This document shows, one piece after another, positions 1-64,000 of a stretch of DNA of 64,000 bases. The notes beneath the pieces were generated by a model. It was not told the DNA's origin. It searched no databases and saw only the letters and a program-made list of their open reading frames with translations. Source of the stretch: Rhabdothermincola sediminis (GTDB taxonomy: Bacteria; Actinomycetota; Acidimicrobiia; Acidimicrobiales; Acidimicrobilacustridaceae); the NCBI RefSeq assembly GCF_014805525.1, contig NZ_JACFSZ010000016.1, forward strand, positions 1-64,000, in the 5' to 3' direction. Made by a program: the position numbers and the translations under genes. Numbering within the stretch: the first letter of the stretch is position 1; each line of letters starts with the position of its first letter.

Positions 1-82
1 GCGTCCGAACCACAGCAACTACATGGCCGGCCGCACACCCAAACACATGCTCGACACCCTCAAAGCCCGACAGACAAACTGA
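1..82 (+). mobile_element. C-terminal remnant of an IS481-like transposase
   Basis: An open frame enters from the left edge and stops at TGA 80-82, giving the last 26 residues of a protein. The tail contains RPNHSNYMAGRTPKHML. This resembles the end of DDE transposases of the IS481 family, in which an RP(H/N) element is followed by a GRTP motif after the third catalytic acid. Only this piece is visible, so whether the element is whole to the left cannot be told. The family call rests on motif similarity alone. It could also be the end of another rve-type integrase. Confidence 0.45.
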
Positions 83-93
83 CACCCTCCACA

Positions 94-116
94 GGGTCCA
101 CCTGTCAACAGGACCC
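94..116. terminator. Small hairpin between transposase tail and carboxylase gene
   Basis: The stem CCTG/CAGG around a TCAA loop (101-112) is extended by GGGT/ACCC across a three-base bulge. It lies between the converging ends of the transposase remnant (stop at 82) and the carboxylase gene (ends at 131 on the minus strand). It could end transcription on either strand or be part of the insertion-sequence end. There is no T-run, so a role as an intrinsic terminator is weak. Confidence 0.25.
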
Positions 117-130
117 CCGGACAGGACGGT

Positions 131-1906
131 CTAGTCGATCACCGCGACCACGTCGCCCGATCCGACGGAATCCCCGGGGGCGACCTTGACGTCCTTGACC
201 GTTCCCGCCTTGTCGGCGTTGATGTTGTTCTCCATCTTCATCGCCTCGAGGACGCACACGGTCTGGCCGACCTCGACCTGGTCGCCGACCTCGACGAGCA
301 CCTTCACGATCGTGCCCTGCATCGGCACCGTGACAGCGCCGGAGCCCGCGGCGCTCGCGCCCCCGGCGGCGCCGCCGGCTGCTCGCCGGGGTCGGGGACC
401 GGCAGATGCCGACCGGGCGGCGCCCGCTGGTGCGGCAGCGATCGACTCGGGCAGCCACATCGTGACGCTGAACCGCTTGCCGTTCACCTCGACATCGACG
501 TCGCGGCGGGTCTTCGGCTCCGTCGCTGGTGTTTCGCCGCCGGGCGTCTGGCCACCCACCCCGCTGAGGTCGAGCACTTCCTCCACCCACTTCGTCGAGT
601 GAGCAGCGGACCGGAAGTCGGGGTGCTCGAGGATGGCGATGTCGGCGGGGATCGTGGTGGCGATGCCCTCGATCGTCATCTCCCGCAGGGCCCGCACCAT
701 CCGTCGGATGGCGACGTCGCGGTCGCGACCCCACACGATCAGCTTGCCGACCAGGTTGTCGTAGAACTGGCTGACCGCATCGCCGGACTCGTAGCCGCCG
801 TCCCACCGCACACCGAATCCCTGGGGGGGCACCAGCTTGTGGATCGGCCCCGGTGAGGGGATGAACGCGCCCCCCGCCGGGTCCTCGGCGTTGACCCGCA
901 CCTCGATGGCATGGCCGGTGCGCACGATCTCGTCCTGGGTGAACGACAGCGGCTCACCCGATGCCACCCGGATCTGTTCGGCCACGAGGTCGATGCCGGT
1001 GACCATCTCGGTGACCGGGTGCTCGACCTGCAGCCGGGTGTTCATCTCCAGGAAGTAGAACGCACCGTCCTGGTACAGGAACTCGACGGTGCCGGCGTTG
1101 TAGTAACCGCACGCCTGAGCCACCTTCACCGCCGCTTCGCCCATGGCTCGGCGGATCTCGTCGGGGAAGGCCGGTGCGGGGCTCTCCTCCACCAGCTTCT
1201 GGTGACGGCGCTGCGCCGAGCAGTCGCGCTCGCCGACCCACACGCAGTTGCCGTGGGTGTCGCCGATGATCTGCATCTCGATGTGGCGGGGCCAGGGGAG
1301 GTACCGCTCGACGTAGCACTCGGCCCGACCGAAGCCCTTGAGTGCCTCGGACTGCGCCGACTCGAACGCCTCGGCCGCCTCGTCCGCAGATCGCACGACC
1401 CGCATGCCGCGGCCGCCCCCTCCATAGGCCGCCTTGATCGCCACCGGCCAACCGTGCTCCTCGCCGAAGGCGATCACCTGGTCCGCGCTCTCGAGGAACT
1501 CGGTGGTCCCCGGCACACCAGCCACGCCGGCGGCCTCGGCGGCCCGCCGGCTGCTGACCTTGTCGCCCATGACCTCGATGGCCTCGGGAGGTGGTCCGAT
1601 GAAGGTCACCCCCTGCGCGGTGATGGCGCGGGCGAAGTCGGTGTTCTCGGAGAAGAACCCGTATCCCGGGTGAACACCGTCCGCGCCCGAGCGCGCGATG
1701 GCATCGAGGATGGCGGCGGTGTTGAGGTAGCTCTCCGCTGCGGTCTGCCCGCCGAGGGCGAACGCCTCGTCGGCCAGCCGGACGTGAAGAGCATCCCGGT
1801 CGAGCTCGGAGTACACGGCCACCGTGGCGATGCCCATCTCCTGGCAGGCCCGGATGACCCGAACCGCGATCTCGCCCCGGTTGGCGATGAGAACCTTGGT
1901 CAGCAC
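131..1906 (-). CDS. accA3: Acetyl/propionyl-CoA carboxylase alpha subunit (biotin carboxylase fused to BCCP)
   Basis: Catalyses ATP-dependent carboxylation of its own biotin, which then feeds a separate carboxyltransferase making malonyl- or methylmalonyl-CoA. The 591-residue protein begins with the biotin carboxylase fold (LIANRGEIAVR at 6-16). The ATP-grasp part carries the glycine loop YGGGGRGMRV near 161-170 and EMNTRLQVEHPVTE near 290. An Ala/Gly-rich linker (about 490-515) leads to a C-terminal biotinyl domain with EAMKMEN, where Lys 557 should carry biotin. This fused form is typical of actinobacteria. The start is GTG at 1904-1906, because the sequence matches the family from the second residue. 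The biotin ligase starts 5 bp away on the other strand. The substrate (acetyl, propionyl or both) cannot be told, as no beta subunit is in view. Confidence 0.93.
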   Translation of the reverse strand: MLTKVLIANRGEIAVRVIRACQEMGIATVAVYSELDRDALHVRLADEAFALGGQTAAESYLNTAAILDAIARSGADGVHPGYGFFSENTDFARAITAQGVTFIGPPPEAIEVMGDKVSSRRAAEAAGVAGVPGTTEFLESADQVIAFGEEHGWPVAIKAAYGGGGRGMRVVRSADEAAEAFESAQSEALKGFGRAECYVERYLPWPRHIEMQIIGDTHGNCVWVGERDCSAQRRHQKLVEESPAPAFPDEIRRAMGEAAVKVAQACGYYNAGTVEFLYQDGAFYFLEMNTRLQVEHPVTEMVTGIDLVAEQIRVASGEPLSFTQDEIVRTGHAIEVRVNAEDPAGGAFIPSPGPIHKLVPPQGFGVRWDGGYESGDAVSQFYDNLVGKLIVWGRDRDVAIRRMVRALREMTIEGIATTIPADIAILEHPDFRSAAHSTKWVEEVLDLSGVGGQTPGGETPATEPKTRRDVDVEVNGKRFSVTMWLPESIAAAPAGAARSASAGPRPRRAAGGAAGGASAAGSGAVTVPMQGTIVKVLVEVGDQVEVGQTVCVLEAMKMENNINADKAGTVKDVKVAPGDSVGSGDVVAVID

Positions 1907-1911
1907 GCCAT

Positions 1912-2721
1912 ATGGTTACCTGCATGCGAGGGGACCGTGCCAGATCGGATCTCTCGGGCACCCGTTTCGCGGACCTCCGCTGGGTGGCCGAGACCACGTC
2001 GACGAACGCTGACCTGCTCCGGGAGGCGGCAGCAGGTGCACCCGAGGGCGTCGTGCTGGTGGCAGACCACCAGACCGCGGGCCGTGGGCGCCTCGGCCGG
2101 TCGTGGGAGTCCCCACCGGGCGCGTCCCTGCTCCTGTCGGTGCTGTTGCGACCCGCGCTGAAGCCCTCCCAGGCTCACCTGGTGGCGAGTGCCGTCGGGC
2201 TGTCGGCGGTCACCGCCTGCCAGCAGGTGGCGGATATCGAGCTCCGGCTGAAGTGGCCGAACGACCTCCTCGTCGACCTCGACGGTGTCGAGCGCAAGGC
2301 GGGGGGCATCCTCGCCGAGTCGATCATCGAGCACGACGTGCTCGAAGCGGTCGTGGTGGGGCTCGGGCTGAACGTGAATTGGCCGGAGACGATTCCGGAG
2401 GAGCTCGCAGGCATCGCCACCGCCCTCAACCTGGTGACCGGCAGGGAGGTGGATCGCGAGGACCTGCTCGTGGCACTGCTGCGCGAGCTCGACAGCTGGT
2501 GCGCCCAGCTCGAGCACGAGGAGGGGCGCGACCTGCTGCGCGCCACCTACCTGGCGCGCTCCGCGACGGTCGGGCGCGAGGTGCGGGTCGAGCGACCGGG
2601 CGGCACGCTCGAAGGTCGAGCGGTCGACGTGACGGCGGACGGTCACCTGGTCGTCGAGCACGAGACCGGCTCGGCGATCGAGATCACCGCCGGCGACGTG
2701 GTGCACCTGCGCCACGGTTGA
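1912..2721 (+). CDS. birA: Biotin--[acetyl-CoA carboxylase] ligase
   Basis: Makes biotinyl-AMP and transfers biotin to the lysine of the EAMKM motif, whose gene lies divergently next door. The protein (269 residues from ATG 1912) shows the ligase signatures in order: STNADLL near 29, GRGRLGRSW near 55, KWPNDLL near 113 and KAGGILAE near 127, followed by the C-terminal SH3-like domain. There is no N-terminal helix-turn-helix, so it should be a monofunctional (type I) ligase and not a biotin-operon repressor. ATG 1924 is an alternative start four codons later. The start codons of birA and the carboxylase gene are only 5 bp apart, so each promoter must lie inside the other gene or be shared. Confidence 0.92.
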   Translation: MVTCMRGDRARSDLSGTRFADLRWVAETTSTNADLLREAAAGAPEGVVLVADHQTAGRGRLGRSWESPPGASLLLSVLLRPALKPSQAHLVASAVGLSAVTACQQVADIELRLKWPNDLLVDLDGVERKAGGILAESIIEHDVLEAVVVGLGLNVNWPETIPEELAGIATALNLVTGREVDREDLLVALLRELDSWCAQLEHEEGRDLLRATYLARSATVGREVRVERPGGTLEGRAVDVTADGHLVVEHETGSAIEITAGDVVHLRHG

Positions 2722-2749
2722 GTGACGGCTGCCGTGAGGGGCCTTCCGC

Positions 2750-3589
2750 TCAGGGGTCGAGGGTTCGGGCCTGCAACTCGCGGAAGGCTCGCATGGCGTG
2801 CTCGGTCAGCGGGCCGGGGCACGCCGCCAGCACGACGCCGTCGACCGATCGGATGGGCTGGATGTCGCGGGTGCTCGACGTCAGGAACGCCTCGTCGGCC
2901 TGTGCCAGGCGGTCGAGCGGGATGTCCGCTTCCACCACCTCGACCAGCTCCAGCACCAGCTCGCGGGTGATCCCGGCGAGGCAACCGGCGCTGAGCGGGG
3001 GAGTCCACAACCTGCCGTCGAGACCGAGGAAGACGTTGGTCCCCGTCCCTTCGCAGAGGTTGCCGGCCGTGTTGGCGAAGATCGCCTCCTGGCCGCCGTG
3101 CTCGTTCGCGTACCGGAGTGCGACCACGTTCTCGGCGTAGGAGGTCGTTTTGAGGCCGGCCACCGCGCTGTGCTCGTTCCGCCGCCAGGGAACGGTCACC
3201 ACCGCAGCCGATGGGGGCCACGGCGGCTGCGGGCTGACCGCGATCAGGATCGTAGGGCCACCGTCGCCCCGGTTGGAGCCCAGCGGTCCGGCGCCACCGG
3301 TGACGGTGATCCGGGCTCGACCCTCGGTGAGGTGGTTGGCGGCGATGGTGGCGGCGACACCGGCGCGCAGCTCGCCGTCGTCGTAGGGGATCTCGAGGCC
3401 GAGGCCGGCCGCGGAACGCCGGAGCCGGCGGAAATGGCGGGTCAGGGCGAACGCCTGGCCGTGCAGCACCTTGGTCGTCTCGAACACGCCGTCGCCGACC
3501 GTCAGCCCGTGATCCCACGCGGACACCGACGCGTCGTCGGGGGCGCGCAGCGCTCCGTCGATCCACACCAGCGGCGAGTCGGGGGTCAC
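2750..3589 (-). CDS. pabC: Aminodeoxychorismate lyase (class IV PLP enzyme)
   Basis: Removes pyruvate from 4-amino-4-deoxychorismate to give p-aminobenzoate for folate. The 279-residue protein is a fold-type IV PLP enzyme. It has an SAWDHGLTVGDGVFET segment near 23-38, the probable PLP lysine in AGLKTTSY near 168, and the cofactor-phosphate motif CEGTGTNVF near 204. It follows the chorismate-binding gene 34 bp downstream on the same strand, and this pairing is the main reason to prefer lyase over branched-chain or D-amino-acid aminotransferase, which share the fold. The start is GTG 3587-3589; the nearby ATG is out of frame. Confidence 0.85.
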   Translation of the reverse strand: MTPDSPLVWIDGALRAPDDASVSAWDHGLTVGDGVFETTKVLHGQAFALTRHFRRLRRSAAGLGLEIPYDDGELRAGVAATIAANHLTEGRARITVTGGAGPLGSNRGDGGPTILIAVSPQPPWPPSAAVVTVPWRRNEHSAVAGLKTTSYAENVVALRYANEHGGQEAIFANTAGNLCEGTGTNVFLGLDGRLWTPPLSAGCLAGITRELVLELVEVVEADIPLDRLAQADEAFLTSSTRDIQPIRSVDGVVLAACPGPLTEHAMRAFRELQARTLDP

Positions 3590-3623
3590 CCCGGCATGTT
3601 CGCGCGCCGGGCTGTCGCGCAGC

Positions 3624-4634
3624 TCATGCCGGCACGAAGGCGCCGGAGGCGACGTTGAGGAGGTTGCGGGCCTTGAGGTCGGTCTCGGCCCACTCGCCCT
3701 CAGGGGTGGATCCCCAGGTGATGCCGCCGCCCGTACCGAGATGGAGCCGGCCCTCCTCGATCCAGAAGGTACGGATGGCCACGTTCAGGTCGCCGGCGCG
3801 GCGATCCGCATCCACCCAGCCCACGGCCCCGCAATACACCCCGCGTGGTGCCGGCTCGAGGCGTTCGATGAGATCGAGTGCCGCCAGCTTCGGTGCCCCG
3901 GTCACCGATCCGGGCGGGAACGTGGCCTCCAGGAGCTCGGGCCATCCCGTCCCCGGGCGCAGGCGACCCTCGATCGTGCTGACCAGGTGGACCAGGCCGG
4001 GGTGGCGCTCCAGGGCGAGCAGGGAAGGGACTCGGACGGTGCCGTAGTCGCACACCCGACCCAGGTCGTTGCGGACCAGGTCGACGATCATCACGTTCTC
4101 CGCCCTGTCCTTGGCGGTCAGCTCCTCAGGGCTGGGGGCGGTGCCCTTGATGGGTGACGACCACACCCGGTCGCCGCGCCGGGAGAGGAACCGCTCGGGG
4201 CTGGCAGAGGCGACGTGCACGCCGTGGTCCGGCAGATCGACCACCGCGCTGAAGGGGGCGGGGTTGCCGAGCGCCAGCACGGCGCCGAGCGCCGCGACCT
4301 TCGCGCCGGGAGGCACCGGGGCGGAGAGCCGCCGGGTGAGGTTGACCTGGTACACGTCACCGGCGGCGATCGCCTCGCGGATGGTGCGCACGCCGCGCTC
4401 GAACCCCCCACGATCGAGGCTCGTGGTCCACGCGCCGGCCGGAGGGCCGATCCAGGGCCGACCCGGCCAGGGCCTCGCGGGGCGCACCCGGCCGAATCGG
4501 GCGCAGACGGGGCGCCCGGTGAAGGGCACCACGACCGCCCAGAAGCCCGAGCTGTCGAGTGCGGCCAGATCGTCGGTGACGTCCAGCAGCTCGGTGGCGA
4601 GCCGGTCACCCACGACCGCGAGGGCGTCGTCCAC
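3624..4634 (-). CDS. pabB: Aminodeoxychorismate synthase component I
   Basis: Converts chorismate and ammonia to 4-amino-4-deoxychorismate. Chorismate-binding-family signatures are GDVYQVNLT near 97, the PIKGT motif that marks PabB rather than anthranilate synthase, ENVMIVDLVRNDLGR near 195, GSVTGAPK near 252, and a C-terminal GGGITWGSTPEGEWAET. At 336 residues it is a short form with little of the usual N-terminal domain. The GTG at 4632-4634 lies 6 nt after a TAGGCT box, which supports a leaderless start and the short form. It forms an operon with pabC and is divergent from the acyl-CoA dehydrogenase. The amidotransferase partner (pabA) is not in the window. Confidence 0.88.
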   Translation of the reverse strand: MDDALAVVGDRLATELLDVTDDLAALDSSGFWAVVVPFTGRPVCARFGRVRPARPWPGRPWIGPPAGAWTTSLDRGGFERGVRTIREAIAAGDVYQVNLTRRLSAPVPPGAKVAALGAVLALGNPAPFSAVVDLPDHGVHVASASPERFLSRRGDRVWSSPIKGTAPSPEELTAKDRAENVMIVDLVRNDLGRVCDYGTVRVPSLLALERHPGLVHLVSTIEGRLRPGTGWPELLEATFPPGSVTGAPKLAALDLIERLEPAPRGVYCGAVGWVDADRRAGDLNVAIRTFWIEEGRLHLGTGGGITWGSTPEGEWAETDLKARNLLNVASGAFVPA

Positions 4635-4640
4635 GGGTCG

Positions 4641-4646
4641 AGCCTA
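4641..4646 (-). promoter_or_regulatory. -10 box of pabB (leaderless)
   Basis: Reads TAGGCT on the minus strand, with 6 nt to the GTG of pabB. Transcription would begin at or next to the start codon. Confidence 0.6.
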
Positions 4647-4660
4647 TGGGCGGCGCGGCC

Positions 4661-4666
4661 TACGAT
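4661..4666 (+). promoter_or_regulatory. -10 box of acyl-CoA dehydrogenase (leaderless)
   Basis: TACGAT, with 6 nt to GTG 4673. It argues for the GTG start over the upstream in-frame ATG at 4646, which lies before the box. Confidence 0.62.
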
Positions 4667-4672
4667 CGAACC

Positions 4673-5833
4673 GTGGGATTCGAGTTGACGGCCGAGCAGG
4701 ACGCGTTCCGCAAGGTGGTGCGCGAGTTCGCCGAGGCCGAGATCGCCCCGCGCGCGCAGGAGTGGGACCAGTCCCACACCTTCCCCGTCGACACCGTGCT
4801 GGCCATGGGTGAGCTGGGGCTGTTCGGGTTGCCCTTCCCGGAGGAGTACGGCGGCGGCGGCGCGGACCTGACGACCCTGTGCGTCGCCATCGAGGAGCTG
4901 GCCCGGGTGGATCAGTCGATGGCCATCACCCTCGAGGCCGCCGTCGGCCTCGGGGCCAACCCGATCTTCCGCTTCGGTACCGAGGAGCAGCGCCAGCGGT
5001 GGCTCCCCGACCTCTGCGCGGGCAGGGCGCTCGGTGCGTTCGGGCTGACCGAGCCCGATGCCGGCAGCGACGCCGGCGGCACCCGGACCCGGGCCCGGCT
5101 CGACGAGACCAGCGGCGAGTGGGTCATCCACGGTGAGAAGGCGTTCATCACCAACTCGGGCACCCCGATCACCTCCGTCATCACCATCACCGCGCTCACC
5201 GGGACGGCCGGCGCGGCACCCGAGATCAGCACCATCGTCGTTCCCGCCGGCTCCCCCGGCATGGTCGTGCACCCCCCGTACCGGAAGATGGGCTGGCACG
5301 CGAGCGACACCCACGGCCTGAGCTTCGACGGCTGCCGGGTGCCCGGCTCGAACCTCCTCGGCGAGCGAGGTCGAGGCTTCGCGAACTTCCTGGCGATCCT
5401 GGACGAGGGCCGGATCGCCATCGCCGCGCTCGCGGTCGGGGTGATCGAGGCGTGCCTGGACGCCTGCCGGCGCTACGCGTGCGAGCGCATCGCCTTCGGT
5501 CGGGCCATCGGCGCCAATCAGGCGGTGGCGTTCAAGGTCGCGGACCTCGCCGTGATGGCCGACGCGGCCCGGGCCTTGACCTACCGTGCTGCGGCCCTCG
5601 CCGACGCGGGGCGCCCGTTCAAGAAGGAGGCCGCCACCGCCAAGCTCTACGCGAGCGAAGCGGCTGTCACCGCCACCCGGGAGGCCACGCAGATATTCGG
5701 TGGCTACGGGTTCATGGATGAGACGCCCGTCTCGCGCCACTACCGCGACGCGAAGGTGCTCGAGATCGGTGAGGGAACCAGCGAGATCCAGCGGCTGGTC
5801 ATCGCCCGCGAGCTCGGGCTTCCGGTCACGTAG
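4673..5833 (+). CDS. Acyl-CoA dehydrogenase
   Basis: FAD enzyme that introduces the alpha-beta double bond in acyl-CoA thioesters and passes electrons to ETF. From GTG 4673 the protein has 386 residues, the usual length. It shows GAFGLTEPDAGSDAGG (flavin/substrate contact), ITNSG, the helical C-terminal domain with RIAFGRAIG, QIFGGYGFM, and the terminal LEIGEGTSEIQRLVIARE segment, whose first Glu sits at the usual catalytic-base position of short/medium-chain enzymes. The chain length cannot be read from sequence. It has its own leaderless promoter and is divergent from pabB. Confidence 0.9.
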   Translation: MGFELTAEQDAFRKVVREFAEAEIAPRAQEWDQSHTFPVDTVLAMGELGLFGLPFPEEYGGGGADLTTLCVAIEELARVDQSMAITLEAAVGLGANPIFRFGTEEQRQRWLPDLCAGRALGAFGLTEPDAGSDAGGTRTRARLDETSGEWVIHGEKAFITNSGTPITSVITITALTGTAGAAPEISTIVVPAGSPGMVVHPPYRKMGWHASDTHGLSFDGCRVPGSNLLGERGRGFANFLAILDEGRIAIAALAVGVIEACLDACRRYACERIAFGRAIGANQAVAFKVADLAVMADAARALTYRAAALADAGRPFKKEAATAKLYASEAAVTATREATQIFGGYGFMDETPVSRHYRDAKVLEIGEGTSEIQRLVIARELGLPVT

Positions 5834-5860
5834 CGCGCGAAGCGCCACCAAGCGCGCTGG

Positions 5861-5866
5861 TAGCGT
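5861..5866 (+). promoter_or_regulatory. -10 box of LCP gene (leaderless)
   Basis: TAGCGT, with 8 nt to GTG 5875. Confidence 0.6.
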
Positions 5867-5874
5867 GGCCGTCC

Positions 5875-7314
5875 GTGCGACGAGCCCGCCGGACGTGGCC
5901 ACAGCGCCTGTTGATCACCGTCAACGTCGGGCTGGTGGTCATCTGCCTGGGCTCCGCCGCGGCGCTGACCTACGTGCAGCGCGAGGTGAGCGCCCTCCCA
6001 CGGATCAGCATCGGTGGGGTGCTCGACGACCGGGCCGCTGCGGGGGAGCCGCAGAACATCCTGCTCGTCGGGGTGGACGACGGGAGTGGCCTGTCGTCCG
6101 GAGACCCGGTGCTCATCGGGCGGTCGCACTCGCTCAACACCGACACGATCATGGTGCTCCGCCTCGATCCCCGTTCGGAGAAGGCGCTGTTGCTGTCGCT
6201 GCCCCGGGACCTCTGGGTCCCGATTGCGGGGTCGAACTCGAAGGGGCGCATCAACTCGGCGATGGCCATGGGTGGGCCCGAGCGGCTGATCCAGACCATC
6301 CAGCAGGATTTCGGCATCCCGATCCACCACTTCGTGCAGGTCGACTTCGCTGGGTTCAAGGAGCTCGTGGCGGCGATCGACGGCGTTCCCATGTACTTCC
6401 CGTGGCCGGCCCGCGACCGCCGGACGGGGCTGGCGCAGGACGAGACCGGTTGTGTGACCCTCGACCCCGATCAGGCCTTGGCCTTGGCCCGTAGCCGCCA
6501 CTTCGAGATCAACGAGGGCAAGGGGTGGAAGGAAGACCCGTCTTCGGACCACGGGCGTATCAGCAGGCAGCAGAGCTTCATCAAGGCTGCACTCAAACGA
6601 GCGGTGGCCCGAGGCGTGCGGAACCCGTTCACGCTCTCGCAGCTCATCCAGGTGGCGCAGAAGAACGTCACGCTCGACGACCAGCTCACCACGCAAGACC
6701 TGCTCGACCTCGGTTCGCAGTTCCGCGAGTTCGATCCCGACACCCTGGAGGTGTTCACCCCACCGACCCGAGGCGGCTTCGCCGGAGCGGCATCGGTGCT
6801 GTTCCTCGACGAGAAGGGCGCCCAGCCGATCTTCGACCGGTTCCGGGGTGTGGACCCCGATTCGGACCTGGTCGCCAGCATCCGGGTGGAGGTGAGGAAC
6901 GGCTCAGGGCGCAGCGGCCAGGGGCGGCAAGCCCTCGACGCGCTCGGCCGTCTCGGGTTCGTGAGCGTGCGCTCCGTCGACGCTTCGAGCTTCCGAGTCG
7001 ATCGGACGACCGTGCTCTACCGGCCGGGGAGCGAACGGCAAGCGGCCGAGCTGGCGAGGTATCTCGACGGGGCGGTCGGCTTCGAGATGGATCCGAGCCT
7101 GCCCGACGATGTGACGGTCGGCCTGGTCACCGGCACGGACTTCAACTCCGTGAGCGCGGACCCGCGACCCCTCGAGGACTTCCAGGCGTTCCTCGACGCA
7201 CCGACGACCGCTCCGATGTTGCCGTCCACCACCACCCCTACCGAACAGGCCGAACCTGCCGAGGGCGCGGTGGGCTACGTCCCGATGCCACCGCCCGGGG
7301 TCAGCTGCGGCTGA
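5875..7314 (+). CDS. LytR-CpsA-Psr (LCP) family cell-wall glycopolymer ligase
   Basis: LCP proteins move undecaprenyl-linked glycopolymers onto peptidoglycan at the outer face of the membrane. The 479-residue protein has one N-terminal membrane segment (about 10-32) and then the LCP domain. In that domain DTIMVLRLDP and LSLPRDLWVPI are followed by a GINSAM-type element (KGRINSAMAMGG) and by Arg-rich phosphate-binding parts up to SDHGRISRQQ. A LytR_C-type domain follows at about 340-430 (VEVRNGSGRSGQGRQALDAL). The last 40 residues are Pro/Thr-rich. The neighbouring sugar-nucleotide and glycosyltransferase genes fit a role in attaching their product to the wall. Confidence 0.87.
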   Translation: MRRARRTWPQRLLITVNVGLVVICLGSAAALTYVQREVSALPRISIGGVLDDRAAAGEPQNILLVGVDDGSGLSSGDPVLIGRSHSLNTDTIMVLRLDPRSEKALLLSLPRDLWVPIAGSNSKGRINSAMAMGGPERLIQTIQQDFGIPIHHFVQVDFAGFKELVAAIDGVPMYFPWPARDRRTGLAQDETGCVTLDPDQALALARSRHFEINEGKGWKEDPSSDHGRISRQQSFIKAALKRAVARGVRNPFTLSQLIQVAQKNVTLDDQLTTQDLLDLGSQFREFDPDTLEVFTPPTRGGFAGAASVLFLDEKGAQPIFDRFRGVDPDSDLVASIRVEVRNGSGRSGQGRQALDALGRLGFVSVRSVDASSFRVDRTTVLYRPGSERQAAELARYLDGAVGFEMDPSLPDDVTVGLVTGTDFNSVSADPRPLEDFQAFLDAPTTAPMLPSTTTPTEQAEPAEGAVGYVPMPPPGVSCG

Positions 7315-7361
7315 TCGACGCGACCCGCGGCAGTTGGTCTCGGCGGCCACCCACCCACGAG

Positions 7362-7367
7362 TACGAT
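7362..7367 (+). promoter_or_regulatory. Candidate -10 box of the ugd operon
   Basis: TACGAT about 32 nt before the ATG of the UDP-glucose dehydrogenase gene. Unlike most promoters here it would give a short leader of roughly 25 nt, with a GAGGGTGG ribosome-binding stretch just before the ATG. Confidence 0.4.
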
Positions 7368-7398
7368 GGCGCCTGCCAGCGAGCCAGGGTGAGGGTGG

Positions 7399-8679
7399 AT
7401 GGGAAGCAGGATCGCGGTCATCGGCACGGGGTACGTCGGCCTCACGACGGGCGCGTGCTTCGCCCACCTGGGCCATGACGTCGTCTGCGCCGACGTGGAC
7501 GAGGCCAAGATCGAACGTCTGCGCAGCGGCGAGGTCCCGATCCTCGAGTCTGGTCTCGAGGAGATGGTGCGGGAGGGCTTGCGGTCGGGCCGGCTCCGGT
7601 TCGTGGTCGGCGCGGCTGGCGCGGTCCGCGACGCCGAGTTCGCATACCTGTGCGTCCCGACGCCACAGGGGCTCGATGGGTCGGCCGACCTGAGCTACAT
7701 CGAAGCCGCGGCGAGGGAGATCGCTCCGCATCTCCCGCCTGCCGCGGTGGTGGTCAACAAGTCGACGGTGCCGGTCGGCTCGACCAGGTTCGTCGAGCAA
7801 GCGCTCGGCCGGTCCGACGTGTTCGTGGTCTCCAACCCCGAGTTCCTCAGGGAGGGCTCCGCGGTCACCGACTTCCTCCATCCCGACCGGATCATCATCG
7901 GCAGCGACGACCAGAGCGCCGCCATCCGGGTGGCTGCGCTCTACCTCGACGTCCCGGCTCCGTTGATGGTCACCGACCCCGCTTCCGCCGAGACCATCAA
8001 GTACGCGAGCAACGCGTTCCTGGCGACCAAGCTTTCGTTCGTCAACGCCATCGCCGCGGTGTGCGAAGCCGTCGGGGCGGATGTCAACGACGTCGTGCTC
8101 GGGATGGGCTACGACAAGCGCATCGGGCACGAGTTCCTGAAGCCCGGTCCCGGCTGGGGAGGGAGCTGCTTCCCGAAGGATTCGCGGGCGCTGCTGTACC
8201 TCGCCAAGGAGGCCGGGTACCACTTCGACCTGCTCGAAGGGGTGATCTCCGTCAACCATGAGCAGTTCGAACGGGTGGTGGAGAAGATCAGGCGCATGGT
8301 GGGCACGCTGGAGGGATCGACGGTCGCGGTGTGGGGGCTCACGTTCAAGGCCAACACCGACGACCTGCGCGAGTCACCCTCACTGGAGATCGTGGGCCGC
8401 CTCCTCGACTCGGGCGCGGTGGTGCGGGGGTACGACCCGACGGTCCGCGGGCCGCTCGATCAGCTCCCCGGCCTGCAGGTCTGCGACGATCCGTACGCGG
8501 CCTGCGGCGGGGCCGACGTCCTGGCGGTGCTCACCGAGTGGGACGAGTTCAAGTGGCTCGATCTGGACAAGGTGGGTGAGCAGCTCCGCCACCGTCAGGT
8601 CGTCGACGGCCGCAACCTCCTCGACCGCAGCGCGCTGGCGCGCCGGGGCTTCCGCTACGAGGGCATCGGGCGCACCTGA
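7399..8679 (+). CDS. ugd: UDP-glucose 6-dehydrogenase
   Basis: Oxidises UDP-glucose twice to UDP-glucuronate with NAD+. The 426-residue protein has an N-terminal Rossmann motif (IGTGYVG at 8-14), the lysine of [10 protein letters not shown] (Lys 211), and the catalytic cysteine in [12 protein letters not shown] (Cys 257). The C-terminal UDP-binding domain has [20 protein letters not shown]-mannose dehydrogenases share the fold, but the UDP-xylose synthase that follows with a 1-nt overlap (TGATG) makes UDP-glucose the likely substrate. Confidence 0.9.
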
Positions 8680-9617
8680 TGGCCAGGATCGTCGTCACCG
8701 GGGGAGCAGGCTTCCTCGGTTCACATCTTGCCGATCATCTCCTCGCCCGGGGCGACGAGGTGATCGCCATCGACAACCTGGTCACCGGATCGGTGGCGAA
8801 CATCGAGCATCTCTTCGGCGTCGAAGGCTTCACGTTCGTGAAGCACGACGTCAGCGAGTACCTCTGGGTGCCGGGACCGGTCGACGCGGTGCTGCATTTC
8901 GCCAGCCCGGCATCACCCAAGGACTACCTGGAGATGCCGATCCAGACGCTCAAGGTCGGCAGCCTGGGTACGCACAACGGCCTCGGCCTGGCCAAGGCCA
9001 AGCAGGCGACGTTCATGCTCGCATCCACCAGCGAGGTGTACGGCGATCCTGAGGTGCATCCCCAGCCCGAGAGCTACTGGGGCCACGTCAACCCGGTCGG
9101 CCCCCGCGGGGTGTACGACGAGGCCAAGCGGTTCGCCGAAGCGATGACGATGGCGTATCACCGGTACCACGGGATCGATGTGCGCATCGTCCGCATCTTC
9201 AACACCTACGGGCCTCGGATGCGTGCCGAAGATGGTCGCGTGGTGTCGAACTTCATCGTCCAGGCTCTCAAGGGCGAACCGATCACCATCTACGGCGACG
9301 GCACTCAGACCCGCAGCTTCTGCTACGTCGACGACGAGATCCGGGGATTTCTGGCCCTGCTCGACTCCGGCGAGAGCGGGCCCGTCAACATCGGCAACGA
9401 CGGGGAGTTCACGGTCCGTGAGCTCGCGGACCTGGTCCTCGAGGTCACCGGCTCCTCGTCAGAGGTCGTCCATGAGCCGCTGCCGGTCGACGATCCCCGC
9501 CAGCGCCAGCCTGATCTGACGATGGCCCGGCAGCGGTTGGGGTGGCAACCGGAGATCGGCCTGCGCGAAGGCATCGAGCGCACGGTGACCTACTTCCGCC
9601 AGCTCCTCGACGTCTGA
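8679..9617 (+). CDS. uxs: UDP-glucuronate decarboxylase (UDP-xylose synthase)
   Basis: Short-chain dehydrogenase/reductase that converts UDP-glucuronate to UDP-xylose. The 312-residue protein has [10 protein letters not shown] at 8-17, a Ser/Thr pair in ASTSEVYG, and the catalytic Tyr 146 and Lys 150 in VYDEAKR. The stretch from [15 protein letters not shown] through [15 protein letters not shown] is the hallmark of UDP-xylose synthases compared with other sugar epimerases. Start and stop codons overlap with ugd, so the two steps glucose, glucuronate, xylose are likely translationally coupled. Confidence 0.9.
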
Positions 9618-9626
9618 GCCGGGGCC

Positions 9627-10736
9627 ATGGCACGGCAGCTACGCGTCGCGGTCACGCTCGAGCAGTGCTGGCACGACGTGCCGGGGGGCACGGCGCGATC
9701 GGCTCTGGACGCGGTGAGCGCCATGATCCGCCATGCGCACCTCGATCTGGTGGGGGTCAGCGCCCGCCATCGCCACCCACCCCCGCCCGAATGGCGACCG
9801 GAGATCGCGGTGCGGATGCTGCCGCTCCCGCGCCTGGCTCTCTACGAGAGCTGGCATGCCCTGCGCTGGCCGGCCGTCCAGCTGGCGACCGGGCCGGTCG
9901 ACGTCATCCACGCCACCGGCATGGCCGTGCCGCCCCGATCGGCACCGCTGGTGGTCACCGTGCACGACCTGGGGTTCCTGCACCAACCGGGCCACGTCAC
10001 CAAACACGGTCTGCGGTTCTTCCGGCGAGCGATCGACCTGGCCAGGCGCGAGGCGGACCTGGTGATCGCGCCCTCGCAGGCCACGATCGACGACTGCGTG
10101 GCTCACGGCTTCGACCCGACCCGGCTCCGGCTGGTGCCCTGGGGCATCCGCATCGAGGCCGCCTCGGCATCGGCAGTCGGGCAGGCGCTCACCGCTCGCC
10201 GGATCGAACGGCCCTACGTGCTGTGGACCGGGACGGTCGAGCCGCGCAAGAACCTACCGGTGCTGCTGGAGGCGTTCGGCCGACTCGAGGACGACGGTGT
10301 GGAGCTGGTGCTGGCCGGCCCTGCCGGATGGAACGAGGATCTCGAGCGGCTGATCGGACCGAGCCTGCGTGACCGGGTGCATGTGCTCGGCTTCGTACCG
10401 CCGCCGGACCTCCGCGCGCTGTATGCCGGCGCGAGGCTCTTCTGCCTCCCGAGCATCCGGGAGGGCTTCGGCCTGCCCGTGCTCGAGGCGATGGCTCAGG
10501 GGACCCCGGTGGTGACCTCTGCGGGCACGGCGACCGAGGAGGTGGTGGGCGACGCGGGTCTGGTCGTGGATCCCGCCGATGTCGAGGGGCTCGCGCATGC
10601 CATGGAGCGGATCCTGCGCGACGACGCGCTCGCCCGCCGGCTCGGCGAGCTGGGTCGGCAGCGGGCTGCCACCTTCACCTGGGAGCGCACCGCCGAGTCG
10701 CTCGTGGCTGCCTACGAGGAGGCGGCCGGAAGATGA
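9627..10736 (+). CDS. GT4-type glycosyltransferase (first of three in a row)
   Basis: Retaining GT-B glycosyltransferase of the GT4 group, cytoplasmic, expected to add a sugar from a nucleotide donor to a growing glycan. In the 369-residue protein the N-terminal half has PGGTARSAL and VTVHDLGFL. The C-terminal half has the donor-binding run GTVEPRKNLPVLLEAF, then SIREGFGLPVLEAMAQGTPVV, where the E-x7-E pair is the family signature. It begins 9 bp after the UDP-xylose synthase gene. The donor could therefore be UDP-xylose, but this is inference from position only. Confidence 0.82.
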   Translation: MARQLRVAVTLEQCWHDVPGGTARSALDAVSAMIRHAHLDLVGVSARHRHPPPPEWRPEIAVRMLPLPRLALYESWHALRWPAVQLATGPVDVIHATGMAVPPRSAPLVVTVHDLGFLHQPGHVTKHGLRFFRRAIDLARREADLVIAPSQATIDDCVAHGFDPTRLRLVPWGIRIEAASASAVGQALTARRIERPYVLWTGTVEPRKNLPVLLEAFGRLEDDGVELVLAGPAGWNEDLERLIGPSLRDRVHVLGFVPPPDLRALYAGARLFCLPSIREGFGLPVLEAMAQGTPVVTSAGTATEEVVGDAGLVVDPADVEGLAHAMERILRDDALARRLGELGRQRAATFTWERTAESLVAAYEEAAGR

Positions 10737-11902
10737 AGGGATCATCGTCCCATCGCATCGGGTGCAACCTCCTCTGGCTGGTTCCCGGGGTGGTCGGCGG
10801 GAGCGAGGAGTACACGGTGGGCATTTTGCGCGCCTGGGTCCGTCAAGCCCACCGCTTCCCCGATCTGGAGCTCGTGCTGTTCGTGAACCAGCGCTTCCCG
10901 GCGCGCTACCCGGACCTGGTGCGGGACCTGCGCTGCATCGTGGCGCCGGTGTCGGGACGCTCGAAGCCGCTCCGGGTGGCGGCCGAGAGCACGTGGCTGG
11001 CGTGGCGATCGCGCCGGGAGCAGGTGGCGCTCGTCCATCACATGGGTGGCACGATGCCCGCTTGCAGAACAGCTCCCGGTGTCCTCACCATCCACGACCT
11101 GCAGCCCTGGGACCTGCCCCAGAACTTCGGCTGGACCAAGCGGGCCTACCTCCGGGTCGCGGTCCCCCGGTCCGCTCGGGCTGCCGTGGCGATCGTCACC
11201 CTGAGCAGCTGGGCCGGCCGGGACGTCGCCAGGCAGCTGGCGGTGGATCCCGCTCGGATCACCACGGTACCGCCTGATCTCCCTCGATGCCCCGAACCAG
11301 CCACGCCGGCGGGGACCGTGCTGTCAGCATACGACCTGGTCGGTCGCCCGTTCGTCCTCTACCCGGCGATCACCTATCCGCACAAGAACCACGCGACCCT
11401 GCTCCGGGCGTTCGCGCTGGCCGTCCGCTCGGACCCGGCGCCCGTGCTGGTGCTCACGGCGGGGAGCGGGCCCGCCGAGCCGGACTGCCGCCGGCTCATC
11501 GGTGAGCTCGGCATCGGCCCGCAGGTCCGGCGGACCTACCGGGTCCCGAGCGATCACCTCGACGTGCTCTACCGGGAGGCCACCGCACTAGCGTTCCCGT
11601 CACGGTATGAGGGCTTCGGCTTGCCGGTGATCGAAGCGATGAGTCGGGGATGCCCGGTCCTGGCCAGCGACGCGGGCGCGCTGGCGGAGGTAATTGGCGA
11701 CGGGGGCGAGCTCCTCCCCCCTGACGACGTCGAGGCGTGGGCAGGGGCCATCCGCCGGGTGCTCGACGACGAGCCGTTCCGAGCGGAGCTCTCGCGGCGG
11801 GCGCGCTCGCGGGCCTCGACCTTCGAGCGCAGCGACTCGCCCCACCGGCTGGCGGAGGTGTACCGGCGAGCCATCGCCGCCGCGCGGGGGGGTGCCCGGT
11901 GA
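10733..11902 (+). CDS. GT4-type glycosyltransferase (second)
   Basis: 389-residue GT-B enzyme overlapping the previous gene by 4 nt (ATGA). It shows VPGVVGGSEEYTVGIL at the start (acceptor side), VLTIHDLQPWDLP, the linker to donor domain VLYPAITYPHKNHATLLRAF, and the E-x7-E motif in SRYEGFGLPVIEAMSRGCPVLAS. The overall plan is the same as the genes on either side, so three successive sugar additions by the operon are plausible. Donor and acceptor are unknown. Confidence 0.82.
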   Translation: MKGSSSHRIGCNLLWLVPGVVGGSEEYTVGILRAWVRQAHRFPDLELVLFVNQRFPARYPDLVRDLRCIVAPVSGRSKPLRVAAESTWLAWRSRREQVALVHHMGGTMPACRTAPGVLTIHDLQPWDLPQNFGWTKRAYLRVAVPRSARAAVAIVTLSSWAGRDVARQLAVDPARITTVPPDLPRCPEPATPAGTVLSAYDLVGRPFVLYPAITYPHKNHATLLRAFALAVRSDPAPVLVLTAGSGPAEPDCRRLIGELGIGPQVRRTYRVPSDHLDVLYREATALAFPSRYEGFGLPVIEAMSRGCPVLASDAGALAEVIGDGGELLPPDDVEAWAGAIRRVLDDEPFRAELSRRARSRASTFERSDSPHRLAEVYRRAIAAARGGAR

Positions 11903-13185
11903 CGGCGCGTCGAGCGCTCGAGGTGACCATCCTCTGTCCGCACTTCACGCCGGACGTGGCGCCTACCGGCGAGGTGATGACGAGGATCGCCGCCGAGCTG
12001 GTCCAGCGGGGCCACCGGCTGCACGTGGTCACCTCGCTGCCGTGGTACGAGCACCACGCGGTGGAGCCCGGCTGGGAAGGCCAGCTGGTGCGCACGGAAC
12101 GAGCCGGCTGGGGACGGGTCAGCCGGATCCACCCGTTCCCGACCGACAAGCGCAACATCCCGGCCCGAGCCGTGGCGTTCGGCGGCTTCACCGGATTCGC
12201 TACGGCAGTGGCCCTCGGTGGCCCGCGCCCCGATGTCGTCCTCGCCATGTCGCCGCCGCTGACCCTCGGGCTTGCGGGATGGGTCGTCAGCAGGGTGCAC
12301 CGAGTGCCGCTGGTGTTCAACATCCAGGACGTGTTCCCCGACGTCGCGGTCGAGCTCGGCCTGCTCACCGGGCGACGGGTCATCGCCGCGGCGCGGCACC
12401 TGGAGCGCATCTCCTATCGGCGGTCCGACGTGGTCACCGTCCTGTCGGACGACCTGGCGGAGAACGTGAAGGCGAAGATCACACAGGGCCTGCACGGTCG
12501 GGCCGCGGCCCGGCAGGCCGCGAAGGTGCACGTCATCCCCAACTTCGTCGACACCGGCTGGATCACTCCCGGGCCGAAAGAGAACCGCTACCGCGCCCTC
12601 AACGGTCTGGAAGGCAAGCGGGTGGTCATGTACGCGGGCAATGTGGGTCTCTCGCAGTCGCTCGAGCTGCTCCTCGACGCAGCGGCGGCGATGGTCGATG
12701 AGCCCGGAGTGGTGTTCGTCATCAATGGCGGCGGGGCTGCTCGCCCCGAGCTGGAACGACGCGCCCAGGGGATGTCCAACGTCCGCTTCATCGACATGCA
12801 GCCGAAGGAACGGCTCCCCGAGGTCCTGGCTGCGGCGGACGTCCACGTGGTGCCGCTCAAGAAGGGCCTGGCGTGGTCGAGCGTCCCGAGCAAGCTCTAC
12901 TCGATCCTCGCCGCGGGTCGGCCGATCGTGGCCAGCGTCGACCCCGGTACCGAGGTGGCCCGGACGGTCGAGCGGGCGGGCGCCGGCCTGGCCGTCCCCC
13001 CGGGGGACCCGGAGTCGTTCACGAAGGCCATCCGGCGCCTGCTGGACGCGCCTGATGAAGCTGCCGCCATGGGCTCGTCGGGAAGGCGCTTCGTCGAGTC
13101 CTGGGCGTCGCCGGCTGCGGTGGCAGGAGCGTACGAGCAGCTCTTGTTCACCCTGCGCGCCGGAATGCCGAGCCGTGGCGACTAG
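11899..13185 (+). CDS. GT4-type glycosyltransferase, WcaI/WbuB-like (third)
   Basis: 428 residues from GTG 11899, which overlaps the previous stop (GTGA). An in-frame start far upstream would run through the preceding gene and is rejected. It begins LEVTILCPHFTPDVAPTGEV and continues with WYEHHAVEPGWEG, LVFNIQDVFPDVAVELG and VMYAGNVGLSQSLE. This pattern is typical of glycosyltransferases in colanic-acid and O-antigen clusters (WcaI/WbuB group) rather than of the two preceding enzymes. The C-terminal donor site has VPSKLYSILAAGRPIVAS. It ends at TAG 13183-13185, bases that also form part of the next promoter. Confidence 0.82.
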   Translation: MTARRALEVTILCPHFTPDVAPTGEVMTRIAAELVQRGHRLHVVTSLPWYEHHAVEPGWEGQLVRTERAGWGRVSRIHPFPTDKRNIPARAVAFGGFTGFATAVALGGPRPDVVLAMSPPLTLGLAGWVVSRVHRVPLVFNIQDVFPDVAVELGLLTGRRVIAAARHLERISYRRSDVVTVLSDDLAENVKAKITQGLHGRAAARQAAKVHVIPNFVDTGWITPGPKENRYRALNGLEGKRVVMYAGNVGLSQSLELLLDAAAAMVDEPGVVFVINGGGAARPELERRAQGMSNVRFIDMQPKERLPEVLAAADVHVVPLKKGLAWSSVPSKLYSILAAGRPIVASVDPGTEVARTVERAGAGLAVPPGDPESFTKAIRRLLDAPDEAAAMGSSGRRFVESWASPAAVAGAYEQLLFTLRAGMPSRGD

Positions 13186-13188
13186 CGT
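13183..13188 (+). promoter_or_regulatory. -10 box overlapping a stop codon
   Basis: TAGCGT. Its first three bases are the TAG stop of the upstream glycosyltransferase, and 9 nt separate it from ATG 13198. Confidence 0.55.
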
Positions 13189-13197
13189 GGTCGTGCT

Positions 13198-14001
13198 ATG
13201 GGCAAGGCATCCTCCTCCAAGAAGGTGGCGCGCGCCGCGAGAGCCGGTGGGTCCGTCCGGCCCTCCCAACGCAAGTTCGTGTTCCCGCTCGCGGTCTTCG
13301 CCATCGTCGTGCTCGGTGTCGGCCTGATCTGGTTCGCACGTGGTGAGTCGGGGCTCGACCCGGCCAGCGCGTCACCGCCCACCTCGAAGGACCACTGGCA
13401 CAACGCGTACGGCTTCTACGTGTGCAACGCCTTCGGTGCTCCCCTCACCGACGTCAAGAACGACACCACGGGCATCCACACCCACGGAGACGGCTTGATC
13501 CACATCCACCCCTTCAGCGATAGCCACGGCGGCAAGAACGCGACGCTCGCCAAGTGGGGCGACATGGTCGGGGTGACCTTCGGTTCGAGCTCGATCACCA
13601 TGCCCGATGGCACCAAGTACGAGAACGGCATGGACTGCGACGGTCAGCCCGCCAACCTGAAGGTCTATGTCTGGCCAGCGGACGATCCCAACGCAGAGCC
13701 GACGGTCTACGACCGCGACTTCGGCAAGGTGCAGTTGAAGGCCGACCGCGACGCGATCACGATCGCCATCGTCCCGGATGGGGCCGAGGTGCCTCGCCCA
13801 CCCAGCCTCTCCAACCTCGACAATCCCGTCGACCTCCCCGGCGGCGGCTCGCCGACGTCGACCATCGCGCTGGACGGCTCGACCCAGCCGAGCTCGGTGG
13901 TCCAGGGGGAGACCGACACCGGCGCGACGGTCACCATCCCCTCCCAGGACCCGACCCCGAGTGAGCCTTCCACGACAACGCCAGCCACGGCGACCCCGTG
14001 A
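13198..14001 (+). CDS. Membrane-anchored His-rich protein of unknown function
   Basis: I do not recognise a characterised family. The 267-residue protein has a basic N-terminus, one membrane segment (about 28-46) and an extracytoplasmic domain. The domain opens with DHWHNAYGFYVCNAFG and contains HTHGDGLIHIHPF (about 98-110), a cluster of five histidines with a central Asp that looks like a metal site. Two cysteines (in YVCNAF and GMDCDG) could pair outside the cell. The last 60 residues are Thr/Ser/Pro-rich and low in complexity. It is placed inside the polysaccharide operon with its own leaderless promoter, and its stop overlaps the next start (GTGA). A role in metal binding or in glycan handling is only inference. 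Confidence 0.7.
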   Translation: MGKASSSKKVARAARAGGSVRPSQRKFVFPLAVFAIVVLGVGLIWFARGESGLDPASASPPTSKDHWHNAYGFYVCNAFGAPLTDVKNDTTGIHTHGDGLIHIHPFSDSHGGKNATLAKWGDMVGVTFGSSSITMPDGTKYENGMDCDGQPANLKVYVWPADDPNAEPTVYDRDFGKVQLKADRDAITIAIVPDGAEVPRPPSLSNLDNPVDLPGGGSPTSTIALDGSTQPSSVVQGETDTGATVTIPSQDPTPSEPSTTTPATATP

Positions 14002-15005
14002 GAGCCGTCGTCCTGGTCGGCGGCTTCGGGACGCGGCTGCGACCGTTGACCTCGACCATCCCGAAGCAGATGCTCCCGATCGTGGGCCGACCGATGATCG
14101 AACGCGTCATCGAGGCGCTGAGCCGGCACGGTGTGACCGACGCGATCCTCTCCCTCGGGTACCGGCCGGATGCGTTCCTCGAGGCGTACCCGGACGACGT
14201 CTGTGCCGGGGTCAGGCTGCACTACGCGGTGGAAGCTGAACCGCTCGACACGGCCGGCGCGGTGCGGTTCGCTGCGGAGGAAGGCGGGATCGACAGCACC
14301 TTCCTGGTGGTGAACGGTGACGTGCTCACCGACCTGGACATCTCCGAGCTGTGGCGTGTGCACCGCGAGCGCAACGCGGAGGGCACGATCGCCCTCACGC
14401 CGGTCGACGACCCGAGCCGCTACGGCGTGGTCCCCATCGACCAGGACGGCCGGGTGGAGGCCTTCATCGAGAAGCCGCCGCCGGGCGAGGCGCCGAGTCA
14501 CTGGATCAACGCCGGCACCTACGTACTCGAGCCCTCGGTCCTCGAGCGGATCCCTGCCGGCCGGAGGGTGTCGATCGAGCGGGAGACCTTCCCGGCCATG
14601 GTCGCGGATCGATCGCTGTTCGCGCTCCAGAGCGATGCGTACTGGGTCGATGCCGGCACCCCGGCTACCTACCTGCAGGTGCAACTCGACCTCATCGACG
14701 GGGTGCGCGGTGTACCGGAACCAGCGATCGCCGCGTCCGCGGCGGTGAGTGAACAGGCAGACGTCGAGCATTCGATCGTGATGGACGGGGCGCGGATCGA
14801 CGCCGGGGCGCGGGTCGTCGACTCCGCGGTCCTGCCAGGCGCCCGGATCGCTGTGGGGGCGACCGTGATGCGGTCCATCGTCGGCCCCGATGCGGTCGTG
14901 GGTGAGGGCGCGGTCCTCGACGAGCTGACCGTGGTGGGAGGGGCGATGACGGTGGATCCAGGCCTGAAGGCGCACGGCGCCCGGATACCCATGGAGACGA
15001 CATGA
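13998..15005 (+). CDS. Sugar-1-phosphate nucleotidyltransferase (mannose-1-P guanylyltransferase-like)
   Basis: Makes an NDP-sugar from a sugar-1-phosphate. The 335-residue protein has the nucleotide motif VLVGGFGTRLRPLTSTIPKQMLP at its start, the metal-binding VVNGDVLTD, FIEKPPPGEAPSHWINAGTYV, and a C-terminal left-handed beta-helix with hexapeptide-like repeats (about 235-325). This two-domain form and the SLGYRPD segment recall GDP-mannose pyrophosphorylases of the actinobacterial RmlA2/ManB type. Glucose-1-phosphate thymidylyl- or uridylyltransferase is the alternative. Gmd nearby and phosphomannomutase in the window make GDP-mannose the sensible product. Confidence 0.82.
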   Translation: MRAVVLVGGFGTRLRPLTSTIPKQMLPIVGRPMIERVIEALSRHGVTDAILSLGYRPDAFLEAYPDDVCAGVRLHYAVEAEPLDTAGAVRFAAEEGGIDSTFLVVNGDVLTDLDISELWRVHRERNAEGTIALTPVDDPSRYGVVPIDQDGRVEAFIEKPPPGEAPSHWINAGTYVLEPSVLERIPAGRRVSIERETFPAMVADRSLFALQSDAYWVDAGTPATYLQVQLDLIDGVRGVPEPAIAASAAVSEQADVEHSIVMDGARIDAGARVVDSAVLPGARIAVGATVMRSIVGPDAVVGEGAVLDELTVVGGAMTVDPGLKAHGARIPMETT

Positions 15006-15955
15006 AGACAATCGTCACCGGCGGCGCGGGCTTCATCGGCAGCCATCTCGTCGATCGGCTGCTCGCCGAGGGCCACGACGTCGATGTCGTGGACAGCCTC
15101 TGGACCGGCAACCTCGCGAACCTCGAGCCCGCCCGGCGTGCCCACGGCGATCGCCTGAGGTTCCACCACCTCGACATCCGGGACGCGACCCTGGTCGAGC
15201 TCATCGAAGCTCGCGCTCCTGAGGTGGTGTTCCACCTGGCCGCCCAGGCCGACGTTCGGGTGTCGGTGGCTCGGCCCGTGTTCGATGCCGAGGTCAACGT
15301 CATCGGCAGCCTGCAGGTGATGGAGGGCGCTCGGCGTGCCGGAGCCCGCAAGGTGGTGGTGGCCTCCAGCGGAGGGACGATCTACGGCGAGCCGAGCCCG
15401 GACGCGCTGCCGGTCACCGAGGACCATCCCCAGCACCCGACATCCCCGTACGGCGTCGCCAAGAAGGTGGTCGACGATTACCTGTTCTGCTACCACGCGT
15501 TGCATGGCCTGGCGTTCACGGCACTGGCGCTGGCCAACGTCTACGGGCCGCGCCAGGACCCCAACGGCGAGGCAGGGGTGGTGGCCATCTTCGCCGGACG
15601 ACTCCTGTCGGGAAAGCCGTGCACCATCTTCGGTGACGGCGAGCAGACCCGCGACTTCGTCTACGTCGCCGACGTCGTGGACGCGTTCGTGCGGTCGGTG
15701 ACCGACGGTGACGGGATGCTCCTCAACATCGGCACCGGTGTGGAGACCACGGTCAACGAGCTCTACGACTCCATGGCCCGTGCCGCCGGGGTCGAACAGC
15801 CCGCCCGCCACGCCCCTCCCCGAGCAGGGGAGCTGGCCCGTTCCGCGCTCGACCCCGCACTGGCCGGCAAGATCCTCGGCTGGACGCCCCGGACCGATCT
15901 GGACACGGGCACGGTCGCGGTCCTCGACTGGTTCCGAGCACAGCGTCCCGCTTAG
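15002..15955 (+). CDS. galE: NAD-dependent sugar epimerase (UDP-glucose 4-epimerase-like)
   Basis: Extended short-chain dehydrogenase of 317 residues overlapping the previous gene by 4 nt (ATGA). It has GGAGFIGSHLVDRLL at the N-terminus, FHLAAQADVRVSV, SSGGTIYGEP and the catalytic YGVAKK (Tyr and Lys), then ANVYGPRQDP and GDGEQTRDFVYVADV. The SSGGTIYG form is common in bacterial UDP-glucose/GlcNAc 4-epimerases. A related 4,6-dehydratase or another epimerase cannot be excluded. Its stop (TAG) overlaps the stop of fbiB on the other strand by 4 nt (TTAG). Confidence 0.78.
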   Translation: MKTIVTGGAGFIGSHLVDRLLAEGHDVDVVDSLWTGNLANLEPARRAHGDRLRFHHLDIRDATLVELIEARAPEVVFHLAAQADVRVSVARPVFDAEVNVIGSLQVMEGARRAGARKVVVASSGGTIYGEPSPDALPVTEDHPQHPTSPYGVAKKVVDDYLFCYHALHGLAFTALALANVYGPRQDPNGEAGVVAIFAGRLLSGKPCTIFGDGEQTRDFVYVADVVDAFVRSVTDGDGMLLNIGTGVETTVNELYDSMARAAGVEQPARHAPPRAGELARSALDPALAGKILGWTPRTDLDTGTVAVLDWFRAQRPA

Positions 15956-16668
15956 CGGAAGAGATCCTCGCCGGGCGCTCTCACCAGCTCGCCCCGGACG
16001 CTCGAGTCGCGCAGCCATGCCCGGTCGATGCCCCGCAGGATCGCGACCGGGATGCCTGTGGCCTTCCCCATCACCAGCTCGGCGGCGGCGGCGAGCTCAT
16101 CGGCGATCGCCACCTCGGTGACCTGCAGCTCGCGACCGAACGAGTCGGTCGATCCGCGCAGGTCGACGATCGCCGCCACGCCCGCGCAGCCGATGGCGAC
16201 GTCGACGACCCCGCGACGCCAGGCTCGCCCGAACGTGTCGGACACGACCACGGCCACCTCGACGCCCGCCTTGCCCCGGATCCCGTCGCGAATGCGCCGA
16301 GCAGATCGGTCTGGGTCAGCTGGCAGGAGCGCGGCCTGGCCCCGGGCCACGTTGGAGAGGTCGATGCCGGCATTCGCGCACACGAACCCGTGCGCCGTCT
16401 CGCTGATGACCAGGTCGCCCCGGCGGCGCAGCACCCGGACCGATTCCTGCTCCACCAGCGTCTTGTGGCTGGTGGGGTTCGTCGGGTCGATCGGCACCAG
16501 GCGGTTCTCGGCTTTCGAGACGACCTTCTGGGTCACGACCAGCACGTCGCCATCCTGTAGTGCCGTCACCTCGTCGCGCGCTGCGGTCGAGACGATGATG
16601 GAGGCAAGGTCATCGCCGGGCGCGACCTCGGGGATGCCCGCCAGCCCGAAGATCTCGATGCGGTTCAC
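15952..16668 (-). CDS. fbiB: Coenzyme F420-0:L-glutamate ligase (CofE-type)
   Basis: Adds glutamates to F420-0 using GTP. The 238-residue protein has GDVLVVTQKVVSKAENR near 39-55, the EQESVRVLRRRGDLVISET segment, CANAGIDLSNV, and VVVSDTFGRAWRRGVVDVAIG. The mycobacterial FbiB is about twice as long and carries a C-terminal flavin nitroreductase domain that reduces dehydro-F420-0. That domain is absent here, so this is the CofE part alone and the reductase must be elsewhere. Its GTG start overlaps the TGA of fbiA (GTGA), so the pair is coupled. Confidence 0.9.
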   Translation of the reverse strand: MNRIEIFGLAGIPEVAPGDDLASIIVSTAARDEVTALQDGDVLVVTQKVVSKAENRLVPIDPTNPTSHKTLVEQESVRVLRRRGDLVISETAHGFVCANAGIDLSNVARGQAALLPADPDRSARRIRDGIRGKAGVEVAVVVSDTFGRAWRRGVVDVAIGCAGVAAIVDLRGSTDSFGRELQVTEVAIADELAAAAELVMGKATGIPVAILRGIDRAWLRDSSVRGELVRAPGEDLFR

Positions 16669-17606
16669 GTGACGCCCCGGGCTGTGCGCAGGACGGTCTC
16701 GGCGAGGACCGATGCAGCGTGCAGGTCCGACATGATGGCGGGTGCGGTGACGCAGCGAAGTCCTTCCTCCTCGACGGCGGGAGCCAACTCACGGTCGGCT
16801 TCGTCCACCACGAGGGTGGCGGCGATCTCCCGGTAGAGACGGGCCACCCCTACGACGGTCGGCTCGTGGCCGAGCTCGCTCATCAACCGGTCAGCGGGCC
16901 CCTTCAGGGCAGCGCCGGCGACGATGGGGGACACGGCCACCACCCGATCGCGCCGAGCGGCGATCGCGTCCCGGATCCCCGGTACGGCGAGGATCGGGTC
17001 GATCGACACCAGCGGGTTCGAGGGCGCGACCACCACGGTGTCGGCGCCGGTGATGGCGTCGAGCACCCCGGGGGCGGGTCGAGCGGTGGTGGCGCCGTCG
17101 AAGCGGAGGGCGGACACCCGCACGGCGTGTCGGCGCTGGACGAAGTACTCCTGGAAGCCGACCTCGAGCCCCCCCTCGTCGGGAAGAGTGACCATGGTGC
17201 GGAGGCGATCGTCGGTGGCCGGGACGATCGCTACCTCGACGTCCCAGGCGCGGGCGATCTCGCCTGTCACGATCGACAGGGGTGCGCCGTCGAGCAGCCG
17301 CTGCGTGCGGTAGAGGTGGGTGCCCAGATCGAGGTCCCCGAGCCGGAACCAGCTCGCACCCCCGTAACGCTCCAGCGCCTCCATCGCCCGCCAGCTCTCG
17401 TCGGCCAGCCCCCAGCCGCGCTCGGGGTCCGCGGCACCGGCGAGCGTGTAGGTCACGGTGTCGATGTCGGGGCTGACGTGCAGCCCGTGCAGCTCGAGGT
17501 CGTCGCCCACGTTGACGATGGCCGTGATACTGGCCGGCTCCGCCACCTGCACCAGCCCGGTGAGGAACCGGGCGGCTCCGACACCCCCGGCGATGACGGC
17601 GATCAT
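16665..17606 (-). CDS. fbiA: 2-phospho-L-lactate / phosphoenolpyruvate transferase of F420 synthesis
   Basis: Joins the activated phospho-lactate or phosphoenolpyruvate unit to the deazaflavin Fo, giving F420-0 or dehydro-F420-0. The 313-residue protein starts MIAVIAGGVGAARFL. It has IVNVGDDLELHGLHVSPDIDTVTYTL, WFRLGDLDLGTHLYR and VVAPSNPLVSIDPIL, all typical of CofD/FbiA. The start is ATG 17604-17606, where family similarity begins; longer in-frame starts would run into the gmd gene. It is transcribed with fbiB, most likely as gmd-fbiA-fbiB since only 17 bp separate it from gmd. Confidence 0.92.
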   Translation of the reverse strand: MIAVIAGGVGAARFLTGLVQVAEPASITAIVNVGDDLELHGLHVSPDIDTVTYTLAGAADPERGWGLADESWRAMEALERYGGASWFRLGDLDLGTHLYRTQRLLDGAPLSIVTGEIARAWDVEVAIVPATDDRLRTMVTLPDEGGLEVGFQEYFVQRRHAVRVSALRFDGATTARPAPGVLDAITGADTVVVAPSNPLVSIDPILAVPGIRDAIAARRDRVVAVSPIVAGAALKGPADRLMSELGHEPTVVGVARLYREIAATLVVDEADRELAPAVEEEGLRCVTAPAIMSDLHAASVLAETVLRTARGVT

Positions 17607-17623
17607 CCGGTCGCTCCCCGGCG

Positions 17624-19115
<1,492 letters not shown>

Positions 19116-19119
<4 letters not shown>

Positions 19120-20018
19120 GCCCCGACGCGGGCGCGCCACTCATCGAGCACGTCCGCGAGGGTCTCGTGGAGGGGGATCCGTGGTTCCCACCCGGTGTCC
19201 TTGTGCAGCTTGGTGTAGTCGCCCCGCAGGATGGGGACGTCGACCGGTCGCTGGAGGTCGGGATCGCCCTCGAGGCGCATAGGCCGGGAAGCCATGCCCA
19301 CCAGCCGGTCCGCGAGCTCGCTGATCGCGATGTCGACCCCTCGGCACACGTTGTAGGCCTCCCCCGGTTCCCCGTCGAGCACGAGCAACCGGTACGCGCG
19401 CACGACGTCACGGACATCGGTGAAGTCGCGCCGGGGCGTGAGGTTGCCTACGGGGACCACCTCCCGCCCTTCGAGCTCGTTGCGGGCGATGCGCTCGGCG
19501 AGCGCCGGGCATACGAAGCGGTTGCTCTGCCCGGGACCGAGGTGGTTGAACGCGCGGGCCCGCACGACGGCGATCCGATAGCCGAGCCACGCCTGGAGCC
19601 CGAGGTAGTCGGCGGCGATCTTGCTCGCGGCGTACGGGGTGATCGGGCGCAGCGGGGACTCCTCCGTCAGCGGGAGCTCCGCCAGTGACACCTTGCCGTA
19701 CACGTCCGCGCTGGTCACGACGAGCACCCTCGCGCCCAGCCCCCGGCACGCGAGCAGCAGGTTGAGCGTCCCCTCGGCGTTCACCCGGAACGTGTCGATC
19801 GGCTGCTCCCAGGAGGCGCCCACGTCGCTCCATCCCCCCAGGTGGTAGACGGCGTCAGGCGCCTCGTCCCGCACTAGCGCCGCCAGGCCCTCAGCGTCGA
19901 GGAGGTCCGGATGCCCGGCGTGGCGATCGATCCCGACGACCTCGTCGCCCATCGCGGCCAGGTGCGCGGTGAGGTGGCGCCCGACGAAGCCCGCCGCACC
20001 GGTGACCAGCGCCTTCAT
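19116..20018 (-). CDS. rmd: GDP-4-keto-6-deoxy-D-mannose reductase
   Basis: Expected to reduce the Gmd product to GDP-D-rhamnose. The 300-residue SDR protein has TGAAGFVGRHLTAHL, YHLGGWSDVGASWEQP, the catalytic TSADVYG and YAASKIAADYL (Tyr/Lys), and FNHLGPGQSNRFVCPALAERI, a segment typical of Rmd proteins. A GDP-fucose synthase would look different (longer, with another motif set), so D-rhamnose is favoured over L-fucose. It ends at the same TTAG as the XRE gene and follows the glycosyltransferase gene at 20026 by 7 bp. Confidence 0.83.
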
Positions 20019-20025
20019 CGGATCA

Positions 20026-21153
20026 TCATGCCGCGTCGGCGATCCGGTGGTAGAGCCTGGCGAGCTGCTCGGCGGTGTCCTGCCAGGAGAACAGCTCGGC
20101 CCGGGCCTTCCCCCGCAGCCGGAGTTGATCCGCCAACTCCTCGTCGGTGAGCACCTCTTCCAGTGCGTGCGCCAGCGCCTGGTCGTCGCCCGGCTCGACG
20201 CAGCGGGCCGCGTCCCCCACCACCTCGGGGATGCCGCCGGTGCGGGTGGTCACCACCGGGGTCCCCGCCGCCATGGCCTCGAGGGGCGGGAGGCCGAACC
20301 CTTCGTACACCGACGGGTAGGCCAGCACCGCGGCTCCGCGCAGCAGGGCGGCGCGCTGGGTCTCGCTCACCCAGCCGAGGCGCACGATCCGGGATCGATG
20401 CGCAGCCTGGTCGATCGCCGCGTCCAGTGCCACCGTGCCCCAACCGTCCGGTCCGGCAATGACCAGGCGGACCTCCGGCAGTCCCGCGGCGACGGCATCG
20501 AAGGCCGCCACCAGCCCGGGGAGGTTCTTGCGCGGCTCGATGGTGCCGAGCGCCAGCACGTAGCGGTCGCACCCCGCGAGCTGCCTGCCCGAGGCCGGAT
20601 CGGCATCGGGTACCGGACTCACACCGTTGGGGATGGTCACCACCTTGGCCGGCTCCGCGCCGAGCAGCTCCACGACCTCGGCGGCGACGAACCGCGAGAC
20701 GGTGTGGATCCACGCGCCGCGGCCGATGGCACGCCTGATGAGCGCGGGGAACTGCAGCGTGTCGCTGGTGCAGTACTCGGGGTATCGCAGGATGGTGAGG
20801 TCGTGGACGGTGATGAGCTCGGCCGCTCGCCAGGCCGGCGGGGCGAGGAAGTTCGGTCCGTGGACCACCTCCACCCGGCCCGACCAGCACTCGACCGGGG
20901 GGATGCGCCCGTGCCGCCAGAGGAACCGAAGCGGTGGACCGAGCATCGGGAACGGGGAGACCGCGATGCCGGGGGGGAGCACGGCTCGCAGCTTCGTCCG
21001 GGCCCGCGGCCAGTAGCCGAACGCCGAGATCCGGAGGTCGGGTCGCCGGGCGAGGCGGAAGATCGTCTCCTCGACGAACCGCCCGACGCCCGTGCGGGTG
21101 TCGAGCAGCGCCACGGCGTCGAGCGCGACGCGTACCGGTCGGTCGATGTTCAT
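20026..21153 (-). CDS. GT4-type glycosyltransferase (D-rhamnosyl/mannosyl transferase-like)
   Basis: 375-residue GT-B enzyme. The N-terminal domain has ALLDTRTGVGRFVEETI, VVHGPNFLAPP and ITVHDLTILRYPEYCT. The donor domain has LALGTIEPRKNLPGLVAAFDA and SVYEGFGLPPLEAMAAGTPVV with the E-x7-E pair. Immediately followed by rmd in the same operon, so GDP-D-rhamnose is a reasonable donor. That is inference from context; sequence alone does not give specificity. Confidence 0.83.
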   Translation of the reverse strand: MNIDRPVRVALDAVALLDTRTGVGRFVEETIFRLARRPDLRISAFGYWPRARTKLRAVLPPGIAVSPFPMLGPPLRFLWRHGRIPPVECWSGRVEVVHGPNFLAPPAWRAAELITVHDLTILRYPEYCTSDTLQFPALIRRAIGRGAWIHTVSRFVAAEVVELLGAEPAKVVTIPNGVSPVPDADPASGRQLAGCDRYVLALGTIEPRKNLPGLVAAFDAVAAGLPEVRLVIAGPDGWGTVALDAAIDQAAHRSRIVRLGWVSETQRAALLRGAAVLAYPSVYEGFGLPPLEAMAAGTPVVTTRTGGIPEVVGDAARCVEPGDDQALAHALEEVLTDEELADQLRLRGKARAELFSWQDTAEQLARLYHRIADAA

Positions 21154-21182
21154 GCGATCGGGACAGCCGCTGGCGGGACCGT

Positions 21183-21362
21183 TCAGGCGCGATCTTCGCG
21201 GCCGAGCAGGCCGTCCATCAACCGCCGCGGCCCGTCGAGCTGCTGTTCGAGGGACTTCTCGAGCTCACGCCGCCGCACCTGGAGCTTCTGGAAGGCGATC
21301 ACGCCGAACCCGACGGTGACGTACACGGTGTCGCGGAAGAGCCTCAACGCATCGTGACCCAC
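21183..21362 (-). CDS. Small membrane-associated protein, 59 residues
   Basis: Short gene from GTG 21360-21362 to TGA 21183-21185. The protein has a hydrophobic N-terminal stretch with DTVYVTVGFGVIAFQKLQ (about 11-28) and then a charged helix RRRELEKSLEQQLDG, ending in RLMDGLLGREDRA. I know of no function. A membrane or membrane-surface helix followed by a short coiled coil is likely. A TAGCGT box sits exactly 7 nt before the GTG, the spacing found for other leaderless genes here, and strongly supports that it is a real gene. It leads the operon with the glycosyltransferase and rmd. Confidence 0.72.
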   Translation of the reverse strand: MGHDALRLFRDTVYVTVGFGVIAFQKLQVRRRELEKSLEQQLDGPRRLMDGLLGREDRA

Positions 21363-21369
21363 CCCGCGA

Positions 21370-21375
21370 ACGCTA
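21370..21375 (-). promoter_or_regulatory. -10 box of the 59-residue protein operon (leaderless)
   Basis: TAGCGT on the minus strand, 7 nt from GTG 21362. It should drive the small protein, the glycosyltransferase and rmd. Confidence 0.58.
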
Positions 21376-21451
21376 CCGGCGCGAGCCGGAGGGTCACAAA
21401 GGCCCCGGTACGGCGACCCGAGGGGTGAACCAGCGGCGCGCTATCGGGGGG

Positions 21452-21457
21452 TAGCCT
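21452..21457 (+). promoter_or_regulatory. -10 box of large GT2 gene (leaderless)
   Basis: TAGCCT, with 9 nt to GTG 21467. It is divergent from the TAGCGT box at 21370-21375. Confidence 0.58.
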
Positions 21458-21466
21458 GCCAGGACC

Positions 21467-24400
21467 GTGAGTCCCTCCGCCGACGAAGCGCCTGACCCTG
21501 CCGCGCCCGATCAACCGGAGCAGGGTGCCGCCCCGCTCCCTCCTCCGGTAGTGATCGTCATCGTGGCCCACAACCCGGGACCCTGGTTCGAGGACACCCT
21601 GCACAGCGTCGCCGCGCAGCAGTACGGGAACACGTCGGTGTTGGTGATCGACGCCGGTGGCACCGCGGACCTCCAACCACGTATCGCTCCCATCCTGCCG
21701 GATGCGCTGTTGCGCCGGATCGAGCGCAACGACGGGTTCGGTGCGGCGTGCAACACCGTGCTCACCGCGGTGCAGGGAGCGGCGTTCTACCTCTTCTGCC
21801 ACGACGACGTGCGGCTGGCGCCCGACGTGGTGCAGGTGCTGGTGGAAGAGGCGTTCCGCTCCAACGCGGGCATCGTCGGGCCGAAGATCGTGGACTGGCG
21901 CGCGCCGGAGCGGCTGTTGCAGGTCGGTATGGGCGCGGACCGGTTCGGCCACCCCGCGCCCTACGTCGATCGGGGCGAGCTGGACCAGGCACAGCACGAC
22001 GCCGTTCGTGACGTCTTCTACATCCCCGGTGCGGCGACGTTGGTACGGGCCGACCTGTTCGCGGCCCTGGGCGGGTTCGACCCGGGCATCTCCTTCCACG
22101 GTGATGATCTCGACTTGTGCTGGCGAGCGCATGTGGTGGGTGCGAGGGTCGTGGTCGCCCCGGCCGCTCGGGTCGCGCACCTCGAAGCCCTCGGCGCGCG
22201 CCGGCCCGCCGATGATCGTCGCCGCCTCCAGATGCGGCATCGCCTCCGGGCCATGAGGGTGTCCACCACCTGGTGGACGCGGGCCCGCACCGTTCCGCGC
22301 GCCGCCCTGCTGGCGATCCTCGAGGTCGTCTACGCGACCCTCATCGGGCGGTTCGGCCAGGCGCGCGACGTCCTGAGCGCCTGGCTCTGGAACGCCCGCC
22401 GCGGCGGTGAGGTCCGCTCGCGCCGCAAGGCGCTCGCGGCCGTACGCACCGTCCCCGACCGGGAGGTCAGCCAGCTGCAGGCACGGGGCAGCGCCCGGCT
22501 CGCCGCGTTCCTCCGTGGCCAGCTGGGCTCGTCGGACGACCCGCTCACCTCCATCGCCGGTGCTGGGCGCGACCTGGCAACGACGATGCGGTCCTCGCGC
22601 GCCCGCACCACCGTGCTCGCCTGGGTAGTGGCGGCGCTCGTGCTGGTGATCGGCAGCCGCGACCTGATCTTCGGTCGCCTGTCGGCCATCGGCGATCTGC
22701 CGGTGCTCGGTAGCTCGGCGACCGATTTAGTCGCGCAGTGGGCCAGCGGCTACCGGGCGGTGGGCCTGGGAGCCGAGACCACGAACCCGACCGCTCTCGG
22801 GCTCGTCGGCCTCCTCGGCTTCCCGCTGTTCGGGGCCATGTCCCTGCTGCGCAAGCTGGTCCTGCTCGGCATGATCCCGCTGGGCGCGGCAGGGACGTGG
22901 CGATTGTGCAAGCCCATCGGTTCCCGTCGCTCCCGCGTGGTGGGCTTGATCGTCTACCTCTGCATCCCGCTGCCCTACAACTCGATCGCCACGGGGGAGT
23001 GGGGCGGGCTGGTGCTCTACGGGCTCACGCCGTGGATCGTCGGCCAACTCGCCAAGGCTGGGGGTCTTGCTCCGTTCGGTCCCCTCGGGGGCCGGGCGGG
23101 CCCGGGGGTCCGGCCCCGCCCGCTGGTGCAGCGGGTCGTGATGGTCGGGGTCCTCACCGCCCTCGGCGGCATGGTCTTCCCGATCACCGTCGTGGTCGTC
23201 CCCGCCGGCGGGGTCGCCCTCGTCGTGGGTGGCCTGCTCGCCGGCCAGTGGGCTGGCGCGTGGCGGGTGCTGGTCGCCTCCGTCGCTGGAGCGCTCGTGG
23301 CCGTCGTGCTCCTCGCACCCTGGTCGGCTTCCCTGCTCAGCAAGGGGTGGGCGGAGGTGCTCGCCACATCCGCCGTCGGGCAGAGCCCTCTGGGTCTCCA
23401 GGATCTGCTCCGGTTCCGCACGGGGCCGTTCGGCGCTGGCATCCTCGGGTACGCCACGCTGGTGGTGGCGGCCTTGCCGCTGGTCATCGGTCGGGACTGG
23501 CGGCTCTCCTGGGCGGTCCGGGGCTGGGCGACGGCCGCGGCCTCGTTCAGCGTGGTTTGGGTCATGTCACAGGGGTGGCTCCCCGCCGACTTGGCTCCGG
23601 CATCGCTGTTGCTGGCGCCGGCAGCGGTGGGCCTCGCGCTGGCATCGGCCCTGGGCATGGCTGCCTTCGAGGTGGACCTACCCGACTACCACTTCGGTTG
23701 GCGCCAGATCGGATCGCTGCTCGCTGGCGCCGCCCTGGTGCTGGCCACGTTCCCCATCATCGGGGGAGCGGTCGGTGGACGATGGGAGCAGCCGGCCGGT
23801 GACTACGACCGTACTCTGAGCTTCCTGGACAAAGAAGGTGAGGAAGCCCCCTTCCGGGTGCTCTGGGTCGGTGAGGCCTCGGTCCTGCCGCTGGCCGGCT
23901 GGCAGCTGGACCCCTCCACGGTCGACCGGCTCGCGCCAGGTGCCCGCCTCGCCTACGCCACGTCCGCCGACGGAACCCCGAGGGTCGGCGACCGGTGGAG
24001 CACGACGGATGGTCCCACTCCGCTCGTGGGCGAGGCGCTGGCGACGGCTGCCGCCGGTGGCACCAGCCGGCTCGGCGCGCTCCTGGCCCCGATGGGGATC
24101 CGCTACATCGTCGTGCCCCAGGCGCTCGCTCCGGAGCCCTACAGCGAGCCTTCCTACGACGCTTCGGGCCTGCGGGCGCTGTTCGAGTCTCAGCTCGACC
24201 TCTCGGCGGTCACCGCCGCGGGGGTCGTGGTCTACCAGAACGACGTCTGGGGACCGACCCGGGCGTTGCTGGCGGCCGGTACGGAGATCCCCGGGGACGC
24301 CGTCCCTCCCACCGATCGGGTCCTTCCCCAGGTAGAAGGGGCTCCGGTGGCGTTGCCGGAGAGGGTGGGGGTCGAGCGCTTCGAGGGGGGCATCGACCAG

Positions 24401-24688
24401 CCGGCCACCGTCTACCTGGCGGAGGCCTCCAGCGATCGCTGGGTGCTGGAGGCGGGCGGTGCGGCTGCGGACCGTACGACCGCCCTGGGTTGGGCGAATG
24501 CGTTCACGGTCGACACCCCGGCGGATGCGACGTTGCGCTTCGACACCCCGCCGGTCCGCAGGTTGATGCTGGCCGGCCAGGTGCTGTTGTGGCTGGTGGC
24601 CATCGGGTACCTGCTGAGGGTGCGCGTCGTGCATGATGAGCGCCGACCGCTCCGGGAGACCGGGCGGGTACCGGAGTCGACGTCATGA
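21467..24688 (+). CDS. Large GT2 glycosyltransferase with multi-pass membrane domain
   Basis: 1073 residues. After a Pro/Ala-rich start, residues about 27-250 are a GT-A (GT2) domain: VVIVIVAHNPGPW, ERNDGFGAACNT, FCHDDVRLAP near 110-118 (acid pair for metal and donor), and a late GDDLDLCWR. From about residue 380 there are roughly ten hydrophobic segments, and the C-terminal 250 residues look extracytoplasmic with a final membrane helix near 1040-1056. Such GT2-membrane fusions are known in actinobacteria, often next to a DUF5719-type protein, as here (4-nt ATGA overlap). It is probably a transferase acting on lipid-linked glycans at the membrane. Donor and product are unknown. Confidence 0.8.
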   Translation: MSPSADEAPDPAAPDQPEQGAAPLPPPVVIVIVAHNPGPWFEDTLHSVAAQQYGNTSVLVIDAGGTADLQPRIAPILPDALLRRIERNDGFGAACNTVLTAVQGAAFYLFCHDDVRLAPDVVQVLVEEAFRSNAGIVGPKIVDWRAPERLLQVGMGADRFGHPAPYVDRGELDQAQHDAVRDVFYIPGAATLVRADLFAALGGFDPGISFHGDDLDLCWRAHVVGARVVVAPAARVAHLEALGARRPADDRRRLQMRHRLRAMRVSTTWWTRARTVPRAALLAILEVVYATLIGRFGQARDVLSAWLWNARRGGEVRSRRKALAAVRTVPDREVSQLQARGSARLAAFLRGQLGSSDDPLTSIAGAGRDLATTMRSSRARTTVLAWVVAALVLVIGSRDLIFGRLSAIGDLPVLGSSATDLVAQWASGYRAVGLGAETTNPTALGLVGLLGFPLFGAMSLLRKLVLLGMIPLGAAGTWRLCKPIGSRRSRVVGLIVYLCIPLPYNSIATGEWGGLVLYGLTPWIVGQLAKAGGLAPFGPLGGRAGPGVRPRPLVQRVVMVGVLTALGGMVFPITVVVVPAGGVALVVGGLLAGQWAGAWRVLVASVAGALVAVVLLAPWSASLLSKGWAEVLATSAVGQSPLGLQDLLRFRTGPFGAGILGYATLVVAALPLVIGRDWRLSWAVRGWATAAASFSVVWVMSQGWLPADLAPASLLLAPAAVGLALASALGMAAFEVDLPDYHFGWRQIGSLLAGAALVLATFPIIGGAVGGRWEQPAGDYDRTLSFLDKEGEEAPFRVLWVGEASVLPLAGWQLDPSTVDRLAPGARLAYATSADGTPRVGDRWSTTDGPTPLVGEALATAAAGGTSRLGALLAPMGIRYIVVPQALAPEPYSEPSYDASGLRALFESQLDLSAVTAAGVVVYQNDVWGPTRALLAAGTEIPGDAVPPTDRVLPQVEGAPVALPERVGVERFEGGIDQPATVYLAEASSDRWVLEAGGAAADRTTALGWANAFTVDTPADATLRFDTPPVRRLMLAGQVLLWLVAIGYLLRVRVVHDERRPLRETGRVPESTS

Positions 24689-26205
24689 GGTCCTGGCGCT
24701 GGCCGGCACTGCTGCTCCTCGCCGTGCTGCTCGCGGGTGCCACGGTGGCCGAGCGCCGCCAGACGGCTGGCGAGGCGCCGGCGGGCCAGCAGCCGTTCGA
24801 TCAGGCGGTGCCGGTGGCGTCGCCGGCGGGCGCGGTCGGCTCGACCTGGTACTGCGCGGGGGGTACGGCCACCGGGTCCCAGGAAGGGCTGGCGGAGCAC
24901 GTGGTCCACGTGGCCAACACCTCGGACGTCGCCGTCACGGCCCGCCTGACCGCCTACCCCAGTGAGGGGCGGCCGGCGACGAGGACGATCGACGTGGCGC
25001 CCCGGTCCCGGGTCGCCGTCTCCCTGGCGGAGCTCGTGACCGCCCCGTTCGCCGCCGCGCTGGTCGAGGTGAGAGGCGGGGGCGTGGCGGTCGAGCACGA
25101 GCTCACCGGTCCCAGCGGTCGGGCGTTCGGTGCGTGTGCGTCGGCTCCCTCGAACACGTGGTACTTCCCTGCGGGCACGACCCGGGCGGGCACCCGTATG
25201 GTGCTGGCCCTGTTCAACCCCTTTGCAGGCGACGCCGTGGTCGACATCACGTTCGACACCGATGACGGGACCCGGACCCCGCAGGCCTACCAGGCGCTGG
25301 TGGTTCCGGGCGGGCGCCTGCTGGCCGTCGACGTGAGCGAGGTGGTGACCTTGCGGGCAGAGGTCGCTGCCGAGGTCAGGGCCCGGTCCGGCCGGCTGGT
25401 GGTCGACCAGATCCAGTCGGGTGACGGCAGCGAGGGCGCCCCGAAGGGTCTGGCCGTCACCCTCGGCGCCTCCGCGCCGGCGGAGACCTGGCTCTTTCCC
25501 GACGGGGTGGGCGCCAGCGGGTACGCGGAGACGATCGCCCTCTACAACCCCGGCGAGACCACCGCCGAGGTGGACGTGCAGGTTCTGCTCGACGACCCCG
25601 ACCTCAACGGGATCCCGGAGCCCTTCGAGGTAAGCGTGGGCCCGCGTCGGTCGATGACCATCGACATCCTCGGCGACGGTCGGGTACCCGTCGGTGTGGG
25701 GCACGCCATCGTGGTGCGTAGCCGGAACGGCCAGCCGGTAGCCGCCGAGCGAGCCGTCGTCGGTTCTTCTGAAGCGGCTCAGCCCGGCTGGAGCTTCACG
25801 GTCGGTGCCCCGGTGCTGGCCAGCCGCTGGATCGTGCCGGTGGCGTCGGCTGGCGGTACCTCGGGGGCGGCCGTGGTCGTACTCAACCCATCGGCGACCG
25901 AGACCGCCCGGTTCACGATGGAAGCGATGGGCGACGGGCGCGCCACCGTGCCCGAGGGGTTCGCCGACGTGGAGCTCGCGCCCGGCGAGCGGCGGATCTT
26001 CGACCTCGGCAGTGACGCGCTCGGGTTCCGGGCGTTGATGGTGGTGATCGACGGGGAGGGAACCGTGGTGGGGGAGTCACGGTTCGGCTTCTCGCGGGGC
26101 TCGGATCTCTCCTACCTCCTCGCGGTGCCCGTGGGTGACACGGTCGCTCCCGCGGTGGGGACGGTGGGCGAGCTCACCCCCGACGAGATCATCCTCGGAG
26201 GCTGA
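24685..26205 (+). CDS. Exported DUF5719-like protein
   Basis: 506 residues with an N-terminal signal or anchor helix (about 5-22) and no other membrane segment. The rest looks like beta-sandwich repeats: recurring short blocks such as TWYCAGGTA, TWYFPAGTT and TWLFPDGVG open similar modules, each followed by LFNP or LYNPG and a D(V/I)-rich strand. This fits the DUF5719 family as I remember it, whose function is unknown. It overlaps the large GT2 gene by 4 nt and is followed 2 bp later by a thioredoxin-like gene, so the three are probably co-expressed and act outside the membrane. Confidence 0.7.
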   Translation: MRSWRWPALLLLAVLLAGATVAERRQTAGEAPAGQQPFDQAVPVASPAGAVGSTWYCAGGTATGSQEGLAEHVVHVANTSDVAVTARLTAYPSEGRPATRTIDVAPRSRVAVSLAELVTAPFAAALVEVRGGGVAVEHELTGPSGRAFGACASAPSNTWYFPAGTTRAGTRMVLALFNPFAGDAVVDITFDTDDGTRTPQAYQALVVPGGRLLAVDVSEVVTLRAEVAAEVRARSGRLVVDQIQSGDGSEGAPKGLAVTLGASAPAETWLFPDGVGASGYAETIALYNPGETTAEVDVQVLLDDPDLNGIPEPFEVSVGPRRSMTIDILGDGRVPVGVGHAIVVRSRNGQPVAAERAVVGSSEAAQPGWSFTVGAPVLASRWIVPVASAGGTSGAAVVVLNPSATETARFTMEAMGDGRATVPEGFADVELAPGERRIFDLGSDALGFRALMVVIDGEGTVVGESRFGFSRGSDLSYLLAVPVGDTVAPAVGTVGELTPDEIILGG

Positions 26206-26207
26206 CC

Positions 26208-26624
26208 GTGGAGCGGGTGCTGCTCGCGGCGGCGCTGATCGCCGTCGCGGCGCTGGTGGCGGTGCTGATCCAGCGGCGGCAGCCGTCGCCGGAGGCGGCC
26301 CCGAGCTTCGCGGTGCCCGAGCGGGTCGATCGTGGTGAGCTCGCCGGATCGGATCGTCCGTGGCTGCTGGCCGTGTTCACCTCGAACACCTGCAGCACCT
26401 GTGAGGAGGTCGTCGGTGAGCTCGCACCGCTCGCGGGTCCCGACGTGGCGTTCGCGGAGATCGAGGTGGGCGCGGCCCGGGCGCTGCACGAACGCTACGC
26501 GATCGGCGCCGTGCCCCTCCTGCTGATCGTCGATGCGCACGGCAACGTCCGCCGCCACGCGTTTGGTCCGATCACCCGCCGCGAGGTGGAGACGCTGCTG
26601 GACGCGCTCCGACAGGAGCGCTGA
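26208..26624 (+). CDS. Membrane-anchored thioredoxin-like protein
   Basis: 138 residues from GTG 26208. One membrane segment (about 4-21) is followed by a thioredoxin fold with FTSNTCSTCEEV (Cys 62 and Cys 65) in the active-site position and the cis-proline element IGAVPLLLIVD. The CSTC dipeptide differs from the CGPC of ordinary thioredoxin, suggesting a specialised thiol reductase or isomerase facing outward. It closes the operon with the GT2 and DUF5719-like genes. The partner is unknown; the DUF5719-like neighbour has at least two cysteines near residues 57 and 152 by eye. Confidence 0.75.
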   Translation: MERVLLAAALIAVAALVAVLIQRRQPSPEAAPSFAVPERVDRGELAGSDRPWLLAVFTSNTCSTCEEVVGELAPLAGPDVAFAEIEVGAARALHERYAIGAVPLLLIVDAHGNVRRHAFGPITRREVETLLDALRQER

Positions 26625-26627
26625 GCG

Positions 26628-26641
26628 CCCGACCGGTCGGG
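26628..26641. terminator. Palindrome between convergent genes
   Basis: CCCGACCGGTCGGG is a perfect 14-base palindrome. It lies in the 27-bp gap between the stops of the thioredoxin-like gene and ftsH. It could form a short hairpin on both transcripts. No T-run follows. Confidence 0.3.
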
Positions 26642-26651
26642 CCGGAGCGGA

Positions 26652-28610
<1,959 letters not shown>

Positions 28611-28617
28611 GCCGTCA

Positions 28618-28623
28618 AGGTTA
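28618..28623 (-). promoter_or_regulatory. -10 box of ftsH (leaderless)
   Basis: TAACCT on the minus strand, 7 nt before ATG 28610. Confidence 0.55.
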
Positions 28624-28701
28624 GAAGACCTCGGCCCGAAAACCCGCCGCGGGTCGCACGGGCCAACGCGCGACGGTGAGCATGCGCGGTCGAGGACGTG
28701 C

Positions 28702-28926
28702 TCAGCTCGCCTCGCGCACCAGGCTCGGCACGAGGTTCCGGCGGTCGCGCAGCTCCCAGCCGTTGGGCACCGAGAACCCGTCGGCGTGGCGCCGGCACAG
28801 GTCGTACGTGGAGGGATGGGGCTCGGCGGTGAGCTCGACGAGCCACACCGTGCGCTCGGCGTAGGCGTACCCGAAGGTCGACGAAGCGCTCTCGGCGCAT
28901 CCGGGGCGGGCACACTGGCGGGTCAT
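28702..28926 (-). CDS. DUF3499-like small Cys-rich protein
   Basis: 74 residues. MTRQCARPGCAES opens the protein, and YDLCRRHADGFSVPNGWE follows. The Cys-x4-Cys pair plus a later Cys-x2-His suggest a small zinc-binding unit. This fits the actinobacterial DUF3499 family as I know it, which sits close to phosphomannomutase in mycobacteria and whose function is unknown. Its TAGCGT box lies 8 nt before the ATG. It is divergent from the GT-C-like membrane gene. Confidence 0.75.
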   Translation of the reverse strand: MTRQCARPGCAESASSTFGYAYAERTVWLVELTAEPHPSTYDLCRRHADGFSVPNGWELRDRRNLVPSLVREAS

Positions 28927-28934
28927 GGGTCATG

Positions 28935-28940
28935 ACGCTA
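28935..28940 (-). promoter_or_regulatory. -10 box of DUF3499-like gene (leaderless)
   Basis: TAGCGT on the minus strand, 8 nt before ATG 28926. Confidence 0.55.
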
Positions 28941-29034
28941 CCGGGTGCCCCCGGCCCGGACGTGGATCCGCCCCGGATGCACGTCGAGCTCCTCGCCTCC
29001 CGCCGTGCGGCTCGACGTGCCACCATGCGAATCC

Positions 29035-31737
29035 ATGACCGAGGCCCTCACCGACGTCGACGCGCTCGGCGCCTCCGAGGAGCGACAGGAGGGCGGCGCT
29101 CCACTGGACGACGTCCCGACGCCGCCCGCTGGCCCCGACCTGCAGGACCTGGAGCCCTCCGAGCCGCCTCCGCCGCCGTCGCGGCTGTTCGGCCTGACCG
29201 TCGAGGGCTGGGTCTCCCTGCTCATCGTCGCGGGGTGCGTGCTGTTCACGTTCTCCCAGCTCAGCCCGAGCGACGTGCTCTCGACCACGACCCCGGCAGG
29301 GGGCGATATGGGCGCTCACGTCTGGGGCCCGGCCTACCTGCGCGACCACCTGCTCCCGGCCGGGCGGCTCACGGGGTGGACTCCGGACTGGTACGACGGC
29401 TTCCCTGCCTTCCACTTCTACATGGTGATCCCCTCGTTGGTGATCGCCCTGCTGAGCTACGTGCTGCCCTACGGGTTGGCCTTCAAGCTCGTGGCCATCA
29501 GCGGGGTGCTCACCCTGCCGATCGCGGGGTGGGCGTTCGGCCGTCTCACCCGCCTCCCGTTCCCGATCCCCGCCCTGCTCGCGGTGGGGATGACGGCGTT
29601 CCTGTTCGACCGATCGTTCTCCATCTACGGGGGGAACATCCCCTCCACCCTCGCCGGGGAGTTCGCGTTCAGCATCTCGCTCACGTTCGCGGTGCTGTAC
29701 CTGGGGGTGCTGGGGCGAGGCCTCCAGACCGGCAGGCACCGCGGGTGGGCCGCGACGCTGCTCGCCCTCACGGCGCTGTGCCACCTGATCCCGCTGTTCT
29801 TCGCCCTCGCCGGCACCGCGATCTGGTTCGTGCTGACCCTCGAATGGCGCCGGCTCGACGCCCGTGTGGCCGGCGCACTGGTGGCGGTATCCGCGATCGC
29901 CGCTGCGGGCTTGGCCGCCTTCACGTCCTTCGCTCAGGAGATCGTGGTCGGCTGGGTTCGCTTCGGGGTGCTCTGGGCGATGGTGGCCCTGGTGGCCCTC
30001 GTGGTCGCGACGATGATCGCCGAGTTCCCGAAGGTCCGGCTGCTCTACCTGGCGACGGTGCTACCGGTGGCAGGCCTGATCACCGCCTTCTGGACGGTCC
30101 CCTTCTACCTCCAGAGTCGGTACATGAACGACATGGGGTGGGAGAAGAAGGAGAACTACGCCAACTACCTGTTCAGCCGTGAGCACCTCGATCCCCAGCT
30201 CGTGGACGCTCCCCCCATCAAGTGGCTGCTGGCCCTGGCCGCGGTCGGGGCGCTCATGGCGATCGTGTGGGGGATCGCCGAGCGCCGCCGGGGCGGCATG
30301 TTCTGGATCGGTGTGGCGCTGGTCGCGGCGATCGGGTTCGTGCTGGCCCCGCAAAGCAGGCTGTGGAACGCCCGGCTGCTGCCCTTCTACTACCTCGCGC
30401 TCTACTGCCTCGGCGCGATCGGGGTGGCGTACGTGCTCCGTACCTTCGCCATGCTGTTCGCGAAGGACCCCCTGCGCCCCGTTCGCTGGGTGCCGGTGGC
30501 CGGCGCGTCGGTGGCCGCGCTGCTGGCCATCGTCGCGCTGGCGGTGCCGCTACGCGCTCTGCCCCGGAGCATCCTCGGCATGAACCTCGTACACCAACGG
30601 TCCGACCAGCAGTACCAGTGGTGGTTCCTGCCGCCCACGAAGGACGACAGCTTCATCGACTCGTGGGCCAAGTGGAACTTCTCCGGCTACGAGGGCAAGG
30701 CTGCCTATCCCGAGTACCACGACATCGTGCAGACCATGGCCGATCTCGGTCGAGAGCGCGGCTGTGGTCGGGCGATGTGGGAGCACGAGGAGCAGCACGA
30801 TCGTTACGGCACGCCGATGGCGCTCATGCTGCTCCCGTTCTGGACCGACGGGTGCATCGGCTCACAGGAGGGGCTCTACTTCGAGGCCTCCAGCACGACG
30901 CCCTACCACTTCATCAACCAGGACGAGCTCTCCTCGGCGCCGTCGAACGCCCAGCGGGATCTGCCCTACGGTCCCGGCGTGCCCAGCCGCAGCGACTTCG
31001 ACCGGGGCATCCAACACCTCCAGATGCTGGGCGTGAAGTACTACATGGCCATCAGCGATCGGATGATCGACTACGGCCGCCGCAACCCGGATCTCACCGA
31101 GGTGGCCACGTCGGGACCGTGGGTGGTGTTCGAGGTGGCGGAAAGCGAGCTGGTCACGCCGTTGCCGTACGAACCGGCGGTGGTGCGCGGCATCGAGGAC
31201 TCGCACAAGACGTGGTTGGAGCGCTCGATGCGCTGGTACACCGATCCCCGGGCGTGGGCGGTGCCGCTGGCTGCCGACGGCCCGTCGGAGTGGCAGCGCA
31301 TCGACGCGGACCAGCAACCGAGCGAACGACCGGTCCCCGCGGTCACGGTCTCCAACATACGAACGACCACAGACTCGATCGAGTTCGACGTCGACCAACC
31401 CGGCACCCCCGTGCTGGTGAAGACCTCGTACTTCCCCAACTGGAAGGCGTCCGGGGCCCGAGGGCCCTACCGGGTTACGCCCAACCTGATGGTGGTCGTC
31501 CCGACGAGCAACCACGTCGAGTTGCGCTACGGCTACACGGGCGTCGACCTGGCCGGATGGGGGCTGTCGTTCGTGGGGCTCGTCGGGCTGTTCTGGCTGT
31601 TCCGGTCCCGTCCACTGGTCATGTCTGACAGCGAGCGGCGAGACACCGAGGTGCCCGAAGCCGAGGCCGCGCCGGCTGCCGCGGGGGACGGGGGCCGCGA
31701 GGCGAGCGCGCAAGCGGAGGAGGCCCTCGAGCGGTGA
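29035..31737 (+). CDS. Large membrane protein, GT-C-like (6-pyruvoyl-tetrahydropterin-synthase-related type)
   Basis: 900 residues from ATG 29035; an in-frame start 30 codons earlier adds only a low-complexity stretch. A cytoplasmic Pro-rich head is followed by about 12-13 membrane segments, the first at about 60-76. The first outer loop has GGDMGAHVWGPAYLRDHLLP (Asp 91, His 95), placed like the catalytic acidic loop of GT-C glycosyltransferases. The C-terminal 350 residues are extracytoplasmic and rich in Trp and Tyr, with one late membrane helix near 840. It overlaps the polyprenyl-phosphate GT2 gene by 4 nt (GTGA). That neighbour can make a lipid-linked sugar, and this protein could use it as donor (inference). 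Confidence 0.68.
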   Translation: MTEALTDVDALGASEERQEGGAPLDDVPTPPAGPDLQDLEPSEPPPPPSRLFGLTVEGWVSLLIVAGCVLFTFSQLSPSDVLSTTTPAGGDMGAHVWGPAYLRDHLLPAGRLTGWTPDWYDGFPAFHFYMVIPSLVIALLSYVLPYGLAFKLVAISGVLTLPIAGWAFGRLTRLPFPIPALLAVGMTAFLFDRSFSIYGGNIPSTLAGEFAFSISLTFAVLYLGVLGRGLQTGRHRGWAATLLALTALCHLIPLFFALAGTAIWFVLTLEWRRLDARVAGALVAVSAIAAAGLAAFTSFAQEIVVGWVRFGVLWAMVALVALVVATMIAEFPKVRLLYLATVLPVAGLITAFWTVPFYLQSRYMNDMGWEKKENYANYLFSREHLDPQLVDAPPIKWLLALAAVGALMAIVWGIAERRRGGMFWIGVALVAAIGFVLAPQSRLWNARLLPFYYLALYCLGAIGVAYVLRTFAMLFAKDPLRPVRWVPVAGASVAALLAIVALAVPLRALPRSILGMNLVHQRSDQQYQWWFLPPTKDDSFIDSWAKWNFSGYEGKAAYPEYHDIVQTMADLGRERGCGRAMWEHEEQHDRYGTPMALMLLPFWTDGCIGSQEGLYFEASSTTPYHFINQDELSSAPSNAQRDLPYGPGVPSRSDFDRGIQHLQMLGVKYYMAISDRMIDYGRRNPDLTEVATSGPWVVFEVAESELVTPLPYEPAVVRGIEDSHKTWLERSMRWYTDPRAWAVPLAADGPSEWQRIDADQQPSERPVPAVTVSNIRTTTDSIEFDVDQPGTPVLVKTSYFPNWKASGARGPYRVTPNLMVVVPTSNHVELRYGYTGVDLAGWGLSFVGLVGLFWLFRSRPLVMSDSERRDTEVPEAEAAPAAAGDGGREASAQAEEALER

Positions 31738-32639
31738 GCCGCCTCCGGGACGCCGCTGTCGGGGCCGCGGGGGCCTTCCTCGCGGTTGGCGCCTGGCGGG
31801 CCATCTCCCGGCGGCCGTTGGCCACGAGCTGGATCCGCTCCGACCTCGACCGCAGGCGGCCGCGACCGCCGGCCCCCGGCGACCTCCGCCTCACGGTGGT
31901 CGTCCCCGCCTTCGCGGAGCAGGGACGCATCGGTGAGACTGTCCGCCGGCTCCGGGTCGATCTCGACAAGGTCGCCACCGATGGCGGGCTGGAGATCATC
32001 GTGGTCGATGACGGGTCGCCCGACAGCACCGCCCGCGAGGCGGAGCGGGCGGGGGCCGACCGGGTCGTCCGTCATCCCCGCAACCGGGGCAAGGGGGCGG
32101 CGGTGCGCACGGGCGTGCTCATGGCCCGCGGGCGCACCATCGCCTTCACCGACGCCGATCTGGCTTACTCGCCGGACCAGATCCTGGGCCTGCTGGAGGA
32201 GATCGAGGCCGGCTGGGACGTGGTGGTCGGCAGCCGCCGCCACACCGAGACCACCACCCTGGTGCGCGCTCGCCGGCTGCGTGAGGTGGGCGGCCGGGCC
32301 ATCAACCTGCTCACCCGGGCCGTGCTGCTCGGCCACTACCGCGACACTCAGTGCGGCTTGAAGGCCTTCCGCTCCGACGTGGCCCGGGTGATCTTCACCC
32401 ACTGTCGGGTCGACGGCTTCGCGTTCGACGTCGAGGTCTTCCACCTGATCGAGCGGTACCACCTGTCACTGGCCGAGGTCCCCGTGCGGGTCGAGAACTC
32501 GCCCGCGTCGACGGTCAAGGTGGCTCGCGACGCGCTGCGGCTGGTGCGTGACCTGTTCCGCATCCGCCGCTGGGCCCGCCAAGGTGTGTACGACCCGCTG
32601 CCCGGCGAGCTCGATCCGGGTGATCTCCCGGTCGGCTGA
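31734..32639 (+). CDS. Polyprenyl-phosphate glycosyltransferase (GT2, ALG5/DPG synthase-like)
   Basis: 301 residues. An N-terminal hydrophobic stretch (about 5-22) could be a single membrane anchor. The GT2 domain has LTVVVPAFAEQGRIGETVRRL, IVVDDGSPDSTA, HPRNRGKGAAVRTGV, AFTDADLAYSPDQI (DxD) and DTQCGLKAFRSDVARVIF. These features, notably the RNKGKGxAVR-type and QCGLKAF elements, are typical of dolichyl/polyprenyl-phosphate glucose or mannose synthases. It would supply lipid-linked sugar to the outer-face transferase encoded just before it. Confidence 0.83.
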   Translation: MSRLRDAAVGAAGAFLAVGAWRAISRRPLATSWIRSDLDRRRPRPPAPGDLRLTVVVPAFAEQGRIGETVRRLRVDLDKVATDGGLEIIVVDDGSPDSTAREAERAGADRVVRHPRNRGKGAAVRTGVLMARGRTIAFTDADLAYSPDQILGLLEEIEAGWDVVVGSRRHTETTTLVRARRLREVGGRAINLLTRAVLLGHYRDTQCGLKAFRSDVARVIFTHCRVDGFAFDVEVFHLIERYHLSLAEVPVRVENSPASTVKVARDALRLVRDLFRIRRWARQGVYDPLPGELDPGDLPVG

Positions 32640-32677
32640 GGACCGGCCGGTCTGGGAGTCGGCAGCGCACCACCCAC

Positions 32678-32683
32678 TAGGGT
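32678..32683 (+). promoter_or_regulatory. -10 box of manB (leaderless)
   Basis: TAGGGT, with 9 nt to ATG 32693. Confidence 0.58.
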
Positions 32684-32692
32684 TGGCCCGCC

Positions 32693-34096
32693 ATGGCAAC
32701 CATCAGCGCCGAGGCGCTCGACTCGATCTTCAAGGCCTACGACGTCCGCGGCACCGTTCCTGACCAGCTCGACGCGGACGTCGTCGAGCGGGTGGGCGCC
32801 GCCTTCGCCCGCTTCGCCCGCGACGAGGCCGAGGCCGGGCGGCACGGTCCGGCCGACCGGGTGCTCGTGGCCCACGACATGCGGCCGTCGGGCCCGGCGT
32901 TCGCCGAGGCATTCGCCCGCGGTGTCATCTCCCAGGGACTCGACGTCATCCACATGGGGCTGGCCTCCACCGATCTGCTCTTCTGGGCGGCCGGCCACTT
33001 CGACGCGCCGGGAGCGATGCTCACCGCGTCCCACAACCCCGCGCAGTACAACGGCATCAAGCTGTGCCTCGCCGGCGCTAGGCCCGTCGGCATCGAGACC
33101 GGCCTGGCCCGCATCAAGCAGGACACGCTCACCGGCCTGCCGGAACGAGACCGGAAGGGGTCGATCACGAGCGTGGACGCGCTGCCCGCGTTCGCCGAGC
33201 ACGTCCATTCCTTCGTCGACGTGGCGGGGCTGAAGCCGCTCAAGATCGTGGCGGACGCGGCCAACGGTATGGGGGGGCTCATCGCGCCGGCCGTCTTCTC
33301 GGGGCTGCCGTTCGAGCTCGAGGTGCTCTACGGCGAGCTCGACGGCACCTTCCCCAACCACCCGGCCGACCCGATCCAGCCGGAGAACCTCCGTGACCTG
33401 CAAGCTCGGGTGGTCGAGACGGGAGCCGACGTGGGCCTCGCCTTCGACGGCGACGCCGACCGGGTGTTCCTCGTCGACGACCAGGGCCAACCACTCTCGG
33501 GATCCCTGACGACCGCGATCGTGGCCGCAGCGATCCTCGAGAAGCATCCGGGGTCGACGATCCTCTACAACCTGATCTGCTCGAAGGCCGTGCCCGAGAT
33601 CATCCGTGAACGGGGTGGGAAACCGGTCCGGACCCGGGTGGGCCACTCGTTCATCAAGCAGGTCATGGCCGAGACCGGCGCGGCGTTCGGGGGCGAGCAC
33701 TCCGGCCACTACTACTTCCGGGACAACTACCGGGCGGACTCCGGAATCATCGCCGCGCTCGTGGTGCTGGAGGTGCTCTCCCATGCCGGCGAGCCACTGT
33801 CGTCGCTGCGCGTCCCGTACGAGCGGTATGCGGACTCGGGTGAGATCAACACCCGGGTGCGCGACGCGGCCGCCGTGATCGACCGGGTGGCCGAGCACTT
33901 CGCCGGCGCGGCGCAGGACCGGCTCGACGGCTTGACCGTCGATCTGGGTGACTGGTGGTTCAACCTCCGCCCGTCCAACACCGAGCCACTGCTCCGGTTG
34001 AACCTCGAGGCTCGCGACCGCCCGTCCTGCGACCGGCACGTCGAGGAGGTACGAGCTCTGATCGCCGCAGCCGACGACGCTACGAAGGGAGCGTGA
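32693..34096 (+). CDS. manB: Phosphomannomutase / phosphoglucomutase
   Basis: Interconverts mannose-6-P and mannose-1-P (and often the glucose forms), feeding GDP-mannose. The 467-residue alpha-D-phosphohexomutase has FKAYDVRGTVPDQL at the N-terminus, the phosphoserine loop TASHNPAQYNG, the metal site AFDGDADRVF, the sugar-binding GGEHSGHYYFRD, and the phosphate-binding RPSNTEPLLRLNLEA near the end. It begins the operon with the Trm112-like and SIS isomerase genes, the same set of functions (mutase, isomerase) seen together in mycobacteria. Confidence 0.92.
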   Translation: MATISAEALDSIFKAYDVRGTVPDQLDADVVERVGAAFARFARDEAEAGRHGPADRVLVAHDMRPSGPAFAEAFARGVISQGLDVIHMGLASTDLLFWAAGHFDAPGAMLTASHNPAQYNGIKLCLAGARPVGIETGLARIKQDTLTGLPERDRKGSITSVDALPAFAEHVHSFVDVAGLKPLKIVADAANGMGGLIAPAVFSGLPFELEVLYGELDGTFPNHPADPIQPENLRDLQARVVETGADVGLAFDGDADRVFLVDDQGQPLSGSLTTAIVAAAILEKHPGSTILYNLICSKAVPEIIRERGGKPVRTRVGHSFIKQVMAETGAAFGGEHSGHYYFRDNYRADSGIIAALVVLEVLSHAGEPLSSLRVPYERYADSGEINTRVRDAAAVIDRVAEHFAGAAQDRLDGLTVDLGDWWFNLRPSNTEPLLRLNLEARDRPSCDRHVEEVRALIAAADDATKGA

Positions 34097-34098
34097 GC

Positions 34099-34335
34099 AT
34101 GGCACTCGACCCGCAGCTTCTCGAGATCCTCGCCTGCCCCGAGGACAAGGGTCCCCTCCTGTACTTCGAGGACGAGGATCTGCTGTACAACCCGCGCCTC
34201 AAGCGGGGCTACGAGGTCCGCGACGGCATCCCGATCATGCTGGTCGACGAGGCTCGCTCCGTCTCCGACGAGGAGCACGAGCGTCTGATGGCGAAGGCCG
34301 ATGCCGAGGGCATCCGACCCACGTTCGAGGAGTGA
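34099..34335 (+). CDS. Trm112-family small protein
   Basis: 78 residues from ATG 34099, 2 bp after the manB stop, with GGGAG 7 nt upstream as ribosome-binding site. MALDPQLLEILACPEDKGPLLYF and YEVRDGIPIMLVDEA are the signature of bacterial Trm112/YcaR-like proteins. The usual zinc cysteines are reduced to one (CPEDKG), so zinc binding is doubtful. Eukaryotic Trm112 activates methyltransferases; no role is set for the bacterial form. Here it is sandwiched between two sugar-phosphate enzymes. Confidence 0.8.
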   Translation: MALDPQLLEILACPEDKGPLLYFEDEDLLYNPRLKRGYEVRDGIPIMLVDEARSVSDEEHERLMAKADAEGIRPTFEE

Positions 34336-34342
34336 GCCAGCC

Positions 34343-35383
34343 TTGAACGACATCCTGGACACCCTCGGGATGTTCGACGCGGCTGCCGCACTGCCCGAGC
34401 AGGTCGCGGCAGCAGCCGAGACGGCTCGCGCGGTCACCGGGCCGCTCCCCGACCACGACGACATCGAGAACGTCGTCGTGTTGGGCATGGGGGGCAGCGG
34501 CATCGGCGGCGACCTCCTCCGGGAGGTCGCGGGGCCGTTCATGCCGGTTCCCGTGGTGGTGCACAAGGGCTACGGCATCCCCAACTTCATCGGGGAGGGC
34601 TCGCTGGTGTTCGCGCTGTCGTTCTCGGGGAACACCGAGGAGACCCTGGAAGCAGCCTCGGAGGCCGCCGCAGCCGGTGGCCGTCTGGTCGTGGTGAGCA
34701 ACGGTGGTGACCTGGCCGAGCTGGCCGAGCAGTGGGGCGCGGCGACCGTTCCGGTCCAGGAGGGCATCCCGATGCCCCGGGCGGCGATCGGCGCCCTCAG
34801 CATCCCGCCTCTGGTGGTGCTCGAGACGGTGGGTCTCTTCCCCGGCGCGTCGGCATGGGTCGAGGCGGCAGTGGCCCAGCTTCGTGCCCGCCGTGACGAG
34901 CTGATCACGGAGGGGAACATGGCCCAGCGGCTCGCCCGGCGCATCGGACGGCAGCTCCCGATCGTCTACGGCGGGGGCGGGCTGGGCGGGCTGGCCGCGC
35001 TGCGGTGGAAGAACCAGTTCAACGAGAACGCCAAGGTCCCGGCCTTCTGGAACCAGCTCCCCGAGCTGTGCCACAACGAGCTGTGCGGGTGGGGCCAGCA
35101 CGGCGACGTCACTCGCCAGGTCTTCCGGCTGATCGAGCTCCGGCACGACTACGAGCACCCGCAGGTGATGCGCCGCTTCGATCTGGTCAACGAGTTCGTG
35201 GAGGAGGTCGTGGCCGCGATCGAGGTGGTGGAGGCCCAGGGTGAGGGCGCGCTCGCGCAGCTCTTGGATCTCGTGCTGATCGGCGACTTCGTCAGCCTCC
35301 ACCTCGCCGCCCTCGCCGACGTCGATCCCGGCCCGGTGCCCGTGCTGGACCTGATCAAGGAGCGCCTCGCGGACGGCGGCTGA
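34343..35383 (+). CDS. SIS-domain bifunctional phosphoglucose/phosphomannose isomerase-like protein
   Basis: 346 residues from TTG 34343; AGGAG lies about 10 nt upstream, overlapping the end of the preceding gene. Two SIS domains: the first has VVLGMGGSGIGGDLLREVAG and LSFSGNTEETLEA, the second GGGGLGGLAALRWKNQFNEN and the conserved FWNQLPELCHNEL. Members of this family isomerise glucose-6-P and mannose-6-P to fructose-6-P. The operon with manB supports supply of mannose-6-P. A hairpin follows the stop codon directly. Confidence 0.82.
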   Translation: MNDILDTLGMFDAAAALPEQVAAAAETARAVTGPLPDHDDIENVVVLGMGGSGIGGDLLREVAGPFMPVPVVVHKGYGIPNFIGEGSLVFALSFSGNTEETLEAASEAAAAGGRLVVVSNGGDLAELAEQWGAATVPVQEGIPMPRAAIGALSIPPLVVLETVGLFPGASAWVEAAVAQLRARRDELITEGNMAQRLARRIGRQLPIVYGGGGLGGLAALRWKNQFNENAKVPAFWNQLPELCHNELCGWGQHGDVTRQVFRLIELRHDYEHPQVMRRFDLVNEFVEEVVAAIEVVEAQGEGALAQLLDLVLIGDFVSLHLAALADVDPGPVPVLDLIKERLADGG

Positions 35384-35385
35384 CG

Positions 35386-35410
35386 CCGTCCGGCCCTCGG
35401 GCCGGCACGG
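35386..35410 (+). terminator. Hairpin after the SIS isomerase gene
   Basis: A CCGGCC/GGCCGG stem with a CTCG loop (35390-35405), extended outward by CCG/CGG across a bulge. It begins 3 nt after the stop. A GC-rich terminator without a T-run is likely, separating this operon from the sahH promoter. Confidence 0.45.
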
Positions 35411-35424
35411 CTGAGCGGCACGAC

Positions 35425-35430
35425 TACACT
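35425..35430 (+). promoter_or_regulatory. Candidate -10 box of sahH
   Basis: TACACT. It lies well upstream of the sahH ATG at 35563, so the mRNA would carry a leader of about 125 nt, the longest in the window. Confidence 0.42.
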
Positions 35431-35436
35431 CCGCTT

Positions 35437-35562
35437 CCCGGGCTGCCGTGATCGGTGTCAGAAGACCCCAGCCCGCGGAGAGCACGCATCCGCCCGTCGG
35501 CGTGGTCATGGCGAGCGCGACCTCGTGCTCGCCTCGCGTTCGACTCGAGCCCGGGAGACCCC
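35437..35562 (+). promoter_or_regulatory. Long structured leader of sahH
   Basis: About 125 nt of untranslated sequence. It can form CGCC/GGCG around CGTC (about 35491-35502) and a 7-bp stem GGCGAGC/GCTCGCC with a 10-nt loop (35510-35533). AdoHcy and AdoMet riboswitches commonly control this gene, but I cannot fit the known SAH, SAM-II or SAM-IV cores to it. A regulatory role is therefore only a suggestion. Confidence 0.3.
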
Positions 35563-37038
35563 ATGACCATCACCACCGCGTTCACCGACGCCAAGGACTT
35601 CCGCGTCGCCGATCTGGCCCTGGCCTCGTTCGGTCGGAAGGAGATCCAGCTGGCCGAGCACGAGATGCCCGGTCTCATGGCGTTGCGAGCCGAGTACTCC
35701 GACGCCCAGCCACTGCGCGGCGCTCGCATCACGGGGTCGCTGCACATGACCGTGCAGACCGCGGTGCTCATCGAGACCCTCACCGCACTCGGGGCGCAGG
35801 TCCGCTGGGCGAGCTGCAACATCTTCTCGACGCAGGACCACGCGGCGGCCGCGGTCGTCGTCGGGCCCGACGGCACGCCCGACGACCCGAGAGGGGTCCC
35901 GGTGTACGCCTGGAAGGGTGAGACCCTCGAGGAGTACTGGTGGTGCACCGAGCAGGCCTTGCGCTGGCCGACGGATGACGACGGCACGCCGGGCGGACCG
36001 AACATGATCCTCGACGACGGTGGGGACGCCACCCTGCTCGTGCACAAGGGCGTCGAGTTCGAGCGGGCGGGCAAGGTCCCCGAGCCCTCCGACGACGACA
36101 GCGAGGAGTGGGCAGTGGTCCTCGGACTCCTCCGTCGCACGTTGTCGGAGGACCCGCAGCTCTGGCACCGGATCGCGGCGGGCATCAAGGGCGTCACCGA
36201 GGAGACGACCACCGGCGTCCACCGTCTCTACCAGATGCAGGAGCTCAACCAGCTCCTGTTCCCCGCGATCAACGTCAACGACTCGGTCACCAAGTCGAAG
36301 TTCGACAACCTCTACGGATGCCGCCACTCCCTGATCGACGGCATCAACCGGGCCACCGACGTCATGATCGGCGGGAAGGTGGCGGTGGTCTGCGGCTACG
36401 GGGACGTCGGCAAGGGCTGCGCGGCCTCGCTGCGCGGCCAGGGGGCGCGGGTGATCGTGACGGAGGTCGACCCGATCTGCGCCCTGCAGGCGGCCATGGA
36501 GGGGTACCAGGTCACGCGCCTCGAGGACGTTCTCGACGAGGCCGACATCTTCATCACCGCGACCGGCTGCAAGGACGTGATCACGGCCGAGCACATGGCC
36601 CGGATGAAGCACCAGGCGATCGTTGGGAACATCGGCCACTTCGACAACGAGATCGACATGGCCGGGCTGAAGCGCCTGTCCGACGTGCAGCGGGTCAACA
36701 TCAAGCCGCAGGTGGACGAGTACGTGTTCCCCGACGGGCACTCGGTGATCATCCTGGCCGAGGGACGGCTGCTGAACCTGGGCTGCGCGACCGGGCACCC
36801 GAGCTTCGTGATGTCCAACAGCTTCTCGAACCAGGTCATCGCCCAGATCGAGCTGTACACCCACACGGACTTCTACGAGCGCAAGGTGTACACGCTGCCT
36901 AAGCACCTCGACGAGAAGGTCGCCCGGCTGCACCTGGATGCTCTGGGCGTGAAGCTCACGACGCTCACCGAAGAGCAGGCCGCCTACCTCGGCGTGGCGC
37001 CCGAGGGCCCGTTCAAGCCCGATCACTACCGTTACTGA
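35563..37038 (+). CDS. sahH: S-adenosylhomocysteine hydrolase
   Basis: Splits AdoHcy to adenosine and homocysteine with a tightly bound NAD+, clearing the product of all AdoMet methyltransferases. 491 residues, the length of the actinobacterial form with the extra insert around 105-160. Visible motifs are [29 protein letters not shown], the NAD site [18 protein letters not shown], and the C-terminal PDHYRY ending with the conserved Lys-x5-Tyr-type tail (KPDHYRY). ATG 35563 is where similarity begins. Confidence 0.95.
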
Positions 37039-37080
37039 CCATCGGGCCGGTCGCCCGGCTCACGACCAGGGAGGACCACG

Positions 37081-37920
37081 ATGGAGGAGCTGCGGGGCAA
37101 GGTCGCGGTGGTGACCGGCGCGGCGTCGGGGATCGGGCTGGGGCTGGCGAAGCGCTTCGGGGCCGAGGGCATGAAGCTGGTCCTCGCCGACGTCGATGAG
37201 CCCGGCCTGCGAGCCGCAACGGACGAGCTGCGGTCCGCCGGTGCGGAGGTGATCGGGGTACGCACGGACGTCTCCGACGGCGGCGACGTCGAGGCGCTTT
37301 TGGACGCCACACTCGACGTCTTCGGCGCCGTCCACCTGGTCTGCAACAACGCCGGGGTCGGCATCGGAGGCCAGATCACGGGCCTCGACGTCAAGGACTG
37401 GGAGTGGGCGCTGGGGGTGAACCTCTGGGGCGTCATCCACGGCATGCGGGTCTTCCTCCCCGTGCTTCTCGAGCAGGACGAAGGTCACATCGTCAACACC
37501 GCCTCGGTGGCCGGGCTCTTCGCCACCCCCTTCATGGCGCCCTACTGCGCGACGAAATACGCGGTCGTGGCCATCTCGGAGTGCGCCTACCACGAGCTGG
37601 CGATGCAGGGATCACAGGTGGGCATCTCGGTGCTGTGCCCCGCGTGGGTCCGCACCAACATCGCCGATTCGGAACGCAGCCGGCCCGCGCACCTGCAGGT
37701 CGAGCGACCCGGCGACGCGCCGGGAGCGCCAGACCTGCGCGAGGTCCTGAGGGAGGTGATCGCGACCGGCAAGGACCCGAGCGAGGTGGCCCAGACGGTC
37801 GCTGATGCGGTGCGCAGCAAGCGTTTCTACGTCGTGACCCACCGCGAGAGCCTCGCTGCGATCGAGGCTCGCATGCGGGCGATCCTCGACGGCGGTGCCC
37901 CACCCCTGTTGATGCCCTGA
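37081..37920 (+). CDS. Short-chain dehydrogenase/reductase
   Basis: 279-residue classical SDR. TGAASGIGLGLAKRFG is the cofactor glycine motif, with an Asp in LADVD that favours NAD(H). NNAGVG, the serine of NTASVAG, and YCATKYA (catalytic Tyr and Lys) follow. It is 42 bp downstream of sahH with GGGAGGACC as ribosome-binding site. The substrate is unknown. Closest in style to the SDRs found with lipid or xenobiotic metabolism in actinobacteria, but this is not decisive. Confidence 0.85.
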   Translation: MEELRGKVAVVTGAASGIGLGLAKRFGAEGMKLVLADVDEPGLRAATDELRSAGAEVIGVRTDVSDGGDVEALLDATLDVFGAVHLVCNNAGVGIGGQITGLDVKDWEWALGVNLWGVIHGMRVFLPVLLEQDEGHIVNTASVAGLFATPFMAPYCATKYAVVAISECAYHELAMQGSQVGISVLCPAWVRTNIADSERSRPAHLQVERPGDAPGAPDLREVLREVIATGKDPSEVAQTVADAVRSKRFYVVTHRESLAAIEARMRAILDGGAPPLLMP

Positions 37921-37975
37921 ACGGGGTGTATCGGCCACCACCTGCCCCACGGCGGTCGTGCACCCCGGCCGCGTT

Positions 37976-37994
37976 GGTCACCGCGCACGTGACC
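37976..37994 (+). terminator. Hairpin after the SDR gene
   Basis: GGTCAC/GTGACC stem with a 7-nt loop, lying in the 127-bp gap between the SDR stop and the comF promoter. No T-run, so function as terminator is only likely. Confidence 0.3.
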
Positions 37995-38035
37995 GAGTAG
38001 GGCGTGACCGGCCGGTCGGTGTCCCAGTCCCGCCG

Positions 38036-38041
38036 TAAGCT
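38036..38041 (+). promoter_or_regulatory. -10 box of comF-like gene (leaderless)
   Basis: TAAGCT, with 6 nt to GTG 38048. Confidence 0.6.
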
Positions 38042-38047
38042 CCGGCC

Positions 38048-38707
38048 GTGCTCTCGTTGTTGCTGCCGCCGACCTGCGGGGTGTGCCGGTCGCCTGGTTC
38101 GTCGCCGTGCGCCCGCTGCGCGTCCGAGCTCGTCCCGGCGGCCGAGACGCCGGCGCCTGCCGGCCTCGAATCGTGCCGGGCGCTGATCGCGTACGAGGGC
38201 ACGGGCCGCCTGCTCGTCACCGCGCTCAAGTACCGCAACCACCGCGAGGTGCTGGATCACATCGCCGGGCCGCTGGCGATGCTCGCCGACCCGTCGGCGG
38301 TCGACGTGGTGACCTGGGCTCCCACCACGGGGAGCAGGCGGAGAGATCGGGGCTTCGACCAGGCACGCCTCCTCGCCGAGGAGGTGGCCCAGGCGTTGCG
38401 GCGGCCGTGCCGCCGGCTGCTCGACCGGCTCCCGGGGCCTCCACAGACCGGCAAGGGCGTGCTCGAGCGGATCGGGGGGCCGTCGTTCACGGCTCGGTCG
38501 GTGGTCGGGCTGCGGGTCCTCGTGGTGGACGACGTGATGACCACGGGGAGCACGCTGTCACGGGCCGCCGCTGCGCTACGGCGGGAGGGTGCCACGGCGA
38601 TCCACGGGCTCGCGCTGGCTCGTACCCCGCGCACCGGTCCCGCTGCGGTCGAGCGGGCGGGACGGGCCCGTCAAGGACGCCCGGGCGCGCTCAAGTGTGG
38701 CGGGTGA
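38048..38707 (+). CDS. comF: ComF-family phosphoribosyltransferase-like protein
   Basis: 219 residues. The N-terminus has a zinc-finger-like Cys set (PTCGVCRS and SPCARCAS). The rest is a type I phosphoribosyltransferase fold with WAPTTGSRRRDRGFDQARLLAEEVA and the PRPP loop VLVVDDVMTTGSTLSRAAA. In Bacillus and Haemophilus homologues help natural transformation, but the family is also in organisms with no known competence. In actinobacteria the gene is usually near secA, as here. The C-terminal 25 residues are Arg/Gly-rich. Confidence 0.85.
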   Translation: MLSLLLPPTCGVCRSPGSSPCARCASELVPAAETPAPAGLESCRALIAYEGTGRLLVTALKYRNHREVLDHIAGPLAMLADPSAVDVVTWAPTTGSRRRDRGFDQARLLAEEVAQALRRPCRRLLDRLPGPPQTGKGVLERIGGPSFTARSVVGLRVLVVDDVMTTGSTLSRAAAALRREGATAIHGLALARTPRTGPAAVERAGRARQGRPGALKCGG

Positions 38708-38760
38708 GCGGCCGAAGAAGTGGGTGAATGACAACGTGGTGATCTTCCACAACGAGGCGG

Positions 38761-39030
38761 ATGATGCAGCCCACCCAGGTTCAGGTCGAGCGGTCTCTCG
38801 AAGCGCTGCGGGGCGGGAACACCGAAGCGCCCGCGTCGGTCGCGGCCGATCCCGAGCGACGGATCGAAGACGTCCCCACCGCGGTGTTCGAGGTGCTGGC
38901 CGAGTCGCCGCCGGTCCGGGTCGATCGCCTGGAGCAGGCCCGTCAGCGCCTCGTGGCTGGCGAGCAGCCCACGGCTGACGACCTGGCCCGGCGCATGGTC
39001 GGTCGGCTGGTGTGCGACCGCCTGCGCTGA
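38761..39030 (+). CDS. flgM: FlgM-like anti-sigma-28 factor
   Basis: 89 residues (ATG 38761 or 38764, with GAGG upstream). The first half looks disordered. Residues about 50-80, PPVRVDRLEQARQRLVAGEQ followed by TADDLARRMV, align with the C-terminal sigma-28-binding part of FlgM (pattern VR-x-D-x-V, I-x-x-G, then an Ala-x-x-Leu helix). FlgM holds back sigma-28 until the flagellar hook is complete. No other flagellar gene is in the window. The place between comF and secA is where flgM stands in Bacillus, which supports the call. It could instead be a FlgM-derived protein without flagellar role. Confidence 0.6.
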   Translation: MMQPTQVQVERSLEALRGGNTEAPASVAADPERRIEDVPTAVFEVLAESPPVRVDRLEQARQRLVAGEQPTADDLARRMVGRLVCDRLR

Positions 39031-39063
39031 GGGGTCACCGCAGCGGGGTCGGATACGGATCGG

Positions 39064-39069
39064 TAGGGT
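39064..39069 (+). promoter_or_regulatory. Candidate -10 box of response-regulator gene
   Basis: TAGGGT, about 45 nt before ATG 39115, so a short leader is expected rather than a leaderless mRNA. Confidence 0.35.
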
Positions 39070-39114
39070 CGGGCCATCCTCGCCGGGGTCAGATCGAAGT
39101 GGCACGACCGTGCC

Positions 39115-39771
39115 ATGCGGGTGCTCGTGCTGGACGAGTCGCCGCTGTTCAGGCGGCAGCTCATCGTCGCGCTCGAGCGGCATCCCGACATCGAGGTGAT
39201 CGGCGAGGCGGCAGAGGCTGACACCGGCCTGGGCCGCACGGCCGAACTGGTTCCTGATGTCGCCGTCCTCACCATGCGCCTCCCGCCGATGGGAGGCAGG
39301 CGCGCCGCGGTCTCTCTCCGGGAGGTCGCCCCGGGGATCGAGGTCCTGATCGTGGTCGGGCCCGACGACGATCCGGAGCTGGCGAGGTTAGCCCGGGCAG
39401 GCGTCACCGGCTTCGTCCCCTGGGAGGCGGCGACCGCGCGATGCGCCGTCGCGGTTGAAGAGCTCGTGCGCGGGCGGCCGGTCCTGACTCCTCGGGCTGC
39501 AGCTGCGGTGCTCGCCGAGTACGAGCGCCTCGGCCGCCACGCCGGCTCCATCCAGGACGATCTCTCCCCGCCCGTGCTCGAGGGGCGCGAGCGGCAGGTA
39601 CTGGAGCGCTTGGCCGACGGCTCCTCGCTCATCGGGGCCAGCGAGGACCTGGCCGGGGGTGCACCGACGGCCGCCAACCTGGTGCGCAACGCCCTGCTGA
39701 GGCTCCAACGTCATGCCAGGGCCGAGGCGATCCTGCACACGGCACCTGCACCCTCGACCGGCGGCGGCTGA
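39115..39771 (+). CDS. Atypical NarL/LuxR-type response regulator
   Basis: 218 residues. The N-terminus follows the receiver fold: [14 protein letters not shown] gives the acidic pair (Asp 7, Glu 8). The phosphate-accepting Asp is replaced by Thr 53 ([14 protein letters not shown]), and the conserved Lys is replaced by Trp 103 (GFVPWEAA). It therefore should not be phosphorylated in the usual way. The C-terminal part (about 150-205, [15 protein letters not shown] and [18 protein letters not shown]) corresponds to a LuxR-type helix-turn-helix but is weakly conserved. No histidine kinase is nearby. It may be a phosphorylation-independent regulator. Confidence 0.7.
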
Positions 39772-39801
39772 TCCCCGGCTGCCGGACCTGGCACCCACCG
39801 G

Positions 39802-39807
39802 TAGACT
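39802..39807 (+). promoter_or_regulatory. -10 box of secA (leaderless)
   Basis: TAGACT, with 10 nt to ATG 39818. Confidence 0.55.
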
Positions 39808-39817
39808 CGGACGTCTC

Positions 39818-42538
<2,721 letters not shown>

Positions 42539-42551
42539 GCGGCCAGGTCAG

Positions 42552-43679
42552 GTGAGCCCGATGAATGATTTCAGCGACGATCTCGCGTCCCTCCGCCGGC
42601 GGCTGGAGCAGGCGCACGGCTACCTGCGGATCGACGAGCTCGAGCGCGTCCGGCCCCAGCTGGAGACCGAGGCGTCCCGACCGGATCTCTGGGACGACCC
42701 CGAGACGGCCCGCAAGGTCACCAGCGAGCTCGCGGCCGTCACCGACGACCTCGATCTCTACGAAGGGCTGCGCCGGCAGCTGGACGACGCCGAGACGCTC
42801 TTCGAGCTGGGACGGGAGGAGGGGGACGACTCGGTCGAGCCCGAGATCGCCGCGGCGATCGCCGATCTGTCCAGCAGGTTGGACGAGCTCGAGCTACGGG
42901 CGCTGTTCACCGGTGAGTACGACGAGCGCGACGCGGTGTGCGAGGTCCATTCCGGCGCCGGAGGGACGGATTCGCAGGACTGGGCCGAGATGCTGTTGCG
43001 CATGTACCTGCGGTGGGCCGAGAAGCGCGGCTTCACCGTCGAGCTCGATGAGGTGCAGGCCGGGCAGGAAGCGGGCATCACCTCGGCCACGTTCATCGTG
43101 CACGGGCGCTATGCGTACGGACTCATGCGCTCGGAGCGCGGTGTGCACCGTCTGGTACGCATCTCGCCGTTCGATGCCAACGCACGGCGCCACACGGCGT
43201 TCGCCTCCGTGGCGGTGGTCCCGTTCATGGAGGAGGAAGACATCGAGATCGAGATCGACGACAAGGATCTCCGCATCGACACTTACCGTTCGTCGGGAGC
43301 TGGCGGTCAGCACGTGAACGTGACCGACTCGGCCGTGCGGATCACCCACCTGCCCACCGGCATCGTGACCTCGTGCCAGAACGAGCGCAGCCAGCACCAG
43401 AACAAGGAGCGAGCGATGCAGATCCTGAAGGCCAAGCTCGCCGATCTGCAGCGGGCTGAGCGGGAGGCGGAGCTGGCCGCGCTCTCGGGTGAGCAGAAGA
43501 AGGTCGAGTGGGGCAGCCAGATCCGCTCGTACGTGCTGCACCCGTACCAGCAGGTGAAGGATCTCCGGTCGGGCTTCGAGGTCGGCAACGTGGAGGGGGT
43601 GCTCGACGGCGACCTCGACGGGCTCATGGAGGCCTACCTGCGCTGGGAGCGCTCCGCCGCCGAGCCGGCCGGCGAGTAG
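42552..43679 (+). CDS. prfB: Peptide chain release factor 2
   Basis: Recognises UGA and UAA stops. 375 residues from GTG 42552; ATG 42561 is three codons later. It has the recognition tripeptide in RISPFD (SPF), the catalytic GGQ in SGAGGQHVN, and SCQNERSQHQNKERAMQIL. The frame is continuous from the start, so the programmed +1 frameshift with internal UGA that autoregulates prfB in E. coli and Bacillus is absent. It lies directly after secA, the same order as in Bacillus. Confidence 0.94.
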   Translation: MSPMNDFSDDLASLRRRLEQAHGYLRIDELERVRPQLETEASRPDLWDDPETARKVTSELAAVTDDLDLYEGLRRQLDDAETLFELGREEGDDSVEPEIAAAIADLSSRLDELELRALFTGEYDERDAVCEVHSGAGGTDSQDWAEMLLRMYLRWAEKRGFTVELDEVQAGQEAGITSATFIVHGRYAYGLMRSERGVHRLVRISPFDANARRHTAFASVAVVPFMEEEDIEIEIDDKDLRIDTYRSSGAGGQHVNVTDSAVRITHLPTGIVTSCQNERSQHQNKERAMQILKAKLADLQRAEREAELAALSGEQKKVEWGSQIRSYVLHPYQQVKDLRSGFEVGNVEGVLDGDLDGLMEAYLRWERSAAEPAGE

Positions 43680-43769
43680 GGGCGGGGAGCCCCGACCCCG
43701 CTCGGGCCCAGCTCCGGCCGGACGACCAGCCCAGATGGGGGCTGTCACCACCAGGGGTCCGGGCGCGTC

Positions 43770-43775
43770 TACGCT
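43770..43775 (+). promoter_or_regulatory. Upstream -10 box before ftsE
   Basis: TACGCT, 9 nt before GTG 43785, which begins a 21-codon reading frame that runs into the ftsE start. Confidence 0.35.
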
Positions 43776-43784
43776 GGCGGGCCG

Positions 43785-43850
43785 GTGCTCGCCAGGGCGG
43801 AGGGTGCGCCAGTCCACTCCAGAGCCCGTTGTAACGTGATCGCAACATGA
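43785..43850 (+). CDS. Possible leaderless upstream ORF of ftsE (21 codons)
   Basis: GTG 43785 to TGA 43848-43850. The stop overlaps the ATG of ftsE as ATGA, the arrangement for coupled translation. The peptide begins VLARAEGAP and ends RCNVIAT. A TACGCT box stands 9 nt before the GTG, the spacing used by leaderless genes in this window. The peptide resembles nothing I know, and the whole frame may be chance. Confidence 0.3.
43832..43837 (+). promoter_or_regulatory. -10 box of ftsE (leaderless)
   Basis: TAACGT, with 9 nt to ATG 43847. It lies inside the possible upstream ORF. Confidence 0.55.
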
Positions 43851-44524
43851 TCAAACTCGAGCACGTCACCAAGACCTACAAGGGCAACGTCGTCGCGCTG
43901 CGCGATGCCACCCTCGAGATCCAGAAGGGGGAGTTCGTCTTCCTGGTGGGCGCGTCCGGCTCGGGCAAGTCGACCTTCATCCGCCTGCTCAACCGGGAGG
44001 AGATCCCCGAATCGGGTCGCATCTACGTGGCCGGCAAGGACATCGGCGACCTGTCGCAGTGGAAGGTCCCCTTCCTCCGCCGCAACATCGGCTGCGTCTT
44101 CCAGGACTTCAAGCTCCTGTCGAACAAGACCGTCTTCGAGAACGTGGCCTTCGCGCTGGAGGTGATCGGTCGCCCCCGCAACGTCATCCGCACACAGGTG
44201 CCGGCGATCCTCGAGCTGGTCGGGCTGGGCGACAAGGCGTCTCGGTTCCCCCACGAGTTGTCCGGCGGTGAGCAGCAACGGGTCTCGATCGCCCGGGCGT
44301 TCGTCAACCGTCCCCTGGTCCTGTTGGCCGACGAGCCCACCGGCAACCTCGACCCGGCGACCTCGGTCGGCATCATGCGCTTGCTCGATCGCATCAACAA
44401 GACCGGCACCACGGTGGTGATGGCCACCCATGACCGAGGCATCGTCGACACGATGCGCCGACGGGTCATCGAGCTCGACCGAGGTTCGATCGTCCGCGAC
44501 CAGGTGCGCGGCGTCTACGAGTAG
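43847..44524 (+). CDS. ftsE: Cell division ATP-binding protein FtsE
   Basis: ABC ATPase that, with FtsX, controls wall hydrolases at the division site. 225 residues with Walker [10 protein letters not shown] (36-44), Q-loop CVFQDFKLL, signature [14 protein letters not shown], Walker [12 protein letters not shown] and switch ATHDRG. Followed after 6 bp by ftsX and then by an M23 peptidase, the usual division module. Confidence 0.95.
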
Positions 44525-44530
44525 GGACCC

Positions 44531-45424
44531 ATGGCCATCAAGCTCGATTACGTCGTCCGCGAGACGGGCAGCAACCTCGCCCGGAACATCACGATCACCA
44601 TCGCCTCGATCCTGACCGTGATGGTCTCGCTGTTCCTGGTCGGGTTCTCCCTCATGGTCAGCCAGGGTGTCCGCAACGCCACCGAGCGCTGGCAGGAGGG
44701 TGTCGAGTTCGTGGTGTTCATGCACGCCGACGCGACACCGGAGCAGATCGCATCCGTGCAGGCCGATCTCGAAGGCAGCCCCGAGGTGCAGAAGGTGTCC
44801 TTCGTCGACAAGAACGCGGCCTACGACGAGTTCAAGCGGCTGTTCTCCGATTCCCCCGAGCTGGTCGACAGCGTCACCCCGGAGATCCTGCCGTCGTCGT
44901 TCCGGGTCGAGCCGGTCACGAAGGACGCCGACGTGGTGCAGGCCCTGGGCAACCAGTTCCAGCAGCGGCCGGGCGTACTCAAGGTGGTGTTCGCGAGCGA
45001 CACCATCCGGCTCATCCAGCAGCTCTCGAGTCGCCTGACGATCGGCATGGCGATCGTGGCGTTCATCCTGCTCGGGGCCGCGCTCCTGCTCATCCTCAAC
45101 ACCATCCGCATGGCGATGTTCGCTCGACGGCGCGAGATCGAGGTGCAGAAGCTCGTGGGGGCCACCAACTGGTTCATCAGGGTCCCGTTCATGGTCGAGG
45201 GTCTCGTTCAGGGGGTCGCCGGTGCCGCCATGGCCATCATCATGCTCGTGGTCTTCAGGCCCTTCTTCGAGAGCTGGCTGCCCGAGGACCAGTTCCCGCT
45301 GTTCAGCGCGCTGACGACGAGCAACGTCGAGGCGTTCTGGATCTACGTGATCATCGGGGTGGTCGGTTGCCTCATCGGTACCATCGGCGCCGGTGTCGCG
45401 GTCACCCGTTTCCTCGACGTCTGA
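44531..45424 (+). CDS. ftsX: Cell division protein FtsX
   Basis: Membrane partner of FtsE that carries the ATPase signal to a periplasmic wall-hydrolase activator. 297 residues with four membrane segments (about 20-45, 170-195, 220-245, 270-292). A large outer domain between the first two (about 50-165) begins GVEFVVFMHADATPEQI. ARRREIEVQKLVGATNWFIR is the conserved cytoplasmic coupling segment. The gene next in line encodes the likely extracytoplasmic partner. Confidence 0.93.
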   Translation: MAIKLDYVVRETGSNLARNITITIASILTVMVSLFLVGFSLMVSQGVRNATERWQEGVEFVVFMHADATPEQIASVQADLEGSPEVQKVSFVDKNAAYDEFKRLFSDSPELVDSVTPEILPSSFRVEPVTKDADVVQALGNQFQQRPGVLKVVFASDTIRLIQQLSSRLTIGMAIVAFILLGAALLLILNTIRMAMFARRREIEVQKLVGATNWFIRVPFMVEGLVQGVAGAAMAIIMLVVFRPFFESWLPEDQFPLFSALTTSNVEAFWIYVIIGVVGCLIGTIGAGVAVTRFLDV

Positions 45425-45434
45425 GGCGAACGTC

Positions 45435-46637
45435 GTGCGAGGCGCCCGTCCGGTCGTCGCCGTCCTGCTCCTGGCAGCGTTGGTGGCCAACGACGTCGGG
45501 GCGGTGCACGCGCAGGACCAGTCGCAGGTGCACGGCGAATACGAAGAGGTGCTCGCGGAGGAGGCCCGGGCCCGCAACGACTACGAGGCCGCGGTGCTCC
45601 GGCAGTTCGCTCTCGCCGAGCAGGTCCGGGCCCTCGACGCGGACATCGCCTCGATGCAGTCCGGGTTGCAGACGGCTCAGGAGGCACTGGCCGCAGCCGA
45701 GGTCCGCGCTCTTCAGACCCGAGCCAGGCTGGAGGACACCGAGCGCCGGTTGGCGGAGGAGAAGCGCCGTTTTCAGGCCCAGGCCGTGGCCGCGTACATC
45801 GACGGCGGTTCCGCACCCTACGCCAGTCTGTCGGCGGCGTTGAGGAGCGAGGAGGGCCTCGATGCGCTCGCCAAGAGCCAGGTCTACGCCTCGGCGGTCG
45901 TCATCGATCGCAAGCAGCTCGTGGAGCGGTTCACGAGCCTGCGTGAGGAGGTCGACCGTCTGAGCGATGAAGCCGAACAGCGTCGCCTCGAGGCGAAGGC
46001 GGCGCGCGACGACGTGGCCGACCGGGTCGCTCAGCTCGAGCGACAGCGCCAGGAGCGTGTCCACGCGCAAGCCCAGGCCGAGGCAGCCGCGGCGGAGGCT
46101 CAGCGACTCTCCGGTGAGCTGGAGCTCAAGCGGCGGATGTACGAGCTGCGGTACGCCGAGCTGGCGACCCAGTCGGACTCGATCCGCGACGTGCTGGCTC
46201 GCCGCCAGCAGGACCAGATCCCTGCGCTCAGCACCTACGGCATCTTCCTCAACCCGGTGAAGGGCGGCCGGGTGGTCTCCGGCTACGGCATGCGGACGCA
46301 CCCGGTGCTCGGGGTGGAACGGATGCACGCCGGCCTCGACATCGACGGCGGGCAAGGCGAGCCGATCCGGGCATCCGCTGACGGCGTGGTGCTGCTGGCG
46401 GAGGAGCGTGGTGGCTACGGACTGACGGTGGTGATCGACCACGGCAACCAGCTCGCCACCCTGTACGGGCACATGAGTGCCCTCGGGGTGAAGGCGGGCG
46501 ACGCGGTGGCCCGCGGTGACGTCATCGGCGCGGTCGGCAGCACCGGTCTCTCGACCGGCCCGCACTGCCACTGGGAGGTGCGGGTGCTCGGCGTCCCCGT
46601 CGACGGGACGCCGTACCTGTCGAGGTCACCGGACTGA
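45435..46637 (+). CDS. M23 peptidase with coiled coil (EnvC/NlpD-like wall hydrolase)
   Basis: 400 residues from GTG 45435, giving a clean signal peptide RGARPVVAVLLLAALVA (AxA-type cleavage at VHA). Residues about 30-255 are a long coiled coil rich in Glu, Ala and Arg. The C-terminal 130 residues are a LytM/M23 domain with MHAGLDID (His and Asp zinc ligands) and HCHWEVR, so the zinc site looks complete and catalysis is possible, unlike EnvC. Position after ftsE-ftsX suggests that FtsX's outer loop binds the coiled coil and switches the enzyme on at the septum. Confidence 0.85.
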   Translation: MRGARPVVAVLLLAALVANDVGAVHAQDQSQVHGEYEEVLAEEARARNDYEAAVLRQFALAEQVRALDADIASMQSGLQTAQEALAAAEVRALQTRARLEDTERRLAEEKRRFQAQAVAAYIDGGSAPYASLSAALRSEEGLDALAKSQVYASAVVIDRKQLVERFTSLREEVDRLSDEAEQRRLEAKAARDDVADRVAQLERQRQERVHAQAQAEAAAAEAQRLSGELELKRRMYELRYAELATQSDSIRDVLARRQQDQIPALSTYGIFLNPVKGGRVVSGYGMRTHPVLGVERMHAGLDIDGGQGEPIRASADGVVLLAEERGGYGLTVVIDHGNQLATLYGHMSALGVKAGDAVARGDVIGAVGSTGLSTGPHCHWEVRVLGVPVDGTPYLSRSPD

Positions 46638-46689
46638 CGTCGCCGGCGGTCGGCCTGCCGGGTAGGCCGGGTTCGTGCGAGCATCGGGC

Positions 46690-47574
46690 ATGGACTTCGC
46701 CCAGATCCTCTACGACGTCGACGGGCCGGTGGCCACCATCACCATGAACCGGCCGGAACGGCTGAACGCCTTCACGATCACGATGCAGCGGGAGATGGTG
46801 GCCGCACTGGACCTCGCCGACGCGGACGACGACGTGCGAGCCGTGATCGTGACGGGTGCGGGGAAGGGGTTCTGTGCCGGCGCGGATCTCGGCGGGGGTG
46901 GCGAGACGTTCAACGCCGAGGCGGTGGTGGAGGCGACAGGAGGCGGCTCCCCCACGCCAGAGGGCAATCCTTACCCCCGGGACTTCGGCGGGCTGCTCAC
47001 CCTGCGGATCTTCCGGATGATCAAGCCGGTCATCGCGGCCATCAACGGGGCGGCGGTAGGCATCGGGGCGACCATGACACTGCCCATGGACGTCCGTCTG
47101 GCGGCGGACGACGCCAAGCTCGGCTTCGTCTTCGCCGGGCGAGGCATCGTCCCGGAAGCCGCGTCGAGCTGGTTCCTGCCCCGGGTCGTGGGTATCAGCC
47201 AGGCCCTGGAGTGGACCATGACCGCGCGGGTGTTCCCCGCTGAGGAGGGGTTGCGGGGCGGCCTGATCCGTAGCCTGCACCCGAAGGATGATCTGCTGCC
47301 CGCGGCCCGCGCGCTGGCCGAGGAGATCGCCACCAACGCGGCGCCGGTCTCGGTCGCGCTGACCCGGCAGATGCTGTGGCGGATGTTGGGGGCGGACCAT
47401 CCGATGGTGGCCCACCGAGTCGACTCCCGGGGCGTCTACTCGACGGGCCGCTCGGTCGACGCCCGTGAGGGGGTCATGGCATTCCTGGAGAAGCGGCCTG
47501 CTTCCTGGGCGATGCGTCCTTCGACCGACATGCCAGAGTGGTACCCGTGGTGGCACGAGCCCGAGTACGAGTGA
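46690..47574 (+). CDS. Enoyl-CoA hydratase/isomerase family protein
   Basis: 294 residues from ATG 46690; GTG 46675 is five codons earlier and also possible. Crotonase fold with ITMNRPERLNAFT, the oxyanion-hole segments KGFCAGADLG and INGAAVGIGATMTL, and DVRLAADDAKLGFVFAGRGIVPEAAS, where the Glu of PEAAS is the expected catalytic acid. An acidic/Gly-rich insert after GADLGGGG and the WYPWW-rich end are less usual. Substrate unknown; a beta-oxidation or side-chain degradation step is the family norm. Confidence 0.85.
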   Translation: MDFAQILYDVDGPVATITMNRPERLNAFTITMQREMVAALDLADADDDVRAVIVTGAGKGFCAGADLGGGGETFNAEAVVEATGGGSPTPEGNPYPRDFGGLLTLRIFRMIKPVIAAINGAAVGIGATMTLPMDVRLAADDAKLGFVFAGRGIVPEAASSWFLPRVVGISQALEWTMTARVFPAEEGLRGGLIRSLHPKDDLLPAARALAEEIATNAAPVSVALTRQMLWRMLGADHPMVAHRVDSRGVYSTGRSVDAREGVMAFLEKRPASWAMRPSTDMPEWYPWWHEPEYE

Positions 47575-47578
47575 CGCC

Positions 47579-48415
47579 GTGAACCGCGAGGGGCCGACCG
47601 AGCCCTCCCTGCTCCCCGCCCTCCGGCCGCCGCAACGACTCCCCGAGGTGGGCGAGGCCGTCGAGCGGGCGAGCCGGGTCGTGCTCGGGGCGGTGCTCCT
47701 CGTCGGTGACGGTGTGGCCGCGGCGCTCCGGAGCGCGACCGCCGAGCAGGAGGGGGCGGCGCCCCCGCACGGCCCGTCGGCCTGGGTCGCTGCCCGACGG
47801 GTCGCGGTGGGACTCGCGTTCGAGACGCAGCGCCGCGTCGCCCGGGTGGCCGACACCTCGGCGAAGGTGGTGCTGCCCACCCTCGGGTGGCTCCTCGGAT
47901 CGCCGATCGCCGAGCCTGCCGTGCGGCGGGTCGCCGATCGGCTCGATCGTGCCTACCAGGCGGGCCTGCTCGAGGAGCAGGCGGCTCGGGAGCTGGCGGG
48001 GCGAACGGGCGAGGCCACGGTGGAGATGGCGGTCCCGTTCATGTTGAGCGAGGTCGACCTCGAGCCGATCGTCGACCAGGTGCTGAGCGAGCTGGATCTG
48101 CCCGCTCTGGTGCAGCGGGTCATGGCGGAGCTGGACCTGGACCCGATCGTGAAGCGGGTGCTCGCCGATCTCGACCTGCCCGCCCTGGTCAACGAGGTGG
48201 TCGGCGAGCTGCAGCTGTCGAGCGTGGTGCTCGAGGCGACCGGGGGCATCACCGAGGACGTCGTCGAGCAGGTCCGTGCGCGAACCGCCTCGGCCGATGC
48301 CGTGGTGGAGCGGGTGGTGGCGAAGGTGCTCCGCAGGAGGGTCGGTGCGCCCTCGATGGCCGCATTCGACGATCACGAGCCGCCCGGAGACGCGGGTGGA
48401 GCATCCCCGCGATGA
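47579..48415 (+). CDS. Protein with five 13-residue amphipathic repeats, unknown function
   Basis: 278 residues from GTG 47579, 4 bp after the preceding stop. I do not recognise the family. Residues 159-223 are five tandem 13-residue units: VDLEPIVDQVLSE, LDLPALVQRVMAE, LDLDPIVKRVLAD, LDLPALVNEVVGE, LQLSSVVLEATGG. Units of the (D/E)PIV and PALV type alternate. They should form amphipathic helices with a hydrophobic face of Leu/Ile/Val. A helical segment near 34-52 may touch the membrane. The stop overlaps the RDD gene start (ATGA), so the two are probably one functional unit in or at the membrane. Confidence 0.65.
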   Translation: MNREGPTEPSLLPALRPPQRLPEVGEAVERASRVVLGAVLLVGDGVAAALRSATAEQEGAAPPHGPSAWVAARRVAVGLAFETQRRVARVADTSAKVVLPTLGWLLGSPIAEPAVRRVADRLDRAYQAGLLEEQAARELAGRTGEATVEMAVPFMLSEVDLEPIVDQVLSELDLPALVQRVMAELDLDPIVKRVLADLDLPALVNEVVGELQLSSVVLEATGGITEDVVEQVRARTASADAVVERVVAKVLRRRVGAPSMAAFDDHEPPGDAGGASPR

Positions 48416-48954
48416 GCGACCTGGTGTCTGACCGGCTCGGACCGGGAACGGATCTCGACTCCCTGCAGGGTCAGCGAGCGGGGTTCGTCACCCGGGCGGC
48501 CGCGTTCGTCATCGACTTCCTGGTGGTCGTGGCCGGCTATCCCGCGATCATGTGGGGCATCGGCGTGCTCATCGGGTTGGTGCGCTTCGAGCAGCCGCAG
48601 TATCCCGAGCTGCCGGATGGGCTCGAGTTGTCGATCTCCGCCGCTTGGACGTGGTGCTACTTCGCCGGGTCCTGGTACGCCGTGGGTCGCACGGTCGGCC
48701 AGGCGGTGATGGGGGTCAGGGTGGTGGGACGGGGCAGGTTCCGGGTGGGGCTCGTCCGTTCGCTCCTGCGCACCTGGGTGATGTTCCTCACCCTGTTCGT
48801 GGTCGGACCGGTGTGGCTCCTGCTCAGCACGAGCCGCCTCGCGATCCACGATCGTGTGGCGCGCACGCAGGTGATCTACGAGCGGTCACGGAAGCGGTCC
48901 GACCTCCGGGTGGGGCTCGGTCCCGGCGGAACGGCGGGGCCTCAGCCGAAGTAG
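48412..48954 (+). CDS. RDD-family membrane protein
   Basis: 180 residues from ATG 48412. RAGFVTRAAAFVIDFLVVVAG contains the Arg...Asp pattern of the RDD domain. Three membrane segments follow (about 27-48, 72-92, 118-140), and the loop TVGQAVMGVRVV is typical of the family. Function is not established; some members exchange sodium. Overlaps the preceding repeat protein by 4 nt and the redoxin gene on the other strand by 13 nt at the 3' ends. Confidence 0.8.
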   Translation: MSDLVSDRLGPGTDLDSLQGQRAGFVTRAAAFVIDFLVVVAGYPAIMWGIGVLIGLVRFEQPQYPELPDGLELSISAAWTWCYFAGSWYAVGRTVGQAVMGVRVVGRGRFRVGLVRSLLRTWVMFLTLFVVGPVWLLLSTSRLAIHDRVARTQVIYERSRKRSDLRVGLGPGGTAGPQPK

Positions 48955-49523
48955 TCGGGCTCGTTGCCCGGCTTCCATTTGATGTTGCAGCCCAGGCTGG
49001 GGTGCTGATCTTCCGGTACGGGTCGGCCGCTCAGCACCGCTTCCACGGCCGCCTCGAGGTCGGCGCCGGTCACCGGACGTTCGTTGCCTGGCCGGCTGCC
49101 GTCGAACTGGCCGCGGTAGACCAGTCGCCGATCGCCATCGAACAGGAAGAAGTCCGGTGTGCACGCAGCCCGGTACGCCTTGGCCACGGATTGGTCCTCG
49201 TCGAACAGGTACGGGAAGTCCCAACCGGCCTGCCGGGCGAAGGTCACCATCTGCTCGGGAGCATCGGCGGGGTAGGCGTGCACGTCGTTGCTGTTGATCC
49301 CCACCACCGCGACACCGCGGGCGATCCAGCGGCGGGTCAGCAGTCCCAGCTGCTTCGCGATGTGCTTGACGTACGGGCAGTGGTTGCTGAGGAAGATGAC
49401 CAGCAGGGCCGGTGCCCCGCCGAGCTGGTCGAGCGAGACCCGCCCGCCTCCGACGGGATCCGGCAGGTCGAAAGTCGGTGCTTGGGTGCCGAGTGGCAGC
49501 ATGGTCGAGTTGACCGAGACCAT
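48942..49523 (-). CDS. Redoxin / AhpC-TSA-like thioredoxin-fold protein
   Basis: 193 residues from ATG 49521-49523. APTFDLPDPVGGGRVSLDQLGG is the opening of a peroxiredoxin/TlpA fold. The active site is FLSNHCPYVKHI, with a single Cys where TlpA proteins have CxxC. TPDFFLFDGDRRLVYRGQ and a C-terminal SLGCNIKWK follow. The latter, with its second Cys, is characteristic of a group of thioredoxin-family proteins whose role is not defined. It shares an overlapping divergent promoter with the Rieske protein gene. Confidence 0.8.
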   Translation of the reverse strand: MVSVNSTMLPLGTQAPTFDLPDPVGGGRVSLDQLGGAPALLVIFLSNHCPYVKHIAKQLGLLTRRWIARGVAVVGINSNDVHAYPADAPEQMVTFARQAGWDFPYLFDEDQSVAKAYRAACTPDFFLFDGDRRLVYRGQFDGSRPGNERPVTGADLEAAVEAVLSGRPVPEDQHPSLGCNIKWKPGNEPDYFG

Positions 49524-49530
49524 GCACCCC

Positions 49531-49536
49531 ACTCTA
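49531..49536 (-). promoter_or_regulatory. -10 box of redoxin gene, overlapping the divergent box
   Basis: TAGAGT on the minus strand, 7 nt from ATG 49523. It shares the bases 49535-49536 (TA) with the TACGGT box on the plus strand. Confidence 0.6.
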
Positions 49537-49540
49537 CGGT
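49535..49540 (+). promoter_or_regulatory. -10 box of Rieske gene, overlapping the divergent box
   Basis: TACGGT, 7 nt before ATG 49548. The pair forms ACTCTACGGT, with the same TA step used in both directions. Confidence 0.6.
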
Positions 49541-49547
49541 GCAGCCC

Positions 49548-49925
49548 ATGGGGTGGACGCCGGTGGCCCGCTCCGAGACCGTCGAGCCGGGGGCGGTGGT
49601 CGAGATCACCCTGGACGGCCGCGAGGTGGTCCTGTGGCGAGGGCGCTCGGGGGTGATCTGCGTGATGGATGCCCGTTGCCCCCATCAGTGGTCGCCGCTC
49701 GGGGCCGAGGGCCGGGTCGACGGGGACGAGCTGGTGTGCACGGCACACTTCTGGCGTTTCGATCGGGAGGGCTGCGGCACCAAGGTCACGGTCCTCGGTC
49801 GTCGCGATCCCAAGGCGGATATCAGGGTCCACCCCAGCCGGGAGCGCGACGGGGTGGTGGAGGTGCTGCTGGGCACCGCTCAGCTCGAGGGTCCACCGCA
49901 GGCGGAGGGCGGCGTGGCACGTTGA
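49548..49925 (+). CDS. Rieske [2Fe-2S] protein
   Basis: 125 residues from ATG 49548. ARCPHQWSPLG and CTAHFWRFD supply the Cys-x-His and Cys-x2-His ligands of a Rieske cluster, spaced 17 residues apart. It is a free-standing small ferredoxin-type Rieske protein, not a cytochrome bc1 subunit (no membrane helix). Its role might be electron transfer to an oxygenase or nitrite-reductase-like partner, none of which is in view. Its divergent redoxin neighbour suggests a redox-related context. Confidence 0.83.
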   Translation: MGWTPVARSETVEPGAVVEITLDGREVVLWRGRSGVICVMDARCPHQWSPLGAEGRVDGDELVCTAHFWRFDREGCGTKVTVLGRRDPKADIRVHPSRERDGVVEVLLGTAQLEGPPQAEGGVAR

Positions 49926-49929
49926 GGTG

Positions 49930-51117
49930 GTGTCCGACCTCGTGGACCAGCCGCCGAGCGCCGAGGGGCGGGAGCCATCGGACCCGGCCCCGGCACCCGA
50001 ACGGATGCCGCCGTGGGTGCCCCGGGCCATCGCCTTGTTCATGGTGGGCATCGGCAGCCTCTTGGTCGTCGAATGGCTCCTCGACCGACTCCAGAGGCTG
50101 CTCCTCGACCTGCTGGTAGCCCTGTTCGTGTCGTTCGCCCTGGAGCCCGCGGTCAACTGGTTGCAGCACCGTGGCTGGCGCCGCGGGTGGGCCACCGGCG
50201 TCTCCTTCCTGGGGTTGTTGGTCTTCCTGGCCGTGTTCCTCTTCGCCATCGGGGCGGTGGTCGTCGATCAGGTCTCGCAGTTCATCGACCAGACTGACGA
50301 GTACGCCCAGAACGTGGCCGACTTCGTCAACGACCACTTCGGGGCGAACATCTCCGTGGACCAGCTGCGCGATGAGCTGACCCGCGAGGACGGGCCGGTC
50401 CGTGGGTTCGCGACCCGGCTGGCAGGGAACGCGCTCGGTATCGGGATGAGCGCGCTGGCCGCGCTGTTCCGGCTGCTCACGATCGGACTGTTCACCTTCT
50501 ACCTGGTGGCCGACGGGCCCAAGTTCCGGCGCTCCGTGTGCTCGTTCCTGCCACCGGCTCGCCAACAGCGCGTCCTGGAGACCTGGGAGATCGCCATCGA
50601 CAAGACCGGCGGCTACCTCTACTCACGGGCCCTGCTGGCCGGGTTGTCCACCCTCTTCCACTGGGTCGCGTTCGAGCTGACCGGGGTGAACTACGCCCTG
50701 GCGCTGGCGCTGTTCGTCGGGATCATCTCCCAGTTCGTGCCCACGATCGGGACCTATATCGCCGGTGCGGTGCCGGTGATGGTGGCGTTGGCAGCCGATC
50801 CCGTCCAGGCGTTGTGGGTGCTCGGCATCGTGGTCGTGTACCAGCAGGTCGAGAACTACGTCTTCGCCCCCCGGATCACGTCCCGGACCATGCAGTTGCA
50901 CCCCGCGGTGGCGTTCGGGACGGTGATCGCCGGGGCCGCGCTCTTCGGGGGTGTCGGGGCGCTGCTGGCCCTCCCGGCGGCGGCGGTGCTGCAAGCCCTG
51001 GGTAGCGCCTACATCGCCCGGCACGAGGTGATCGAGAGCAGGATGACGGCCGAACCGCGCCCCAAACGGTCCCGCGCCCGGTTCACTAGGGGGAGGCCGC
51101 GCGAAGATGGGCGCTGA
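49930..51117 (+). CDS. AI-2E family transporter (YdgG/PerM-like)
   Basis: About 395 residues from GTG 49930; GTG 49927 is the adjacent alternative, and both lie just after the Rieske stop. Eight membrane segments by eye, in the usual pattern: two at 38-90, one long outer stretch (about 110-170), and five towards the end, including GIISQFVPTIGTYIAGAVPV and YQQVENYVFAPRI, which mark the family. Members export the signal AI-2 or act as ion exchangers. The substrate is not given by sequence. The C-terminal tail is Arg/Lys-rich. Confidence 0.85.
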   Translation: MSDLVDQPPSAEGREPSDPAPAPERMPPWVPRAIALFMVGIGSLLVVEWLLDRLQRLLLDLLVALFVSFALEPAVNWLQHRGWRRGWATGVSFLGLLVFLAVFLFAIGAVVVDQVSQFIDQTDEYAQNVADFVNDHFGANISVDQLRDELTREDGPVRGFATRLAGNALGIGMSALAALFRLLTIGLFTFYLVADGPKFRRSVCSFLPPARQQRVLETWEIAIDKTGGYLYSRALLAGLSTLFHWVAFELTGVNYALALALFVGIISQFVPTIGTYIAGAVPVMVALAADPVQALWVLGIVVVYQQVENYVFAPRITSRTMQLHPAVAFGTVIAGAALFGGVGALLALPAAAVLQALGSAYIARHEVIESRMTAEPRPKRSRARFTRGRPREDGR

Positions 51118-51143
51118 GCGGACGCACGAGGAGCGACGTCGAC

Positions 51144-52004
51144 ATGGCCAACCCGGTTCTCACCCCTGAACGCTGGCAGAGGGAGCTCACCGACGACCAG
51201 CCGGGCTGGGCCGCCCCGCGAGCGGCCACCGCGGCGGGCTACGCCGCCGGGGGCGTGCGGGAGCCGATGGCACCCCCCATGGCGGGGGCACCCACGATGA
51301 CGGTCGGCGGCACCCTCACCGCGACCGGCGTGCTGTTCCTGTGCATCCTGCTCACCGGGTGGGTCGGCTGGATCCAGGTGACCCAGACCGCGGTGGACCG
51401 GACCCTGCCCGACGGGACGGTCGTCACCGACATCGTGACCGACTACCCGGGCTGGGTCTTCTGGCCGATGATCGCCGCGGTGGTGGTCGCGTTCGTGACT
51501 GTGGTCAAGCCCCACCTGGCCCGGTTCCTCGCCCCGCTGTACGCACTGGGGTTCGGCTTCTCGATCGGCGCCATCTCCCACATGTACGACTTGCAGTACG
51601 ACGGCATCGTCGTGCAGGCCGTGGGCGCCACGCTGGCGGCACTCGGGGCGATGTTCGTCCTCTACGCCACCCGGATCATCAAGGTCACCCAGCGCTTCGT
51701 CATGGTCGTGGTCGGGGCGACGGCAGGGATCTTCGTGCTGTACCTGGTGACGTGGATCGCGTCGATCTTCGGCGCTGACATCGCCTTCTGGCGCCAGCCG
51801 ACCGCGCTCGGCATCGGCATCTCGGTGGTGATCTGCATCGTGGCTGCGCTCAACCTGGCGATTGACTTCGCGTTCATCGAGCAGGCCACGAAGGCCGGCG
51901 CGCCGAAGTACATGGAGTGGTACGGCGCGTTCGGCATCACGGTGACCCTGGTCTGGCTGTACCTGGAGATGCTGCGGCTGCTGGCCCTGCTCCGCCAGGA
52001 CTGA
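51144..52004 (+). CDS. Bax inhibitor-1/YccA-family membrane protein
   Basis: 286 residues with a 50-residue Pro/Ala-rich cytoplasmic head and seven membrane segments starting near 55. GGTLTATGVLFLCILLTGWVGW, YALGFGFSIGAISHMYD and the last helical pair with EWYGAFGITVTLVWLYLEMLRLLALL are characteristic of the actinobacterial YccA-type BI-1 proteins. GAGGAG precedes the ATG by 9 nt. Role unknown; calcium leak and stress tolerance are reported for relatives. Confidence 0.83.
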   Translation: MANPVLTPERWQRELTDDQPGWAAPRAATAAGYAAGGVREPMAPPMAGAPTMTVGGTLTATGVLFLCILLTGWVGWIQVTQTAVDRTLPDGTVVTDIVTDYPGWVFWPMIAAVVVAFVTVVKPHLARFLAPLYALGFGFSIGAISHMYDLQYDGIVVQAVGATLAALGAMFVLYATRIIKVTQRFVMVVVGATAGIFVLYLVTWIASIFGADIAFWRQPTALGIGISVVICIVAALNLAIDFAFIEQATKAGAPKYMEWYGAFGITVTLVWLYLEMLRLLALLRQD

Positions 52005-52062
52005 CCGGTCCGGGCGGCCGGCGTGACCGGGGCCGGGAATGATCCCGGCCACTCCTCGGTTG

Positions 52063-52078
52063 ATACCCCTTAGGGTAC
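52063..52078. promoter_or_regulatory. Operator-like dyad before thioredoxin gene
   Basis: ATACCCCTTAGGGTAC, a near-perfect dyad (TACCC and GGGTA arms). A TAGGGT -10 box candidate at 52071-52076 lies inside it, so a bound protein would block the promoter. Its sequence matches 14 of 16 bases of the reverse complement of the dyad before the persulfide dioxygenase gene (61859-61874). Confidence 0.6.
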
Positions 52079-52134
52079 CTGCCCTCCGCTCCCACGGAGC
52101 ATCCACCTCTCGAGCCAACCGCAAGGAGTGCCAC

Positions 52135-52509
52135 ATGGCGACGGTCGCGCTGACCAAGGACACCTTCGAGGCGACGGTGCGTGACAACTCGACGGTGTTG
52201 ATCGACTTCTGGGCGTCGTGGTGCGGCCCGTGCCGGATGTTCGCCCCCGTCTACGAGAAGGTTTCTGCGAACCATCCCGGTATCGTGTTCGGAAAGGTCG
52301 ACACCGAGACCGAACACGAGCTCGCCGAGGCGTTCGGCATCCGGTCGATCCCGACGCTCATGATCATCCGTGACGAAGTGGTGCTCTACAGCCAACCGGG
52401 AGCGATCAGCGAAGACGCACTCGAGGACTTGGTGCGACAGGCAAGCGAGATCGACATGGATGAGGTCCGGCGCCAGATCGCAGCCGAACGGGCAGCGGCC
52501 GGCGCCTGA
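52135..52509 (+). CDS. trx: Thioredoxin
   Basis: 124 residues from ATG 52135, with AAGGAG 6 nt upstream. FWASWCGPCRMFAP holds the classical WCGPC active site, and IRSIPTLMIIRD the cis-proline. It reduces protein disulfides and, in persulfide metabolism, can release sulfide from persulfidated proteins. The C-terminal 15 residues (about 110-124) go beyond the standard domain and are helical. The operator-like dyad upstream is shared with the persulfide dioxygenase gene at 60432-61823. Confidence 0.92.
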   Translation: MATVALTKDTFEATVRDNSTVLIDFWASWCGPCRMFAPVYEKVSANHPGIVFGKVDTETEHELAEAFGIRSIPTLMIIRDEVVLYSQPGAISEDALEDLVRQASEIDMDEVRRQIAAERAAAGA

Positions 52510-52513
52510 GGTC

Positions 52514-52573
52514 TCGGCCGGCGTCGGTAAGGGTCTCCCTCCCACTCCCGCCACCAGTACCGGCGCCGGCCGA
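52514..52573 (+). terminator. Long hairpin between thioredoxin and YqgE genes
   Basis: Two 16-base arms, 52514-52529 and 52558-52573, pair with one G-U pair and enclose a 28-nt loop. It begins 5 nt after the thioredoxin stop (52509). A terminator for thioredoxin mRNA is likely; the long pyrimidine-rich loop is unusual. Confidence 0.5.
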
Positions 52574-52653
52574 CCTCTCCTGTCTTGCCGGTATCTCCCC
52601 GGGCCGCCAGGAGGGTGCCTGACGCGACGTTGTCCTCGTGCCATCATCTGCTC

Positions 52654-53214
52654 ATGACCGGTACGTCCCACCGAGGACGTCTGCTCGTCGCCACGCCTGT
52701 CATCGGCGACCCCAACTTCCACCGCACCGTGGTGCTCCTGCTCGAGCACAACGAGCAAGGTGCCCTGGGCTTGGTCCTCAACCGGCCCACCGACGTGGCT
52801 CTTCTCGACCCGTTGCCCGAGTGGGAGGGTCTGGCGGCTTCGCCGCGGGTGGTGTTCGTCGGTGGTCCCGTGGAGCAGGGAGCGGCGATCGGGTTGGCGC
52901 AGCGGCGGCCGGTGCAGGCGAGCGGCGACGGCTTCGATCCCATCCTCGGGTCGATCGGCACGCTCGACCTCTCGCGTGATCCGCACGACGTCGACGAGAC
53001 GATCGAGGCGGTGCGGGTGTTCGCGGGCTACGCCGGATGGGGCCCCCGACAACTCGAGCACGAGCTGGCAGCGGGCGCGTGGATCGTGGTCGACGCCCAC
53101 CCCGATGACATCCTCTGCGACCATCCCGGCGAGCTCTGGCGGGATGTGCTCCGCCGCCAGGGCGGCGACCTGGCACTGTTGAGCTACTGCCCGCCCGACC
53201 CGTCTCTCAACTGA
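52654..53214 (+). CDS. yqgE: YqgE/AlgH family protein
   Basis: 186 residues from ATG 52654. RGRLLVATPVIGDPNFHRTVVLLLEHNEQGALGLVLNRP is the family hallmark, with VFVGGPVEQ and YAGWGPRQLEHEL later. Function is unknown; members are widely kept as a stand-alone protein. Converges with the membrane protein gene at 53184, with coding ends overlapping by 31 bp. Confidence 0.88.
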   Translation: MTGTSHRGRLLVATPVIGDPNFHRTVVLLLEHNEQGALGLVLNRPTDVALLDPLPEWEGLAASPRVVFVGGPVEQGAAIGLAQRRPVQASGDGFDPILGSIGTLDLSRDPHDVDETIEAVRVFAGYAGWGPRQLEHELAAGAWIVVDAHPDDILCDHPGELWRDVLRRQGGDLALLSYCPPDPSLN

Positions 53215-53528
53215 CCCGACGGCGGAGGCCGGCGAGCACCGCGGGCCCGCAGGACCACCGTGACCACCACCGCGAGGATCACTACGGTGGCGAGAGCGAG
53301 GGGGAGCCCGGTGGCTCGCCCGGGCGTCGAGTCGTGCTCGGCCGGTCGCTGGAGTCGTTCGGGATCGAGATCGCGCGGTGGGGTGGAGGACGGTGGCACC
53401 TGCTGATCGGCGGCGGCCGTGGCGGCGGAGGCGGGTGACGAGGCCGACGTGAGCTGCGTTCCACCCGTCACCCACATCGCGGACGCCGCCACGGCGGCGA
53501 CCAGGACGGCACGAGCGATCGGAGGCAT
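53184..53528 (-). CDS. Small exported/membrane protein of unknown function
   Basis: 114 residues from ATG 53526-53528. A signal peptide (about 1-21, ending in a Gly/Thr-rich region) precedes a low-complexity Ala/Ser/Pro-rich stretch of about 55 residues. A C-terminal membrane helix LALATVVILAVVVTVVLRARG (about 74-94) and a short Arg-rich tail follow, so it is probably a single-pass surface protein. I recognise no family. Its TACGCT box lies 9 nt before the ATG, and it is divergent from the GH94-like gene. Confidence 0.6.
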   Translation of the reverse strand: MPPIARAVLVAAVAASAMWVTGGTQLTSASSPASAATAAADQQVPPSSTPPRDLDPERLQRPAEHDSTPGRATGLPLALATVVILAVVVTVVLRARGARRPPPSGQLRDGSGGQ

Positions 53529-53537
53529 CACCGCTGG

Positions 53538-53543
53538 AGCGTA
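53538..53543 (-). promoter_or_regulatory. -10 box of small exported protein gene (leaderless)
   Basis: TACGCT on the minus strand, 9 nt before ATG 53528. Confidence 0.5.
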
Positions 53544-53549
53544 GGCCGT

Positions 53550-53555
53550 TAGGGT
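53550..53555 (+). promoter_or_regulatory. -10 box of GH94-like gene (leaderless)
   Basis: TAGGGT, 7 nt before GTG 53563. It overlaps the earlier GTG at 53554, which therefore cannot be the start. Confidence 0.55.
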
Positions 53556-53562
53556 GACCGGC

Positions 53563-55851
53563 GTGCTCCGGGGCGACAACGTCGACGGCGGCGCGTTCGG
53601 GTGCTGGGCGCGCGACGCGGACGACTCGCCCACCTATCTGGTCGGTGGCTCGGCCACACCAGAGGGGGTGCTGCCCCCCGGCGGGATCGCCGCCTGCTGG
53701 CACCAGATCGGCAACGCCGGGCTCACCGCCACCGCGCACGCCGGAGGATGGGTCACCCTGTGGGCCACGAGCCGGGGAATGATTCGTCTCACCGGCCCGT
53801 CGAGCCGGTGGGGGGTGGTGGGCGAGGTGCCGGTGCGGCGGCGCGCTCGGTTCGGGTGTGGCTACGCGGCATGGGAGGCGAGCTACGCGGGCGGGCTGCT
53901 CGTGCGGCGGCGGGTCGGGTCGCCGTGCGACGACACGCCGGTGCTCCGAGTCGACGTCGAGATCGCCAACCCGGACGGGCGGCTCGCGGTGGCCTACGAG
54001 GAGGACTGGGTCGTCGAGCCGACCGTGCTGCTCGTCGGGGCCCTGATGAGCCCGCATCTCCCGCCCCCGCCCGGCGCTTCGCTCACCCATCGGCTGGCCT
54101 GGCACGCCACCTACGGGCTGTCAGCGGTGGTCCGCGCCCTGACGACCGCGGCGCGCTCCGTGGCCTCCGCTCGGCTGGTCGGCCCACCGCGATTCGACGC
54201 CGACCGGCGGGCCGTGTGGAGCGCGCCACGGCACCCCCCGCGGCCCGCTCTCGGGCCTGCGTGGGTCGACCGGTCGTTGCCCACGTTGGTGGTGGCATCG
54301 CTCGACGAGGACGTGCCCTGCGAGGGTGGGGGGTCGGCGCTGCGCCTGCGGGTGGGCGACGTCGGTCGCGGCCGGACCGAGCGGCTCGCCTTCGCCGTCG
54401 CGCTCGCGGACGACCCCGGGGACGTCGATGCGCTCATCGATCGGGCCCGGCAGGCGGACCCAGCTGCGAGTGCCCGATCCTGGGGGTCGCTGGCGGTGCT
54501 CGACACCGGCGGGCGGGCGCCGGCGCTCGAACGGGAGACGGCCTGGCATGCCGCGTACCTCGTCGGCGCCCAGCAACCCGACGCCTACTTCGGCCATCGG
54601 TACGTGAGCCAGGGCTCTGCCTACGCCTTCGTGCACGGCCTCCAGGGGGCACCCCGTGACTACGCGATCTTCTCGGTCCCGCTCACGCTGATCGATCCGG
54701 CCGGGGCCCGCCACCTGCTGCAGGTCATGATGCGGATGACCAAGCCGAGTGGCTCGGTGCTCTATGCCCACACCGGTAGGGGGCAGTGCACCGCAGGTGG
54801 GGTCCACGCCGCACCGACGGACCTGCCGATCTTCTTCCTGTGGGCACTGACCGAGTACGTGTGGGCCACCGGTGACCGGGCGCTGCTCGACCAGCCGGTG
54901 CCGTTCTACCCGGCCGAGGACCGAGCGACGGCCACGCCGCGTGACCGGGTGGCCCAGGCGTTCCACTACCTGCGGGACCGGGTGGGCCGCGGGCCGCACG
55001 GCCTGCTGCGGGTCGGCAGCGGTGACTGGGCCGATCCGATCTCCGCCATGGTGGTTGACCGTCGAGCGTTCCACGAGCACGGCGAGTCCGGCTTCAACAC
55101 CGCTTTCGCGGTCTACGTGCTGCCGCGGGCGGCGCGCCTCATCGCCGAGAGTCACCCGATCGATGCAGCGGAGATGGTGGCCCTGGCCGGGGAGCTGCGG
55201 CGAGCCATGCAGAACACCTGGCAGGGGGAGTGGTTCCTGCGTGGCTACGACGGCCGGGGTGGGCCGCTCGGTGAGCGGCACCTGTTCCTCGACGGCCAGG
55301 TGTGGCCCCTCATCGCGGGCATCGGCGACGACGCGCAGCGGGCCCGCCTGGTCTCGGCCATCGGTGATCGCAACGATGATCCCTCCCCGATCGGCGCCAC
55401 GATCCTCGACCGACCTCACCCGGTGCGCTTCGGGATGCTGGCGCCGGGTTGGGACTGCAACGGCGGGGTCTGGGCCGCCATCAACGCCCTGCTGGCCTGG
55501 GGCTACGCGCTGCACGACCCGGCTCGGGCCTGGCGTCTCCTCGAGAAGCAGTCGCTCGCCGGCCACGCCCGGGCGTACCCGAACGTGTGGTTCGGGATCT
55601 GGAGCGGGCCGGACGCCTACAACGCCTGGTTCGGTTCGAGGCCGGGGGAGACGTTCGTGCAGCCGGCCACACCCATGCAGGAGTACCCGGTGATGAACGC
55701 CAATGCGCACGCGGGGCCACTACTCGCGCTGATGAGGGTGCTGGGTCTCGAGGCGACCGAGCAGGGCATGGTCGTCCAGCCGCGGGAGGTGCCGGTGCGG
55801 TGGTCGTTGACCACCCCGGTGGGGACCTTCAGCGGAGGTCCGCCGCGGTGA
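53563..55851 (+). CDS. GH94-like glycoside phosphorylase/hydrolase
   Basis: 762 residues. An N-terminal beta-sandwich region (to about 280) precedes an (alpha/alpha)6-barrel-like region with HRYVSQGSAYAFVHGLQGAPRDY, LLRVGSGDWADPISAM and FLDGQVWPLIAGIG. These stretches recall cellobiose/chitobiose phosphorylases and related GH94 proteins, in which a barrel Asp is the general acid. The best candidate here is in SGDWADP (about residue 490), which I infer without alignment. The barrel closes with GWDCNGGVWAAINALLAWGYAL. Not secreted (no signal peptide). No partner gene for a phosphorolysis pathway is close. Confidence 0.6.
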   Translation: MLRGDNVDGGAFGCWARDADDSPTYLVGGSATPEGVLPPGGIAACWHQIGNAGLTATAHAGGWVTLWATSRGMIRLTGPSSRWGVVGEVPVRRRARFGCGYAAWEASYAGGLLVRRRVGSPCDDTPVLRVDVEIANPDGRLAVAYEEDWVVEPTVLLVGALMSPHLPPPPGASLTHRLAWHATYGLSAVVRALTTAARSVASARLVGPPRFDADRRAVWSAPRHPPRPALGPAWVDRSLPTLVVASLDEDVPCEGGGSALRLRVGDVGRGRTERLAFAVALADDPGDVDALIDRARQADPAASARSWGSLAVLDTGGRAPALERETAWHAAYLVGAQQPDAYFGHRYVSQGSAYAFVHGLQGAPRDYAIFSVPLTLIDPAGARHLLQVMMRMTKPSGSVLYAHTGRGQCTAGGVHAAPTDLPIFFLWALTEYVWATGDRALLDQPVPFYPAEDRATATPRDRVAQAFHYLRDRVGRGPHGLLRVGSGDWADPISAMVVDRRAFHEHGESGFNTAFAVYVLPRAARLIAESHPIDAAEMVALAGELRRAMQNTWQGEWFLRGYDGRGGPLGERHLFLDGQVWPLIAGIGDDAQRARLVSAIGDRNDDPSPIGATILDRPHPVRFGMLAPGWDCNGGVWAAINALLAWGYALHDPARAWRLLEKQSLAGHARAYPNVWFGIWSGPDAYNAWFGSRPGETFVQPATPMQEYPVMNANAHAGPLLALMRVLGLEATEQGMVVQPREVPVRWSLTTPVGTFSGGPPR

Positions 55852-56329
55852 CGAGGTCCACCAGCGTGCCGCAACCGGGTGTGGCCTCTATCCAGGCGTC
55901 GATGTCCAACCTGAGGGTGGCCAGTGCAGCGGTGCGTAGCCGAGCGGTCGTGCGGCAGAGCAGTTCGATGAGCTCCTCGAGGCTCGGGTTGTGCCCGACC
56001 ACCATCACGTCCCTCACGTCGGCGGGGAGCCCCCGGACCAGCTCGAGGAGACCGGCGGCGTCGGCACCGTAGACCCGCGGCTCGACCCGCAGGGGGCACC
56101 CGAGGGCCTCTACGACCGGCTCGGCGGTATCCAGTGCCCGCTTGGCATCCGAGGAGATGACCAGGCCGACCGGCCAGCCCCCGATGTGCTCCGCGATGAG
56201 CTGCCGAGCTCTCACCCCGCGCCGGTTCAGGGGCCGGTCATGGTCCTCCATGGCCTGCGACCAATCCGACTTGGCGTGGCGGAGCAGGCGCAGCGTCCTC
56301 ACGGCAACCGGGCTGGGACGGCCGGGCAC
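55829..56329 (-). CDS. sixA: Phosphohistidine phosphatase SixA-like
   Basis: 166 residues from GTG 56327-56329 (a later GTG at 56300 is possible). RLLRHAKSDWSQ holds the RHA catalytic histidine motif of the phosphoglycerate-mutase fold, and VVGHNPSLEELI the second histidine. SISSDAKRALDTAE-type sequence (LVISSDAKRALDTAE) is typical of SixA. It may remove phosphate from phosphohistidine on signalling or PTS proteins, as in E. coli. The 3' end overlaps the GH94-like gene by 23 bp. Confidence 0.85.
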   Translation of the reverse strand: MPGRPSPVAVRTLRLLRHAKSDWSQAMEDHDRPLNRRGVRARQLIAEHIGGWPVGLVISSDAKRALDTAEPVVEALGCPLRVEPRVYGADAAGLLELVRGLPADVRDVMVVGHNPSLEELIELLCRTTARLRTAALATLRLDIDAWIEATPGCGTLVDLVTAADLR

Positions 56330-57241
56330 TCAGGTGCCGAAGGTCGAACGCAGCGCGGACGCGGCCTCGGCGACCGCCTCGGAACCGGCGGGAATGAGCC
56401 CTCCCATGGAGAAGAAGCCGTGGATCTGGCCCTCGTAGCAGCGGAGGGTCACGTCGACGCCCGCCTGCCGCATCCGCTCGGCATAGGCGTTGCCCTCGTC
56501 GCGCAGGGGGTCGTACTCCGCGGTGATGACCAGCGCGGGTGGCAGGTCGGCGAGCATCTCGAGGTCGGCGTGCAGCGGCGACACGCGGGGATCGGTGGGA
56601 TCGGCGCCGGCGAGGTAGTGGTCGAGGAACCAGCGCATGGTGTCCGCCTCGAGTAGGTAGCCGGAGCCATTCTCGGCGTGTGAGGGGAGCGAGGTGGTCG
56701 CATCGGTGACGGGGTAGACGAGAAGCTGGAACCCGAACCCGTCGACCTCCTGGGCCACCACCGTGGCCAGGTTGCCCCCGGCAGAGTCGCCACCCACCGC
56801 CACCCGGCTGGGATCGCCTCCGATCTCGGCGGCGTGCTCGAGCACCCACTCGCCGACGCTGAGGCAGTCCTCGAGACCACGGGGGAACGGGTGTTCGGGC
56901 GCGAGGGAGTAGTCGACCGAGACCACGAGGCAGCCCGCCCGGGAAGCGAGCTCGGCACAGACGGGCACGCTCAACTCCGAGCTGCCGATCACCCATCCGC
57001 CGCCATGGAACCAGACCAGCACCGGAAACGGCTCGGTGCCGTGAGGCTCGACGAGATGGACCGGTACCCCCGTGATCTCGCTCCGCTCCACCGAGGCGAC
57101 CTCCGGGGCCGGGCCTGCCGCCAGCGAGGACAGCCCCGCGTAGTCGGCACGGGCTTCCTCGGGGGTACGCGCCGTGACCGGTGGCCCGCCGAACTGGGCG
57201 ATCAGGTCGAGGATCTGCTGCGCGGCAGGGTCGAGTGGCAT
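56330..57241 (-). CDS. Alpha/beta-hydrolase of the hormone-sensitive-lipase type (acetyl-esterase)
   Basis: 303 residues from ATG 57239-57241, with GGAGG 5 nt upstream. HGGGWVIGSSE is the HSL oxyanion-hole motif, GDSAGGNLATVVA carries the nucleophilic Ser, EYDPLRDEGNAYAE the acid, and GQIHGFFSM the His. The set is complete, so an active carboxylesterase is likely. Its stop touches the first base of sixA's upstream region (next gene begins immediately), so the two form one operon. Natural substrate unknown. Confidence 0.88.
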   Translation of the reverse strand: MPLDPAAQQILDLIAQFGGPPVTARTPEEARADYAGLSSLAAGPAPEVASVERSEITGVPVHLVEPHGTEPFPVLVWFHGGGWVIGSSELSVPVCAELASRAGCLVVSVDYSLAPEHPFPRGLEDCLSVGEWVLEHAAEIGGDPSRVAVGGDSAGGNLATVVAQEVDGFGFQLLVYPVTDATTSLPSHAENGSGYLLEADTMRWFLDHYLAGADPTDPRVSPLHADLEMLADLPPALVITAEYDPLRDEGNAYAERMRQAGVDVTLRCYEGQIHGFFSMGGLIPAGSEAVAEAASALRSTFGT

Positions 57242-57274
57242 CGGGACCTCCACGGCCGACACGGACGTGCGGGC

Positions 57275-57280
57275 ACGGTA
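57275..57280 (-). promoter_or_regulatory. Candidate -10 box of the esterase gene
   Basis: TACCGT on the minus strand, giving a leader of about 27 nt that contains the GGAGG ribosome-binding site. Confidence 0.42.
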
Positions 57281-57338
57281 GCTCAGGGCATCCGGATCTG
57301 CGCCGGGGAGCGGTGAGGAGGCCCGGGTGCCGGACCGG

Positions 57339-57344
57339 TACGCT
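57339..57344 (+). promoter_or_regulatory. -10 box of M50 protease gene (leaderless)
   Basis: TACGCT, 7 nt before GTG 57352. Confidence 0.58.
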
Positions 57345-57351
57345 CGTCGCC

Positions 57352-58569
57352 GTGCAATCCGGACTCGCCTTCGCGGTCGCCGGCATCCCCGTGCGCGTGC
57401 TCCCCACGTTCTTCCTGGTGAGCATCCTGCTGGGCCTCGGCTACGGGGACGCCCTGCTGGTCGGGCTGTGGGTGACCGTGGTGTTCGCCTCGATCCTCAT
57501 CCACGAGCTGGGCCACGCCGCTGCCTACCGGTGGTTCGGGAGCGACGCGGCGATCGTGCTCCACAGCTTCGGGGGTCTCACCCTCGGCCGGTCGCTGTCG
57601 CTCGGCCGTGATCTGGTCGTGAGCCTGGCCGGTCCGGCTGCGAGCTTGCTGGTGGGTGTCCCCTTGCTCGGGCTCGCGGCCTCGGGCACGGTCACCGGGC
57701 AGACCGGCGAGGCCGTGCTCACGATGGCCATCTGGGTCAACGTCGGGTGGGCGCTGATCAACCTGTTGCCGATCCTGCCGCTCGATGGTGGTCAGGCCCT
57801 GGTGTCGTTGTTGTCGATGATCACCAAGCGGGACGCGACCCGCTTGGTCAACGCGGTGTCAGTGGTGGTCGCCGGGGTCGCCGTGTACCTGGCCGTCCAG
57901 GCCGGCTTGCTGTACGCCGCTGTGTTGGCAGGGCTCTTCCTCCTGATCAACGTGCACGCGTTGAGCCAGCGGCAACCGTGGCGACCCGCCCGCCCGGCGA
58001 GGTCGGCGCGGACCGACCCGGGTGACCGCGCGCCGGCTGGCCGGCACCTCGCCGATCCACGCCCGGTCACCTCCCCTGCGCCGGTCGCGCCCCCGGTGCC
58101 CGTGGCTCCCCCGGCGGAGCCCGCCGGGCGCGGGAGCGGAGCGGAGACGAGTCCGCCCTCGGCCGCCCCTGTCTCTCGCCCACCGATCGTGGGGCGGCGC
58201 AGCCTCGACGACGAAGTCGCGTCTGCCATCAAGGCGGTGGTGGCGAACGAGCCCGAGCTGGCGCTGATCGCCATCGCGCGGGTGCGGGCGCACGGCCTCA
58301 CCGCCGAGCAGACCGTGCGCGCCGACGAGCTCGAGGCATGGGCGTGGATGCAACGGGGAGATCTCCCCTCCGCCGCGCCCTTCATCGAGGCGGTGCCGGT
58401 GGGTGACCCTGCCCGGGCACTCCTCGAGGCGGGCCGAGCCGGGTTAGCAGGCCAGGGTTGGGAGGAGGCCCGACGCTTGGCCGACCCCCATGGTGAGGGA
58501 GCGGCGCTGTCGGCCCGGTTCCTGTCGACGATGCTCCCCGCGGATGGTCAGGGGGAGCCGGCCGAGTGA
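57352..58569 (+). CDS. Site-2-protease-like (M50) membrane metalloprotease
   Basis: 405 residues from GTG 57352. About six membrane segments lie in the first 205 residues. The zinc motif is IHELGHAAAYRWFG, and NLLPILPLDGGQ supplies the second-part Asp. Residues about 205-280 are Pro/Ala/Arg-rich linker. The C-terminal 120 residues are alpha-helical and TPR-like, and may be a substrate adaptor. Such proteases cut transmembrane regulators; the substrate is unknown. Confidence 0.82.
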   Translation: MQSGLAFAVAGIPVRVLPTFFLVSILLGLGYGDALLVGLWVTVVFASILIHELGHAAAYRWFGSDAAIVLHSFGGLTLGRSLSLGRDLVVSLAGPAASLLVGVPLLGLAASGTVTGQTGEAVLTMAIWVNVGWALINLLPILPLDGGQALVSLLSMITKRDATRLVNAVSVVVAGVAVYLAVQAGLLYAAVLAGLFLLINVHALSQRQPWRPARPARSARTDPGDRAPAGRHLADPRPVTSPAPVAPPVPVAPPAEPAGRGSGAETSPPSAAPVSRPPIVGRRSLDDEVASAIKAVVANEPELALIAIARVRAHGLTAEQTVRADELEAWAWMQRGDLPSAAPFIEAVPVGDPARALLEAGRAGLAGQGWEEARRLADPHGEGAALSARFLSTMLPADGQGEPAE

Positions 58570-58606
58570 GCGGCGGTGATCCCGGCAGGCCGGCGCACCT
58601 GCTTCC

Positions 58607-58852
58607 TCACTCGTCGGGGATGGCCTCCCACCACTGGCACCACCAGTCCTCGCCCACCAGGATCCGGATCTGCGGATGCCAGCAGTAGGTCAGATCGGCG
58701 TCGGTGTCGAGGTAGTAGAGGCAGTTCCGGCACCGCTCGTCGCCGGAGGGATGCCCCCGGAGCACGGCTCGATCTATGAAGTGCTGGAGTTCGAGCCAGT
58801 TCTTCTCGTCGATCTCCTTGGGCTCGGGCGGTGGGATCTCGTAGTCAGCCAT
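58607..58852 (-). CDS. Small Cys/Trp-rich protein of unknown function
   Basis: 81 residues from ATG 58850-58852. The C-terminal half has four Cys (ERCRNCLYY, LTYCWHPQ, DWWCQWWE). The spacing could hold zinc or an iron-sulfur cluster. The N-terminus is acidic and Pro-rich. I know no annotated family, although the layout Cys-x2-Cys, Cys, Cys recalls small FeS subunits of glycyl-radical enzymes (speculative). Its TACGTT box is 6 nt before the ATG. It is divergent from the FMN glutamate-synthase-like gene, which also binds an FeS cluster. Confidence 0.65.
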   Translation of the reverse strand: MADYEIPPPEPKEIDEKNWLELQHFIDRAVLRGHPSGDERCRNCLYYLDTDADLTYCWHPQIRILVGEDWWCQWWEAIPDE

Positions 58853-58858
58853 GATTCG

Positions 58859-58864
58859 AACGTA
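58859..58864 (-). promoter_or_regulatory. -10 box of Cys-rich protein gene (leaderless)
   Basis: TACGTT on the minus strand, 6 nt before ATG 58852. Confidence 0.52.
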
Positions 58865-58888
58865 CCGCGGCCGCGCCCGGGTGCTCGG

Positions 58889-58894
58889 TAGGGT
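58889..58894 (+). promoter_or_regulatory. -10 box of glutamate-synthase-like gene (leaderless)
   Basis: TAGGGT, 6 nt before GTG 58901. Confidence 0.58.
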
Positions 58895-58900
58895 CGGATC

Positions 58901-60457
58901 GTGGGGATCGTGCGAGGCTCCCGCCCCCGTGCGCCGCTCATCGCCTCCCGCCTGGGGAGGACGGTGGCGCGGACCGTGGGCGCGGGGTTGGTCGGGTTGG
59001 CTGCCTACGACCTGCTGCAGACGAAGCACGCGATCCTGCGGAACTTCCCCGTCATCGGGCATCTGCGCTACAGCCTCGAGGCGGTCGGACCAGAACTGCG
59101 CCAGTACATCGTCACCGACAACAACTCGGAGCGACCGTTCTCGCGTGATCAACGCCACTGGATCTACGCGGTGGCGAAAGGCGAGAACAGCTACTTCGGC
59201 TTCGGGACCGACAACGACCTCGACCAGTCGCCGAGCTACCTGATCATCAAGCAGGCCACCTTCCCGGCCCCCGGTATGGGGCCCGGCCAGCCTGATCCGG
59301 CGACCCCTGTCCCTTGCACCAAAGTCATGGGCGCTGCCCATCGGCGCCACCGGGCGTTCCGTCCTGCGTCAGTGGTCAACATCTCGGCGCTGAGCTACGG
59401 CTCGCTCAGCGGTTCCGCCATCGAGGCGCTCAACCGCGGGGCGGCGCTGGCTGGCTGCCTGCACAACACCGGCGAGGGTGGGGTGTCACCGCATCATCGC
59501 CAGGGTGGAGAACTGGTGCTCCAGATCGGCACGGGCTACTTCGGCTGCCGTGACGAGCGTGGCCGCTTCGACCTCGATCGGCTCGTCGACTTGGTCGCGT
59601 CCGCACCGGTGAGGGCGGTGGAGATCAAGCTCAGCCAGGGGGCCAAACCTGGTCTCGGCGGCGTGCTACCGGGAGTCAAGGTGACCCCTGAGATCGCGGC
59701 GATCCGGGGCGTGCCCGTGGGTGTGGATTGCGTCAGTCCCCCGTACCACACCGCCTTCCACGACGTCGACGGGCTGCTCGAGTTCGTGGAACGCATCGCC
59801 GAGGCGACCGGTCTGCCGGTCGGGGTGAAGTCGGCGGTGGGTCAGCAGGAATTCTGGGAGGAGCTCGCCACCAGGATGGCGGCTACCGGGCAGGGTCCCG
59901 ACTTCGTCACCATCGACGGTGGAGAGGGGGGTACCGGAGCGGCGCCGCTGGTGTACAGCGACCACGTGGCGCTGCCATTTCGCGTCGGCTTTCCGCGGGT
60001 GTATCGGGCGTTCGTCGAAGCCGGCCTCGCCGACGATGTGGTGTTTGCCGGAGCGGGCAAGCTGGGGTTGCCGGAGGCGGCACTGCTGGGCATGGCGATG
60101 GGGCTCGACCTGGTGAACGTCGGTCGAGAAGCCATGCTGGCCATCGGGTGCATCCAGGCGCAGCGGTGCCACACGGGGCGATGCCCGACGGGGGTGGCGA
60201 CCCAGAACCGCTGGCTGGCCAGCGGTCTCGACCCGTCGCTCAAGTCCAGCCGGGCGGCGAACTACCTGATGGCGTTGCGCCACGAGCTGCTGCGCCTCGC
60301 CCATGTGTGCGGTGTGGTTCATCCGGCGCTGGTGACTCTCGACCACTTCGAGATGATCGAGGACGGGCCGACCGGGATCCCTGCCCGGGAGGTGTTCGGG
60401 TACGAGCCCGGCTGGGGAGTCCCGGTGACGCTCAGGCGAGAGCCCGGGTCGCGGTGA
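58901..60457 (+). CDS. FMN-binding glutamate synthase family protein
   Basis: 518 residues. An N-terminal membrane-associated stretch (about 20-45) precedes a GltB-type FMN/synthase domain with NISALSYGSLSGSAIEALNRGA, NTGEGGVSPHH, KLSQGAKPGLGGVLPG, DGGEGGTGAAPLVY and GAGKLGLPEAALLGMAMGLDLVNVGREA. The FeS cysteines lie in GCIQAQRCHTGRCPTGVAT (Cys-x5-Cys-x4-Cys, as for a [3Fe-4S] cluster). The glutaminase and GltD parts are absent, so true glutamate synthesis is doubtful. The family is common as a stand-alone oxidoreductase of uncertain substrate. Confidence 0.85.
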   Translation: MGIVRGSRPRAPLIASRLGRTVARTVGAGLVGLAAYDLLQTKHAILRNFPVIGHLRYSLEAVGPELRQYIVTDNNSERPFSRDQRHWIYAVAKGENSYFGFGTDNDLDQSPSYLIIKQATFPAPGMGPGQPDPATPVPCTKVMGAAHRRHRAFRPASVVNISALSYGSLSGSAIEALNRGAALAGCLHNTGEGGVSPHHRQGGELVLQIGTGYFGCRDERGRFDLDRLVDLVASAPVRAVEIKLSQGAKPGLGGVLPGVKVTPEIAAIRGVPVGVDCVSPPYHTAFHDVDGLLEFVERIAEATGLPVGVKSAVGQQEFWEELATRMAATGQGPDFVTIDGGEGGTGAAPLVYSDHVALPFRVGFPRVYRAFVEAGLADDVVFAGAGKLGLPEAALLGMAMGLDLVNVGREAMLAIGCIQAQRCHTGRCPTGVATQNRWLASGLDPSLKSSRAANYLMALRHELLRLAHVCGVVHPALVTLDHFEMIEDGPTGIPAREVFGYEPGWGVPVTLRREPGSR

Positions 60458-61823
60458 GCCACGCGCCGAAGCCGCCGATGAGATCGGACACGTCCGCTGC
60501 TCCGAGGGAGCGGAGGAGGCTCGCCGCGATGGAGGATCGGTAACCGCCCGCGCAGTAGACGACGATCGGCCGGTCGAGATCGAGTTCGCCCGCGCGGTCG
60601 CGCAGCTCGGCCAGCGGGATCCGGAGCGCACCCGGGATGCTGCCGAGTGCAGATTCGGCGTGGTTGCGCACGTCGACGATCTGGACCTCCGTGCTGGCTC
60701 GCCGCTCGTCGAGCCGGGCGACGGGCAACCGAGGGGCGTGGCCGACGACATCAGGCCGGGCCATGAACGCAGCGGGACCCTCCCGGAGGACGCCGACGAC
60801 GGTGTCGAAGCCGATCCGCCCCAACCGCAGCTTCGCCTCGTGCTCGGTGCCCGGATCGCTCACCAGCACGATGGGCGTGTGCGGTGGGACCACGGTGCCC
60901 ACGTACTCGGCGAAACGGCCGTCGATGCCGACGTTGACCGAGCCGGCCAGGTGCCCGGCTGCGAAGTCGGCGGCTGGGCGGGTGTCGATGACGACGGCGC
61001 CGGCAGCCTGCTCCGCCAGCACCTGGTCGAGATCGAGCGGGGCCGGCGGAGCGATGTCGAGCAGGTCCCGCGCTTGCTTGTTGAGGCCGGCGTTGTAGCA
61101 GAAGTAGGCGGGCGCAGCGCTCTGCCCTTCGGTCACGGCGGCGACGAACTCCTCGACGGGCATGGGTTGCAGGGCGTAGTTGGTGCGGCGTTGCTCGCCG
61201 ATGGTGGAGACGGTCTCGGTGGAGAGGCTCTTGCCGCAGGCTGACCCGGCGCCGTGGGCAGGGAAGACCTTGGTGCTGTCAGGCAGGTCGAGGAGCTTGT
61301 CGTGCACGGAGACGTACAGCTTGCGGGCCAGCTCGTCGGCCGACACGCCCACGGACGACAGCAGGTCGGGGCGGCCCACGTCACCGATGAAGAGGGTGTC
61401 GCCGGTGAGCACGCCGAAGGGCTCGGGGTCATCACCGTGCTCCCACACCACCACGCTGATCGACTCGGGCGTGTGACCTGGGGTCTCGCGGAACTCGAGG
61501 ACCACGCCGCTGCCGTCGGCGGGCCCGAGCGCGAGCCGCTCCCCGTCGGTCACCCTACGGATCGGGTACTGGGGGCTCGCCGCCGATCCGTAGATGATCT
61601 CCGCCCCGGTCGCCTGGGCGAGCTCGAGGTGGCCGGACAGGAAATCCGCGTGGAAGTGGGTCTCGATCACGTAGTCGATGCGGAGCCCCTCGGCGGCGGC
61701 GTCGTCGAGGTACTCCTGGATGTCGCGCTTCGGGTCGACCACCGCGGCGCGTCTCGTGGTCTCGTCGGCGATCAGGTAGCTCGCGTGGGACAGGCAGTCC
61801 AGGTAGTACTGCGTGAACTTCAC
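60432..61823 (-). CDS. Persulfide dioxygenase-rhodanese fusion (CstB-like)
   Basis: 463 residues from GTG 61821-61823, with a perfect AGGAGG 6 nt upstream. Longer in-frame starts lie inside the promoter dyad and are rejected. An MBL-fold domain (1-250) has THFHADFLSGH (His 56, His 58, Asp 60) and GHTPESISV, as in ETHE1/CstB dioxygenases. Two rhodanese domains follow. The first (about 265-355) lacks the catalytic Cys (VLVSDPGTE at the loop); the second has it (VVYCAGGYRSS, Cys 424). Such enzymes oxidise persulfides to sulfite or thiosulfate. The 3' end overlaps the glutamate-synthase-like gene by 26 bp. Confidence 0.85.
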   Translation of the reverse strand: MKFTQYYLDCLSHASYLIADETTRRAAVVDPKRDIQEYLDDAAAEGLRIDYVIETHFHADFLSGHLELAQATGAEIIYGSAASPQYPIRRVTDGERLALGPADGSGVVLEFRETPGHTPESISVVVWEHGDDPEPFGVLTGDTLFIGDVGRPDLLSSVGVSADELARKLYVSVHDKLLDLPDSTKVFPAHGAGSACGKSLSTETVSTIGEQRRTNYALQPMPVEEFVAAVTEGQSAAPAYFCYNAGLNKQARDLLDIAPPAPLDLDQVLAEQAAGAVVIDTRPAADFAAGHLAGSVNVGIDGRFAEYVGTVVPPHTPIVLVSDPGTEHEAKLRLGRIGFDTVVGVLREGPAAFMARPDVVGHAPRLPVARLDERRASTEVQIVDVRNHAESALGSIPGALRIPLAELRDRAGELDLDRPIVVYCAGGYRSSIAASLLRSLGAADVSDLIGGFGAWLTATRALA

Positions 61824-61858
61824 CGTGGACCTCCTCGACGTCCGGATGCTAGACAACT

Positions 61859-61874
61859 ATACCCTCAGGGGTAT
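61859..61874. promoter_or_regulatory. Operator-like dyad and -10 box of persulfide dioxygenase gene
   Basis: ATACCCTCAGGGGTAT is an almost exact dyad. On the minus strand the -10 box TATAGT (61856-61861) overlaps its end. A protein bound here would block RNA polymerase. CsoR/CstR-family repressors bind such TACC-GGTA dyads with central C/G runs, and CstR controls persulfide genes, so a CstR-type repressor is the first candidate. No such gene is in the window. Confidence 0.65.
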
Positions 61875-61984
61875 CTGTCCGAAACCTCGCGGGCGGCGCC
61901 GGGTGGCGTCCCGGCAGCTGTCGCCAGCAGGGTCTGAGGCGGGCGGCACCAGGCCTCGCTCGGCCGGGGTTCAGCCGGGTCCGC

Positions 61985-64000
61985 TCAGGAGGGAGCCGTC
62001 ACCTGGTGCACGCTCGAGCCGCGGCGGCCGGCACTTCCCGCGCGGACCTCGAGTTGTGCGGGGATGCGGTTGCGGAGGTCGGCCACGTGGCTGACGATGC
62101 CGATGGTGCGGCCACCGCTGCGCAGCTCGTCGAGCACGTCCATGACGACCTGGAGGGTGTTGTCGTCGAGGCTGCCGAAACCCTCGTCGATGAAGAGGGT
62201 GTCGATGCGGGTGCCGCCTGCCTCGGCGGTGACGACGTCGGCCAGTCCCAGCGCCAGCGCCAGGGACGCCATGAAACTCTCGCCGCCCGAGAGGGTGGTG
62301 GTCTGGCGTTCGGTGCCGCTCCAGGCGTCGATCACGAGCAGGCCCAGCCCACTCCGCCGGCGCCCGTCAGCCTCCTCGTCGGTGTGGCGGAGGGTGTAGC
62401 GGCCGCTGCTCATCTGGTGGAGGCGCCGGCTCGCCGCGTGAGCGACCTGCTCGAGGCGTGCCGCGAGCACGAACACCGACAGGCGCATCCGCAGCGCGTT
62501 GTCCGCCTCGCCAGCGACCAGGCGGGCGAGGCCCGCGACCTCGTCGTGGCGGGCGCTGACAGGCCCGAGTCGATCGACCGCGTCCCGCAGGTCGATCACG
62601 TTCTCGCGCAGGTGCTGCACGGTCTCGGCGAGAGCCCCGGACCGGCGCAGCGCCTCGTGTAGCTCGGCGTCTGCTCGCTCCCGGGCGGCGCCGAGCCCGT
62701 TGAGGTCTGCGGGTGGTCGGGCAGCAGCCTCGGCGAGCTCGGGATCGTCGAGCGTCTCCTGGGTCGCCCGGAGCAGGGCATGGTGCTCGTCGATCGCCTG
62801 ACGGAGGGAACGGATCTCGTCGAGGCGGAGGATGGCGCGTCGGGCAGCGTCGGCGTCGGCGAAGCCGGCGGCCGCGGCCTCGCGTTGTGCGGCCTGCTCG
62901 GCGTCCCGGAGCCGGTTCGTCGCGTCGTGGTGCGCGTCGATGGCGCTGGCCAGCGCGTCGCAGGCCCGTGCCAGCTCGTCGTGGCGGGTCATCGCCACGG
63001 CCACCGTCGGGGCTCCTCCGAGGCCTTCCTCGAGCCGCTTGCGGTCCCCGATCTGCTCCTGGTCCGCCACCGTGATCGCATGCTCGGCCTCGCCGATGCG
63101 CTTGCTGAGCTGTTCCCGCTCGAGGTGGAGCTGCCCCTGGTGGTCGGCGAGGAGCTGCAGCTCTGCTTCGATGGCGGCCAGTCGGCCAGCGTGCTCCTCG
63201 GCCTCGGCGAGCTCCGCCGCGAGGGAGCAGGCCTGCTGCTCCAGCTCGAGGACCGGGGCCTCACCCGCGGTGGCCTCCGCGGCGGCCAGCTCGGCGCGGA
63301 GATCGGCTTGCACCCGCTCGAGCTCGGATCGACGACGCTCGGCGTCATCCACGCGCGCCGTGGCGTCGTCGAGCTGCTCGGCCGTGACCAGCCCCCCGGT
63401 GCCGGCGGTCGCCGGGCATGGGTGATCGACGCTTCCGCACACCGGGCAGGCCGAACCCGGTTCGAGGCCGGCGGCCAGCTCGGCGGCCATGTTGGCGATG
63501 CGTGCTTCCTGCAGGTGGTGCAGAGCGTCGCGCGCCTCTTGGTGGGCGTCGATGGCGGCGCGCAGCTTGTCGTCGATGCCCCGGAGCTGCTCGCGGAGCC
63601 GGTCGCGGGTGTGGCCTGCCGAGCAGCGTCGCTGCGCGTCTCGGGCGGCGGCGCGCAGACCCTCGACTGAGCCGGCGGCCCGGGCCGCGCGCTCCTTGTC
63701 GAGCACGAGGCCCTCGACCCGACCGGGGAGCTCGCCGAGCGAGAGGGTCAGCTGGTCGAGCTGCTCCTGCAACCGGATCAGCTCGTCTCGCCTCGCGGCG
63801 ATCTCACGGTCTCGCCGGCGCAGGTCGCGCTCGACGGTGGTGAGTTGCTCGAGCTGCCCGCGCTGCTGGAGGAGGGCGTCGCGCCGCCGGGTGAGGTGCT
63901 CGATGTCGGCCGCGGCGAGGCTCGGGTCGAGCGCTTCGACCGATCGGCGCTGCTGCTCGAGTGCCTCCCGAGCGTCGCACTCGCGGGCGCGGGCGTGCTC
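61985..64000 (-). CDS. sbcC: SbcC exonuclease subunit (C-terminal part, runs off the right edge)
   Basis: 672 codons are visible without a stop to base 64000, so the N-terminal Walker A lies beyond the window. The visible part has coiled coil, the zinc hook CPVCGSVDHPCP (about the centre), more coiled coil, then the ATPase C-terminal lobe. In that lobe the signature LSGGESFMASLALALGLADVV and Walker B TLFIDEGFGSLDDNTL are seen. SbcC pairs with SbcD (upstream, not in view) to process DNA ends and hairpins. The stop (TGA at 61985-61987) lies 161 bp upstream of the persulfide dioxygenase start. Confidence 0.9.
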   Translation of the reverse strand, partial: EHARARECDAREALEQQRRSVEALDPSLAAADIEHLTRRRDALLQQRGQLEQLTTVERDLRRRDREIAARRDELIRLQEQLDQLTLSLGELPGRVEGLVLDKERAARAAGSVEGLRAAARDAQRRCSAGHTRDRLREQLRGIDDKLRAAIDAHQEARDALHHLQEARIANMAAELAAGLEPGSACPVCGSVDHPCPATAGTGGLVTAEQLDDATARVDDAERRRSELERVQADLRAELAAAEATAGEAPVLELEQQACSLAAELAEAEEHAGRLAAIEAELQLLADHQGQLHLEREQLSKRIGEAEHAITVADQEQIGDRKRLEEGLGGAPTVAVAMTRHDELARACDALASAIDAHHDATNRLRDAEQAAQREAAAAGFADADAARRAILRLDEIRSLRQAIDEHHALLRATQETLDDPELAEAAARPPADLNGLGAARERADAELHEALRRSGALAETVQHLRENVIDLRDAVDRLGPVSARHDEVAGLARLVAGEADNALRMRLSVFVLAARLEQVAHAASRRLHQMSSGRYTLRHTDEEADGRRRSGLGLLVIDAWSGTERQTTTLSGGESFMASLALALGLADVVTAEAGGTRIDTLFIDEGFGSLDDNTLQVVMDVLDELRSGGRTIGIVSHVADLRNRIPAQLEVRAGSAGRRGSSVHQVTAPS

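Follow-up and report, generated by a model that had tools for sequence, protein, structure and literature searches.

Bidirectional promoters in bacteria have been defined by divergent transcription start sites that lie 7 to 25 bp apart (PMC10268837, as excerpted). In the excerpted text of another report, start-site spacings of 18, 10, and 23 bp are given as the common classes of such promoters, and steric exclusion of the polymerases is stated; the basal activity of five tested Escherichia coli bidirectional promoters was too low for competition, and strong activation of one direction could repress the opposite one in that organism (PMC12825309). The divergent genes csoR and cueA of Bradyrhizobium liaoningense have partly overlapping −10 elements that have been termed a bidirectional promoter. 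According to the portions of that report available, the csoR start site was mapped to the A of its ATG, making the mRNA leaderless, and cueA has a leader of 42 nt; the authors put forward polymerase competition as probably accounting for a decrease in csoR expression (PMC5057107). For Mycobacterium tuberculosis, the excerpted account describes a TANNNT −10 motif with no conserved −35 motif, calls closely juxtaposed divergent promoters common, and includes one pair of divergent neighbors, prpD and Rv1129c, for which both mRNAs were mapped as leaderless (PMC3898074). Finally, the excerpts of a study of the TA-led genes of Actinobacteria place TANNNT approximately 12 bp upstream of the start codon and assign 18.9% of Streptomyces coelicolor genes to this class; divergent pairs were not the subject of that study, and the word "divergent" does not occur in its main text (PMC3160421).

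The window analyzed here (the whole stretch of 64,000 nucleotides from Rhabdothermincola sediminis) contains a redoxin gene on the minus strand and a Rieske gene on the plus strand whose start codons, CAT at 49521-49523 and ATG at 49548-49550, are separated by only the 24 bp of ACTCTACGGT. Within this gap, the ten-base unit ANNNTANNNT at 49531-49540 holds −10-like elements on opposite strands with shared bases. The minus-strand box, TAGAGT (49531-49536; ACTCTA on the plus strand), faces the redoxin gene, and the plus-strand box, TACGGT (49535-49540), faces the Rieske gene. The two overlap by 2 bases, the TA step at 49535-49536 being common to both, and each is separated from its own start codon by a spacer of 7 nt. 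A sequence-only reading of this DNA had pointed to the arrangement, and its coordinates, both boxes, the common TA, the 7-nt spacers, and the 24-bp gap between the start codons were all found to be exact by direct reading. As in the bacterial bidirectional promoters described by Warman, Grainger, and colleagues (2021-2026), the −10 elements overlap on opposite strands. If both mRNAs begin at the ATG, the predicted start-site gap would be 25 bp, which is inside the 7- to 25-bp range and near the 23-bp class; the distance imposed by a shared TA is 11 bp plus both spacers, or 23 bp with 6-nt spacers and 25 bp with 7-nt spacers. We consider it likely that the site is a very compact bidirectional promoter in which two leaderless −10 elements overlap in ANNNTANNNT.

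The plus-strand gene (49548-49925) encodes a small Rieske [2Fe-2S] protein of 125 amino acids (Pfam PF00355, 2.6e-17). Its start matches that of many homologs; a codon-usage gene caller picked the in-frame GTG at 49539-49541 as the start instead of the ATG at 49548. By eye, no Shine-Dalgarno sequence precedes the ATG. A gene for an AI-2E family transporter (plus strand, 49927-51117; Pfam PF01594, 6.7e-60, searched from 49930 with the start called at 49927) begins 1 to 4 bp past the Rieske stop codon, and the two genes are therefore probably carried on one transcript.

There is no convincing −35 element on either side of the overlap. A scan of 49380-49700 for sigma-70-like promoters with spacers of 16 to 18 returned no match. 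The weak −35-like sequence TTGACC at 49510-49515 (plus strand) lies 19 bp before TACGGT, within codons of the redoxin gene, and its role is doubtful. A −35 element was also considered as the source of direction and was rejected, as only 2 of the genome's 170 boxed promoters have a TTGAC that starts 15 to 35 bases upstream. At 24 bases upstream of the −10 box, T is overrepresented (43 of 170 leaderless promoters here and 91 of 398 over ten genomes), a hint that these promoters may have an upstream element, perhaps the remnant of a −35 sequence other than TTGAC. The plus-strand box has a T in this position (49511), and the minus-strand box does not.

The minus-strand gene (48942-49523) encodes a protein of the redoxin/AhpC-TSA family with 193 amino acids (Pfam PF00578, 1.8e-18; stop codon verified), the nearest solved relatives of which are 2ywi, 3u5r, and 2cvb. 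Its start is the one found in most homologs, at the same residue or one codon off. A G-rich stretch, GAGTGGGGTGC, lies upstream of the redoxin ATG and can be read by eye as a poor ribosome-binding site. At its other end, the redoxin gene overlaps the 3' end of an RDD-family gene on the plus strand (end at 48954) by 13 bp on opposite strands (48942-48954). At the redoxin loci of three other genomes (L032 of G017, L034 of G015, and L040 of G010), the divergent neighbor starts with MSNPLLN-like residues. This neighbor resembles, by eye, the Bax-inhibitor-like gene found at 51144-52004 of the window, and a 50-residue piece of it had no Pfam match. The layout at these three loci is as if the Rieske and AI-2E genes had been inserted or lost between the redoxin gene and the Bax-inhibitor-like gene.

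The genome at large carries a strong signature of leaderless promoters. In sampled stretches totaling 864 kb (26% of the genome), with genes called by the codon-usage gene caller, TANNNT occurs 6 to 9 nt before 150 of 797 predicted starts (approximately 19%), against a background of 7.4 per four positions farther upstream, from which about 95% of boxes with this spacing are estimated to be genuine. The peak is sharp, with 33, 21, 14, and 11 starts in the first 464 kb having the box at 6, 7, 8, and 9 nt, respectively, and 0 to 2 starts for each spacing of 0 to 5 nt, which indicates that TANNNT-driven leaderless genes are common in R. sediminis. Nine relatives show the same peak at 4 to 16% of starts, the lowest being G002 with 3 of 68. 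With the first T located 13 bp upstream of the start codon and approximately 19% of predicted starts involved, the genes here are similar to the TA-led genes as these appear in the excerpted study (PMC3160421). In the sampled stretches, genes that lack the strict box show a CANNNT peak at exactly 6 nt before the start (52 versus 15 per position), and it is therefore probable that leaderless genes outnumber what TANNNT alone reveals; GANNNT also peaks at 6 nt (47 versus 18) and is raised at 4 to 5 nt too, where ribosome-binding sites could explain it. TANNNT is strongly underrepresented overall, with 63 occurrences in the window versus 171 expected from shuffles, and the ratio of observed to expected occurrences in sampled stretches of four genomes was 0.26 to 0.37, versus 0.41 to 0.72 for the controls ANNNTTNNNT and ANNNATNNNT. 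Both boxes of the redoxin/Rieske site are ordinary members of the class: of the 306 promoters in the strict set (ten genomes), 19 have TACGGT and 5 have TAGAGT.

The homologs of both genes were also assessed for boxes. A homologous region was kept if the match had an E value of 1e-15 or better and identity of at least 40%, began no later than residue 8, and had 60 bases of DNA upstream; a box was counted if its spacing to an in-frame start codon (ATG or GTG) close to the homologous position was 6 to 9 nt, and counts refer to distinct upstream regions. Eight phylum-level loci were used for box scoring only. Besides the target, a strict TANNNT box precedes the start in 22 of 28 Rieske regions and is lacking in the remaining 6, while the control motif T...AT was found in 2 of 29, both of them TACCAT, a sequence compatible with both patterns. 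The Rieske regions cannot be taken as independent, since 16 of the 22 with a box come from one genus (g12); outside that genus, the box is present in 6 of 12. Among the redoxin regions other than the target, 9 of 26 have the strict box and 17 do not, and the control motif was found in 0 of 27. Close redoxin homologs with the strict box 6 to 8 nt before the start are those at L005, L032, L034, and L040; no strict box was found before the equally close homolog in G047 (L027), and further homologs have near-boxes, such as CACAAT or GACAAT, 6 to 7 nt before the start. With the genome-wide TANNNT peak and the boxes before homologs, the two leaderless −10 elements claimed in the sequence-only reading look genuine.

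Divergent pairs with a leaderless box on each side are frequent in this genome. In this tally, a gene could use any ATG or GTG that was in frame and no more than about 90 nt from the called start, and the control motif was treated likewise. Both sides carried a box in 30 of 137 divergent pairs of the genome sample (target not counted), the reversed control motif scoring 0 of 137, and in 22 of 238 divergent pairs in nine relatives, versus 2 of 238 for the control. The TA-to-TA distances here are 4, 11, 14, 15, 16, 16, 17, 24, 30, 32, 36, and 36 bp and continue up to 179 bp, and the starts are no more than 60 bp apart in 12 of the 30 double-boxed pairs in the 864 kb. A shared TA was seen in 0 of the 137 other pairs here and in 1 of the 238 pairs in the nine relatives. 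The target pair is missing from the 137-pair tallies and from the set of 398 promoters because the caller ran the redoxin open reading frame over the Rieske gene; a caller model that retains it, applied to the first 464 kb, gave 66 divergent pairs, of which 17 are double-boxed and the target alone shares a TA. The redoxin/Rieske site is the tight end of a common arrangement that forms a continuum of TA-to-TA spacings.

The full pattern, CATN7ANNNTANNNTN7ATG, has a single occurrence in the 3.29-Mb genome (listed on both strands, as the pattern reads identically in reverse complement); its reversed control has none. The unit ANNNTANNNT occurs 4 times, versus 12.7 expected, and the target is the only one of the four with a start codon 5 to 10 nt away, which it has on both sides. 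The one pair in the relatives that shares a TA, AACCTAGGAT, is a second possible case of the arrangement and is located at about 11089-11110 of L140 (G003:C26), with starts 22 bp apart and 6-nt spacers; its left open reading frame is short and uncertain, and the right one reads as a glycoside-hydrolase-like protein. A further symmetric double −10 sequence, ACTATACCCT, is located between genes at 61856-61865 of the window, where no start codon lies 5 to 10 nt away on either side and the minus-strand gene would carry a leader of approximately 30 nt.

It is possible, if rather unlikely in our estimation, that only one of the two boxes works, probably as the leaderless promoter of the Rieske gene, and that the other gene is transcribed with a leader from elsewhere, its box being the by-product of one A. 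Once the first box is in place, a single A completes a second one that shares its TA; as only this one extra base is fixed, the second box taken by itself carries less weight than the first. Which gene would lack a working box is suggested by the lower frequency of strict boxes before redoxin homologs (9/26) relative to Rieske homologs (22/28), and by the G-rich stretch described above, since a leadered redoxin mRNA could begin inside the Rieske gene. The csoR-cueA promoter has just such a division, as far as the excerpted report describes it, with overlapping −10 elements, one leaderless side, and a 42-nt leader on the other (PMC5057107). However, several close redoxin homologs do have the strict box, though that in G047 does not, and the scan of 49380-49700 offered no sigma-70-like promoter from which an alternative transcript might start. 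The required A is, moreover, scarce where promoters are concerned: an A four bases before TA, the shared-TA form, was found in 19 of 398 leaderless promoters versus 106 of 757 intergenic TANNNT sequences (ten genomes, p 4.8e-7), and a second box by chance is thus less likely than base composition implies.

An A directly after the box is depleted as well (3 of 398 leaderless promoters versus 66 of 757 intergenic TANNNT sequences, p 9.5e-10), and in the strict start set the two symmetry positions hold an A in 17 and 2 of 306 promoters. This depletion may mean that one-way promoters are favored. A base preference of the sigma factor is an equal rival, however, given the low frequency of A just before the box, the values for coding TANNNT, and the results for weaker boxes. 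Both A and T are infrequent immediately ahead of the box, an effect that symmetry would not produce. Among coding TANNNT sequences, 114 of 1,225 have an A four bases before TA, which is also below the intergenic value. For the weaker boxes at 6 to 7 nt, A follows 2 of 69 CANNNT and 3 of 71 GANNNT sequences, compared with 4.5 to 5.0% of CANNNT/GANNNT matches located 20 to 39 nt upstream, the T-A step being rare in these genomes anyway; there is no clear lack of A after the weaker boxes, contrary to what symmetry avoidance predicts. An A four bases before the weaker boxes was found in 7 of 69 (CANNNT) and 14 of 71 (GANNNT), versus backgrounds of 20% and 19%, respectively. The symmetry A was present in 13 of 192 divergent and in 6 of 206 codirectional promoters, which is not a significant difference (p 0.098). 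It could be imagined that this high-GC lineage selects for one-way leaderless promoters and that the redoxin/Rieske exception is kept because firing in either direction but never both at once, with zero untranslated RNA, is of benefit to its genes, but we regard this as improbable. Avoidance of the bases that would make a promoter fire both ways is a question applicable to any genome with mapped start sites.

A selected switch, in which the overlap would be retained to make expression alternate between redoxin and the Rieske/AI-2E unit, is very unlikely. Its appeal is that both genes encode redox proteins by family (Pfam) and that overlapping −10 elements should not be occupiable simultaneously. 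The sequence-only reading had argued that RNA polymerase can take one direction at a time, and this stands, since two polymerases could hardly occupy the site together given the steric exclusion stated in the excerpted report (PMC12825309). Competition between redoxin and Rieske for promoter DNA may be possible in principle, and the authors of the csoR-cueA study, as excerpted, proposed polymerase competition for that system (PMC5057107). The five E. coli bidirectional promoters, however, did not show competition at basal activity in the portions of the report available (PMC12825309), and many close divergent pairs in the present genome would be mutually exclusive without common bases; the 12 double-boxed pairs with close starts would exclude a second polymerase too, so that exclusion does not depend on the shared TA.

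The distribution of the overlap among relatives also argues against a switch. In a search of 61 genomes with both proteins, adjacent divergent redoxin and Rieske genes were found, besides the target, in only three (G012, G008, and G047), with gaps between the starts of 141 bp, 50 bp, and about 114 bp, respectively, the Rieske start of G047 being uncertain. In G012 each gene has a strict box, with 115 bp from TA to TA; G008 has TAGCGT before the Rieske gene and only CACACT before the redoxin gene, 24 bp apart; and G047 has a box for neither. A gap of about 1 kb separates the two genes in G041. A redoxin homolog at an E value of 1e-30 or better was present in 17 of 298 genomes of the order, target included, and no Rieske neighbor was found at 11 additional redoxin loci (L109 to L119) within approximately 1.5 kb on each side, where the contig allowed. 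The shared TA is absent from all three relatives found with the gene pair, and the overlap is thus private to the target lineage, as far as sampled. On this point the earlier expectation that relatives with the pair would have both boxes was partly contradicted, and conservation of the overlap was rejected as a sign of selection.

That neither box is a promoter and the arrangement is a coincidence is scarcely credible in light of the strong genome-wide peak at 6 to 9 nt, the avoidance of TANNNT elsewhere, and the boxes before homologs.

The reading that we prefer is that of a compact bidirectional promoter with two leaderless −10 elements. In this scheme, sigma factor reading TACGGT would start an RNA at the A of the Rieske ATG, giving a transcript of the Rieske and AI-2E genes, and in the opposite orientation, reading of TAGAGT would start an RNA at the A of the redoxin ATG; ANNNTANNNT would thus be active in both directions. 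The most likely origin would be a shortening of the gap, in the target lineage, between neighbors that both had leaderless promoters beforehand, and sharing of the TA would have cost only the one additional fixed base. The two orientations should be physically exclusive, yet this probably has little effect on output at ordinary levels of activity. With both promoters, zero leaders, and 24 bp between the start codons, the site is near the smallest divergent control region that could be written. Single-base changes should knock out either direction or both, so that the site would be a clean system in which to ask whether polymerases compete at overlapping −10 elements.

The comparison with described systems places the site between several of them. 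In the promoters of Warman, Grainger, and colleagues, the overlap is of the same kind as here; the difference is that both start sites here would be the start codons of leaderless protein-coding genes. The csoR-cueA promoter, as excerpted, differs from the redoxin/Rieske promoter in having one leaderless side only, −35 elements on both sides, and a site for the CsoR repressor over the overlap (PMC5057107). The prpD/Rv1129c pair, to the extent that the excerpted account covers it, is divergent and leaderless on both sides, as is predicted here, and the two-base overlap of the boxes is a feature of the redoxin/Rieske pair. Among the matches listed from the open-licence part of PubMed Central, themselves excerpts, no report was found of divergent genes that are both leaderless and have −10 boxes that share bases. 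The redoxin/Rieske promoter looks real, and it looks like a local, extreme case of a type of two-way promoter that has already been described.
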